DNA from: Flavobacteriales bacterium
GTDB lineage: Bacteria; Bacteroidota; Bacteroidia; Flavobacteriales_D; Sanyastnellaceae
Direction of reading: 5' to 3'
Assembly (NCBI GenBank): GCA_947464415.1
Contig: CANHWU010000007.1
Coordinates: forward strand, 1-40,263
Length of the DNA stretch: 40,263 nt
The notes beneath the pieces are model-generated. The model made no database searches. It worked only from the letters and a program-made list of their open reading frames with translations, and was not told where the DNA came from. Shown here in pieces: positions 1-40,263 of the stretch. Within the stretch, counting starts at the first letter, position 1, and every line of letters begins with the position of its first letter. Made by a program: the position numbers and the translations under genes.

Positions 1-260
1 GACAGCGTCCCGATAGAAAAGCCGAAATAAGCCCATAATAGGGCTCTTTTGCGATCTAAATTATCCAAGTAAAAAACGCCCAAAAATGCAGACAACCCCG
101 CGGCTAATCCATAAGAGCTCACCAATAAGCCATAAGCTCCGGGACCAATCATCAACTGCTTCTTTAAAATATCTCCCATGGGCATCATGATCATGAAGTC
201 CACTATATTGGTAAATTGGATGGCCGCTAAGAGCAGTAGTATGCGCTTTTCCGAAATCAA
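1..260 (-). CDS. MFS transporter, N-terminal part (runs off window start)
   Basis: Reading the minus strand down from 260 gives an open frame to the window edge that encodes a hydrophobic segment with the stretch QFTNIVDFMIMMPMGDIL, then a second segment with SSYGLAAGLSAFLGVFYLD and a DRKRAL loop. The FTNIVDFMIMMPMG signature and a basic loop between helices 2 and 3 are typical of the first helices of drug or sugar efflux transporters of the major facilitator superfamily. No ATG lies near the beginning. A TTG at 260-258 overlaps the TGA of the upstream gene (TTGA), so translational coupling from that start is likely. Only about 86 residues of an expected 400 or so are present. The substrate cannot be told. 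Confidence 0.75.
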   Translation of the reverse strand, partial: MISEKRILLLLAAIQFTNIVDFMIMMPMGDILKKQLMIGPGAYGLLVSSYGLAAGLSAFLGVFYLDNLDRKRALLWAYFGFSIGTL

Positions 261-1519
261 CGCTTTTCTAATTTTGAATTCAAGCGCTCATAAGCCTCCT
301 GCTTCCAAACAGAGCGCAAAGACACCTCTTCCGACTGAAATTTACTGATGATCCATCTCACTAATACATTGGTGATGGGCTTGGAATGTCGGAGTAACGC
401 TTGACCAGGCAATGCCAATGCACCAATAGAAGATTTGATTTCTAAAGCTGTTCTACCAAAACAGATCCAAGATTTTTTTTGCTCAATCCCCAACTGCACA
501 AAATCATAAAGCATGCGCGAATAAAGCTGAAACTGCTTGTTCTTCTCATAATCTATCCCTACCAAATGCGCCTCCATCTCCTGATCACCTAAAATGGAGA
601 TAGAGAAACCGATCATCTTGTTCTCGAAATAATATCCCTGCATCACAAAATCCTCTCCCAACGCCAATTTCATATCGATGATGGCCTGTGCCGATAGCTT
701 CTTCCACTGGTACTGGGCTCTCTCATATACTTGCTCATACAACGGATACCAATCTTCTGAATGATTACTCATTTCCTCAGCACTCAAGACTCTTTTTACT
801 AAATCCTTCGACTTCTCCAACGCGGTAAGCGATTTTGATCTGAACTTGGAAATAAGATCATTTTGATAATCGCCTAAAGTCTGCCATTCCTCCAAAATCG
901 GTAAAATCATTACAGGGTCGCCGGCCATTTTGGAAAATCCACAGTTCTTTAAATTCTCCTGGAGAGCCTCATGCACAGGATAAAAATCCTTCATCATACA
1001 AATGGACAAGGGAATGCCTTTGGCCCTTACTTCCTTGACGACAGCATTCATGGCGTCACAAAGGAAATTAGCCTGGTCAATAGTAGATATATCCTCCGCA
1101 AAGACAAAAGCGTGTTCACCTGAAATCAGCGGATTTCCGCACACCAAAACATGTTGTTCCTTTTTGGAGGTGGTCCATTTTCTGGCTAACCAATCTCTGA
1201 TTCCAATGCATTGTGATAGCTCATGTTCTAATTCATTGGATTGAAAAGTAGAAAGAAAAAATACAGCATAACCCACGGGCACGCCACTTCTCGTAAACAG
1301 CACCATCCATGTATCGCAGAAGGCAGACATGGCCGACAAATATGACTTCTGAAGAAATCGATCATTTTCTAATTTCAATGATCCTGTCAATTCCCAAAAC
1401 GCATCTGGAACAGCCAACACATCGGAATGAATCTGAATTTCAAATATTTTGTTCTGACAAAAAACACCCTTCCAATGGGTGATGAAATTGGACTCTTTTG
1501 AACAAATACTTGAAATCAT
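257..1519 (-). CDS. FemAB/GNAT-like N-acyltransferase family protein
   Basis: A soluble protein of about 420 residues. Its C-terminal half carries the pattern of FemAB-like GNAT proteins: a KFRSKSLTALEKSK segment, then YEQVYERAQ, a stretch of the type MIGFSISILGD, VGIDYEKN, and FGRTALEIKSSIGA near the end. Such proteins transfer acyl or aminoacyl groups, often in cell-envelope or exopolysaccharide synthesis; the substrate here is unknown. The longest frame starts at 1561, but a good Bacteroidota -7 element (TAGCTTTG, 1528-1535) lies inside that extension, so the ATG at 1519 (MISSICSK) is preferred. The stop codon overlaps the TTG of the MFS gene, suggesting a two-gene operon. Confidence 0.6.
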   Translation of the reverse strand: MISSICSKESNFITHWKGVFCQNKIFEIQIHSDVLAVPDAFWELTGSLKLENDRFLQKSYLSAMSAFCDTWMVLFTRSGVPVGYAVFFLSTFQSNELEHELSQCIGIRDWLARKWTTSKKEQHVLVCGNPLISGEHAFVFAEDISTIDQANFLCDAMNAVVKEVRAKGIPLSICMMKDFYPVHEALQENLKNCGFSKMAGDPVMILPILEEWQTLGDYQNDLISKFRSKSLTALEKSKDLVKRVLSAEEMSNHSEDWYPLYEQVYERAQYQWKKLSAQAIIDMKLALGEDFVMQGYYFENKMIGFSISILGDQEMEAHLVGIDYEKNKQFQLYSRMLYDFVQLGIEQKKSWICFGRTALEIKSSIGALALPGQALLRHSKPITNVLVRWIISKFQSEEVSLRSVWKQEAYERLNSKLEKR

Positions 1520-1527
1520 AGCGCGTG

Positions 1528-1561
1528 CAAAGCTAATCGGAATAAATTTGCTAAGGAACAA
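1528..1561 (-). promoter_or_regulatory. Candidate Bacteroidota-type promoter for the acyltransferase gene
   Basis: On the minus strand a TTG (1561-1559) is followed after 23 bases by TAGCTTTG (1535-1528), a perfect match to the TAnnTTTG -7 consensus of this phylum. The ATG at 1519 follows 8 bases later. The spacing is at the long end of what is usual. The element lies within the longest possible reading frame and is the reason for choosing the shorter start. Confidence 0.45.
1543..1550 (+). promoter_or_regulatory. Possible -7 element for the plus-strand membrane protein
   Basis: TAAATTTG matches TAnnTTTG and lies 41 bases upstream of the ATG at 1592. No convincing -33 TTG is found at the expected distance. 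It interleaves with the divergent promoter on the other strand. Confidence 0.3.
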
Positions 1562-1591
1562 TTATTGTTGCAACTTGTTTAAACTGATATT

Positions 1592-2290
1592 ATGCTCGAA
1601 ACATCATTGTATGTAACCTTAGGATGTATCCTGACAGTTTTAGTAGCCATTTTTACTTTGATCCCGAGTATGTACTTCGGATTAAGCGATCGCGTTCAAA
1701 GAAGAAGTCATGTAGTGGCACTTTTACTTTTGCTTTGGGCTCTATTTCAAAGTACCCTTTCACTCAATAGATGGTATATGGATAGGCAGGCGGGATGGTT
1801 TCACCATTCATTTCCATATTTCTTCATGACGATCATTTTATTGTTGTTGTTTTTCACTCCGAGAGGAAAGGAATTTGCCAAGCATCTTCATCCTAGATTT
1901 CTTATCTTACCTCAGTTTACTCGAGTATTTTGGCTAGTTTTAGGTGAATCCCTTATCGAGGAAAACCAACTTCCAGAAATTGTCTTTTTTCTTGGGATTG
2001 GCATGGAACTTATTTTGCTCATCCCCTTCCTTTACATTTACCTGAAAATGCACGAAACACCCAAAATTTGGATTCGATTAACCCACGTCATGGCTTTAAT
2101 CATAACTCTCTCAGAGCTCATTTTAGGATATGGTTCCATACCCAGCAGCATTCAGATCTGGTCTACTTTTTCTCCTAACTACGCCTTTCAACATTTTCCT
2201 TTCACACTTATCCCATCCGTCTTATTTCCAATTTATATTTTTGGTAATATTCACGGAATCATTTTCCCCTCCATCAAGAAAAAATCTTGA
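1592..2290 (+). CDS. Uncharacterised multi-pass membrane protein
   Basis: A protein of 232 residues made almost entirely of hydrophobic segments. About six or seven membrane helices are visible, for example near residues 6-28, 40-58, 75-90, 130-150, 165-183 and 205-225, separated by short basic loops such as DRVQRRSH and PRGKEFAKH. It ends in a basic tail (PSIKKKS). I recognise no family or catalytic motif. It stands alone on this strand, starting only 72 bases from the divergent acyltransferase start, and its last 69 bases are also the last 69 bases of the convergent YfhO-like gene. A real inner-membrane protein is likely from composition; the function is unknown. Confidence 0.6.
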   Translation: MLETSLYVTLGCILTVLVAIFTLIPSMYFGLSDRVQRRSHVVALLLLLWALFQSTLSLNRWYMDRQAGWFHHSFPYFFMTIILLLLFFTPRGKEFAKHLHPRFLILPQFTRVFWLVLGESLIEENQLPEIVFFLGIGMELILLIPFLYIYLKMHETPKIWIRLTHVMALIITLSELILGYGSIPSSIQIWSTFSPNYAFQHFPFTLIPSVLFPIYIFGNIHGIIFPSIKKKS

Positions 2291-4939
2291 ACGCTCTTTC
2301 CATCCTGCCCCCAATAATAATAGAATCATCACAATCGATCCGGTTAGAGATATTTGATTTCCTTTTTTCCATGTCGGAGGGTCGAATTTCCAGACAATCT
2401 CGTGACTTCCAGCGGGCACCATTGCCCCTCTTAAAACATAATTCACTCGGGCCGTTGACACTTCTTTTCCATCTACCAAACAAATCCAACCTTCTGGATA
2501 ATAAATCTCCGAAAACACAACAGGACCCTCTTGGCTAGAGGTAGAAGTATAGCATATTTCCTTCGGTGAATATGACTTTAGTGTCACTGCAGCACTGGTA
2601 TCATTGACTCCCCCCTTGAAAACATCGGTAAATTCCTCCCGCACGACTGCTGTCTTTTTGGTATCCACCTCTTTCATCGCCACTATCTCTTCATCCCCTG
2701 TTTTTACTGATTTTACCTCCTCAACAAACCACGCGTTGCCATTGGCGGATGCATTTACAATCGGAGGAATTTCTGGATTGTATTGAATATACTTGGTATT
2801 CAGCATATTTAAAACTCCCAAATGATCGGTAGCGGGAGCCCCCTTGCGCAGAGAGTCAATCAACTCACTCATCTCAGGCTGAATACAAAAAGAAATCAAC
2901 TCCTGATAGCGCTTCAACTTTGCTCCATGATACCCTCCAATGCTTTTATGTAGGTAACTTACATCTGCATTATTGAAAGGATCTCTGAGGGTTAACACTC
3001 TGTAATCTGAATTCAAATTCAAAGCTGCAAAGCCCGCCACTTGTTCCTTGATTTCATTATTTCTGTACTTCTTCCAATGCTCATCTTGGTTCATAGCCGC
3101 CAACACCTCACTCCTAGTATTGCTCCATCCAGGATTGTTTTGAGTCTCCTGCTGCAAAATGAAAAGGTCAGATTTTGATGGTGCGATAGGCACATACTTC
3201 TCCTCTTCTTTCATATAACGGACATATTGTCCTTTCTCCTTATCATTGTCTAAATACCGACGACAAACCCCCCATTGATCCCCCACTGCTATCAATACCA
3301 GAAAACCTGTCAGGTATTGGGCAATGGATGGAAACTTTAACATCACAATCAATACGATGATCACTCCTACCACCACTAACATCGCTCTTTGACCATCCTT
3401 TGCATACAGCGCCTTTCTCAATTCGATTACTTCGTCTTGCACTTTCATTACCAAATCTTTCTCTTGACTCGACAGTTGATTAGGGTTTTTAATTACTTCA
3501 TACTGCGTCAATCGATTGATCATCTTATCCTCATCATTTTCATTGGTAAAACTTCCGATAACCCCTGAGGCATTGCCCAAGAAAACAAAGAGAAGAGGCA
3601 CAATCGCCAATGCGATCCATTGGACCTTTGGCTTTTCCATCGGAAAAAGTGTGGTACTCAAAATGGCCTCCAATGTGAGCCCCGCCATGGCGCCCCATAC
3701 AACGGGCAATAACATCAAAATCATTTTTGAATCTCTGAACTTGTTGTACATAGGGAAATGATGAATAAAAAAATCATTCAATCCCGTCATTTCTTTCACG
3801 CACAGAGCCAAAGCCAGTAAAGTGACCACCAACAAAGGCCATTTCAAAACATCCTTCAAGAAGATCCATCCCAACAAAGCCAACACCAGGGTTACCAACC
3901 CAAAATAAAAAGCACCTCCCGACATTCGTTGCCCACCCCAATATGGATCCATAAGTTCCACAATGGGACGGATCTCCTTACTTACCTTTCTTACCTCATC
4001 CGGCGCTGCCATTTTAAAATAGCCTCCTGCGCCACCGCAAGCGTTGGGAAACAACAAACTCCAACGTTCTCCAACTCCATAGTTGTAATCCAAGATATAA
4101 TCTCCATCCAATCCCTCTTGTTCTATATCTGCCACCTCCGCTTTGCTTTCTGGCACTATTGTCAATTCACTCTTTCCTCGTGTTGTCCATTGGCTGTACT
4201 CATAAGTAGTCATCAAATTGCTCGCGCTTGGTAAAATAGCCAAACTCGTTGCCATTAATAACAACCCTACCCGAATAGGAATCAATTTTAATTCTTTTTT
4301 CACCGCCATTCTCAACAGTTCACCCATACCCACGACCAATAATAATATAGCCGTGTAATAGGTCATTTGCAAGTGATTGGCTGCTATCTGACAACCAAAG
4401 AACAAAGCAAATAAAACAGGGCCCCAAACATTTCTATTCCTCAGAGAGTAAATCAATGCTCCCAATGTGGGTGCAACGAAAGCAATGGCCATCACTTTTG
4501 CTGTATGACCAGCGCCGAGATACAGAATATTAATGGTAGAAAAACCTACAGCGGCACCTATGAGTATTGCCACCCAAGAACGAACTCTCAAAAACAACCC
4601 TAAAAAATACCCACCCAACAGGGCTATGAATAATGTGCCCATGGCACCCGGTAAACCAAAACGAAATAAGGTTATAAACCATCTGAAGACATTATTATCA
4701 TGCTCGGTAGAAATTTGGTACGCCGGCATTCCACCAAACATAGAATCCGTCCACAAAGCTTCCTCGTTGTGCATCATGCGATAATCCATCACCTCTTTGG
4801 ACATTCCTCTCCAATTATCCACATCGCCTTGTCTGAGATCATATCCACTCATCAATGGCGAGAAATAGGCATATGCTAAAATCAGATAAAGCACTATGGC
4901 TATGACGTGAGGCAGGGCTTTTGAGAAAATCTTTTTCAT
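2222..4939 (-). CDS. YfhO-family integral membrane protein
   Basis: A 905-residue protein resembling the YfhO family (Pfam PF09586) of large polytopic membrane proteins, distantly related to GT-C-type glycosyltransferases. The N-terminus has a first helix (residues 8-27), then a loop with DLRQGDVDNWRGMSKE and TDSMFGGMPAYQIST, the extracytoplasmic acidic/aromatic loop typical of the family. Many helices follow to about residue 585. A soluble C-terminal part containing the YHGAKLKRYQELI and YPEGWICLVDGKE segments comes next, then a final helix near 870-890. Firmicute YfhO is implicated in lipoteichoic acid glycosylation; the substrate in Bacteroidota is not established. It lies 3 bases after the DUF4834-like gene, in an operon with gldA. 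Confidence 0.8.
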   Translation of the reverse strand: MKKIFSKALPHVIAIVLYLILAYAYFSPLMSGYDLRQGDVDNWRGMSKEVMDYRMMHNEEALWTDSMFGGMPAYQISTEHDNNVFRWFITLFRFGLPGAMGTLFIALLGGYFLGLFLRVRSWVAILIGAAVGFSTINILYLGAGHTAKVMAIAFVAPTLGALIYSLRNRNVWGPVLFALFFGCQIAANHLQMTYYTAILLLVVGMGELLRMAVKKELKLIPIRVGLLLMATSLAILPSASNLMTTYEYSQWTTRGKSELTIVPESKAEVADIEQEGLDGDYILDYNYGVGERWSLLFPNACGGAGGYFKMAAPDEVRKVSKEIRPIVELMDPYWGGQRMSGGAFYFGLVTLVLALLGWIFLKDVLKWPLLVVTLLALALCVKEMTGLNDFFIHHFPMYNKFRDSKMILMLLPVVWGAMAGLTLEAILSTTLFPMEKPKVQWIALAIVPLLFVFLGNASGVIGSFTNENDEDKMINRLTQYEVIKNPNQLSSQEKDLVMKVQDEVIELRKALYAKDGQRAMLVVVGVIIVLIVMLKFPSIAQYLTGFLVLIAVGDQWGVCRRYLDNDKEKGQYVRYMKEEEKYVPIAPSKSDLFILQQETQNNPGWSNTRSEVLAAMNQDEHWKKYRNNEIKEQVAGFAALNLNSDYRVLTLRDPFNNADVSYLHKSIGGYHGAKLKRYQELISFCIQPEMSELIDSLRKGAPATDHLGVLNMLNTKYIQYNPEIPPIVNASANGNAWFVEEVKSVKTGDEEIVAMKEVDTKKTAVVREEFTDVFKGGVNDTSAAVTLKSYSPKEICYTSTSSQEGPVVFSEIYYPEGWICLVDGKEVSTARVNYVLRGAMVPAGSHEIVWKFDPPTWKKGNQISLTGSIVMILLLLGAGWKERSRFFLDGGENDSVNITKNINWK

Positions 4940-4942
4940 ATT

Positions 4943-5209
4943 CTAATCTTTGATTTCGATAAAATCAACATCTTCCGCTTCAGGAGTTTTTGATTTTTGA
5001 TGGGTTTGTTGGTGGGTGTGAGGAGGAGCATTGAATTGTTGTTTCTTCAACTCCTCATGTGTTTTATTCACTGCATAAACAACGGAAATTCTTGCAATGG
5101 CCCTGAGCGCGTATCCAATGACGATGATCCAAAATATCGTTCGAACAAGACTAGAAATAGTCGCTTCGTACAGCGGAAGAGCCTCTACGGTGGTTACCAA
5201 CTCATTCAT
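4943..5209 (-). CDS. Small membrane protein, DUF4834-like
   Basis: An 88-residue protein beginning MNELVTTVEAL. The start is fixed by an ATGA overlap with the gldA stop (5209-5206); the longer open frame upstream is only gldA sequence in another frame. It has one or two hydrophobic segments (residues about 17-45, with IFWIIVIGYALRAIARI). A short charged His/Gln-rich stretch follows (QFNAPPHTHQQTHQK), and the C-terminus is acidic, ending EDVDFIEIKD. That layout and the VDF-E-I ending resemble the DUF4834 family known from Bacteroidota, which has no established function. It is translationally coupled to gldA. Confidence 0.6.
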   Translation of the reverse strand: MNELVTTVEALPLYEATISSLVRTIFWIIVIGYALRAIARISVVYAVNKTHEELKKQQFNAPPHTHQQTHQKSKTPEAEDVDFIEIKD

Positions 5210-6117
5210 GACTGAGCAGAAGTTAAATCTTTGAACACATCTTCCAAACGCTGCTCTTTCACATTCATGGTCAATATTCGATACGGAGAGGAGGCCGCCC
5301 AATCTGCCATTTTGATTCTAATGTCTTCGTCACCTTTGGCCACTACTTCCCATTGAAAATCAGTAATTCTGTTGACTTTTAATACAAAAGGCAATTGACT
5401 CAGTACTTTTTCATTCACTATTTGGTCTAACTCTAATTGAAGTATAGTTTGACCTCCTAATTGCTTCAATGACTGTGTTTCTCCATCTTGCACTAGCTTA
5501 CCTCTATTGATGATAATAGTCCTTTGACACAATGCTTCTACTTCTTGCATAATGTGGGTAGAAAACATTACTGTCTTTTCTTTACCCACCTCCTTGATCA
5601 AGCCTCTAATTTCAATCAATTGATTGGGATCCAACCCACTGGTGGGTTCATCTAAAATCAATACTTGTGGATCATGGATCAATGCTTGCGCCAGCCCTAT
5701 TCTCTGTCTATATCCTTTGGAGAGCGTGCCTATCTTTTTATGTGCCTCTATGCCCAGACCCACACGCTCAATCATTGCCTCTACCTTGGACCTGACATTA
5801 CTCAACTGATAAATTCCGGCTATAAAACTCAAATACTCACGCACGTACATCTCCAAATACAACGGGTTATGTTCCGGCAAATAACCGATCACCCTGCGAG
5901 TTTCCATGCTATTGTCACTGATGTCGAGACCATTCACTTCAATGGATCCAGAAGAGGGAGGAATAAAAGAAGTAATGATTTTCATCATGGTACTTTTGCC
6001 CGCCCCATTGGGACCTAAAAAACCTACAATCTGCCCCTTAGGAATTTCAAAGGAAACATGATCCAATGCCCACTGGCTTCCGTACTGCTTGGTAACTTCT
6101 TTTACAACAATCGACAT
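5206..6117 (-). CDS. gldA: ABC transporter ATP-binding protein, gliding motility GldA type
   Basis: A 303-residue ATPase starting MSIVVKEVTKQYG; the longer frame to 6156 adds 13 residues with no family support. It has Walker A GPNGAGKS, the Q-loop region replaced by YLPEHNPLY, the signature LSKGYRQRIGLAQAL, Walker B VLILDEPTSGLDPNQ, and the switch His in MFSTHIMQEVE. The C-terminal roughly 80 residues form the extra domain seen in GldA. In Flavobacterium, GldA works with membrane partners GldF and GldG in an ABC transporter needed for gliding and linked to T9SS function. Neither partner gene is in the window. It is the first gene of the gldA / DUF4834-like / yfhO-like run. Confidence 0.8.
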   Translation of the reverse strand: MSIVVKEVTKQYGSQWALDHVSFEIPKGQIVGFLGPNGAGKSTMMKIITSFIPPSSGSIEVNGLDISDNSMETRRVIGYLPEHNPLYLEMYVREYLSFIAGIYQLSNVRSKVEAMIERVGLGIEAHKKIGTLSKGYRQRIGLAQALIHDPQVLILDEPTSGLDPNQLIEIRGLIKEVGKEKTVMFSTHIMQEVEALCQRTIIINRGKLVQDGETQSLKQLGGQTILQLELDQIVNEKVLSQLPFVLKVNRITDFQWEVVAKGDEDIRIKMADWAASSPYRILTMNVKEQRLEDVFKDLTSAQS

Positions 6118-6181
6118 GAAACAAATTAAGGTAACAAATGTACTCGATGGCACCAATGATTCAAAACATCACAGGGATAAT

Positions 6182-6189
6182 TAAATTTG
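6182..6189 (+). promoter_or_regulatory. Candidate -7 promoter element upstream of the FIST gene
   Basis: TAAATTTG matches the Bacteroidota TAnnTTTG -7 consensus and lies 15 bases upstream of the ATG at 6205. No clear TTG is present at the -33 spacing, so this rests on one element only. Confidence 0.35.
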
Positions 6190-6204
6190 ACCTATCTTAG
6201 AGGC

Positions 6205-7329
6205 ATGAGAACTGAACAACGAATTTGGACATCGGAAAATGGTTGGAATGTATCTAGCTGCAATCTTCCTGAAGCGCAATTGGTGTTGGTATTCATTGGC
6301 ATCGATGTAGAAAATCAGGCACAACTTTTAAATGAGTTGAAGAGTGCCTATCCTAACTCAGACATTATATTTTGCAGCACTGCAGGAGAAATTGCCAAAA
6401 ATGAAATTTTAGATAATTCAGCCGTCTGCACCGCTATTTACTTTAATCAAACTCCTCTTAAAATTCACCGAATTGAAATCAAAGACACCGATGAAAGTGA
6501 AAAATGCGGAATAGAAATCGCGAAAACATTGATGAGTGATGACTTGAAAGGAGTTTTCATCATCAGTGAAGGCACCCTTACCAATGGGGATTTCTTGATC
6601 AAAGGAGTGAATGACAACATTCCTAATACCGTTTTAGTTACAGGAGGTTTGGCAGGGGATGCAGGGCGGTTTACCCAAACTTTTGTTGGTATGAACGAAG
6701 TAGCAAGACCAGGCGTAATTGTCGCTGTCGGATTCTATGGAAATAATATCCAGATGAGCCATGGATCTCAGGGAGGTTGGAGCGAATTTGGCCCAATTAG
6801 AACTGTTACCTCTTCTGAAAAGAATGTGCTGTATACATTAGACAACGGAAGTGCTTTGGAACTCTATAAAAGATATTTGGGAGACCGCGCCTCTGAATTG
6901 CCAGGTGCCGCCTTACTCTTCCCTCTTTGTATCATCAATGATGATGGCTCTCATCTGGTCAGAACCATCTTGAGCATTGATGAAGAAAAAGGTTCCATGA
7001 CCTTCGCAGGAAATATCCCCAATGGCTCTCGGGTTCAATTCATGATGGCTAATTTTGAGCATTTGATTGAGGGGGCAGAGGGAGCAGCGGAGCAAAGCAA
7101 CGAAATCGAAAATCCCACCTTGGCTATCTTAATTTCATGTGTGGGAAGAAGAATCGTATTAGGACAAAGAACTGAAGAGGAGTTAGATGCCGTGATTGAA
7201 CGCATCGGAGATCAGACCACCTATTGTGGCTTTTATTCCAATGGTGAAATTTCTCCATTGATGGATAGTGCCACCTGTGCGCTGCATAATCAAACGATGA
7301 CTATTACCACTTTCAAAGAATTGAACTAA
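6205..7329 (+). CDS. FIST-domain sensory protein
   Basis: A 374-residue soluble protein with both halves of the FIST module (FIST_N roughly 20-220, FIST_C roughly 225-360). Typical features are the CSTAGEIAKNEI segment, the GGLAGDAGRF motif in the N-terminal half, a GGWSEFGP turn, and near the end CVGRRIVLGQRTEEE and TYCGFYSNGEISP. FIST domains are thought to bind small ligands such as amino acids and are often fused to histidine kinases, cyclases or chemoreceptors; here no output domain is attached. The ATG at 6205 (MRTEQRI) is chosen over an in-frame TTG at 6187, which would overlap the -7 element. It is followed after 9 bases by purN. Confidence 0.8.
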   Translation: MRTEQRIWTSENGWNVSSCNLPEAQLVLVFIGIDVENQAQLLNELKSAYPNSDIIFCSTAGEIAKNEILDNSAVCTAIYFNQTPLKIHRIEIKDTDESEKCGIEIAKTLMSDDLKGVFIISEGTLTNGDFLIKGVNDNIPNTVLVTGGLAGDAGRFTQTFVGMNEVARPGVIVAVGFYGNNIQMSHGSQGGWSEFGPIRTVTSSEKNVLYTLDNGSALELYKRYLGDRASELPGAALLFPLCIINDDGSHLVRTILSIDEEKGSMTFAGNIPNGSRVQFMMANFEHLIEGAEGAAEQSNEIENPTLAILISCVGRRIVLGQRTEEELDAVIERIGDQTTYCGFYSNGEISPLMDSATCALHNQTMTITTFKELN

Positions 7330-7338
7330 TTTCTTTCA

Positions 7339-7905
7339 ATGGAGCGGTTGGTAATTTTAGGTTCTGGATCTGGCTCCAACGCTAAAAATCTCTTGACCTA
7401 TTTTCAGCAGCATGACGAAATTGAAATTGTTCTGATTGCTCACAATAAACCCAACATTGGAATTATTCAGCACGCAGAGGATTTCAATATTCCTAATTAC
7501 CTGCTAACCAAAGAAAATTTCCTTTTGTCAGATGAGTTTATCCAACATCTTATTCATCTGAAGGTGAATTGGATCATCCTCGCGGGTTTTCTTTGGAAAA
7601 TTCCTGCTGCGCTTTGTCAAAAATTCGAGAATAAAATCATTAATATCCATCCCTCATTGTTACCTAAATACGGAGGAAAAGGTATGTACGGTCATTTTGT
7701 TCATGAAGCTGTCTTTAAAGCTCAAGAAAAAGAATCTGGTATAACTATTCATTTGGTAAATGAGGAATATGATAAAGGAAAGGTTTTATTTCAGGGCCGG
7801 GTGAATCTTGACCCGGAAGATGGACCAGATATCATTGAGCAAAAAGTTCGTACTTTAGAGAGACAGCATTTTCCTACCATTGTAGAAAAAACCATTTTGG
7901 GATGA
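7339..7905 (+). CDS. purN: Phosphoribosylglycinamide formyltransferase
   Basis: A 188-residue enzyme that transfers a formyl group from 10-formyl-tetrahydrofolate to GAR in de novo purine synthesis (third step). The N-terminal phosphate-binding loop GSGSGSN is at residues 8-14. The catalytic Asn102 and His104 lie in INIHPSLLPKYGGKGMYG, and the catalytic Asp145 lies in NEEYDKGKV. The length matches the family (about 190-210). Its ATG is 9 bases after the FIST stop and its TGA overlaps the next ATG (ATGA), so the three genes are probably one transcript. No other purine genes are nearby. Confidence 0.93.
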   Translation: MERLVILGSGSGSNAKNLLTYFQQHDEIEIVLIAHNKPNIGIIQHAEDFNIPNYLLTKENFLLSDEFIQHLIHLKVNWIILAGFLWKIPAALCQKFENKIINIHPSLLPKYGGKGMYGHFVHEAVFKAQEKESGITIHLVNEEYDKGKVLFQGRVNLDPEDGPDIIEQKVRTLERQHFPTIVEKTILG

Positions 7906-8825
7906 TCAAAAAATCGATGTCGTTGGCTTGGTTGGCCTTTTCATTGGGGTGCAGCAGCCAAGACGGAACACCGCATGTTTCTCAAGGTAATATAAAGTTC
8001 ATCCCCTCGTTTCCATCACAGTTGATTGATCCAAGACCGATCGCCATTTGGAAATCCCCCAATTTTGAGGATAACAAAGAACATATCACCCTGTATTTGC
8101 ATGATGGACAAATGTTGTTTGATGGCAATATTACCTGGAATCATCAAGAATGGAATATCGACGAGCATCTTGCTCAATTGAGTGAGGAAAATCCTTCTTT
8201 GTCCTTTCTAGTAGTAGGTATATATAACAACGGAAGTAAGCGTCACGCCGAGTACTTTCCTCAAAAGCCATTTGAGGAATTGTCCCGCCCATTTCAAGAC
8301 TCACTTTATACCCATACGCAACGTCAACCGCAGCAAGCTTTGTTTTCCGCAAAAATTTATTCTGATCGATATTTAACTTTCATTACCCAAGAGTTAAAGC
8401 CCTATGTAGAGGAAAATTATGGAGCAAGCTCATTAATGAATACTTGGATTGGCGGAGCAAGCATGGGTGGTTTAATATCGTGGTATGCACTGCATGAATA
8501 TCCCAATGAATTTGGCGCCGCTTTGTGTTTTTCTACTCACTGGCCTGGAGTATGGCCCAAAGACGATCCCTCACAGAAGGTTTTCCATCAGTTCATCTCC
8601 TATCAATGGAAACATCCCTTCTCTCCCTCGCAAAAATGTTATTTTGATCATGGTGATCTAACCTTGGATCAATACTATGCACCGTATCAAGCAAAAATGA
8701 ACGCTGCGCTGACACAACAAAAAGTTCATTATCAAAGCTTGATTTTTCCAGGCACCGACCATAGCGAGCAGAGCTGGTCTTCCCATTTTCTAGGGGCTGT
8801 TCGCTGGTTGCTCAGTTTAGAGTAA
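7902..8825 (+). CDS. Exported alpha/beta-hydrolase esterase (esterase D-like)
   Basis: A 307-residue putative esterase. The N-terminus (MIKKSMSLAWLAFSLGCSS) is a signal sequence; the Cys at 17 could be a lipidation site, but the lipobox is weak. Esterase-family features are a LYLHDGQMLFDG strand, a GIYNNGSKRHAEYFP segment, the nucleophile elbow GGASMGG with Ser187, and a C-terminal GTDHSEQSW with the probable catalytic His287. This pattern resembles bacterial proteins related to esterase D and ferric-enterobactin esterase. The substrate is unknown. The start overlaps the purN stop by four bases. A hairpin terminator follows at 8973. Confidence 0.78.
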   Translation: MIKKSMSLAWLAFSLGCSSQDGTPHVSQGNIKFIPSFPSQLIDPRPIAIWKSPNFEDNKEHITLYLHDGQMLFDGNITWNHQEWNIDEHLAQLSEENPSLSFLVVGIYNNGSKRHAEYFPQKPFEELSRPFQDSLYTHTQRQPQQALFSAKIYSDRYLTFITQELKPYVEENYGASSLMNTWIGGASMGGLISWYALHEYPNEFGAALCFSTHWPGVWPKDDPSQKVFHQFISYQWKHPFSPSQKCYFDHGDLTLDQYYAPYQAKMNAALTQQKVHYQSLIFPGTDHSEQSWSSHFLGAVRWLLSLE

Positions 8826-8972
8826 TCCACCTTCAGATTTTAGCTGTTATTATCATCCTGATGATTTAAGATTTAAATCACCCCACTAAATCAGCTGCTT
8901 TAGAAACTTATATCACATCGGAAACTTCTCTACTTGCTTTTCCTGTCAAAAAGGGGAATATGAGGAATACAA

Positions 8973-9000
8973 AAAAGGCTGCTCACATGAACAGCCTTTT
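8973..9000. terminator. Bidirectional hairpin terminator
   Basis: A perfect 9-bp stem (AAAAGGCTG / CAGCCTTTT) with a 10-base loop lies between the convergent esterase gene and the T9SS cargo gene. The stem is flanked by A-runs on one side and T-runs on the other, so it can serve both strands; the longer T-run follows on the minus strand. The rest of the 8826-9018 gap shows nothing recognisable. Confidence 0.8.
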
Positions 9001-9018
9001 CAATGATATACAAAACAA

Positions 9019-11856
9019 CTAGCGATTGATCATCACTCGAAGCGTTTCAGATTTTCCGTTTAGTTCAACCTCCATCAAATACATACCAGAAGAGGCACTA
9101 TTCAAATGGATTGGCATACTGTTGGAACCCTCTTGGAAGAATTCTTTTTTGAATACTAACTCACCCAAAGAATTGTACATCTTTACTTTCACCTCACTTT
9201 CCAATGTTTGAGACCACTGCAACAACATCTCGCCAGTGCTGCTTGGGTTTGGATAAACATTTACCCATTGCGAACCATTTGACAAGCTCGCCACCACTTC
9301 ATCATTCGACTCCTCCATTACCATACCCGCTCCGGTGGTTTTCAAACAATGGAGAGCACCAAAATCTCCAGGGGCTGCGTTTTGGAATAGAGGTCTAACA
9401 CGAACATTATAGGTCTTCGCATTGGCCATTCCAGGTACATTGCTCAGGAACAACACATTGGTATTGGATCCACCCACCACCATTTGTGGCGCACCTGGTG
9501 TTGGAGAAGTTTCAGTAAATTCCCACTCAAATGCGCTAGCCCCACAAATCTGACGGTCCGTAGCTATGGAAGAATTAATAGCCTTAAATGTGGGACATCG
9601 ATCAGAAGATCTCAACACCACCGGAGCTTCTTGGTTTAACTGAGCGGTACAAGTCTGTACAGGGTTCGCATTGATTGGCGTTAGGTTGTTCGCTGCATCG
9701 AACATTGCATAAATAACACCCACGCTAAGAGTATACACTTTGGGATTACTTCCCAAATTAGCTGGAAGTAAGGTGCCCAACCTGGTGATGATAGCAGAGG
9801 AAGTGGGGGTGGTATAGCTCCACGGAGTAATTCCCAAATCCGATCCATTCTCAGAGGCACTCAAAACATTGAACACATAATTTGAAACATTCGCTCTGAA
9901 TTGCGCCTTAAAACTTCTACACACATTTGCATAAACACCCGTGTTGTTAATACTATAAGAATGGTCGCAAGTACTCGCATCGAAATGATTCATACATATT
10001 TTCGCGCTACTGTTGGAAGAACCGCTGTTCTTATGAACCGCCAAATAATAATCGGTGCCCACTGTTAATTCATCAGACAACAATATTTGATTACCCGTTG
10101 TAACTTCGTTCTCCTCTTGAATCAAAGACAAACATCCACCCAAATCAACAAAAAGCATCAGTGAATTGTCACCGGTAGCGGCCGATATACTGGCTCTGAA
10201 AGAATTTCTTTGAGCGGTAAACTTATACCACAAATCATTTCCCTCTCCTTCAATTACTGGGGAATCCGCACCATTGTTCAAGTTGGCGGGGAAAAGATTT
10301 CCAGTGGTGCAAGATGGATATATCTGAGTAACCGCGCTTACAAAGGGAACATCGCTTGAGGATAAGCCTTCATCTATTTGTCCATCACAATTGTTATCGA
10401 CACCATCACAAATCTCCGTTCCAGGCAATACACAACTACCGTTATCGATAGTTGCTAAGGGGTCGAAATTACAAGCTTCTGGATTAATACATCCTTCCAC
10501 TTCACACAACAAATCTTGACCATCGCAATCTTCGTCTATGCCATTTCCGCAAAATTCGACACCAGGATATTCACAACTACCGTCCTCAGTGTTGGCCAAT
10601 TCGTTATAGTTGCAAGCAGAGGGATCGGTACATCCATTCACTACAGGAACACATGAGCCGTCATCCGTATTGGCATCAGGATTATAGTTGTAAGCCGTTA
10701 CATCGGTACATCCTAAAACCACTGCAATACATGAACCATCATCCGTATTGGCATCAGGATTATAATTGAGCGCTGCTGCATCAGTACAACCTAATACTTG
10801 TGCAATACATGAACCATCATCGGTATTAGCAAGTAGGTTAAAATTTATTGCCGTCTCATCTGTGCAACCAAGCACCACTGGTATACATGTACCATTATCT
10901 GTATTGGCTTCTGGGTCAAAGTTCAACGCAGTGGCATCGGTACATCCAAAAACCACCGCAATACATGAACCATCATCCGTATTAGCTTCAGCATTAAAAT
11001 TGTATGCCGCTACATCGGTACATCCTAAAACCACCGCAATACATGAACCATCATCTGTATTGGCATCAGGATTATAATTGAACGCTGCTGCATCCGTACA
11101 GCCCAAAATAGGACAAATCAAATCAGCTCCATCACAGTCTTCATCTATGATATTACCACAAATCTCTTCTCCACCTGGGAAAACATTACCACTTGCATCG
11201 TCACAATCATCGGCATTCAATACATAACCTACCTCACCAAAACAAGAGTTAATGACTGCGTCTGCATTACCAAAACCATCTCCGTCCGCGTCGGCGAAGT
11301 ACAAATCTCCAATTTCTTCATTGATTTGACCATCACAATTGTTATCCAACTCGTCACAAATTTCATCTGCGGCGGGATTAATCGTCGCGTCAGCATCGTT
11401 ACAATCTGAACTTTCAAATACATAACCTTGGGGAACATCACAAGTCTCAATGAACATATCTGGATTACCAAATCCATCTGCGTCTGCATCTTCAAAAACC
11501 AAATCCAAACTCAAGCCATCGTCCACAAGTCCATTACAATCATTGTCTAGTTGATCACAAAGCTCAATCGCTCCGGGAAAAACATCCATGTTATTATCAT
11601 CACAATCTTCTGTAGAAATCACTCCATCTCCATCCGCATCAATTTCGTCGGACGGTTGTTGGAAACCCTGTGTGAGGATGACATCCCCTCCTGATAAGGT
11701 GGTCACAAATGTTTCGCCTATGCTCCAGGATACGGAAATTCCATCTTGCAATGTTACATCATTGCCTGCAGAGACGATGGCGCTTCTTGAAATCGATTGC
11801 GCAATGATGCACTGTGCAACGAACATCAATATTGAAAATAAATAGATTTTTTTCAT
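9019..11856 (-). CDS. T9SS cargo protein with MopE-like metal-binding motifs and Cys-rich tandem repeats
   Basis: A 945-residue exported protein. The signal peptide is residues 1-20 (MKKIYLFSIL...IIAQ); the ATG at 11856 is preferred to a TTG two codons earlier. Residues 21-68 form the short N-terminal domain ending LTQGFQQP that is common in Bacteroidota surface proteins. Residues about 70-245 hold three MopE-type motifs (PF11617-like) rich in DADGDGFG, DCDD and NNCDGQ. Residues 252-432 hold seven Cys-containing repeats, with a divergent eighth copy and two more CDG motifs afterwards. About 510-860 are beta-rich domains. The last 75 or so residues (NVYPNPSS to LRVMINR) form a type A T9SS sorting domain. 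The Asp/Asn-rich loops probably bind calcium; the protein is probably surface-attached or secreted. Confidence 0.88.
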   Translation of the reverse strand: MKKIYLFSILMFVAQCIIAQSISRSAIVSAGNDVTLQDGISVSWSIGETFVTTLSGGDVILTQGFQQPSDEIDADGDGVISTEDCDDNNMDVFPGAIELCDQLDNDCNGLVDDGLSLDLVFEDADADGFGNPDMFIETCDVPQGYVFESSDCNDADATINPAADEICDELDNNCDGQINEEIGDLYFADADGDGFGNADAVINSCFGEVGYVLNADDCDDASGNVFPGGEEICGNIIDEDCDGADLICPILGCTDAAAFNYNPDANTDDGSCIAVVLGCTDVAAYNFNAEANTDDGSCIAVVFGCTDATALNFDPEANTDNGTCIPVVLGCTDETAINFNLLANTDDGSCIAQVLGCTDAAALNYNPDANTDDGSCIAVVLGCTDVTAYNYNPDANTDDGSCVPVVNGCTDPSACNYNELANTEDGSCEYPGVEFCGNGIDEDCDGQDLLCEVEGCINPEACNFDPLATIDNGSCVLPGTEICDGVDNNCDGQIDEGLSSSDVPFVSAVTQIYPSCTTGNLFPANLNNGADSPVIEGEGNDLWYKFTAQRNSFRASISAATGDNSLMLFVDLGGCLSLIQEENEVTTGNQILLSDELTVGTDYYLAVHKNSGSSNSSAKICMNHFDASTCDHSYSINNTGVYANVCRSFKAQFRANVSNYVFNVLSASENGSDLGITPWSYTTPTSSAIITRLGTLLPANLGSNPKVYTLSVGVIYAMFDAANNLTPINANPVQTCTAQLNQEAPVVLRSSDRCPTFKAINSSIATDRQICGASAFEWEFTETSPTPGAPQMVVGGSNTNVLFLSNVPGMANAKTYNVRVRPLFQNAAPGDFGALHCLKTTGAGMVMEESNDEVVASLSNGSQWVNVYPNPSSTGEMLLQWSQTLESEVKVKMYNSLGELVFKKEFFQEGSNSMPIHLNSASSGMYLMEVELNGKSETLRVMINR
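10561..11103 (-). repeat. Coding tandem repeat, seven units of about 78 bases
   Basis: Seven head-to-tail units inside the T9SS cargo gene encode a 26-residue consensus of the form GCTD-x-x-A-x-N-[YF]-N-x-x-A-N-T-D-D-G-S-C plus a linker such as IAVVL. Each unit has two cysteines and an acidic loop, suggesting a small disulfide-closed, ion-binding module. A more divergent eighth copy (GCINPEACNFDP) lies downstream in the protein. DNA identity between units is high, for example the repeated ACATGAACCATCATC on the plus strand, so unit number could vary between strains. Confidence 0.9.
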
Positions 11857-11914
11857 AATCAAATTAACAAGTTAAGTGGTGCAAGTTAGAGTAAAAAAAG
11901 AGAGAAATCAAAAA

Positions 11915-12931
11915 TTATGGATTAAATCTTCCTTTTTTGAACACATTTCTTGCACCTCCCTTTAATTTTCTGTATTCCTTTTGCTCTTTTTCTGATAAAT
12001 GAATGGTCTCCTGACAAGCCGACGAGCAACAATTCTCAAATTTTGTCTTACATGCGTCACATTGAATAAATAATATGTGACATCCCAAATTTGCACAATT
12101 AGTATGTATATCAAAAGGAGATTCGCACTGGTGACAGCGGGCTATAACCTCATCCGACACCCGCTCTGCAAGGCGTTCATCAAAAACAAAATTCACCCCT
12201 TTGAATTTATTTTTTATCCCTGCAGCCTTTACATCGCGCGCATACTTGATTATCCCACCCTCTAGGTGATAGACATTCTTAAAACCTTTGTGCTTCATGT
12301 ACGCCGAAGCCTTTTCACACCTGATACCACCCGTGCAGTACATGACAAGGTTTTTATCCTTGTTATCTCTCAGAAGATCTTCGGCTATTTGTAATTCTTC
12401 CCTAAATGTATCTACATCAGGCAAAATGGCCCCTTCAAAATGCCCCACTTCACTCTCATAATGGTTTCGCATATCCACTAAAATGGTGTTGGGATCATCC
12501 GTGAGTTGATTAAATTCCTCCGCGTTCAATAATTTCCCCGTATCCGCTGGATTAAAAGAAGAATCGTCCAGGCCATCCGCAACAATTTTCTTTCTCACCT
12601 TTATTTTTAGCATATAGAAAGAATTGTTTTGATTGGCAACTGCCGTATTCAATCTTACCTGATTCAACCCTTCTATATTGTATAAAAAAAGTTTAAAATT
12701 TTCAAAATAATGGTCAGGAACAGAAATTTGAGCATTGATTCCCTCCTGTGCGACATAAATCCTTCCCAAAACCTTCAGTTCAGAAAATTTCTCAAATAAA
12801 AAATCCCTGAACACCTCCGGGCTTTCTATTGAAAAATACTTGTAAAACGAGATGGTGGTTCGCGGGGTAGCATCTTGCGCCATCTTAGCCTTTAGAATGC
12901 GCCGATCCGTAAAATTATAAAGTCTCTTCAT
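11915..12931 (-). CDS. trhO: tRNA uridine(34) hydroxylase (rhodanese family)
   Basis: A 338-residue protein of the TrhO/YceA family, which hydroxylates uridine 34 of tRNA using O2 as part of forming 5-carboxymethoxy- or 5-methoxyuridine at the wobble position. The N-terminal acylphosphatase-like domain contains GRIYVAQEGINAQIS (residues 57-70). The rhodanese domain has LVDMRNHYESEVGHFEGA and the active-site loop YCTGGIRCEKAS with Cys199. A C-terminal Cys-rich tail (residues 266-306, CHQC, CDAC, CCSSAC) probably binds zinc and is seen in this family. A possible -7 element is 30 bases upstream. Confidence 0.92.
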   Translation of the reverse strand: MKRLYNFTDRRILKAKMAQDATPRTTISFYKYFSIESPEVFRDFLFEKFSELKVLGRIYVAQEGINAQISVPDHYFENFKLFLYNIEGLNQVRLNTAVANQNNSFYMLKIKVRKKIVADGLDDSSFNPADTGKLLNAEEFNQLTDDPNTILVDMRNHYESEVGHFEGAILPDVDTFREELQIAEDLLRDNKDKNLVMYCTGGIRCEKASAYMKHKGFKNVYHLEGGIIKYARDVKAAGIKNKFKGVNFVFDERLAERVSDEVIARCHQCESPFDIHTNCANLGCHILFIQCDACKTKFENCCSSACQETIHLSEKEQKEYRKLKGGARNVFKKGRFNP

Positions 12932-12961
12932 ATCCGTGTATAAGCGTAAATTACACCATCA

Positions 12962-12969
12962 CAAATTTA
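12962..12969 (-). promoter_or_regulatory. Possible -7 promoter element for trhO
   Basis: TAAATTTG on the minus strand is a perfect TAnnTTTG match 30 bases upstream of the trhO ATG and just downstream of the ahcY terminator. A TTG at normal -33 spacing is not evident. Confidence 0.35.
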
Positions 12970-12972
12970 CAA

Positions 12973-13009
12973 TAAAAAAAATGGGCTGCATCTGACAAGA
13001 AACAGCCCA
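12973..13009 (-). terminator. Rho-independent terminator of ahcY
   Basis: On the minus strand a 7-bp GC-rich stem (TGGGCTG / CAGCCCA, 13009-12982) with a 14-base loop is followed directly by a run of T residues. It lies 26 bases after the ahcY stop codon, so it separates ahcY from trhO. Confidence 0.85.
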
Positions 13010-13034
13010 AATGTTTTGTAAATGAAATCAATCT

Positions 13035-14351
13035 TTAATATCGATACGCATCAGATTTGAATGGACCATTCACATTGACTCCTATGTAATCCGCTTGATC
13101 TTGGGTTAAAACCTCTAACTCTACTCCAATCTTGGCTAGGTGCAATAAAGCTACCTTTTCATCTAAATGCTTTGGTAAAACATACACCTTGTTCTCATAG
13201 TTCTTATGATTCGCCCACAATTCCAATTGAGCTAAAGTTTGGTTAGTAAACGAATTGCTCATCACAAAAGAAGGGTGACCCGTAGCACAACCCAAATTGA
13301 CGAGACGACCCTCTGCTAAAACGATGATATCCTTTCCATCCACCGTATACTTATCTACTTGCGGTTTGATGGTATCTTTTGTGTGGCCGTAATTATCATT
13401 TAACCAAGCCATATCGATTTCGTTATCAAAGTGCCCAATATTGCACACTACCGCATTGTGCTTCATGTTTTTAAAATGGCGTCCCACGATGATTTGGTGA
13501 TTACCGGTTGCTGTTACTACGATGTCTGCCTCAGAAATCGCCGTGTCCATCTTCTTCACTTCATAACCCTCCATTGCCGCTTGTAAAGCACAAATAGGGT
13601 CAATTTCCGTCACGATTACACGAACACCCGCATTTTTTAGAGAATCAGCAGATCCTTTTCCTACATCGCCATATCCCGCTACTACCGCTACTTTTCCTGC
13701 CATCATCAAATCAGTGGCTCTTCTCAACGCATCCACCAAGGACTCACGACATCCGTATTTGTTGTCGAATTTACTTTTGGTTACACTGTCATTGATGTTA
13801 ATGGCTGGTAGCAATAATGTACCATTCTTCTCACGCTCATATAGACGCAACACTCCTGTAGTGGTTTCTTCCGAAATACCGCGGATACCAGACACTAACT
13901 CTGGATACTTATCGAAAACCATATTGGTCAAATCCCCTCCATCGTCCAAAATCATGTTCAGAGGTTCACCGCCTTCAAACGCGTGTAACGTTTGTTCGAT
14001 ACACCAATCAAACTCCTCATTGGTCATTCCCTTCCAAGCATACACAGGAATACCTGCAGCGGCTATGGCAGCAGCAGCATGATCTTGTGTAGAAAAAATA
14101 TTACAAGAGCTCCAAGAAACTTGGGCTCCGAGCTCTTTTAAAGTCTCAATCAGCACAGCAGTTTGAATCGTCATGTGCAAGCAACCCGCAATTCGCGCAC
14201 CCGCAAGAGGTTTACTAGCACCAAATTCAGTTCGCAAGGACATCAATCCTGGCATTTCGGCTTCCGCCAAAAGAATTTCTTTTCTACCCCACTCGGCGAG
14301 GCTCATGTCTTTAACTTTGTACATCATTTTTGTTTCGGTTGCTATGCTCAT
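13035..14351 (-). CDS. ahcY: Adenosylhomocysteinase
   Basis: A 438-residue cytosolic NAD-dependent enzyme that splits S-adenosylhomocysteine into adenosine and homocysteine in the methyl cycle. The ATG at 14351 (MSIATETK) is chosen over an in-frame start at 14369, which would lie in the promoter. Visible family features are [51 protein letters not shown], the Rossmann loop GYGDVGKG (226-233), [23 protein letters not shown] and the C-terminal KSDAYRY that reaches into the neighbouring subunit's NAD site. It has a good promoter upstream and a terminator downstream, so it is probably monocistronic. Confidence 0.96.
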
Positions 14352-14366
14352 TTTCAAAATTTTATG

Positions 14367-14395
14367 CAAAGATATACGTCAAATTACATGAACAA
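14367..14395 (-). promoter_or_regulatory. Bacteroidota-type promoter of ahcY
   Basis: On the minus strand TTG (14395-14393) is followed after 18 bases by TATCTTTG (14374-14367), a perfect TAnnTTTG -7 element, with the ahcY ATG 15 bases further on. This is the best promoter match seen in the window. It lies in the 61-base gap shared with the divergent phosphopantetheinyl transferase gene. Confidence 0.65.
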
Positions 14396-14412
14396 CCTAT
14401 TTTTTTTGGCTC

Positions 14413-15000
14413 ATGGTTGAAATAACCACTTTTCCCCATTTCGAAGTTAGGATCTGGAATGGGGCCTCATCAGCACCTGTATCTGATCATCCCAACCGGT
14501 CACTAATTCGTTTAGAATCCAGAAGAACAGAGTTTGATAAAATTGAACAATGTCTCTTGCCAAAATGGTCATATCACGATGTGTTCAAAGATTCAAAAGG
14601 AAAGCCCTACTTGCGAGATGGTACCCATGTAAGCATCAGTCACTCGGGAGATTATGCCGCTGTGGCCATCTCCACAATTCCCGTGGGTATTGACATTCAA
14701 GTTCAAAGCCCATTGCTATTTAAAGTTAGAAGTAAATTCTGTCATCCGATGGAACTCTCTCAACTCTCCCCGAGTCCGGAAGATGAACTCTACCTCAAGA
14801 TATGGTGTGCCAAAGAGGCTATTTTCAAAATCAATGGCCAAGGAGGAAATTTTGCTAGGGATATTTTCTGTTCTGATCTCAACGAAACATCTAATTTCCT
14901 TACTTTTCATCAACAAATAGAGGGTAATAAATTACAAGATGTTGGGGTGCATTTTTTAAAAAAAACAAATTACTTTGTGGCCATTGCCCAAACATTGTGA
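14413..15000 (+). CDS. 4'-phosphopantetheinyl transferase superfamily protein
   Basis: A 195-residue protein that would move the 4'-phosphopantetheine arm of coenzyme A onto a carrier-protein serine. Superfamily motifs are visible: KPYLRDGTHVSISHSGDY (substrate and CoA contacts), VGIDIQ with the Mg-binding Asp94, and WCAKEAIFK (Trp131, Lys134, Glu135). The length is between AcpS type (about 120) and Sfp type (about 230), as common in Bacteroidota. It is divergent from ahcY and lies 1 base before a T9SS cargo gene, followed by a GH3-type adenylating enzyme; a shared pathway is possible but unproven. Confidence 0.85.
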   Translation: MVEITTFPHFEVRIWNGASSAPVSDHPNRSLIRLESRRTEFDKIEQCLLPKWSYHDVFKDSKGKPYLRDGTHVSISHSGDYAAVAISTIPVGIDIQVQSPLLFKVRSKFCHPMELSQLSPSPEDELYLKIWCAKEAIFKINGQGGNFARDIFCSDLNETSNFLTFHQQIEGNKLQDVGVHFLKKTNYFVAIAQTL

Positions 15001-15001
15001 T

Positions 15002-16849
15002 ATGATAAAACCTCTGATAATCATTCAAGTAGCCATGCTACTTTGCGGCTTGATATCATCTGGCCAAAACTCCAGTCCTATCATTTGGTCAGAGGATTTT
15101 GCAAACGGGATTCCTTCGAGCTGGTTGAATCTCGATGAAAATACCAATGCCCTATGGGAATATAGGGGGGCGAATACTACTCCCAATCAACTTGTAGGAT
15201 CGAGAGGGTCGTGCACGAACAATTTTGAAGGAACCCCCATTGCAAGTTCTTCTCAGAATAATGGCTTCATCATTTTTGACTCTAATTATTGGGACAATGA
15301 TTCACTTCCATGTGCAGGAGAATTTTTTGGAACGGGGCCCGCACCAGGACCGCATTCCTGTGCACTGACAACACCCTCCATTGATCTCACAGGAGTGAAT
15401 TATGCCATGCTTCAATTTGAACAATATGTGCGATTTTTCGATGGTGCAACCTCCATTGAAATGAGCATTGAGCAAGGGCCCTGGATTAACTTATTTTCGA
15501 ACAATATTCCCTTTGGTGGCGAAAGTATAAATGCAGAAACGGTTCAGATTATACTACCCCCTAGCGCCACACAAACAAATGATCTCCGCATTCGATTCTC
15601 CTATAACGGACTGTATTATTTCTGGCAGATAGATGATATTCAAATTATTGAAATTTTAAATCATGATCTCGCCCTTACCTCCACTACCTACGGCCATTTT
15701 GGTCAAGGAGGAACAGGACCGACGGGTTTTGAATTTATGGAATATCACCAATACCCATCTGATCTAGCTCCCATGCTTTTTTTCGATGGGATTATTGAAA
15801 ACAATGGAGGCATGAACCTCAATAATTGCTATGTCACCGCAAAGGTGAAGAATACGCTTACCAACCAAACTCTTTACTCAGCAAACAGCGATACCATTCC
15901 TCTTTTAGGACCTGGTACCGCTAGCAATTTTTCCATTCCTGCCTTTCAAATGCCCGCAGACACCGGAAACTACATGATCCTCTTTGAGACCCATCAAACG
16001 GAAGTGGACCTTAATGCATTCAACAATACCGATACCGCCATATTCAGAATTTCTCCATGCGTCCTCGCAAGAGATGAGGGTGCTATGTCCAATATTTATA
16101 ATCCTAACTCCAACTTTTGGGACATCCCATTTGAGATTTCCAATATCTACGCGCCAAGTGATACCTTTTTTGTTTCCGCCATCACCGTCGGTCTGGGAAA
16201 AACGAGCGCATTGCTTGTTAATGATAGTCTCAACATCATTCGAGGAAAAATTTATTCCTTTCAACTAACCGACTCCATTACTTATGAACTTATCGCTGAA
16301 ACCGATTGGTATCCCCTGGATTCATCACAGCTAAATGAAATAGGCGAAAATAAATTCATGGCCTTGAGCCTGCCAGATACCACGATGCTCTTGCCAGGCG
16401 TTTCTTACCTGGTGGCTATTGAAAATCCATTTGGTCCTAATCACCTCCATGTAGGAATCAATAAAGTGGCCGAACAAACTACAGCATGGTACAAAAATTT
16501 CGAAGGTTTTTTCTATACCTCCAAAACGCCGATGATCCGCCTACAATCATGCTTTGATACCACTATATTTTACATTGAGGATACCACTTCCACTGTGGTG
16601 GAAACATTCAATGACTTATCCTGGATCTTGTACCCTAACCCTTCAGAAGATTATTTTCAAATCAGAGGCATCGATGGAGAAAAGACTATTCAATACCAAT
16701 TAATGGACTATCAAGGTAGAACTCTGCTTCAAGGAAGGCTCAAAAACGTATCGGAAAAAATAGACATACACACGCTAGATTCCGGTTGTTATATAATACA
16801 AGTAACAACAGACCGAATAAGAAAACATTTATCTCTGATCAAGCCCTGA
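15002..16849 (+). CDS. T9SS cargo protein with jelly-roll (choice-of-anchor J type) domain
   Basis: A 615-residue exported protein starting at the ATG 15002 (MIKPLIII), with signal peptide residues 1-21 or so; an upstream in-frame ATG at 14975 lies inside the previous gene. Residues about 30-215 resemble the choice-of-anchor J / MAM-like beta-sandwich, opening with WSEDFANGIPSSWLNLDENT and closing with FWQIDDIQIIE. A middle part has Ig-like strands. The C-terminal roughly 75 residues (ILYPNPSEDYFQIRG, LMDYQGRTLLQG, GCYIIQVTT) are a type A T9SS sorting domain. It has four or more Cys. The ligand or activity is unknown. It is probably co-transcribed with its neighbours on both sides. Confidence 0.82.
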   Translation: MIKPLIIIQVAMLLCGLISSGQNSSPIIWSEDFANGIPSSWLNLDENTNALWEYRGANTTPNQLVGSRGSCTNNFEGTPIASSSQNNGFIIFDSNYWDNDSLPCAGEFFGTGPAPGPHSCALTTPSIDLTGVNYAMLQFEQYVRFFDGATSIEMSIEQGPWINLFSNNIPFGGESINAETVQIILPPSATQTNDLRIRFSYNGLYYFWQIDDIQIIEILNHDLALTSTTYGHFGQGGTGPTGFEFMEYHQYPSDLAPMLFFDGIIENNGGMNLNNCYVTAKVKNTLTNQTLYSANSDTIPLLGPGTASNFSIPAFQMPADTGNYMILFETHQTEVDLNAFNNTDTAIFRISPCVLARDEGAMSNIYNPNSNFWDIPFEISNIYAPSDTFFVSAITVGLGKTSALLVNDSLNIIRGKIYSFQLTDSITYELIAETDWYPLDSSQLNEIGENKFMALSLPDTTMLLPGVSYLVAIENPFGPNHLHVGINKVAEQTTAWYKNFEGFFYTSKTPMIRLQSCFDTTIFYIEDTTSTVVETFNDLSWILYPNPSEDYFQIRGIDGEKTIQYQLMDYQGRTLLQGRLKNVSEKIDIHTLDSGCYIIQVTTDRIRKHLSLIKP

Positions 16850-16850
16850 C

Positions 16851-18344
16851 ATGTCTATCAAATCCATCATTGCCCAGTGGATTGCCAGAAAAGCAATTCA
16901 CCGCATTGAAAAACAAAGTGCTAATGCCATTCTAGATCAAAAAAAATGGTTTGAACTATTGTTGAATGCCGGAAAAAAGATAGCTTACGGGACAGAAAAA
17001 GGATTCTCCAATTATGAGGGGTACACTGAATATTCATTGGGACATCCTATCCAGCATTATGAAGATTTCATTCCCTACATTGAGCGCATAAAAGGGGGCG
17101 AAAAAGATGTTCTTTGGAAAGGGCTACCGCTTTATTTTGCCAAAACCTCTGGCACCACCGCAGGCGCTAAATACATTCCCATCAGTCATGAAAGCATGCC
17201 CCATCATATTGCGGCAGCGCGCAACGCCTTGTTGTGTTATATAGCAAAAAGTGGCAACAGCGATTTTGTTAGTGGAAAAATGATTTTTTTACAGGGAAGT
17301 CCTGTTCTTGACTATTTGCCTTCCGGCATTGCAGTGGGAAGATTAAGCGGAATTGTAGCGCATCACATTCCTGGTTATTTACAAAAAAATCGACTTCCAA
17401 AATTCGAGACCAATAGCATTGAAGATTGGGAAATAAAAGTGAATGCGATTGCCGACGAAACGATTCCACAAGACATGAGGCTCATCAGTGGAATCCCTAG
17501 CTGGGTGCAGATGTATTTTGAAATTTTAATTCAAAAAACGGGCAAACCCAATATTAAACAAATCTTTCCCCATTTCAGCTTATTTGTTTTTGGAGGAGTG
17601 CACTTCGAGCCCTACAGAAAAAGAATGCAAGAGTTGATTGGTGGGCCGGTAGATATTGTTGAAACCTTTCCCGCGAGCGAAGGGTTCTTTGCTTATCAAG
17701 ATGATTATGAAAAAGATGATTTATTGCTCAATACAAACGCCGGTATTTTCTATGAGTTTGTCAAATCCCATGAATATTTTGACGAAAAACCAAAACGATA
17801 TCCCTTATGGGAAGTAGAGAAAGATACTCAATACGCCTTGATCATTACCACCAATGCCGGACTTTGGAGCTATAGCATTGGAGACACCATCAAGTTTACC
17901 CAATTGAATCCATTTAGAATCAAAGTAACAGGGAGAATCAAGCATTACACCAGTGCATTTGGAGAACATGTGATTGCAGAGGAAGTAGAAAAAGCAATTA
18001 CCTCAACCATGGAGCAATTTCAATTTGCCATTGATGAATTTCATGTTGCCCCAAAAATAGATACTGCAAATGAACTGCCTCATCATGAATGGTGGATAGA
18101 AAGCCAACATGTACCAGAAAGTGCAACGGCGATTGCTGAATATTTAGATGCACAAATGGTAGCGCAAAACATTTACTACAAAGATTTGATAGCAGGAAAA
18201 GTGCTACAACCACTGAAAATTCAATGGGTCAAACCAGGAACATTTCATGGAGCCATGAAAAAACAAGGCAAGTTGGGAGGTCAAAACAAAATGCCCCGTC
18301 TTTCCAATGACCGCATTTTTGCTGATTTACTCACCTCCTCCTAA
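16851..18344 (+). CDS. GH3 auxin-responsive promoter family protein (adenylate-forming enzyme)
   Basis: A 497-residue protein of the bacterial GH3 family, ANL-type enzymes that adenylate a carboxylate and, in plants, join it to an amino acid. The ATP loop TSGTTAGAKYIPIS is at residues 99-112. Further motifs are FGGVHFEPYRKRMQEL, TFPASEGFFAYQ, NAGLWSYSIGDTIKF and a hinge region GRIKHYTSAFGEHV. The C-terminal HGAMKKQGKLGGQNKMPRL is characteristic of this family. The bacterial substrate is not known. The ATG is one base after the preceding stop. The last 18 bases overlap the convergent TonB receptor gene. Confidence 0.85.
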   Translation: MSIKSIIAQWIARKAIHRIEKQSANAILDQKKWFELLLNAGKKIAYGTEKGFSNYEGYTEYSLGHPIQHYEDFIPYIERIKGGEKDVLWKGLPLYFAKTSGTTAGAKYIPISHESMPHHIAAARNALLCYIAKSGNSDFVSGKMIFLQGSPVLDYLPSGIAVGRLSGIVAHHIPGYLQKNRLPKFETNSIEDWEIKVNAIADETIPQDMRLISGIPSWVQMYFEILIQKTGKPNIKQIFPHFSLFVFGGVHFEPYRKRMQELIGGPVDIVETFPASEGFFAYQDDYEKDDLLLNTNAGIFYEFVKSHEYFDEKPKRYPLWEVEKDTQYALIITTNAGLWSYSIGDTIKFTQLNPFRIKVTGRIKHYTSAFGEHVIAEEVEKAITSTMEQFQFAIDEFHVAPKIDTANELPHHEWWIESQHVPESATAIAEYLDAQMVAQNIYYKDLIAGKVLQPLKIQWVKPGTFHGAMKKQGKLGGQNKMPRLSNDRIFADLLTSS

Positions 18345-20567
18345 TCGCCAACGTAACCCAAGGTAGGTCATGCGCCCAAAAGCTGGAGCGTAGGCAAAAT
18401 TCGCATCAAAAACAGTTGTTTCAGGAGTTCCTCCATTGCTATAGACGACCACTCTTTTCTGCTGAAAATTAAAAATGTTTTCTACCCCAACATAGATATC
18501 CCACTTTTCCTCTCTTGCCAAACTAACCTGACTGTTGATGATCCAAAATGCAGGAGATTGATCCGGCATCTTTAATTCCGCCGGCCAATCTGCAGTGCTT
18601 GGTAATCGCTGCGCATCGTTCCATTTTGTCGTAACATCCACAAGAATTCGCTTGTCTTTGGCAAACATTTTAGTGGCGTACGCCACATTCACCAACGCTC
18701 TATTCTTGCTGATAAATGGCAATGACCTTCGACCTGTTTCGTAATCAACATAAGTCTCCACATAGCGATAGGCCATTCTCAGTTCACATCTCTTGAATGG
18801 AGAAAAATTGGTTTCAAACTGAATGGTTCTGGATTGGCTTTTTCCATGACGTCCATGTAGCGAATAGACATTGACTTCACCCGTCTGGTCCCAATCAATG
18901 ACTACCTGCTGCTTAAAATCCGTAATAAAAGCATCAAGGCTCCAAGAAGCATCGCGATAAAACCACTTGGCTTTTTGTGTGAATACCACTCCTGAATTCC
19001 AAGCTACTTCCATGGGAAGGCCCAAAGGTCCATTGGGTGAATTGTTGTATGATAATACCACTTGTCTGTTTGATGCCATGATACCCGGTTGATCCATGAT
19101 AACATTGGCCGTTCTTCTACCCAATCCACTCATCACCTTTAGATGAGTATTTTCATTGATTGAATAACGCAAATGGGCTCTCGGAGTAAAAATATTTCCA
19201 TACAAATTGTGGTATTCCCATCTCGCGCCAATTACCGCTTGAAAAACATCATGTTCATTCCACGAAAACTCTCCAAATCCACCCGCAACCCTTTCTATCC
19301 GAGACCACTTTTGAAAGTCAGAAAGATCTTCTTGGTATCGATCCCAATTAGCGCTGAGTCCATACGTGAGCTTCATCTCATGATTCCACTCTAGCATGTG
19401 CATCAGGGATGTCCGTGCGCTAGATTGATGTCCCATGTATTTTCTACCCAAGGATTGATCTACACCCACTTGATGATCAGAAAAGGACATTTGAGTGCCG
19501 ATGCTCTGTTCCAAAGACGTAGGCAAGATCCAACCATTTTTCAATTGCACATTCCATCTTTCTTGCCTGCTATTGATTTGGATAGGATGCAGAACATCCC
19601 ATTTGTCATTTCCAGATTGACTGGCATAATTCAAATATTGAGCATTGTAATCTCCCCTATATCCATTCTCCTTCTCAATCGACATCTGCGCTCTACCATT
19701 GTATTCGTTGCCTATCGGGTTATCCAAAAATCCGTCTTTATTCATATCATAGGCTCCATTATTCATGGCGGCATGTGTGTACAATTGCCAGTGAACATCA
19801 TGGGTTAACTCGTGCCGAGAAACAGTATTGACTTCGTATCGCCCTTGATTTCCCGCATATAAATTCAGGAAAAATTTCTCTTTCATTTCTTGACCTTTAT
19901 GACCAATGTTAATCTGTCCAGCCATGCTTTCATAACCAGGAAGTACACTTCCTGCACCTTTGGAGATACTGATTTCTTTGATCCATGGGCCCGGCACCCA
20001 AGACAATCCATAGACCGTGCTCAATCCCCTTAAATCCGGGATGTTCTCAGTCATCAATTGAGCATACTTGCCATCCAATCCGAGCATTTTGATTTGTCGG
20101 GTACCGGTTACACCATCGGTGTAGGATCCATCAACACTTGCGTTGGTTTCAAAACTCTCCGACAAATTGCAGCAAGCCGCTTTGCACAATTCCTTTTCGT
20201 TCATGGTTTGAAACTTATGCGGATCTTTTCCATGAATATGCAGGGACTCCTGATGCTCTTCAATGTGCAATTGATGTTCCATATTGACTTTTAATGCAAC
20301 ATGGATCAAGGACTCATTTGGAGAAACTGCTCTCTTGGTGGTCATGTATCCCACATACTGAATTTCCAAGGTGTCGTGAAGCGGAATGCGCCCGATGGTG
20401 AATTTTCCATTGAGATCTGTGATGGTTCCAGCACGTGAATTCTTCCAAATCACCACGGCACCTACCAATGGTTCTTTGGTATCCGCATCCTGCACATCAC
20501 CAACAATGGTTTGAGATTGTGCGCTCCAACTTAGAATGCACAATGCGAAGCATATCCAACTCCTCAT
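18327..20567 (-). CDS. TonB-dependent outer-membrane receptor, probably metal-related
   Basis: A 746-residue receptor with a signal peptide (residues 1-18) and a CarboxypepD_reg-like domain (about 20-92: VGDVQDADTKEPLVGAVV, TDLNGKFTI). The plug follows at about 120-225, with GKYAQLMTENIPDLRG and GSVLPGYESMAGQINIG, then a beta-barrel to the C-terminus. Unusual is a His-rich linker just before the plug (His98, 101, 105, 110, 112, 117), followed by CKAACC at 128-133. Such residues suggest soft-metal binding. The gene starts 1 base after the HMA protein stop and follows a Cys/His-rich small protein, supporting a role in copper or similar metal uptake. The substrate itself is inferred. Confidence 0.85.
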   Translation of the reverse strand: MRSWICFALCILSWSAQSQTIVGDVQDADTKEPLVGAVVIWKNSRAGTITDLNGKFTIGRIPLHDTLEIQYVGYMTTKRAVSPNESLIHVALKVNMEHQLHIEEHQESLHIHGKDPHKFQTMNEKELCKAACCNLSESFETNASVDGSYTDGVTGTRQIKMLGLDGKYAQLMTENIPDLRGLSTVYGLSWVPGPWIKEISISKGAGSVLPGYESMAGQINIGHKGQEMKEKFFLNLYAGNQGRYEVNTVSRHELTHDVHWQLYTHAAMNNGAYDMNKDGFLDNPIGNEYNGRAQMSIEKENGYRGDYNAQYLNYASQSGNDKWDVLHPIQINSRQERWNVQLKNGWILPTSLEQSIGTQMSFSDHQVGVDQSLGRKYMGHQSSARTSLMHMLEWNHEMKLTYGLSANWDRYQEDLSDFQKWSRIERVAGGFGEFSWNEHDVFQAVIGARWEYHNLYGNIFTPRAHLRYSINENTHLKVMSGLGRRTANVIMDQPGIMASNRQVVLSYNNSPNGPLGLPMEVAWNSGVVFTQKAKWFYRDASWSLDAFITDFKQQVVIDWDQTGEVNVYSLHGRHGKSQSRTIQFETNFSPFKRCELRMAYRYVETYVDYETGRRSLPFISKNRALVNVAYATKMFAKDKRILVDVTTKWNDAQRLPSTADWPAELKMPDQSPAFWIINSQVSLAREEKWDIYVGVENIFNFQQKRVVVYSNGGTPETTVFDANFAYAPAFGRMTYLGLRWRLGGGE

Positions 20568-20568
20568 A

Positions 20569-20910
20569 TCAATGATTTTCTAAAGAGCGGTATTTGCAGC
20601 AGCCGTGTACTTTGCTGTATTGCTCTTCAGTGGCTGATGATTTATCTGTATCATAGCCCACCGCATTGATCATTTGATGCATCTTCTCAACCGTGATCTT
20701 ACTGGGCTTGTAGACGACTGTTACTTTATGACTATCTAAGTTGTAATCAACCGCAACAACACCTTTTACATCCAAGGCGTTTTCTATGGTTTTCTCACAC
20801 ATTCCACAGACTCCAGCTACCCAAAAAGTCACTTCTTCTGTCTTATTTTGCGCAAAAACATGAGCGCTGAATACAATTGCAATTGCAAGTAAAAATATTT
20901 TCTTATACAT
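20569..20910 (-). CDS. Exported heavy-metal-associated (HMA) domain protein
   Basis: A 113-residue protein with a signal peptide (MYKKIFLLAIAIVFSAHVFA). One HMA/MerP-like ferredoxin-fold domain (about 25-90) has the metal-binding CGMC motif at residues 35-38, in GVCGMCEKTIENAL, and the usual VAVDYNLDSHKVTVVY and INAVGYD segments. A C-terminal HGCCKYR (102-108) adds a second possible metal site. It is most like CopZ/MerP-type carriers of Cu(I) or Hg(II), but placed in the periplasm rather than the cytosol. It lies between the HYC-like gene (38 bases upstream) and the TonB receptor (1 base downstream). Confidence 0.88.
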   Translation of the reverse strand: MYKKIFLLAIAIVFSAHVFAQNKTEEVTFWVAGVCGMCEKTIENALDVKGVVAVDYNLDSHKVTVVYKPSKITVEKMHQMINAVGYDTDKSSATEEQYSKVHGCCKYRSLENH

Positions 20911-20948
20911 GATTTGATTTTTTAATGTTAAACTGAAAGGACAAAATG

Positions 20949-21347
20949 TTAACCCTTCAACACATCAAAAATCTTCAAAGAATGGAAACGAATAAACCTT
21001 TTTAATAAAGGTGGCGGATTGATGTTTGTCGCTTTTACAATGCCACCAATCTTTCCCTCCCAAAATGAAAAATGATACAATGATGGTGAGGCATAGAGTT
21101 CCGAGCAGAACACTAAACTGAAAAAAGAAGGGAGCTGATTGGCATCCAATTGAAATGAAACAGATTCCTCCTGACAACAATCGAACTGAATTGAGTGGTG
21201 ATGATCTGGATCCTCCTTGCAGCAGTCAGCGGGTGGGATCATCCATTGTTGCACAACACCACAACAGCAGCCGTGAATATACAGCGTGGGTGACAGGGCA
21301 AAAAACCCATATACCGCCAATAATATCCAAAGTGCCAATTTTTTCAC
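20949..21347 (-). CDS. Cys/His-rich small protein, HYC_CC_PP-like
   Basis: A 132-residue protein with an N-terminal hydrophobic segment (residues 4-22) and then YIHGCCCG (Cys27-29), DCC (42-43), HHH (49-51) and DCC (57-58), ending with a NPPPLLKRFI segment. This order of a [YH]-x-C motif, a CC pair and a PP motif matches the HYC_CC_PP family of Bacteroidota, found near metal genes and of unknown function. The frame starts at GTG (21347); the nearby ATG is out of frame. A -7-like TATTTTTG (21359-21352) lies only 4 bases upstream, which would imply an almost leaderless mRNA. It is the first gene of the metal operon. Confidence 0.65.
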   Translation of the reverse strand: MKKLALWILLAVYGFFALSPTLYIHGCCCGVVQQWMIPPADCCKEDPDHHHSIQFDCCQEESVSFQLDANQLPSFFSLVFCSELYASPSLYHFSFWEGKIGGIVKATNINPPPLLKRFIRFHSLKIFDVLKG

Positions 21348-21362
21348 ATCACAAAAATAAGC

Positions 21363-21392
21363 AAAAGAGCGGCACTTGGATACCGCCCTTTT
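21363..21392 (-). terminator. Hairpin terminator of the three-gene exported-protein operon
   Basis: On the minus strand a 10-bp stem (AAAAGGGCGG / CCGCTCTTTT, with one G-U pair) and a 10-base loop lie 29 bases after the stop at 21422. They are followed by a T-rich stretch. The A-C mismatch on the other strand shows the hairpin is adapted to the minus-strand transcript. It separates the operon from the downstream metal locus. Confidence 0.75.
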
Positions 21393-21421
21393 GAAGAGAA
21401 AACAAAAGACGAGCTGCGCCT

Positions 21422-22282
21422 TTAAATTTCTAGCTCCGTTTGGTGCAATGATCGCCCTTTATCATCTTTCACCACCAAATAATATTGCCCCTGCTGCACT
21501 CCCTCCAAATTGGCCTGCAATGTGGTAGCGTATTCTCCAGGAGCTACTGATTGATCATGTCTTAAATAGCGAACCACCTTTCCCTCACCATCAATGATCA
21601 AAAAGTCCACAGAGATCTTCTCCTTTGCCGTAAAGGTTACTTCCGCAGTGATTTGTTCAGCTATTCCCGTAAACATGAACTGACTCTCCTCAGAAGGTGC
21701 TTTGTAAAGTACGCTGTATTTTGGCAGAGGCACCTTCATGGCAGCTGCCACGGCATTCGCAAACTTTCTGCCATCCTCGTTGGCAGCGTAAATCGTGCTG
21801 AACGCATGATGATTGGTAAACATCCACACCAAATTTTGCATCTGGCTATTGTCATCCAAACGTTGCGTCTCCAATTGCACAAGCACCCGAACCATTTCAT
21901 CAGGCGCCATGCGTGTTTTGACAAATCCTTCAAAATCGATGGGAGCCCCTGGCGCGGAAGCATTGCCGCAGTACCCTGATAGATGAAACTCTTTGGTTTC
22001 ATTGGGAGCCAAAGCCAATAGCTTGGACCGAGTAATCACAAAAGGTTGATAATGCTCATGGCTCTCAAATATTCTACCATTTTCCAAATCCACCAACATG
22101 GAATCCTTGCCATGATTCTTTAAACGCAAGGCCAATCGTGCAGATCCCAATCTTTGCACTTTGGCTACAAAGCTCACTGCTTTTTTCTTCAAACCTTCTC
22201 CAAACTTTACTCGCTTGGTTTGGGCATTGGCGCTAAATGTCACTACCAGTAACAGCGCGCCGATAATCATCCTTGTTTTCAT
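21422..22282 (-). CDS. Uncharacterised exported protein
   Basis: A 286-residue protein with a clear signal peptide (MKTRMIIGALLLVVTFSANA, cleavage near residue 21). The mature part looks like two beta-rich regions around a helical middle: residues about 35-120 (ARLALRLKNHGKDSMLVDL, LAPNETKEFHLSGYC), a helix-prone stretch about 140-190, and a C-terminal Ig-like or sorting-like sandwich with VDFLIIDGEGKVV, LRHDQSVAPGEY and QGQYYLVVKDDKG. I do not recognise the family. The C-terminal strands resemble secretion-tail folds, but the T9SS consensus (YPNP) is absent. Its ATG overlaps the preceding stop (ATGA). Confidence 0.6.
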   Translation of the reverse strand: MKTRMIIGALLLVVTFSANAQTKRVKFGEGLKKKAVSFVAKVQRLGSARLALRLKNHGKDSMLVDLENGRIFESHEHYQPFVITRSKLLALAPNETKEFHLSGYCGNASAPGAPIDFEGFVKTRMAPDEMVRVLVQLETQRLDDNSQMQNLVWMFTNHHAFSTIYAANEDGRKFANAVAAAMKVPLPKYSVLYKAPSEESQFMFTGIAEQITAEVTFTAKEKISVDFLIIDGEGKVVRYLRHDQSVAPGEYATTLQANLEGVQQGQYYLVVKDDKGRSLHQTELEI

Positions 22283-23007
22283 TTTTTCTCCTTTTTTTGA
22301 TTCAACTTATTCTCCGCTAATAATTGCTTTTTGCTCACTTTGATGTCCCATTTTCCCGAAATCAACTCATCCTTGGTCAACTCATCTAAACGCTCAATGG
22401 GGTAATTTTTCCATTCTACTCTTTTTCCTTTTTTATCTAACCAAACGGCATCCACTCTAGCTGTAGCGGGTGGTAAATCCACCGGAATTTTAATGGTCCT
22501 GTTGTTGAATCCAACTTTGTATTTAAAGACAAAATTTAAAGTGGGATCGGATAATTGGAAAGACTTTAATTGATAACCAGCCGGCAAAGAAACGGTTACT
22601 CCTTTTGTCTGCTCTAACGGCACCATCATGGCATAAACGCCTTGATCCAAAATGGCCACCTCTTCAAATTCCTGTCTTCTCAACAAAACCTTCTGCACCT
22701 TAACACCCTTCATCAAATTCCATGTTTTTAAAAAAGGGTCCCATTGATACAGTTGAATTTCTTCCCAATCTGTTCCTCTCTCATGGGGGAAGTGGACCAC
22801 CACCTTTTCCCTTTGTTGAAACTCATCTGACCAAACCAAGTCAAATGCGTGAAGACATTTCATCATTTTTCCGTTGGCTGCCTGCGTGTGGTAATTTTTT
22901 ACGATGTCTTGAAAATTCAACTCCTTGACTTTTGCCTGAGCGAAACCTTGCAAGGCGTAAAAAGCCAGTGCCAGACAAACGGTGATTTTTTTAAGCATGT
23001 TTTTCAT
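22279..23007 (-). CDS. Uncharacterised exported protein
   Basis: A 242-residue protein starting MKNMLKKITV with a signal peptide ending near FAQA; a longer frame to 23031 would run back into the previous gene. The mature part is beta-rich with many charged and aromatic residues (VVVHFPHERGTDWEEIQLYQWDP cut across two strands near residues 68-90, YAMMVPLEQ, AVWLDKKGKRVEW). It ends in a Lys-rich tail (NKLNQKKEKK). A single Cys is present in the mature part (KCLHAFD). I recognise no family. It sits between two other exported proteins with similar size and style, so a shared envelope or secretion role is inferred only from context. Confidence 0.55.
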   Translation of the reverse strand: MKNMLKKITVCLALAFYALQGFAQAKVKELNFQDIVKNYHTQAANGKMMKCLHAFDLVWSDEFQQREKVVVHFPHERGTDWEEIQLYQWDPFLKTWNLMKGVKVQKVLLRRQEFEEVAILDQGVYAMMVPLEQTKGVTVSLPAGYQLKSFQLSDPTLNFVFKYKVGFNNRTIKIPVDLPPATARVDAVWLDKKGKRVEWKNYPIERLDELTKDELISGKWDIKVSKKQLLAENKLNQKKEKK

Positions 23008-23017
23008 GTTACTTGTT

Positions 23018-24148
23018 TTATTGGTTAACACTGATTACTTGTTCTTCTTGCCCCTTTTTCCTTTGTTCCCAGCGCTCATTCAGCGCAGCATACACGCGAT
23101 ACCAATCCTTTTGAAGCATCGCCAAAGTAGCAACAGACAATTGTTCTTGAATCATCTTGTTGTTCAAATCTTGAATTTCAAACAACACATAGGTATCTTC
23201 TGGATAATCCACTTTTGGTAAGAAAATAAAACGCCGATTGTCCATCACTACTGCGGGACCTACAAATTCTCCTCTTGGATCCAGCATGGTAGCATGAAGG
23301 ATGGTACAATGCTCCTTGTAAAAAAAGACACTCTCTTTCTGATGGGTCTTCCTTTTACTCGCTATGGCGTATTTTCCGCTTTCTTCAATTTCAAATTCCA
23401 AACTGTACATCTTACCATTCTTCTTTTGCTTTACAGGTTCTGGAGAAAATAAAATCCACTCACCTGTTTGATCCGACAACACATAGAGATACAGCTTGTC
23501 GTGGCACTTGCTTTCGTCATTCACCACCTTCACTTCCCAAGGGCGGTGGATAAAACTACCTACTGGCATTTCCACTTCCAGCACACTGTGGAGCTTTAGG
23601 AAATCCCCATCAGAACTGGTTGTGGTAATTTTTCCGAGCAACTCCTGACAAGGATCTAAGTAATGATGAAAGTGAGTTTGAACATAAATAGGAAGATCCT
23701 CTGTCAGGCATGTAACCTGCCATCCATGCTGATTAACAAGCATAGAATCCAATTTGTATTGCACTTCTTCCCCTTCCTTTCTTGGCGTGTAATAAATAAC
23801 CACTTGAGCAGAACTGCCACTTGGCATGAAGGGATAAACCTTTTCTGACAAAACAACCACATGCTCCTGCTTCAACAAATCAAAAAACCACTGTTTGCGC
23901 TTGGCGCCCCATTTTCCTTCAGAAAACAATCCAGGCTCATGGGCCACCACCACTTCTTTGGCAGTGTACAATTGTTGAACAGCACTGTAAAAAACACCCA
24001 AGCTATTGGCATCCAACTGGGCAGAATTGGATTCAAATGTCAGTTCAATACTGATCATTTTTTCCAACTTCCTCAGTGTGTTGAACGCATTTTGCGCATG
24101 TGCGATGAAAGGGGTGCACAACATCCCCATGAGCATGATCTTATTCAT
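23018..24148 (-). CDS. Uncharacterised exported protein
   Basis: A 376-residue protein with a signal peptide (MNKIMLMGMLCTPFIAHAQ). The early mature part (LTFESNSAQLDANSLGVF at residues about 36-53) looks somewhat like the start of an OmpA-type peptidoglycan-binding domain. The remainder of that fold is not clear, so I do not assign it. Later parts are beta-rich (FSPEPVKQKKNGKMYSLEF, FVGPAVVMDNRRFIFLP), with a helical charged C-terminus. It is the first gene of a three-gene run ending in the hairpin at 21363. The function is unknown. Confidence 0.55.
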   Translation of the reverse strand: MNKIMLMGMLCTPFIAHAQNAFNTLRKLEKMISIELTFESNSAQLDANSLGVFYSAVQQLYTAKEVVVAHEPGLFSEGKWGAKRKQWFFDLLKQEHVVVLSEKVYPFMPSGSSAQVVIYYTPRKEGEEVQYKLDSMLVNQHGWQVTCLTEDLPIYVQTHFHHYLDPCQELLGKITTTSSDGDFLKLHSVLEVEMPVGSFIHRPWEVKVVNDESKCHDKLYLYVLSDQTGEWILFSPEPVKQKKNGKMYSLEFEIEESGKYAIASKRKTHQKESVFFYKEHCTILHATMLDPRGEFVGPAVVMDNRRFIFLPKVDYPEDTYVLFEIQDLNNKMIQEQLSVATLAMLQKDWYRVYAALNERWEQRKKGQEEQVISVNQ

Positions 24149-24371
24149 GGTGTCATTTATTTAAGTGAAACAATTTGGGAAACAGAAAAGAGCTCGAGAA
24201 ATAACTTACGATATTCGAAAATCAAGGTGCCACATGAAACCTTCAGAGTTGAAACGATCCCTATATTGTGCTTGATTCTGATGCATGAGCAATGACTTCC
24301 TTATTTGAAACGCAACAGATGGCGCATTATTTTATTTGTTTCCACTTTTTTTAAATTTTTCTTTTTCCTGA

Positions 24372-24402
24372 TTGAGCACAAGGAATGAAGTGAATATCTT
24401 TA
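24372..24402 (+). promoter_or_regulatory. Candidate promoter for uridine kinase
   Basis: TTG (24372-24374), 20 bases, then TATCTTTA (24395-24402, one mismatch to TAnnTTTG), only 4 bases before the ATG at 24407, so the mRNA would have almost no leader. The rest of the 258-base gap 24149-24406 between divergent genes holds no recognisable element. Confidence 0.35.
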
Positions 24403-24406
24403 GCCC

Positions 24407-25024
24407 ATGAAAAGTCACATCATTGGAATCGCAGGAGGGAGCGGAGCAGGAAAAACAACTTTTTTAAAATCATTGTTTGCTGCATTTAGAGAAGATCAGC
24501 TCACCATTGTCTCACAAGACAATTACTACAAAACCAAAGATTTGCAAGAGGCGGATGAAAATGGGGTCATCAATTTTGACTTGCCTACCGCCATTGATGA
24601 AGCCCATTTTTTGCGGGACATGGAATCCCTCGCAGCAGGAGATTCCATTACCAAATTAGAGTACAACTTCAACAATCCCGCTTGGGAGCCACAGCCCATA
24701 GTTGTCCACCCCGCACCGGTGATCGTGATGGAGGGATTGTTTGTATTTCACTATGCCGCCATCCGAGCGCAATTGTGTTACAAAGTGTTTTTGGATGCCC
24801 ATCACGAGACTCGCTTACAAAGAAGATTACAGCGCGATGAAAAAGAGAGAGGTTATCCTGCTGATGAAGTTTTGTATCAATGGCATCAACATGTCAGGCC
24901 TGCTGAACTTCAATTTCTAGAGCCTTACCGAGGTGAATGTGATTTGATTGTCATGAATGATGATCATTATACCGAAGGACTTGAAACATTGGTAAAAGAG
25001 ATTCAAAATATGCTTCATTCTTGA
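24407..25024 (+). CDS. udk: Uridine kinase
   Basis: A 205-residue P-loop kinase that phosphorylates uridine (and cytidine) with ATP or GTP in pyrimidine salvage. Walker A GGSGAGKTT is at residues 10-18. Family features are the SQDNYYKTKDLQ segment, NFDLPTAIDE, KLEYNFNNPAWEP, VIVMEGLFVFHY and the lid region RLQRRLQRDEKERGYPADEV. The usual length is about 205-215. The C-terminal region diverges a little from E. coli Udk, so a related nucleoside or phosphoribulokinase-like substrate is not excluded. Confidence 0.85.
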   Translation: MKSHIIGIAGGSGAGKTTFLKSLFAAFREDQLTIVSQDNYYKTKDLQEADENGVINFDLPTAIDEAHFLRDMESLAAGDSITKLEYNFNNPAWEPQPIVVHPAPVIVMEGLFVFHYAAIRAQLCYKVFLDAHHETRLQRRLQRDEKERGYPADEVLYQWHQHVRPAELQFLEPYRGECDLIVMNDDHYTEGLETLVKEIQNMLHS

Positions 25025-25062
25025 ACCAATTGAAAAATTGGTTGTTTTCAAATAAAACCATT

Positions 25063-25413
25063 ATGAAAAACATTTTTGTACTCGGCTCCTGTTCTACCTG
25101 CCAACGCATCGTGAAAGAACTCGGAAATGCCACGAAAGGATATACCATTCAAGATATCAAAACGGAGAAAATTACCGCCAAGCAATTGGATGAGATGAAG
25201 AAGCTTGCGGGTAGTTATGAAGCTCTTTTCAGTAGGGTGGCGATGAAATATCGCAGCATGGGGTTGAATGAAATGGAATTAACAGAAAAGGATTACCGCC
25301 AATACATTTTAGAAGAATATACTTTTTTAAAAAGACCTGTGATTGTCAATGAAGACAAGATATTCATCGGTAACAGTAAGAAGGTTGTGGAGGCGGCGAA
25401 GGAGGGGATGTGA
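25063..25413 (+). CDS. ArsC/Spx-family thioredoxin-fold protein
   Basis: A 116-residue protein starting MKNIFVLGSCSTCQRI with a CxxC motif (Cys10, Cys13). ArsC/Spx-type features follow: YTIQDIKTEKITAKQLDEM, LFSRVAMKYRSMG and the cis-Pro region FLKRPVIVNEDKIFIG. The family includes arsenate reductases and Spx-like regulators; with no ars genes nearby, arsenate reduction is not supported by context. The frame extends to a TTG at 25021 overlapping udk, but the ATG at 25063 gives the standard N-terminus. Confidence 0.78.
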   Translation: MKNIFVLGSCSTCQRIVKELGNATKGYTIQDIKTEKITAKQLDEMKKLAGSYEALFSRVAMKYRSMGLNEMELTEKDYRQYILEEYTFLKRPVIVNEDKIFIGNSKKVVEAAKEGM

Positions 25414-25507
25414 GGAGTTCTATTTGCTTCCTGTGCAAAAGGTATTCTCGTCTCTTTTTATAAAAGGAATAACTCATCAAAAAAGAAGAATCAATATCAT
25501 CTTGCAA

Positions 25508-26035
25508 TTAATCTTCTTTATCAGCTGTTTCTGTTTGATCCGCTACAGCAATTAAATCAAACTGTGGTATTTCAGAAATTTCCAAGAAATGACTTGTAAT
25601 TTTGTCGAGATAACCCTCTGTAATAATATCGTCTTCCAAATACAATTCGATGTCAGAGAAACGGGCTAGAATTGTTTCGTCACTTACATTTAAACGATGT
25701 CGTATGTTCTTGAAAAACTTTATTTCTGAATATTCAATTTGCTCGTCTGCTTTAATTGTTTGAATTGCAAAATCAAGCAAAGTCAATTCTTCTTGTTCAT
25801 TTAGTTTTGCCTCCTTGAGGAGGTTAAAATAATACTGGATAAAGGTTTTGCCACCATGGTTAATCTTGCTAACGAGCAAATTGATTTCATCTTGAAAGTT
25901 GAAATTGGCAAACAAGGTTGATTTTTCACATAATGATTTAAGTATGGAAATTTCCCTATCATCGATATTTCCATCTGCAGCCATGCAGCAAAAAGCTGTC
26001 TTTAGTAAAAGTTTATCAAAAGTAATTGTCTCCAT
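25508..26035 (-). CDS. TerB-like domain protein
   Basis: A 175-residue all-helical acidic protein, starting METITFDKLL (the frame upstream to 26095 overlaps the previous gene). The N-terminal CMAADGNIDDREISIL (17-32) and a second copy IKADEQIEYSEIKFF (94-108) match the paired acidic helix-turn motifs of TerB/DjlA-type domains, thought to bind divalent metal. In DjlA a TerB-like domain is joined to a J domain that works with DnaK; here it is a separate gene in an operon with Hsp70. It is the last gene of the cassette, 16 bases after the kinase/AAA gene. Confidence 0.68.
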   Translation of the reverse strand: METITFDKLLLKTAFCCMAADGNIDDREISILKSLCEKSTLFANFNFQDEINLLVSKINHGGKTFIQYYFNLLKEAKLNEQEELTLLDFAIQTIKADEQIEYSEIKFFKNIRHRLNVSDETILARFSDIELYLEDDIITEGYLDKITSHFLEISEIPQFDLIAVADQTETADKED

Positions 26036-26051
26036 GTTTTCTGTTTTTAAA

Positions 26052-27857
26052 TTATTTCTTGAAACCAATTTTTGATCTTTCACCGCTCTGAACATTGTTT
26101 TCGCCGTCCACTTTCGCCTTCATTTCTTCGTATTTTCTTAATTCACTCAATGACACTGTGGGTTTTGTATTCTTTATTACCTGCTCCAAAATATCCATGG
26201 ATATCCTTGATTTTGTCTTCAACGCTGACCTCGAAGCTTCATTGACCAATAGTTCAATATCTGCTGAAACATAGTGCTCGGTGAGGTCTGATAGTCGAGC
26301 GTAATCAATTCCAAAATCCAATGGACGATTTTTTAAATACATCTCAAACATCGATTTTCTCGCTTCAAAATCAGGCGGCGGTAAATAAAACTTTTTGTCC
26401 AAACGTCCAGCCCTGAGCATTGCAGGATCTATCAGGTCAGGGTAGTTGGTTGCGCCAATAATAAAAATACCTTTTTCACCTGTCCTATCCATTTGAGCCA
26501 ACATCTCATTCACCGCGCTTTTAGCCATTTCATGAGCATCACCATCACGACTAGGCAAGAGCTCATTTATTTCATCAATGAAAATGATGGTGGGTGCATT
26601 TTTCTCCGCTTCCTCAAACATCTTAGCTATGTTCTCTTGTGTGGCGTTTATAAATCTGCTTTTCAAAGTTGATGGCGTTGCCAATAAAAAATTAAAGCCA
26701 ACTTCCTCTGCGAAGTGTTTAGCAAAAAATGTTTTGCCACATCCAGGAGGGCCATACAACAACATTCCATTTGGAATAGTAACCCCATATCGAGCATATT
26801 CCTCCGGACTATCCAGTGCATCAATCACATCCAATTTCAATTGTGCCTTCAACTCCTCCATTCCTGCTATGGCAGCAAATCCCTTTCCTTTGGCTTTCTT
26901 ACTCTGGATTTTTTTCTCTGCGCTGTTGCCTGACTTTACTTTTTGAATCCTGTCCACGTCCTCCACTTCAATTTCGCCGTTCAACGCTCGGAGAAACTCA
27001 TCTGCACTTTGAATACGATCTTCTGAATCTTGACAAAGCGCTTTTTTCAAAAGCAAATTGGTGCGCTCTTCAAACCCAATAAAGTCATTTGGAATTTTTG
27101 AAAGTGAAAGAGGTTTACTTCTTTCCTGTAAGATAAACTCTTCCGCTTTAGCTCGATCTAATTGAAATTGTGAGATGTCTTTAAACCAAGGGGGAAGTCC
27201 GAATAGCAATTGATACATCACTGCTCCAACAGAAAAAACATCACTCTGCGGCGAATACAAACCATTAAAACACTCGGAGGCGGTGTAATTCAAATTCAAT
27301 CCTTCCTTATTAAATGCTTTGGTTGATTGGTGGAATGAACGGGCAAAACCAAAATCTATGATTCTTGCCTTTGGAACATCTGCCGATAAATCGAGCATGA
27401 TATTATGGGGTGTAATTTCATTGTGAATAATTGGATTCGGTAAACCGTGCAAATAAATTAACCCCTTTAAAACATCTGCAATGATGGACTGAACATCGTA
27501 GTAATTGTTAAACGACTCTCGGCTCATTCGCTCAGCCAAAGTTTCACCAGCTATGAAATTCAACACCAAATAACCATACTTCTTATTCTCAAAAATCAGT
27601 TCTCCACTATCCTTGTAAGCAACAACATTATCGTGATCAATTTCTTTCAAGAACTCAATCTCAAGCAAATTGTTTTCTTTGTCAAATGCTGAACGATGGA
27701 GTTTAGAATAGTTGAAAAGCTTAAGGAAATACAATTTGCCATTCGTTCCCTTTACCCTATACGTTTGAGCATTACTTCCTTGCTTGATAAAAAGCAAAAC
27801 GGTGTATTGATCGTGGATTGAAAAGCCCTTTGGTAATGTGCCAATAGTATTACTCAT
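26052..27857 (-). CDS. Protein kinase-like domain fused to AAA+ ATPase
   Basis: A 601-residue cytosolic fusion. Residues about 15-290 are a eukaryotic-like Ser/Thr kinase fold: Lys46 in YFLKLF, alpha-C Glu67, DFG at 168-170, SDVFSVG at 205-211. The glycine loop is degenerate (IKQGSNAQTY) and the catalytic HRDLKPxN is HNEITPHN (145-152), so Asp is Glu and Lys is Thr, pointing to a pseudokinase or very weak kinase. Residues about 325-560 are an intact classic AAA domain: Walker A GPPGCGKT (369-376), Walker B IIFIDE (424-429), sensor GATN (468-471), Arg fingers Arg482/Arg485, and a possible pore-loop Phe402. It starts one base inside the Hsp70 stop (TAATG), so translation is coupled. Confidence 0.88.
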   Translation of the reverse strand: MSNTIGTLPKGFSIHDQYTVLLFIKQGSNAQTYRVKGTNGKLYFLKLFNYSKLHRSAFDKENNLLEIEFLKEIDHDNVVAYKDSGELIFENKKYGYLVLNFIAGETLAERMSRESFNNYYDVQSIIADVLKGLIYLHGLPNPIIHNEITPHNIMLDLSADVPKARIIDFGFARSFHQSTKAFNKEGLNLNYTASECFNGLYSPQSDVFSVGAVMYQLLFGLPPWFKDISQFQLDRAKAEEFILQERSKPLSLSKIPNDFIGFEERTNLLLKKALCQDSEDRIQSADEFLRALNGEIEVEDVDRIQKVKSGNSAEKKIQSKKAKGKGFAAIAGMEELKAQLKLDVIDALDSPEEYARYGVTIPNGMLLYGPPGCGKTFFAKHFAEEVGFNFLLATPSTLKSRFINATQENIAKMFEEAEKNAPTIIFIDEINELLPSRDGDAHEMAKSAVNEMLAQMDRTGEKGIFIIGATNYPDLIDPAMLRAGRLDKKFYLPPPDFEARKSMFEMYLKNRPLDFGIDYARLSDLTEHYVSADIELLVNEASRSALKTKSRISMDILEQVIKNTKPTVSLSELRKYEEMKAKVDGENNVQSGERSKIGFKK

Positions 27858-30391
27858 TATCTTAAAGTTGTACCATCGTCATTACTTGGATCAATTCTCA
27901 AATCCCATATTTGATGAAGTATTGGACGTAATTGACTTGTTTTACCTTCTTGAATCAATTTTAAACCTTGATTAACCAATAGGCGCGCTTTGTTTTTATC
28001 CTTCCACTTTAAGTTCTCAAACTCTCTATCGTGGTATTCTAAGCGACCTTTGTCTACCAATCCCCCGGAAACTGAATTCCTTAACTCTCTGTCAAGGCTC
28101 TCAATTTCTTCGGTCAATTCTTTGGCTTCCCTTAATTCCTTATGCTTAATAATATGCTCAATCGTTCGCTTGAATTCTTGAACATGTACTTCTATTTTAT
28201 CCATGTTCAAATCTTCGTCATGACTATTTGCCTTTATCTTTTTTATTAAATCCTCCAATTCATAGAAGGCATCTTTTAGCTCTTTCTCAACTTTTGGCCA
28301 TTCCGCAACTTTTTCAGCTCCATCTAACTTTAATAACTCTTTACGTAATCCGTCCAGAATTTTCATTTTGCCATCCGCACTTCCTTTTTCATTTTCCAAT
28401 TGTTCTTCAAAAGCATCCAGTTTTTCGGCAACATCATCCGCATTTACTTTTTGTGCAATTTGTTTTGCTTTTGAAATTTCTTCTGTCAAAAATTCTTCTG
28501 TTGGAGGTTCAGTTTGCTTTATTTCAATTTCTAATTCTTCAGTATGATTTAACAGTGGGAAATAAGCACTGAATTTCATTAGTTGAGAACCATCAACTTT
28601 AATTGTAATGTCTACATCACTTCCTTCGGGTAACAATCCCGGCAATGTCTCACCAGTTATTATTACTTCATTTACTAAGTTATTTAGCGTTGGTGTTGTA
28701 CCTTCTGAATTATATTCTCCTTGATAAATTGGAATGCGAATAATGTCTTTAATCATCCCAGGTCTAATCGCACTTCTTGTTTTTAAACCATTTCTTACTC
28801 CAGTAACAGGAATAGATTTGTTTTTTTCTAATCCTTTCACACAAGCAAATCTATCATCTTGAAATTCTGAGAAATATTTTCCTATTCCAATATTATATGG
28901 AAGTACTTGCATTTTGTCAAGCCCCCCTATACCTTGTATAATGCTAAATTGATTTGGTTGGCAATCCAACTTATTTCCTGCTTCATCATAAACATTTATT
29001 TCAAACGAATTGGAACGCCCCTCAACCAAAAGTACATCAACAATTGTAGCTTTTTCTCCAATAAGTTTCTTACCACTAGACCATAAACCATCAAAACGAA
29101 CTACATCAGCATAAATTTTATCAGGAAAAGTACCGGTTGTTTTTTCTTTCAGCACTCTCAAATTAACCATTTCGTCAAATTCAACGGTAGTAGCTTCATA
29201 TTTAATATCAAGTTGAAGTTTGGTTTTGTCTCTTGTGGTTTCTTTCACTTCTTCTGATACAGATATGGTAGAAGCAAATAATGCTGCACCTTTTGCTACC
29301 ACTGTCATCGGGTCAACAGAAGTGTCAACTTTATCAGTGATTTGCTCTTTAAGCATTCTACGCAAAATTGGCGAATAAGTTGGGCCACCAACCAAAATCA
29401 ATGCGCCAAGGTCAGAACCTTTTAAGTTGTTTCGTCTCAATAATTCTTTACTAATGTCAATTGCTTTCTGAAAAATTGGAGCAACAACATTTTCCATTTC
29501 CTTTTGAGTAACTAAAACATCAATTTCGGGCTCATCCCCATTGTCGTCCTCAAAAGGCAAATCGCCTAAATTTGATAGTATATTATGTGAATCTTTAAAT
29601 GACAACTGAATTTTTGCTTCCTCAGCATAGAATTTTACCGCGTTTCTTAAAATCTCCTTTTTGTTTGTATCGTCCAATACACTATCAATAGCATAATTCT
29701 GTTGAAGATTTGGAATGATAATTTGGTCAACAATGGCTTCATCTAAGTTTTTACCCCCAAGCCAGTTATCGCCATCTGTATCTTTAACTGCTAAAATTCC
29801 TTCTTCCGCTTTTATCAAAGCGGCATCAAAAGTTCCACCACCAAAATCGAACACTAACCAAAATCCGTCTTTACTTTTTGAACCAAGACCATAAGCAGTG
29901 GCGGCAGCCACAGGTTCTTGTAATAGTTCAATGTGCTTGAAACCTAACATTTTTGCTGCTTCTTTCGTCGCCTCATTTTGAGGATTCAAAAATTTTGCAG
30001 GAACAGTAATTACAATTGAATTAATATTCTCATCCTTTACAACTGTTTTAAGTGTTTTCAGAATTTCAGCCGATAGTTCTTCAGAGGTATAAGACCTATC
30101 CATATTTGAACTTTCATAAGAGTGAGTCGTTCCCATTGTCCGCTTAAACTCAATGAAAGTATTTGTCTTTCCAGTTTCAAATGTTTTCAACGCTCTTGCA
30201 TTGTCATTCTTCATGGTGTTATAAGCAGCATCACCTACAATGACATCTTTCTTTTTGTTAAAATGAATACACGATGGAAAAGTGTCTTTAAGAGTTTCTG
30301 ATTTCTTAATTGTTGGAACTCCGTTTTCCATTCTTGCTATTGCTGAATTTGTTGTTCCTAAGTCAATGCCGTAGTCAATTTTATTTCTCAT
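27857..30391 (-). CDS. Hsp70 family chaperone with long helical C-terminus
   Basis: An 844-residue protein, about 200 longer than DnaK. The ATPase domain is intact: phosphate-1 loop YGIDLGTTNSAIA (7-19), phosphate-2 FDFGGGTFDAALI (181-193), adenosine motif VGGPTYSP (334-341), and the connecting EPVAAATAYG. Residues about 380-640 are beta-rich, replacing or diverging from the usual substrate-binding domain. From about 645 to the end is a long charged helical region with coiled-coil character, without the EEVD-like or acidic tail of standard DnaK. This is not the housekeeping DnaK. It is followed directly by the kinase/AAA gene and preceded by the GrpE-like gene. Confidence 0.9.
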   Translation of the reverse strand: MRNKIDYGIDLGTTNSAIARMENGVPTIKKSETLKDTFPSCIHFNKKKDVIVGDAAYNTMKNDNARALKTFETGKTNTFIEFKRTMGTTHSYESSNMDRSYTSEELSAEILKTLKTVVKDENINSIVITVPAKFLNPQNEATKEAAKMLGFKHIELLQEPVAAATAYGLGSKSKDGFWLVFDFGGGTFDAALIKAEEGILAVKDTDGDNWLGGKNLDEAIVDQIIIPNLQQNYAIDSVLDDTNKKEILRNAVKFYAEEAKIQLSFKDSHNILSNLGDLPFEDDNGDEPEIDVLVTQKEMENVVAPIFQKAIDISKELLRRNNLKGSDLGALILVGGPTYSPILRRMLKEQITDKVDTSVDPMTVVAKGAALFASTISVSEEVKETTRDKTKLQLDIKYEATTVEFDEMVNLRVLKEKTTGTFPDKIYADVVRFDGLWSSGKKLIGEKATIVDVLLVEGRSNSFEINVYDEAGNKLDCQPNQFSIIQGIGGLDKMQVLPYNIGIGKYFSEFQDDRFACVKGLEKNKSIPVTGVRNGLKTRSAIRPGMIKDIIRIPIYQGEYNSEGTTPTLNNLVNEVIITGETLPGLLPEGSDVDITIKVDGSQLMKFSAYFPLLNHTEELEIEIKQTEPPTEEFLTEEISKAKQIAQKVNADDVAEKLDAFEEQLENEKGSADGKMKILDGLRKELLKLDGAEKVAEWPKVEKELKDAFYELEDLIKKIKANSHDEDLNMDKIEVHVQEFKRTIEHIIKHKELREAKELTEEIESLDRELRNSVSGGLVDKGRLEYHDREFENLKWKDKNKARLLVNQGLKLIQEGKTSQLRPILHQIWDLRIDPSNDDGTTLR

Positions 30392-30412
30392 ACTTTGAAA
30401 TTATATTATTGT

Positions 30413-31321
30413 TTAGTAGCCAACAGAAACTTCTATTTGGGCTGTTTGAATCATTTTGTCATTATACATTACGGCAGGTATTAAAATTTTCGATATTATT
30501 TCCTGCCCCTTTTCCAAATTTTCATCCGGAATTGAACTTGTAACTATTACCTTTAATCCCTGATGAAACTGTTTGCCCAGGAGTTCAGGCATCTCATAGC
30601 CATTAGCAGAAAGATTGTCTTTCAATTTTCCAACGGATGCTTGTAACTGTTTCAAGCCTTTCGTTTTTGAATCCATCAAATTGATGTTTCTCTCAATTAG
30701 ATTGATTTCACTTGCAACTTTCAAAGCCAAAGAATGGTCGGGTTCTGAATTTGGGTCTTTTCCGCCTGCTCCTTTTAAATCATTTATCAAAACCAATAAT
30801 TTCTCTATCAAATCCGCTTGCTTTTGAAACTCGACTACAATGCACTCATCAATCGACGATTTGGTCTTGCTCAACTGATCAATAAAATCTGTTTTGTCGA
30901 TTTGTTGCCTTTTATTCAACAACCAATACAAAAGCCCCGACAGCAAAATGGCTAAAAGCACTCCGATAATTCCGTAAAGAGAATTTTTACTTAATGATTG
31001 GTCTACCTCATCAATTCTCTTGTTGGCAGTTTGTTCAGTAGTTGTAATCTGAATGCCTAATTGATTTGCAGTTTGTGAAATGGCGGAGCTATTTTCTTCC
31101 GTTTTGTTTTTTAAACTATCTATGCTCTTTTTTTCATTTGAGAGTTTACCATTTAGATCACTAATTTCAGTTTTCAAACGGCTATTTTCTTTTTGCAAGG
31201 TTTGAATACTTGATTTCAAAGGTTGTAATTCCTTTGCGAAATCCTCTTTAGTTAATGTCTCTGTTTGGGCAAAAGCATTAATGCTTGCCAAAATAAAAAC
31301 GGTTACAATTATTCGTTTCAT
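30413..31321 (-). CDS. Membrane-anchored coiled-coil protein with GrpE-like cytoplasmic domain
   Basis: A 302-residue protein starting MKRIIVTVFI (the longer frame to 31351 lacks support). It has a signal peptide (1-18), a long coiled coil (about 25-110), and one membrane helix (115-136: LYGIIGVLLAILLSGLLYWL). The cytoplasmic part starts NKRQQIDK and is helical to about 237. Its last 65 residues resemble the GrpE beta-wing: an LSANGYEMPELLGKQFHQ segment, an IPDENLEKG turn, then IPAVMYNDKMIQTAQIEV, where GrpE has an R-P-A-x-V-x-V type ending. GrpE is the nucleotide exchange factor of DnaK, and this gene lies 21 bases before the Hsp70 gene. The assignment is by motif and context only. Confidence 0.65.
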   Translation of the reverse strand: MKRIIVTVFILASINAFAQTETLTKEDFAKELQPLKSSIQTLQKENSRLKTEISDLNGKLSNEKKSIDSLKNKTEENSSAISQTANQLGIQITTTEQTANKRIDEVDQSLSKNSLYGIIGVLLAILLSGLLYWLLNKRQQIDKTDFIDQLSKTKSSIDECIVVEFQKQADLIEKLLVLINDLKGAGGKDPNSEPDHSLALKVASEINLIERNINLMDSKTKGLKQLQASVGKLKDNLSANGYEMPELLGKQFHQGLKVIVTSSIPDENLEKGQEIISKILIPAVMYNDKMIQTAQIEVSVGY

Positions 31322-31335
31322 TTTATTCTTTTTTA

Positions 31336-32892
31336 TTAGCCTCTTATCCAACCAATCAATACCATGATGCCTAAAAATGTCGCAATACTAAATACGACTT
31401 CTATACCCTCTTCTCCCCAGATCAAACCAACCAGTATCAAGAAAACGATAATTCCCAAACACCACTTCGCCCACAGTGGAAGTGATTTCAACGTGAGTTC
31501 CGCATTGGCAACTTTATTCTCGGTCTTCCAATAACAGATGTATTTCACCTTATTAACCTGTAAAAAGCTCAGCTTTCCTATTACAAAATCAACTAAATTT
31601 TTATATTCATTCAATTGAGTTGAATTGGCCATAATCTTTATTTTCTCGACGTTTTTATGCGTAATCGTTTTCAATATCAAATCAACAACCTTGTCCCAAT
31701 CAACTGACTTTTCTATCATTTGATTTACTTTGCTCCAATTGATTGTTTGATTAAATCCTAAAGGCATTGCATGAACCTCAGCTGTGATTTTAGTTTTGTT
31801 GGTTTCATATGCGTTCTTAACTGATCTTAATAATTCTAATGCGCTATTAAGTTCTTTATCTTTCATTCTTGAAAGCGTTTCAATGCTATCTTTAATCCTG
31901 TCCTTCGTTAGTTTTCCAAATGCAACTCTCTCGGCTTGCTTCGCCAAGTGCAAAGCAATTTCTAAATAATTTTCACTACTTTCTTTTTCCTGACTTTCAT
32001 TGAAGTAATCAATGCTACACTGTAAAATTTCGTTTGCTAACTTATCAGAAATAGATCCTAACTTTATGTCATCCTCACCAACCATAACTTTAAGCTGCTT
32101 CAAGTCATTTTCTGTTGAATTAAACAGTTGTTGACCTGCCTTGGCTGCTTCGGATTTACTCGCTTTCCTTCTGTTTCTTGCGCTTTCTATTTCTCTCTCT
32201 ATTTTCTCAATAGGCTTTTGAATAAATCCTTTGAGGAAATCTTCTTTGGCCAAGAACTCTTGCTTTTTTAATATGTCCAAGAATCCATTGGATGTTACAC
32301 TACCTGTTTTGTCAATTTCAGATTGGACTTGCTTCAGAAACGAAAGTTGGAGTTCTTTTGGCGAAGTTTTAAAGGTCTCATCTGCAGCCAAAGCTTTAAA
32401 ATCTTTTATGAAATCGCTTTCAAGAAATTTAAGTTTCAAAGTAATGCCCTGTTCTAGGATCGCTTCATTGGTATTCGTTCCTTCTAAAATCCCACTTAAA
32501 TAAAGTGTTCCCAGGTTGTGATACGCGGAAGCATTTCGTTTAGAAACTTCCCCATTTGTTGTCAGTTTGGACCAGATGCTAATTACTTGATCTAGATCCC
32601 CTTCCTTTATGGCATCAAAGGCAGGTTCATCGGTGATTGGATTCCCATTATAAAACCAGAAGAGGGCTGCACCCATTTTATCACTATCCAAGTTGAGTTT
32701 TGATGCCGCTTCATTTACTTGCTCGATTGTTCGATTAAAATGTCCCAGAGGTCGGAAAAAATAGTCCTCAGGAGGATCCTGATCTGCTTCAAGATATTTC
32801 GTGAGTCTACTGATCTTTTTTGTTTGTTCCTTCGCGCTCGTTCCAACAAGCAGTCCAACGATTCTGTAAGGGTTGTTTAATACGGCATTCAT
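31336..32892 (-). CDS. Membrane protein with J-domain-like N-terminus and helical repeat region
   Basis: A 518-residue protein. Residues about 7-66 (NPYRIVGLLVGTSAKEQTKK, then a charged helix KYLEADQDP and a late helix TIEQVNEAASKL) have the order of a J domain: YxILGv-type start, basic helix II, loop, helix III. The loop lacks HPD. Residues about 75-130 have TPR-like helix pairs (AFDAIKEGDLDQVISIW, ASAYHNLGTLYLSG); about 230-390 is charged and coiled. Two membrane helices (about 468-488 and 493-515) close the protein, so the bulk is cytoplasmic. It is 14 bases before the GrpE-like gene. It is probably the co-chaperone of the cassette, though possibly only a J-like relic. Confidence 0.62.
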   Translation of the reverse strand: MNAVLNNPYRIVGLLVGTSAKEQTKKISRLTKYLEADQDPPEDYFFRPLGHFNRTIEQVNEAASKLNLDSDKMGAALFWFYNGNPITDEPAFDAIKEGDLDQVISIWSKLTTNGEVSKRNASAYHNLGTLYLSGILEGTNTNEAILEQGITLKLKFLESDFIKDFKALAADETFKTSPKELQLSFLKQVQSEIDKTGSVTSNGFLDILKKQEFLAKEDFLKGFIQKPIEKIEREIESARNRRKASKSEAAKAGQQLFNSTENDLKQLKVMVGEDDIKLGSISDKLANEILQCSIDYFNESQEKESSENYLEIALHLAKQAERVAFGKLTKDRIKDSIETLSRMKDKELNSALELLRSVKNAYETNKTKITAEVHAMPLGFNQTINWSKVNQMIEKSVDWDKVVDLILKTITHKNVEKIKIMANSTQLNEYKNLVDFVIGKLSFLQVNKVKYICYWKTENKVANAELTLKSLPLWAKWCLGIIVFLILVGLIWGEEGIEVVFSIATFLGIMVLIGWIRG

Positions 32893-32893
32893 A

Positions 32894-33442
32894 TTATTTC
32901 CTTTGAGTTACAACATAAAATTCCCAGGTGTAACCCATATTGCTCGCCATATTCTCTGTTCCAATGTTCGGTATTACACCTGGTGCGGAAGCTCGATAAT
33001 TATATGAACCTGGACTTAATGTAAGTATTTGTTTTTGCTTAGGTGAAAAAATATAAGTATCACTGTTTAGTTTTAGAGTCAATGTCAATGCAGTGTTATT
33101 GTAAATTTCAATTTCTGGCTTGTATGAAGAAGTTCTACCATTCGGGGTAAACATCCCGCTCTCATTTTCCCTGATTCGTTGACCAACGTTTACAAATGAT
33201 TTATGAATAAACCCCTCCCTATCAGTTGCGATATCAATTATGTTATAGAAATCATTCTCCGGTTCTAAGGATATAATGAATACTTGTGATCTTGGAGCCA
33301 ATGAGGCAATTATAGGATATTCTTTACCCGGCCCTTCCCTGAAGTTCACCTGTTTCGTCACCGTTCCCAAATATGACTGGCTAAACCCTATTGAAGTAAG
33401 GGCAACGGAAAGTATTAAGAGGAATAGTTTCTGAATTTGCAT
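32894..33442 (-). CDS. Exported bacterial SH3-domain protein
   Basis: A 182-residue protein starting MQIQKLFLLI (the longer frame to 33556 is not supported), with a signal peptide cleaved near FSQS (residue 22). A bacterial SH3 (SH3b/SH3_3) domain spans about 24-85, with TKQVNFREGPGKEYPIIASL and a final DREGFIHKSFV. The C-terminal half (108-179) is a separate beta domain with YIFSPKQKQILTLSPGSY, somewhat like small PEGA-type or fibronectin-like folds. SH3b domains in the periplasm often bind peptidoglycan or peptides. It is the first gene of the chaperone cassette and ends 1 base before the J-like gene. Confidence 0.78.
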   Translation of the reverse strand: MQIQKLFLLILSVALTSIGFSQSYLGTVTKQVNFREGPGKEYPIIASLAPRSQVFIISLEPENDFYNIIDIATDREGFIHKSFVNVGQRIRENESGMFTPNGRTSSYKPEIEIYNNTALTLTLKLNSDTYIFSPKQKQILTLSPGSYNYRASAPGVIPNIGTENMASNMGYTWEFYVVTQRK

Positions 33443-33488
33443 TTGCTCTGCTCTCTTTATTTGAATTATTTGTACCTTACTTTGATAC

Positions 33489-33824
33489 TCAAAAACAAAA
33501 TCTTTTGATTTTGAAAAGATCCAGTGGCTTGATTGACTCCAAAACAAACACATCAAGTTTGCGCTCCACTTTACTTGATATTAAAAATTGGTTTAAGAAA
33601 AAAAACGAATGCCCTAAAGTGCTAGGATATTGCTCAGCTGCATTCAATTCAGTTCCTCTCAGTAGAAATATGCAGTCATAGCTGAATCTCTTCTTAGGTG
33701 CTTCTAATGGATCATTCTCAGGTTTTACCAAACCCATGGGCGGCAAATTGGTGCACTTTTCTTTGGTGTGGGTATAGGTTTCAAGTATTTTTTCAGAACC
33801 TTTACTATCATTTCTTTTTGCCAT
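33489..33824 (-). pseudogene. Truncated N-terminus of a type III (Mod-like) DNA methyltransferase
   Basis: The frame starting MAKRNDSKGSEKILETYTH (ATG at 33824) has the N-terminal signature of site-specific adenine methyltransferases of type III restriction systems: ETYTH, then NLPPMGLVKPENDPLEAPKK and RFSYD. In intact relatives this continues with a PHLDPQLVWAGK-like segment. Here the similarity stops after RFSYD, and the remaining 60 or so residues (CIFLLRGTELNAAEQ onward) fit nothing I recognise. None of the catalytic motifs (DPPY, FxGxG) is present. It is 111 residues instead of more than 600, so it is probably the broken remnant of a restriction-modification gene joined to other sequence. 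It ends 46 bases before the SH3 gene, on the same strand. Confidence 0.55.
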
Positions 33825-33844
33825 TACTATAGTTTTCTTGTAGC

Positions 33845-33933
33845 AATAATAGCGAATAATTAATACAATTTTTAGCTTTTTTATTGAAATAATAGATTTA
33901 AAATCATTCAAAAGACAACTCCATCTATTATTT
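33845..33933. promoter_or_regulatory. Candidate operator: repeated AATAATAG elements
   Basis: AAATAATAGAT (33887-33897) and ATCTATTATTT (33923-33933) form a perfect 11-bp inverted repeat with a 25-base spacer. A third copy of the AATAATAG core lies in direct orientation at 33845-33852, near the Mod remnant start. All three lie in the 181-base gap between the Mod remnant and the divergent HTH regulator, the expected place for a binding site of that regulator. A stem-loop in RNA is possible but is AT-rich and lacks a terminator shape. Confidence 0.5.
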
Positions 33934-34005
33934 TCCTATACCAATAGTGCGGATAAAGGATTGCCAATAAAATTAAAAAAGGCAATTCAACCCTAGCTTC
34001 GATTC

Positions 34006-34335
34006 ATGGCTAAGGTGATCATTGGACAGGAAATCAAACGAATTGTTAAAAAGAGGGGGATAACAGTGGAGGAATTGGCCCAAGCTCTCAATGTTTCAAA
34101 ACCCAATGTCTTTGATATTTACCGCAGAGAATCCATCGATACAGGCCTGCTGGAGCGACTATGCAAAGTACTTAACTACAATTTTTTCAAATCTTATTAC
34201 CTACAATATCAAACTGAACCAGAAAAAGAAACCATTGAATTGTACAAAGAGCAAGTTGATTTTCTTAAAAATATCATTCACGAAAAAGAGGAGTTGTACA
34301 AGGTCTTGATAAAAGTAATAGAGAAGAAAGCATAA
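34006..34335 (+). CDS. HTH (XRE-like) transcriptional regulator with coiled-coil tail
   Basis: A 109-residue protein. Residues about 5-60 form a helix-turn-helix of the lambda-repressor/XRE type: IGQEIKRIVKKRGITVEELAQ, then the recognition region NVSKPNVFDIYRRESIDT, and RLCKVLNYNFF. The C-terminal half (65-107) is a charged helix (EPEKETIELYKEQVDFL to KVIEKK), probably for dimerisation. It faces away from the Mod remnant and the chaperone cassette, with AATAATAG repeats in between, so it may control them or itself. It could also relate to the peptidase operon 116 bases downstream. Confidence 0.82.
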   Translation: MAKVIIGQEIKRIVKKRGITVEELAQALNVSKPNVFDIYRRESIDTGLLERLCKVLNYNFFKSYYLQYQTEPEKETIELYKEQVDFLKNIIHEKEELYKVLIKVIEKKA

Positions 34336-34451
34336 ACCATCCCTTTTCAAAAACATCTATTGAGGATTATCGGGATTAAATTTAATTCGGCTACACTTAT
34401 GAAAATCAATGGTTATTGAGTTTTGCTGAATTAGTTTATTATTTTTATAGC

Positions 34452-36164
34452 ATGAAAACAAGCCGCGTTTTTGTTTGCCTTTTTATGCTGGTGTTTGCAA
34501 GTGTTCCTATTTGGGGACAAAAAAACTATATAATCGAATACAGTAATAAAAACAACACTTTCCAATATTTCATTTCTTCCGAAGATGGAAGTGAATCTAA
34601 GAAAAAACAAGTACGGTCTTTTCATCCAAAACCTGATGATCATATCACAATGGTGGTAAAGGATTACAACGGTTTTATCTATTCTCCGCAAATTGGCTTT
34701 AAATCTGAAGTTACGACCAATCAAACGCCTACTTCCTTGAGTGTATTAGGTTCCATGAGCTCCGCTCTTTTGGGCGTCGATTTATCTTTTCTATCAAAAC
34801 TCCATTCCATTCCTTTATCGAGAGGAGAAGCTCAATGGAATCCCGAGGAAAAAGAAGTAATGGACCAACTTTCTATATTGGAAAATCAATCGAGCCTTCT
34901 CATGGAGAAATGGGAAATTCAAAACGATATACTTTCCATTTCACATGCTCCACAAAAGACAACGGCTGAAATCAAAAAAGAACTGACCCCTACCATTCAG
35001 CGCTGGAAAGAAACACCAGACGTTGATTGGAATTCCCTTCATAAAGCCGCCCAGCACTTAGAGAATTCTTCAACTAAAAATTTGCGAAGCACCATTACCG
35101 ATCAGTTGTCGCAAATTGCAGATGTTCAAAATCAATTGAAATCGATTGAACAAACACCGCTCATGACGAATCAGCAAATTTTGCAACTTGAAAATTTAGC
35201 CCTCCAAATTCCTGAATCCACTTCCCTTCCAGTATCGTTAGCGTCCCTTAAATCAGATGAAACGGCCAACGGCACATTGGAAAACATCACCGTACAAATT
35301 AGTTTTTTAGAGCAAGATCTCACCCAATCGGCTCTATCAAATACGAGCGCTCCCTCTTTTCCTCATCACGATAAAATCATTTACTTTAATCCTCACTCTT
35401 GGAAAAATCCAAATGGTCAGATCACTCATGAATGGTGTGAAGGATGTGAACCTGTAGTCAAAGCAGAAGGATATTTCAATTATCAAAATAGCCAACAAGC
35501 CATGCCTCCTGCGGAATTTGAGTCATTGTTTAATCAGCATCCAGGAGCCTATGGAGAATGGAAAATATATGATGATGAGGGAAAATTAAAGCAACATCTA
35601 CGACTTCAAAATTTCTCCACTGCTACCATTGCCCAGAACCCGAAAACCGCTTTTTCGCAAACCCATACCATTTCCATCGCATCAGCACCTGCTCTTCAGA
35701 TGGGAACTGGTATTTTTATGAATCAAACTTTTGAAGATCGTTTTACTTATCGGAAATTTCAAAATTTGAATGGCGATTCCGTTCTCATTTCATCTGAAGC
35801 CCATGGAGATTGGATTCCCTCACTGGGAGCGCAAATGCGATTACTGATCCCCAATTCATCCCCCGTTCAATGGGGATTGAATTTAGGTGGCAGCGTTAAT
35901 GCCTTTTCTAATATCGACGCGAAAAAAATGAATCTACACTTGGGGAGTGAAATGAGTCTTAAATCTTTTTCCTATCTCAGTGTATCTATGGGTTTGAGCG
36001 CCTGCAGAACCAATCGATTGAACAAAAATTACCAAATTAATCACTGGTACACCCAGAAAGATTTATTTTTTTCTGATGTGAGAAATGATAATAACAATGT
36101 AAGTAACCTTACCCAAGAAATATTCAAGTGGGGCTGGTATGTTGGATTAAATCTTAATTTTTAA
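34452..36164 (+). CDS. Uncharacterised exported protein, possibly outer-membrane C-terminus
   Basis: A 570-residue protein starting MKTSRVFVCLFMLVFASVP with a signal peptide ending near WGQ; an in-frame ATG at 34416 would add 12 residues and break the n-region. Residues about 20-110 are beta-rich. About 120-300 is helical with Gln/Ser-rich coiled-coil character. Residues around 335-375 hold a short motif part with EWCEGCEP and EWKIYDDEGK. From about 395 to the end, alternating strands (GTGIFMNQTFEDRFTY, WGLNLGGSVNAF, LSVSMGLSACR) end in WYVGLNLNF, a terminal Phe typical of outer-membrane barrels. It is the first gene of the operon with two peptidases, 4 bases before the next gene. The function is unknown. 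Confidence 0.6.
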   Translation: MKTSRVFVCLFMLVFASVPIWGQKNYIIEYSNKNNTFQYFISSEDGSESKKKQVRSFHPKPDDHITMVVKDYNGFIYSPQIGFKSEVTTNQTPTSLSVLGSMSSALLGVDLSFLSKLHSIPLSRGEAQWNPEEKEVMDQLSILENQSSLLMEKWEIQNDILSISHAPQKTTAEIKKELTPTIQRWKETPDVDWNSLHKAAQHLENSSTKNLRSTITDQLSQIADVQNQLKSIEQTPLMTNQQILQLENLALQIPESTSLPVSLASLKSDETANGTLENITVQISFLEQDLTQSALSNTSAPSFPHHDKIIYFNPHSWKNPNGQITHEWCEGCEPVVKAEGYFNYQNSQQAMPPAEFESLFNQHPGAYGEWKIYDDEGKLKQHLRLQNFSTATIAQNPKTAFSQTHTISIASAPALQMGTGIFMNQTFEDRFTYRKFQNLNGDSVLISSEAHGDWIPSLGAQMRLLIPNSSPVQWGLNLGGSVNAFSNIDAKKMNLHLGSEMSLKSFSYLSVSMGLSACRTNRLNKNYQINHWYTQKDLFFSDVRNDNNNVSNLTQEIFKWGWYVGLNLNF

Positions 36165-36168
36165 GACA

Positions 36169-37719
36169 ATGAACGAAAATAAAATTCACTTGTACACTAG
36201 AATTGATATGAATGCCTACTTAACTTTTTTCTTTTGGATAATCCTGATTTTCTCAGGATTCACCTTCTCACTCCCCGTGTCGTCACAAACTCTGAATGCC
36301 ATGGGATGCGATTTCGAAAATGTAGATACAAGCAAAACCGTAAAGGCTCTATTTCCTGGACAGAGAGGAAGTTTACCCGCTCGCTTTTCACTCAGAAACT
36401 ATGCGCCCATGCCCGGTCATCAAGGAAGTGTAGGTTCATGCGCTGCTTGGGCATCCGCTTATGCTGGTCTCACCATAATGAATGGTGTCGAAGCTAAGGG
36501 CAAGCAAAGGGCATTCTCTCCGTGGCATTTGTACAATAGGGTGCAGACCTCTTTGAATCGTCAACCCTGTCAAAATGGATCTACCATCTCTTCTGCCTTG
36601 AATATGCTTAAATCCAATGGATGTCTTCACTTTGATGATTACTCCGCGGATTGCGGAACAGAACCTGCTGTTCAAGATTATCCTTTTGACTTATATGACT
36701 ACCAGGCATTGTCCATTTCCGTTACTGACTTTAAAAAAGCCCTCGCGTCAGAACAACCCATTATTGCTGCATTCAAGGCTTACAATAACACTGGGTGGGA
36801 GATAAAAGAAAACATTATGGATGGAGTATGGAATGGGAAACATACCGGAGAAAGTGTTGGAGGACATGCCATGTGTATCATTGGTTATGATGACCAAAAA
36901 AATGGTGGTGCGTTTGAAGTTATCAATAGCTGGGGAACCCAATGGGGACAAGGTGGATTCTTTTGGATTCGGTACCAAGACATTACAGCTAATATCAAAA
37001 ACGCCTTTAGCTTGATTCCTCATCCCGAACAAGAAACCACTTTGGCGTCCAATGTATACGCCCAACAATTAGAAATACATAACGATTGTTATGACCCCAT
37101 TTATGTTGCAATAGGAATGGAACAAGAGGGAGAATGGGTAAGTAAAGGTTGGTACCCTGTGCTGTCCAATGATCTTTATACCATTGACGTTTCATCGCGT
37201 ACTTCCAATGAAATTCAATGGACTGCAGCGAATCATGATATGAGTATCCAATGGGAGAATGCCGAGGCGTCAATTAAACTCTGCACCGACATGAATCAAT
37301 CTTTTGAATTCACCACACAAGACTGTCCAAATCCCATTGGATTTAATTCGGCTCAACCGAAACCTCAACAATCAAAATACATTTTGCACTTAGGTTGTCC
37401 TACATTACAAGGAAGAAATGCGGAAGTCATTCATCTTGCTGACCACAATGAGGTGATGGAAGATCCTCGATCAAAAGTTGAAGCAAACCAATTTTGGAAA
37501 TCGGAATATGCTTTATACGATTTGCTTTCACAACACCTCATTCCCGCATACATGAACGATGAAGGTGAAAATGTATATTCAGTTTGGATAACCGATGGGA
37601 CTCAAGCACCCGAGAAAAAGGACCTTACACCTGAAGAAATGGAAATGGATCACCGTTTCAAATTTATATCCGAACAAACGGCTCAACAGTGGTTGCAATG
37701 GAAAAAAGAAAAAAAATAA
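36169..37719 (+). CDS. Exported papain-family (C1A) cysteine peptidase with DUF1036-like domain
   Basis: A 516-residue protein. A signal anchor lies at about 16-38, so an alternative start at 36208 (MNAYLTFF) would give a more usual signal peptide. The C1A catalytic residues are all present: oxyanion Gln85 and nucleophile Cys91 in HQGSVGSCAAWASAYAG, His233 in GGHAMCIIGYDD, and Asn253 in VINSWGTQWGQGGFFWIRY. Residues about 303-387 resemble DUF1036 (HNDCYDPIYVAIGMEQ, GEWVSKGWYPV, DC near the end), a small domain found in secreted or membrane proteins. The C-terminal 120 residues are unassigned. It overlaps the caspase gene by 22 bases, so the two are coupled. Confidence 0.85.
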   Translation: MNENKIHLYTRIDMNAYLTFFFWIILIFSGFTFSLPVSSQTLNAMGCDFENVDTSKTVKALFPGQRGSLPARFSLRNYAPMPGHQGSVGSCAAWASAYAGLTIMNGVEAKGKQRAFSPWHLYNRVQTSLNRQPCQNGSTISSALNMLKSNGCLHFDDYSADCGTEPAVQDYPFDLYDYQALSISVTDFKKALASEQPIIAAFKAYNNTGWEIKENIMDGVWNGKHTGESVGGHAMCIIGYDDQKNGGAFEVINSWGTQWGQGGFFWIRYQDITANIKNAFSLIPHPEQETTLASNVYAQQLEIHNDCYDPIYVAIGMEQEGEWVSKGWYPVLSNDLYTIDVSSRTSNEIQWTAANHDMSIQWENAEASIKLCTDMNQSFEFTTQDCPNPIGFNSAQPKPQQSKYILHLGCPTLQGRNAEVIHLADHNEVMEDPRSKVEANQFWKSEYALYDLLSQHLIPAYMNDEGENVYSVWITDGTQAPEKKDLTPEEMEMDHRFKFISEQTAQQWLQWKKEKK

Positions 37720-39740
37720 ATTACCCATTTCTTCTCCTTCTTTTTCTTCCATTCAGCATCTGCAGTTGGAGTCAAACGCAACATGCCCTCATTGTGGCTA
37801 TCGGTGAATACCCTAGCCATCCTGAACAAAAAAAGAACTGGTCTGACCTCAGCTCTAAAAACGATGCGGACATCCTTCAAAAAGCATTGCTCAAACAAGG
37901 GTTTGAGGTAAAAAATATACATGTCATCAGTGATTCAATGGCCACTAAAAAAGACATCGATGTGGCATTTCGACAATTGACACAAGAGGTAAAACAAGGG
38001 GACATCATCTGGTTTCATTTCAGCGGACATGGTCAACAAATACAGGACTTGAATAACGACGAGCCAGATGGATACGATGAAGCGCTCATTACTTATTCTG
38101 CGCCTACAGAGTGCATCAGTGGTTATTTCGGAGAGGATCATCTATTGGATGATGAACTTCAACAATATTTTTTCCAACTTACCCAAGCACTTGGAACCAA
38201 GGGGCACTTACTCGTTACACTCGATGCCTGTCACAGCGGAACGGCCTCAAGAGGTGTTGAAGATTTGGTAAGAAGAGGTACTGATAAAACTTTTGACTTC
38301 AGTTGTCATATACAACAAAATGAAAATCGAATTTCCTATTCCCCTCCTAAAACCACTGAATGGGAAGATCTATTGAAGGAAGAAAAAAACAAAGCCAGTA
38401 TGGTGGTGATATCAGGATGCACCGCGCAAGAAGTGAATTATGAATACAAAGTAAACAATGTGGGTTATGGCACATTGACCTTTGCGCTGTGCGAAGCCAT
38501 GAACAATGCTCAATTCAGTGAAATGACCTATCAGCAAATGTTCATTTTGATTCGGCAAATTGTTCAAAAAAACATGTTGAAAATCAGTCAATACGGCAAG
38601 TTCAAAATCAATCAGTCGCCGCAATTTGAGGGGAACATCCATGCACAGGTACTCAATGGAACGGCCAAAAATGCCGCTTCTTTTTTTGAAGTGAGCAATA
38701 CCATGGGATTGGATATTGAAATTCAGGCCGGTTTACTCAACGGCATTAACTTGGGAGACTCCATCGATTTCGCATTGATCAGTGATCCGAGTAAAACCAT
38801 TCAAAGAGGTGTGGTAACGGATATAAATTCAAAAGAAGCTGTTGTTCATGTGACACAAAAGAAACTGGAAAAAAATGCGGCCAAATACCAAGCTACCGTT
38901 GGTTTCTCTCCGATTCAAAGCACTCCCATTCTTTTATACTGGATGGGCAATAAGAAAAAACAAAAAGAGATTGTCAAGGTTTTGGAATCACACCCAAAAA
39001 TCAAGTGGACAGAATACAAAGAAGAAGCAGATTTTGTTTTTACTACCGATGGAAAAACATGGCACCTGGAGACTCCTACCGGTCAAGCACATCGCAAGAT
39101 GGTCCCCATTTCGCTGGACAGTACTCAATGGCTCCACCAATGGATTGGACAATTGGAGCGGGTAGAACAATTTAAAAAATTAGAGATTTCACAGTCCTCA
39201 CAAGATATCGATTGGGACTACATTGCGGTCGAAAAATGCAATGAATGCGCCGTCAGCGATGACATCTTGGATTTTAGTTGTATTAAAAAACCAAAATCAT
39301 TCTATCGAAAAACCACTTGGAAGGATGGACAGGTGGGGGTTTTGGCCAAAGATCATTTAATGGATATGATCGTGATTAATCGCAACGAGAAACCGCGGTA
39401 TTTAACAGTGGTCAATTTTCTCACCAACGGAGCGTTGCAAGCTGGTCATTCTGTAAAATTACCCACCGATGTGCTTCTTACACCCAATGTCCCTTTCCAC
39501 CTCATCATGACACAAAACGAAATCGGGGAGGAAATTTACAAATACATCATTTCTGAAGAGCCCCTTCACATAGAAAATAGCAGCATCTTTTTGGATGGCG
39601 CACAACAGGCAGGAAAAAGAGGTTTGGGGGATTCTAGCGAGATCTTAACCTTCTTGGCACCTACCGATATTGGAACACGTGGCATTCAAAAAAATGTATC
39701 CATTGAAATCATCAATTTCAAAGTCAAAACAGTGGACTGA
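37698..39740 (+). CDS. Exported caspase-family (C14) peptidase with DUF4384-like C-terminus
   Basis: A 680-residue protein starting MEKRKKINYP, inside the end of the C1A gene (a GTG three codons earlier is possible). Signal peptide about 1-25. The caspase-like p20 region spans about 28-290: ALIVAIGEYP, the catalytic His111 in WFHFSGHGQQ, Cys178 in LVTLDACHSG, and the acidic DEPDGYDEALI segment of metacaspase-type proteins. The middle (about 320-560) is beta-rich and unassigned. The end (about 565-660, MDMIVINRNEKPRYLTVVNF to YIISEEPLHI) looks like DUF4384, a domain common after bacterial caspases. It is predicted to be extracytoplasmic, like the adjacent C1A peptidase. Substrates are unknown. 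Confidence 0.88.
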   Translation: MEKRKKINYPFLLLLFLPFSICSWSQTQHALIVAIGEYPSHPEQKKNWSDLSSKNDADILQKALLKQGFEVKNIHVISDSMATKKDIDVAFRQLTQEVKQGDIIWFHFSGHGQQIQDLNNDEPDGYDEALITYSAPTECISGYFGEDHLLDDELQQYFFQLTQALGTKGHLLVTLDACHSGTASRGVEDLVRRGTDKTFDFSCHIQQNENRISYSPPKTTEWEDLLKEEKNKASMVVISGCTAQEVNYEYKVNNVGYGTLTFALCEAMNNAQFSEMTYQQMFILIRQIVQKNMLKISQYGKFKINQSPQFEGNIHAQVLNGTAKNAASFFEVSNTMGLDIEIQAGLLNGINLGDSIDFALISDPSKTIQRGVVTDINSKEAVVHVTQKKLEKNAAKYQATVGFSPIQSTPILLYWMGNKKKQKEIVKVLESHPKIKWTEYKEEADFVFTTDGKTWHLETPTGQAHRKMVPISLDSTQWLHQWIGQLERVEQFKKLEISQSSQDIDWDYIAVEKCNECAVSDDILDFSCIKKPKSFYRKTTWKDGQVGVLAKDHLMDMIVINRNEKPRYLTVVNFLTNGALQAGHSVKLPTDVLLTPNVPFHLIMTQNEIGEEIYKYIISEEPLHIENSSIFLDGAQQAGKRGLGDSSEILTFLAPTDIGTRGIQKNVSIEIINFKVKTVD

Positions 39741-40263
39741 TCATTTCTGTGTTTGCAACACTCGCTCCGTTTCCAATAGCACTTTCTGTTTCACTACTTC
39801 AACATCACTTTCTTGAATGGTAATGGTATCCAGTGTTTTGCCTGCCTTCTTCCATTTCACTTTTACTTCATACGCGTTTCCAATCTGCTGATAAATCATG
39901 TTGACTTCAACATCATAGGTATTGGCGCTGCCCCAAGCATAGTGCCATTGATCCGTGATGGACCGGGATGCTCCTTGATTCATCAATTCCTTGAAATGCA
40001 AATCATCCTCTGTTGTCGATAAATTCAACGCATTGGCACAATACACCATCGGTTTTTCTTGTTGTATTTCAATACCACCTCTGATTTCCTCATCCAACTC
40101 TCCCACTCGGATGTTCCCCCTGCCAAAGGGCTGTGCCTCTTGTTCAATCCCCAACTCCCTGGTCATATTGTCCATCGTCGTCTCCGTCTCCAAAAACCAT
40201 TTCTGTACATTGATAAACCGTTCCTCATCCAATGTGCTGCTGCTCGTCTTCAAGGTCTTTAAC
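39741..40263 (-). CDS. Uncharacterised protein, C-terminal part (runs off window end)
   Basis: An open minus-strand frame from the window edge to a TGA at 39741, back to back with the caspase gene stop (TGATCA). About 173 residues are visible. They are acidic to neutral, with FINVQKWFLETE, GNIRVGELDEEIRGGIEI, QWHYAWGSANTYDVEVNMI and a coiled C-terminus VVKQKVLLETERVLQTQK. There is no signal peptide or membrane segment in the visible part and no recognised family. The true start lies outside the window; a TTG at 40253 is unlikely to be it. Confidence 0.5.
   Translation of the reverse strand, partial: LKTLKTSSSTLDEERFINVQKWFLETETTMDNMTRELGIEQEAQPFGRGNIRVGELDEEIRGGIEIQQEKPMVYCANALNLSTTEDDLHFKELMNQGASRSITDQWHYAWGSANTYDVEVNMIYQQIGNAYEVKVKWKKAGKTLDTITIQESDVEVVKQKVLLETERVLQTQK

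Follow-up and report, generated by a model that had tools for sequence, protein, structure and literature searches.

An Hsp70 cassette with a transmembrane GrpE-like protein in Bacteroidota, a candidate antiviral system

Closest described systems

Systems that resemble the locus described here in one or another component comprise the housekeeping DnaK/DnaJ/GrpE machine and several conflict or defence systems. The predicted GAP1-N2 GTPase conflict systems are described as containing HSP70 and GrpE, a DnaJ domain in a partner protein and, elsewhere, kinases (PMC7159879); they are centred on the GTPase and occur mainly in actinobacteria and firmicutes (Kaur et al. 2020, PMC7159879). Type III CoCoNuTs are built on a McrB-type GTPase, coiled coils and nucleases, and their Hsp70 is predicted to be a poor ATPase (PMC11090510).

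Here, we describe a six-gene cassette of a Flavobacteriales bacterium (assembly GCA_947464415.1), located in a window of 40,263 nucleotides (contig CANHWU010000007.1, positions 1 to 40,263), which is the whole stretch of DNA that was analysed. Like DnaK/DnaJ/GrpE it encodes an ATPase-intact Hsp70 and an exchange factor of GrpE fold in one operon. In contrast with the housekeeping machine its GrpE-like protein is anchored in the membrane and has a coiled coil on the opposite side, its Hsp70 is devoid of the arginine that contacts the HPD motif, its J-like protein is devoid of HPD itself, and its genes are accessory and share their operon with a kinase-AAA fusion and a TerB-like protein. As far as the description of GAP1-N2 systems goes (PMC7159879), the AAA-kinase fusion, TerB and the membrane-tethered GrpE are found in the cassette only, and Pfam detects no GTPase among the six cassette proteins. 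Type III CoCoNuTs likewise contain Hsp70-like NBD/SBD proteins, which there are linked to defence (PMC11090510); a McrB-type GTPase and a McrC-like partner are absent from the six proteins in Pfam searches. In the NLR-like system bNACHT25 phage sensing depends on a chaperone, but there a NACHT protein relies on host DnaJ (PMC12169576), whereas the cassette supplies its own Hsp70 and exchange factor.

Layout of the cassette

The six open reading frames all lie on the minus strand (to which all coordinates below refer) and are separated, from the TerB-like to the SH3 gene and with natural starts, by gaps of 16, -1, 21, 14 and 1 bases. These coordinates reproduce exactly the arrangement reported in a first-pass annotation of this DNA. 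The cassette coincides with a low-GC island (GC 0.34-0.38 across 25-34.5 kb versus ~0.41 outside). No recognised defence gene was identified alongside it in the window, and among the cassette's own products there is no nuclease, no pore-forming toxin and no other evident effector.

GrpE-like protein and membrane attachment

The GrpE-like protein (GRPL, 302 aa, 30413..31321) has a signal-like N-terminus and a coiled coil, followed by a transmembrane helix in the middle of the protein (residues 112-137, 30911..30988) and a domain of GrpE-like helices with a beta-wing (residues 190-302, 30416..30754). Its identity as GrpE is based on fold, Pfam counts and comparison with a cousin. In the AF2 model (pLDDT 84.6) the top 12 Foldseek matches in the PDB are all GrpE/GrpEL1 (best E 2e-5, prob 1.00), Pfam GrpE is the most frequent match among GRPL members (15 of 43, best 7e-4), and hhalign relates GRPL to the small protein of a proteobacterial cousin (E 7.9e-8). 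In VIA-align the top ranks for the helical part go to BAG and other helical bundles; a direct profile comparison between the GRPL tail and the one GrpE sequence of the genome gave no match, and profile searches of PDB sequences returned coiled-coil noise or nothing significant. A Pfam GrpE match of the full-length window GRPL was discounted because it sits on the coiled coil. The possibility that this region folds as an unrelated domain, raised at the outset as fatal to the chaperone interpretation, is therefore not borne out.

The transmembrane helix is common to all 62 homologues, in line with the proposed tethering at the inner membrane via GRPL. Tethering through the J-like protein, proposed along with it, applies to many homologues but not to all. 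The Hsp70/GrpE pair is indeed a dedicated one, distinct from the dnaK, dnaJ and grpE that the genome also encodes.

J-like protein and its contact with Hsp70

The J-like protein (JL, 518 aa, 31336..32892) consists of a degenerate J-like N-terminal region (residues 5-82, 32647..32880), a helical solenoid and an exchangeable C-terminal tail. The N-terminal region can be written as NPYRxxG ... R54 ... A..L..D.DK..AxFWF and contains no HPD. In the window the tail is hydrophobic and putatively membrane-spanning (residues 468-501, 31390..31491); in homologues its place is taken by a single transmembrane segment, a CFI-box or a coiled coil, with 34 transmembrane tails, 15 CFI-box tails and 11 coiled-coil tails without transmembrane segment among 62. 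The AF2 model (pLDDT 90.5) is all helical, and Foldseek and VIA-align searches of the PDB with the whole model, in which the N-terminus was barely covered, revealed no significant fold and no known toxin fold. There is no significant Pfam family. Comparison with the genome's own DnaJ by hhalign is in register and weak, as is a PDB profile match to 2cug (E 0.72). JL as a canonical DnaJ was rejected, since Pfam DnaJ matches 0 of 48 members, the hhalign relation is weak and HPD occurs in 0 of 62 sequences. The J-like call is thus unproven; position R54 is basic in 62 of 62.

The Hsp70 (844 aa, 27857..30391; Pfam 8e-66) has a catalytically intact NBD and a divergent substrate-binding region and C-terminus. 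Residues corresponding to DnaK K70, E171, D194 and T199 are kept in 73, 74, 74 and 74 of 74 cassette Hsp70s, respectively. The equivalent of DnaK R167, in contrast, is absent in all 74 (glutamate in 67, glutamine in 7; valine or alanine in the cousins); in the window it is Glu155 (29927..29929). In canonical systems the contact between R167 and D35 drives J stimulation of Hsp70 (PMC7289447, PMC13012618). With HPD missing in JL and R167 lost in Hsp70, this contact is absent or rewired, and the cassette does not encode an ordinary trio of J protein, Hsp70 and exchange factor. Of the trio originally assigned, Hsp70 and GrpE stand and the J part is unproven.

Kinase-AAA, TerB-like and SH3 proteins

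The kinase-AAA fusion (KAAA, 601 aa, 26052..27857) combines a kinase domain (residues 24-283; Pfam 1.4e-35) with an AAA domain of CDC48/FtsH type (residues 365-493; Pfam 7e-37). Its description as a pseudokinase holds only in part: although the catalytic loop of the window protein reads HNE where HRD is expected, this protein retains the VAIK lysine and DFG, and 34 of 68 homologues still have the catalytic aspartate (33 HND, 1 HGD). The kinase half matches mad6 (3.9e-40) and PD-T4-6 and the AAA half matches IetA (3.7e-36). This likeness to the MADS kinase MAD6, the PD-T4-6 kinases and the AAA protein IetA is at the domain level only, and KAAA does not reach the curated NCBIfam cut-offs for MADS or IetAS membership (MAD6 114.8 versus 460 bits, IteA 108.2 versus 510 bits).

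The TerB-like protein (175 aa, 25508..26035) shows a DGxID...E motif and scores 21.4 bits with the TerB family of Pfam (PF05099, gathering cut-off 24.4, E 3.2e-4); it has no match in PADLOC. Shango is a defence system that contains TerB. The SH3 protein (182 aa, 32894..33442) has hydrophobic signal-like residues 2-21, a bacterial SH3 domain (residues 31-84; SH3_3 match 1e-4, below the Pfam cut-off) and a beta-rich C-terminus. It is of the exported type here, as previously suggested. Across loci it is an optional and movable part of the cassette, its family being represented in a minority of loci only and sometimes located between Hsp70 and KAAA.

Conservation and exchange

All five core genes occur in the order JL - GRPL - Hsp70 - KAAA - TerB in 54 of 80 independent Bacteroidota loci, so the cassette is not a chance assembly and the proposed single operon is confirmed; most of the remaining loci are interrupted by contig ends. 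A TerB homologue lies downstream of KAAA in 55 loci. The first-pass annotation had staked its case on conserved gene order, and the order is kept across Bacteroidota, with JL identity as low as 24-30% among the loci that share it.

The cassette is rare. In a profile search it was found in 5 of 394 other Bacteroidota genomes (~1.3%), the five weakest of eleven GRPL profile matches (E 5e-7 to 3e-10, N-terminal half only) being treated as coiled-coil false positives. Four genomes of the same genus have no cassette at this place; the uridine kinase/ArsC flank is all that they have in common with this locus, other genes follow beyond it, and none of them offers a clean empty site. Individual loci are mosaic. 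Loci L013 and L020 are 97% identical in TerB, 94% in SH3 and 50% in Hsp70, and L013 and L037 are 84% identical in Hsp70 and 46% in TerB. In addition, JL tails that are 60-70% alike are attached to JL cores only 30-35% alike. Judged from these identities, cassette genes and JL tails swap between lineages, and the gene set travels among distantly related bacteria.

Genomic context and proteobacterial cousins

The window Hsp70 is 78.6% identical to a plasmid protein of H. hydrossis, whose cassette, the closest plasmid homologue, directly adjoins BREX. The proteobacterial cousin in Polaromonas lies between Zorya (ZorA, OmpA protein, ZorC, ZorD) and Gabija AB with BREX-2 beyond, that of E. coli HeN100 (five genes) near RADAR rdrB, a dptF remnant and CbtA, and that of Aminobacter near a GajA-like protein. 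Cousins of Aeromonas and Shewanella are carried in Tn7-like elements. In E. coli the cousin was found in 2 of 5,426 genomes, one of them a remnant. JL of Bacteroidota and proteobacteria are weakly related in hhalign (E 2.4e-4, probability 44%); for the cousin AAA protein only the AAA part aligns and no kinase relation of its N-terminus was seen.

Neighbouring proteins matched 99 PADLOC families versus 16 for 128 control proteins, an enrichment that is counted by families, not proteins, and is modest in Bacteroidota, where many cassette neighbours are ordinary genes. Both the cousins and the H. hydrossis homologue are located in defence islands or on mobile elements; for Bacteroidota at large the association is only modest. 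One contig of a viral catalogue carries a cassette relative adjoining integrase-like genes. Viral contigs contain no relatives of KAAA or JL, and phage records yielded, among the matches listed, only Hsp70 at the NBD level; they contain no cousin J-like protein. The gene set is not included in PADLOC (2023), and we found no paper on a phage effect of the cassette in the open-access PMC literature.

Possible functions

Because its cousins reside among virus-defence genes, the cassette is probably an undescribed antiviral system. On the basis of gene context we lean towards a horizontally moving conflict system that runs a private Hsp70 cycle at the inner membrane. Of the two triggers originally considered, envelope damage and phage attack, gene context now favours phage defence.

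For the antiviral mechanism, the sensing and killing steps of which we infer, the following sequence is conceivable. Exported parts (coiled coil, SH3 or peptidoglycan-binding) would sense or localise an envelope event such as phage adsorption, DNA entry or wall damage, and this event would change nucleotide exchange on the tethered Hsp70. With the J-like solenoid standing in for an HPD J protein, the Hsp70 would capture a protein of the invader or a marker protein, and the AAA ring would then remodel the captured complex, with the kinase-like domain as its gate. Alternatively, the ring might drive a harmful or blocking response via a membrane-active JL tail.

The cassette could also serve accessory envelope quality control, in which anchored Hsp70 and AAA protein would, during stress, extract damaged proteins of the inner membrane or the exported fraction and refold or remove them, while SH3 or peptidoglycan-binding parts place the machine near the wall. 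The universal GRPL helix, the hydrophobic or CFI-box tails of JL, the exported SH3 or peptidoglycan-binding parts and the CDC48/FtsH type of the AAA domain would suit such a role, but the very patchy occurrence, plasmid and Tn7-like carriage, mosaic exchange and cousins in multi-system defence islands are unusual for a housekeeping function, and we consider it rather unlikely.

A regulated toxin-like (suicide) system, with JL as an effector restrained by Hsp70, GrpE-like protein and AAA and freed on infection, would itself be a kind of defence, and its probability is therefore partly included in that of the antiviral reading. Systems with swappable membrane effectors have the same layout of constant core and variable part as JL with its exchangeable tails. 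The tails are equally like alternative membrane anchors, however, 11 of 62 are coiled coils without transmembrane segment, and the whole-model search, in which the N-terminus was barely covered, found no known toxin fold; we judge this form unlikely, somewhat more so than quality control. A function for the mobile element, namely that a plasmid or ICE cassette helps to assemble, stabilise or protect the transfer apparatus or excludes rivals, is improbable. Plasmid and Tn7-like carriage speaks for it, as do integrase-like genes at 10 loci and mobilisation genes at ~4. Against it, many loci have no transfer gene within 10 kb, the cassette shows no constant association with a transfer operon, and defence systems are the steadiest identifiable partners of the cousins.

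Returning to the antiviral reading, a more far-reaching version can be formulated, which we regard as speculative and doubtful in its entirety. In this version the contact between J aspartate and Hsp70 arginine would have been rebuilt, perhaps by an exchange of charges between the partners (JL Arg54, Hsp70 Glu155), so as to bar cross-talk with housekeeping DnaK/DnaJ; the transmembrane exchange factor would let an extracytoplasmic event switch Hsp70, the kinase-gated AAA unfoldase would be the output, and the whole might represent an immune system of a new kind.

Significance

We found no named defence or stress system in which an Hsp70 core is combined with its own transmembrane GrpE. If the cassette is antiphage, it would add chaperone-based membrane surveillance to the known immune principles. 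Since HPD and its arginine partner are missing throughout the family, the cassette offers a natural example of an Hsp70 that operates with no canonical J contact, and a basic question of Hsp70 regulation thereby becomes accessible to direct testing.

Gene content of the cassette and its accessory nature

The first-pass annotation had described a cassette of six minus-strand genes (window 25508-33442), encoding an SH3 protein, a J-like protein (JL), a GrpE-like membrane protein (GRPL), an Hsp70, a kinase/AAA fusion protein (KAAA) and a TerB protein, and when the open reading frames, starts and gaps were read again in the window they agreed with this description. This cassette is real and recurrent and apparently undescribed; searches of the open-access PMC literature found no description of it. 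It occupies an A+T-rich segment (GC 0.34-0.38 across 25-34.5 kb vs about 0.41 outside). Pfam assigns the Hsp70 to its family and finds a protein kinase together with AAA in KAAA; the TerB and bacterial SH3 matches of the respective window proteins are both sub-threshold, and JL of the window is attributed to no Pfam family. The cassette as a set is unrecognised by PADLOC, which matches KAAA at the domain level only (kinase: mad6 and PD-T4-6; AAA: IetA), and both KAAA scores lie far below the curated NCBIfam cut-offs. Upstream, a small divergent helix-turn-helix gene (34006-34335, XRE-like by eye) is a candidate regulator.

The genome has its own dnaK, as well as adjacent dnaJ and grpE, on contigs other than that of the cassette, which is a second, accessory Hsp70 set. 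Four genomes of the same genus lack it and keep its bordering uridine kinase/ArsC genes (83-87% identity for ArsC). Three more minus-strand genes (window 21422-24148) are absent there in the same four genomes and thus form a second variable segment beside the cassette. Strong matches to the GRPL profile, leaving out weaker ones to the coiled coil, occur in 5/394 other Bacteroidota genomes (about 1.3%). The window's genome also encodes a DjlA-like protein (locus L125, 1486-2256) in which a TerB-like region and a true HPD J domain are fused; this is a further link between TerB and J proteins.

Conservation and mosaic evolution

A scan with the JL profile over one genome per species yielded 91 relatives and 80 loci, nearly all from Bacteroidota, ranging from Flavobacterium and Chryseobacterium to Bacteroides and Prevotella; two are metagenome-assembled genomes labelled Clostridia. 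JL adjoins GRPL and GRPL adjoins Hsp70 in 78 of the 80 loci, KAAA follows at most four genes further on in 67 of these 78 (a contig end accounts for 8 of the 11 exceptions), and 54 of the 80 loci have all five core genes (JL to TerB) in order. Gene order is therefore conserved beyond close relatives. A membrane protein of ~102 aa, which the window lacks, is conserved after TerB in 39 loci, a lipoprotein-like protein of ~225 aa stands between Hsp70 and KAAA in 18, and SH3-family proteins are found in a minority.

Several loci show peculiarities. Two tandem Hsp70 genes are present in L014/L071, L048, L024 and L040, one of them probably a regulatory or specialised paralogue. In Prevotella (L085, L091) large SH3-containing proteins of 942-962 aa stand directly upstream of JL or replace it, possibly representing a fusion of SH3 and JL parts. 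Frames of ~100 codons ('MQFAQANAQTKNCKRACF...') recur beside several cassettes (L013, L012 and others) and resemble a non-coding dispersed repeat more than a gene.

Comparison of individual loci shows that the pieces of the cassette move independently. L013 and L020 share 97% identity in TerB and 94% in SH3 but only 50% in Hsp70; L013 and L037 share 84% in Hsp70 and 94% in KAAA but 46% in TerB. The C-terminal tails of JL are 60-70% alike where the cores are only 30-35% alike, and the window tail is 63% identical to that of Lunatimonas (L025) vs 41% for the whole protein. Such mosaic exchange would resemble that seen widely in conflict systems.

A proposed non-canonical Hsp70 cycle

The AlphaFold model of GRPL from 62 homologues (pLDDT 84.6) consists of one long and two short helices and ends in a beta domain. 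In a Foldseek search against PDB, GrpE and GrpEL1 make up its entire top 12 (best E 2e-5, probability 1.00), and GrpE is the commonest Pfam match of the C-terminal domain (15/43, best 7e-4). VIA-align, whose score depends mostly on the helices, puts BAG domains and other bundles at the top. The GrpE-like designation thus holds, and so does the proposed membrane tether, as a mid-protein transmembrane helix is present in 62/62 homologues. Since the N-terminus is signal-like and basic residues follow the helix, the coiled coil likely lies outside and the GrpE domain inside.

The case of JL is less clear. Its confident all-helical model (pLDDT 90.5) has no significant known fold. By eye, the N-terminal NPYRxxG... 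and the subsequent A..L..D.DK..AxFWF resemble J-domain helices I and III/IV; hhalign weakly matches JL to DnaJ with helix I in register, and three sub-threshold PDB matches include a J domain (2cug). Pfam DnaJ matches none of 48 and the HPD motif of J proteins occurs in 0/62 sequences, so that "J-like" remains a resemblance. The JL tail is exchangeable: among 62 proteins it is a transmembrane segment in 34, a CFI-box in 15 and a coiled coil in 11.

In an alignment with the DnaK of the same genome, the cassette Hsp70 retains the counterparts of E. coli K70, E171, D194 and T199. Position R167, which pairs with Asp35 of HPD and is required for J-stimulated ATP hydrolysis (PMC7289447, PMC13012618), is occupied by E in 67/74 and Q in 7/74 cassette Hsp70s. 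The canonical HPD/R167 contact is missing on both sides. Because JL position 54, just ahead of the modelled third main helix, is basic (R 61, K 1) and the R167 position mostly carries E, a contact with swapped charges is possible; both positions vary too little for covariation.

Of 68 KAAA sequences, nearly all retain the Walker A and B, sensor 1 and arginine-finger motifs of the AAA half. The kinase mostly keeps the VAIK Lys and DFG, and its HxD is HND or HGD in 34, the rest having HNE, HGE or another variant. Judged from its sequence, KAAA is CDC48/FtsH-like.

Proteobacterial cousins, defence neighbours and putative function

Plasmid searches with the Hsp70 revealed a homologue in Haliscomenobacter hydrossis (78.6%), whose five-gene core directly adjoins a BREX cluster (brxL, pglZ, brxC), and also a proteobacterial cousin of the cassette. 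This comprises a GrpE-like protein of ~115-124 aa without transmembrane helix (hhalign to GRPL, E 7.9e-8), an Hsp70 with V/A at the R167 position, an AAA protein (E 4.9e-36 across the AAA part), a J-like protein with NPF..LG... (E 2.4e-4, probability 44%) and a membrane protein carrying a peptidoglycan-binding or SH3 domain. In Polaromonas the cousin is flanked on one side by Zorya (ZorA, OmpA protein, ZorC, ZorD) and on the other by Gabija (GajA, GajB), and BREX-2 lies beyond. RADAR rdrB, a remnant of dptF and a CbtA toxin system are near the cousin of E. coli HeN100. The cousins of Aeromonas and Shewanella are placed after Tn7-like transposition genes, and in Aminobacter a GajA-like protein is nearby. 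A 7.6 kb block on a viral-catalogue contig (L154, 3399-10985) contains the E. coli-type five-gene cousin, 88% identical to that of HeN100, and adjoins integrase-like genes other than those at HeN100. Around the Bacteroidota loci defence enrichment is weaker than around the cousins: the sampled neighbours matched 99 PADLOC families (families, not proteins) vs 16 for an equal control set, and many are ordinary genes.

In that literature the GAP1-N2 GTPase systems with HSP70/GrpE/DnaJ and the CoCoNuTs come closest in theme; the cassette lacks the defining parts of both. We suggest that the cassette is most likely an antiphage system in which a membrane-tethered non-canonical Hsp70 cycle serves as surveillance element and is coupled to a kinase/AAA remodeller. 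It would sense an event at the envelope, and the AAA part of KAAA would provide the output.

Follow-up and report, generated by a model that had tools for sequence, protein, structure and literature searches.

According to a 2015 review, GrpE is the one known type of bacterial Hsp70 exchange factor, and the accessible part of that review describes no membrane-bound form of it (PMC4753570). The same part describes GrpE as an alpha-helical stalk, short bundle helices and a beta-wing, and the stalk of the E. coli protein as a heat-sensing element (PMC4753570). In yeast, the BAG-domain protein Snl1 is a membrane-anchored Hsp70 exchange factor, termed in 2014 the only known membrane-associated one (PMC3962485, from the accessible text). 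In the GAP1-N2 GTPase conflict systems, too, the gene for an accessory Hsp70 is clustered with those for a dedicated GrpE and a protein of DnaJ type. These systems are centred on a GTPase and FNIII proteins, and no membrane-spanning GrpE is mentioned in the available portion of their description (PMC7159879). An Hsp70 cycle that involves a GrpE is likewise found at a membrane in mitochondria, where mortalin and GrpEL1 act with Pam16 and Pam18 in a motor that sits at the import channel, unlike the system described below. GrpEL1 is a soluble matrix protein, and Pam16 is a J-like protein that lacks the HPD motif.

The locus analysed here encodes a divergent, membrane-anchored GrpE-type co-chaperone of a mobile, mostly Bacteroidota five-gene system, for which we infer an exchange activity. 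The protein is probably a divergent GrpE-type exchange factor that spans the inner membrane once, docks on the neighbouring Hsp70 and confines its cycle to the membrane. It has the same order of stalk helix, two short helices and beta-wing as GrpE (PF01025; E. coli GrpE in 1DKG), a protein that works with an Hsp70, and its profile similarity to that family is significant. On the other hand, GrpE is soluble, whereas the stalk of the GrpE-like protein runs through the membrane into a periplasmic coil. Snl1 shares the membrane anchor but is a eukaryotic protein of BAG fold, for which the available text reports no extracytoplasmic coiled coil (PMC3962485). As for the GAP1-N2 systems, no GTPase family appears for the six operon proteins among the matches listed (the best 25 of 30 for the kinase-AAA+ protein and the best 25 of 56 for the GrpE-like protein). 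GrpE itself and a membrane-anchored Hsp70 exchange factor in yeast are already known; the literature searched, mostly open-access journal articles, yielded no account of the operon or of a GrpE-type protein that spans a membrane. An inner-membrane-spanning GrpE-type factor, fixed in an operon with an Hsp70, a J-like protein and a kinase-AAA+ protein, would extend the GrpE type. The operon would also be a clean system in which to ask if the place of an Hsp70 cycle, or its switching, can be set from outside the cell membrane. In addition, a likely function is provided for a protein currently annotated as 'septum formation initiator'.

The window, that is, the whole stretch of 40,263 nucleotides analysed, comes from a Flavobacteriales genome whose 196 contigs add up to 2.49 million bases. 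The GrpE-like protein (302 residues) is encoded on the minus strand by an open reading frame with an ATG start at 30413-31321, and all the segments given below lie on that strand. Residues 1-19 (31265-31321; MKR...AFA|Q) form the N terminus MKRIIVTVFILASINAFA|QTE. They are followed by the periplasmic coiled coil (residues 20-113; 30983-31264), which is seen in the structure model and whose heptad hydrophobicity was matched by 16 of 2000 shuffles. The membrane helix occupies residues 114-136 (30914-30982), has its hydropathy peak at 117-135 and is followed by KRQQ. The cytoplasmic part, as delimited by the structure models, begins with the stalk helix (residues 137-190; 30752-30913) and continues with two short helices that correspond to the GrpE bundle helices (residues 191-240; 30602-30751; model and rigid alignment). 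It closes with the beta-wing (residues 241-302; 30413-30601 with the stop codon; model and alignment), which ends in AQIEV. The first-pass annotation had described a signal peptide, a coiled coil, a single membrane helix and a cytoplasmic helical part with a beta-wing-like end, just before an Hsp70 gene. The last three are borne out by the model, the hydropathy and the positions of the reading frames. The N-terminal segment is signal-peptide-like by eye and falls under a strict 19-residue hydropathy threshold. That threshold is exceeded by the N-terminal hydrophobic segment in 49 of 83 members, the window protein not being among them.

Relatives are encoded at 80 loci of other genomes. A hydrophobic membrane segment precedes the domain motif in all 83 members scored for topology, mostly by 50 to 69 residues, and the positive charge is greater on the domain side of the membrane helix in 77 of them. 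Three of these members are repeats from contigs that are present twice; the domain motif is missing from two additional frames. The periplasmic coil varies in length among members and is the least conserved segment, with a mean column identity of 0.41 against 0.70 for the short helices and 0.71 for the wing. The number of loci, the constant membrane helix and the top conservation of short helices and wing argue that the feature is not a product of chance. Two variant proteins were noted. One frame (L176, 1495-2673) shares the coil, membrane helix and stalk and stops before the wing. At another locus (L020, 8860-9510), a soluble protein of 216 residues, with no membrane helix by eye, is encoded between a J-like and an Hsp70 gene; it has weak wing similarity (E 0.003) and is possibly a soluble cousin of the GrpE-like protein.

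Structure models were built from alignments of 72 sequences for the whole protein and 71 for the cytoplasmic part. In the whole-protein model, a single helix (residues 25-185) comprises the periplasmic coil, the membrane helix and the cytoplasmic stalk, and is followed by helices 197-215 and 223-239 and by strands 258-301. The cytoplasmic part modelled alone (pLDDT 90.1, pTM 0.82) consists of the stalk helix, two short helices and five strands, so that helical stalk, short bundle helices and beta-wing are all present in the monomer model. In Foldseek searches of the PDB with this model, ranks 1-13 are all taken by chains of GrpE or GrpEL1, with E from 1.6e-6 to 2.4e-2, and the first match to another protein appears at E 0.23; with the whole-protein model, GrpE takes ranks 1 to 11. 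The matches to GrpE have low TM-scores (about 0.3 to 0.5) and a large rmsd. A probable reason is that in the monomer model the stalk packs onto the short helices, whereas the bundle of GrpE forms as a dimer. A rigid alignment sets residues 195-302 onto 88-196 of E. coli GrpE (1dkg_A) over 103 residues, with an rmsd of 3.8 angstrom and Z 7.8. The structure prediction that had been suggested as a check of the annotation thus contains the beta-wing, and the best PDB matches of the cytoplasmic part are all GrpE.

The GrpE resemblance might also have arisen by chance in an unrelated coiled-coil membrane protein, be it EssA-like, septum-initiator-like or BAG-like, a reading that is very improbable. 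VIA-align places helical bundles, BAG domains included, slightly above GrpE (Z 8 to 9 versus 7 to 8) on the helices, Z values of 7 to 9 being common for helical-bundle shapes, and GrpE is not among the matches it lists for the whole-protein model. The Z values for BAG domains (8 to 11 on the helices) lie within the range of any helical bundle, and no BAG match is found among the Pfam matches listed for the C-terminal domain. EssA (PF10661) is matched above its cut-off by the window protein (25.6 bits, cut-off 24.1) and at E 1e-3 by seven of 72 members; the match of the window protein covers residues 20-137 only, which are the coil and the membrane helix. The EssA and septum-initiator matches of this protein are confined to the coil or the membrane helix, and GrpE alone spans the helices and the wing together. 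The EssA identity was set aside, since no type VII secretion components were found among the six operon proteins or the tested neighbours; a T7SS_EccA match is a mere AAA+ resemblance, far below its cut-off.

Sequence profiles, which do not depend on the model, lead to the same family. A relative from Flavobacterium gawalongense (L044), 48% identical to the window protein, scores 29.5 bits against PF01025 (cut-off 25.8, E 7.1e-7), and its residues 133-294, the whole cytoplasmic part, align to positions 7-164 of the 165 of the profile. At E 1e-3, PF01025 is matched by two of 72 members. The C-terminal domain of the window protein has no Pfam match. Its only Pfam GrpE match, below the cut-off, lies at residues 30-87 on the periplasmic coil; this was dropped as evidence for GrpE and taken as coiled-coil resemblance, because the predicted topology places it outside the cell. 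When 22 C-terminal domains were compared with Pfam, GrpE (six of 22, best E 0.0016) and DUF7584 (also six, best E 0.02) were the two families with the most matching members. Eight domains were scanned singly, and three of them match GrpE, all co-linearly (11-110 or 11-109 on 68-165 or 68-164). With 30 ordinary GrpE proteins as the source of a profile, the 72 members score a mean of 8.4 bits and the shuffled or reversed controls -0.65 (743 scored of 792 made), with 86% of the members over the 99th percentile of the controls, which excludes an effect of composition. The profile-profile score against GrpE is reached by none of 300 column shuffles for each of two domain cuts. These shuffled controls were relied upon because the plain hhalign probability is low (9% for the whole protein, 15 to 20% for the trimmed domain). 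The end region in hhalign and HMMER differs in detail, which makes the ends of the wing alignment uncertain. A search of PDB sequences with the C-terminal profile returned coiled-coil noise alone and did not find GrpE.

The divergence from ordinary GrpE is visible in the motif F-D-x-x-H-x-A, in the ordinary alignment of which F and H are nearly invariant and A is invariant. The motif is not kept in the alignment of the members, where [YF]xxGM stands instead, and the partner of the GrpE-like protein is an accessory Hsp70. Because of this loss the protein is named GrpE-like, a divergent homologue and not an ordinary GrpE. The invariant Gly222 was also considered as the conserved glycine of GrpE and dropped, as the alignment sets the two three positions apart. 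The combination of a GrpE-like fold with a membrane helix and a coiled coil on the periplasmic side, as the first-pass annotation had it, is strongly supported by predicted structure and profiles together; in the comparison with PF01025 proposed there, the Flavobacterium relative exceeds the cut-off and the members stand above the shuffled controls, the window protein itself not passing.

The operon is read on the minus strand in the order SH3, J-like, GrpE-like, Hsp70, kinase-AAA+ and TerB-like. The partner Hsp70 (27857-30391; 844 residues) combines a complete nucleotide-binding domain with a long C-terminal half that is divergent, and its start codon at 30391 lies 21 bases past the stop codon of the GrpE-like gene. 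Among 82 loci, an Hsp70 gene is directly downstream at 75 of the 78 testable ones, with a median gap of 17.5 bases, and is missing at three (L088, L094 and L100). The partner Hsp70s carry DLGTTNS (73 of 73) and GGGT (71 of 73), and an LLLD-type linker was recognisable in none of the 73. Upstream, a J-like protein (31336-32892) with C-terminal membrane helices in this copy is encoded directly before the GrpE-like gene at 75 of 80 loci. It resembles helices I-II of the J-domain (hhalign P 1.6e-4; score reached by none of 200 column shuffles) and lacks HPD, which was found in none of 81 such proteins, so the neighbour is named J-like only. The protein-kinase domain fused to an AAA+ ATPase (26052-27857) recurs within 6.5 kb at 50 of 56 loci, and the TerB gene (25508-26035, its start taken at the internal ATG where relatives align) within 8 kb at 38 of 56. 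The gene for a secreted, periplasmic SH3-domain protein (32894-33442, internal ATG start) was recognised at 10 of 82 loci. Elsewhere in the genome, an ordinary GrpE gene and a DnaJ gene stand side by side, which leaves the GrpE-like protein of the operon free to specialise.

Nucleotide exchange on the neighbouring Hsp70 is likely from this dedicated gene pair. On the architecture, conservation, predicted fold, GrpE homology and gene partnership obtained in this analysis, the following mechanism may be proposed. The coil would lie outside, and the stalk, bundle and beta-wing inside, with coil and stalk holding a putative dimer. The wing would dock on the nucleotide-binding domain of the partner Hsp70, and the docked wing and bundle would then help ADP leave, as homology and gene partnership suggest. 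Since a GrpE-like part, a membrane helix and an own Hsp70 occur in one conserved cluster, the chaperone cycle may run at the membrane; it would be confined, along with the J-like protein, to the surface of the membrane. In 47 of 81 copies the C-terminal half of the J-like protein contains a hydrophobic stretch, and this protein would often be membrane-bound too.

It is unlikely that the GrpE-like domain is a membrane tether which recruits the partner Hsp70, or holds it inactive, without useful nucleotide exchange. The ordinary GrpE contact motifs are not kept and the J-like partner has no HPD, which may mean that the cycle has been partly rebuilt. GrpE is dispensable for some E. coli Hsp70s (PMC4753570, accessible part), which counts against an exchange factor, as do the missing LLLD-type linker and the three loci that lack the Hsp70 gene. 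On the other hand, conservation within the protein peaks in the bundle and the wing, and the partner Hsp70 retains its nucleotide-site motifs, both of which speak against a mere tether.

The first-pass annotation had further suggested that exchange is controlled by an extracytoplasmic signal, which is speculative and follows from the architecture. Under this reading, which is rather unlikely, the periplasmic coil would act as a sensor of the envelope, together with a secreted SH3 protein where a locus has one. Strain or pairing of the coil would then travel along a single unbroken helix to the GrpE stalk and switch exchange on the inner side. Such control is compatible with the single predicted helix that runs from coil to stalk, and the heat-sensing stalk of E. 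coli GrpE would make it the reuse of a known lever. A specific ligand is not favoured, given how weakly the coil is conserved and how seldom the SH3 gene occurs. Dimerisation and anchoring by the coil would be simpler and explain the same facts as signalling.

The system has a patchy spread. The cytoplasmic part is found in seven of 395 genomes of the phylum, the frame that stops before the wing being one of the seven, and in one of 100 close relatives, which is the window's own genome. The operon has a lower G+C content (about 0.34 to 0.38) than its surroundings (about 0.41). Plasmid pHALHY02 of Haliscomenobacter hydrossis carries one copy of the operon next to BREX genes, and another copy adjoins a type I methylase and a TIR protein. 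A congener retains both flanks (a uridine kinase with an ArsC-like gene, and an HTH gene), which there enclose other genes. The patchy spread, the plasmid copy and these flanks fit an accessory, mobile system. A phage origin was dropped, as no viral contig carries the system.

A few loci suggest a role in defence or conflict, in which the Hsp70 cycle at the membrane would detect infection or damage and the kinase-AAA+ protein would act on it; this is a tentative possibility and compatible with the membrane-confined exchange factor. The patchy spread, the low G+C island and the neighbours of the two copies agree with it, as does the presence of HSP70 with GrpE in other predicted conflict systems (PMC7159879, available portion). 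Against it, none of the Hsp70, J-like and TerB-like proteins has a PADLOC family. Few defence families occur among the 140 nearest flanking proteins, with no enrichment among the Pfam families listed, a count made without a control set. At the site of the operon, relatives have ordinary genes, namely those for an EamA transporter and a BNR-repeat protein besides unknowns, and the system was not found in viral contigs.

The kinase domain (26052-27857) reads HNEITP, with Glu in place of the usual Asp; the usual motif is HRDLKP. The Glu is present in 30 of the 32 copies, out of 64 scanned, in which the pattern found the loop, and Asp in two, such as L019. The domain may be a pseudokinase or an atypical kinase.

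Several further variations were observed among the operons. The tails of the J-like proteins (L013 to L033) are interchangeable, with membrane helices, glycine-rich stretches or a CFI-box-type end. Two Hsp70 genes occur in one operon at L023, L037, L073 and L085. A reading frame of about 220 residues recurs between the Hsp70 and kinase-AAA+ genes at L025 (13521-14195), L055, L074, L076, L084 and L085, some of these frames having weak coiled-coil-type Pfam matches. In the window, the gene at 34416-36164 is present in one of seven genus genomes tested, its own. It is followed by papain-like and caspase-like (C14) genes at 36169-39740, which adjoin the operon on the opposite strand.
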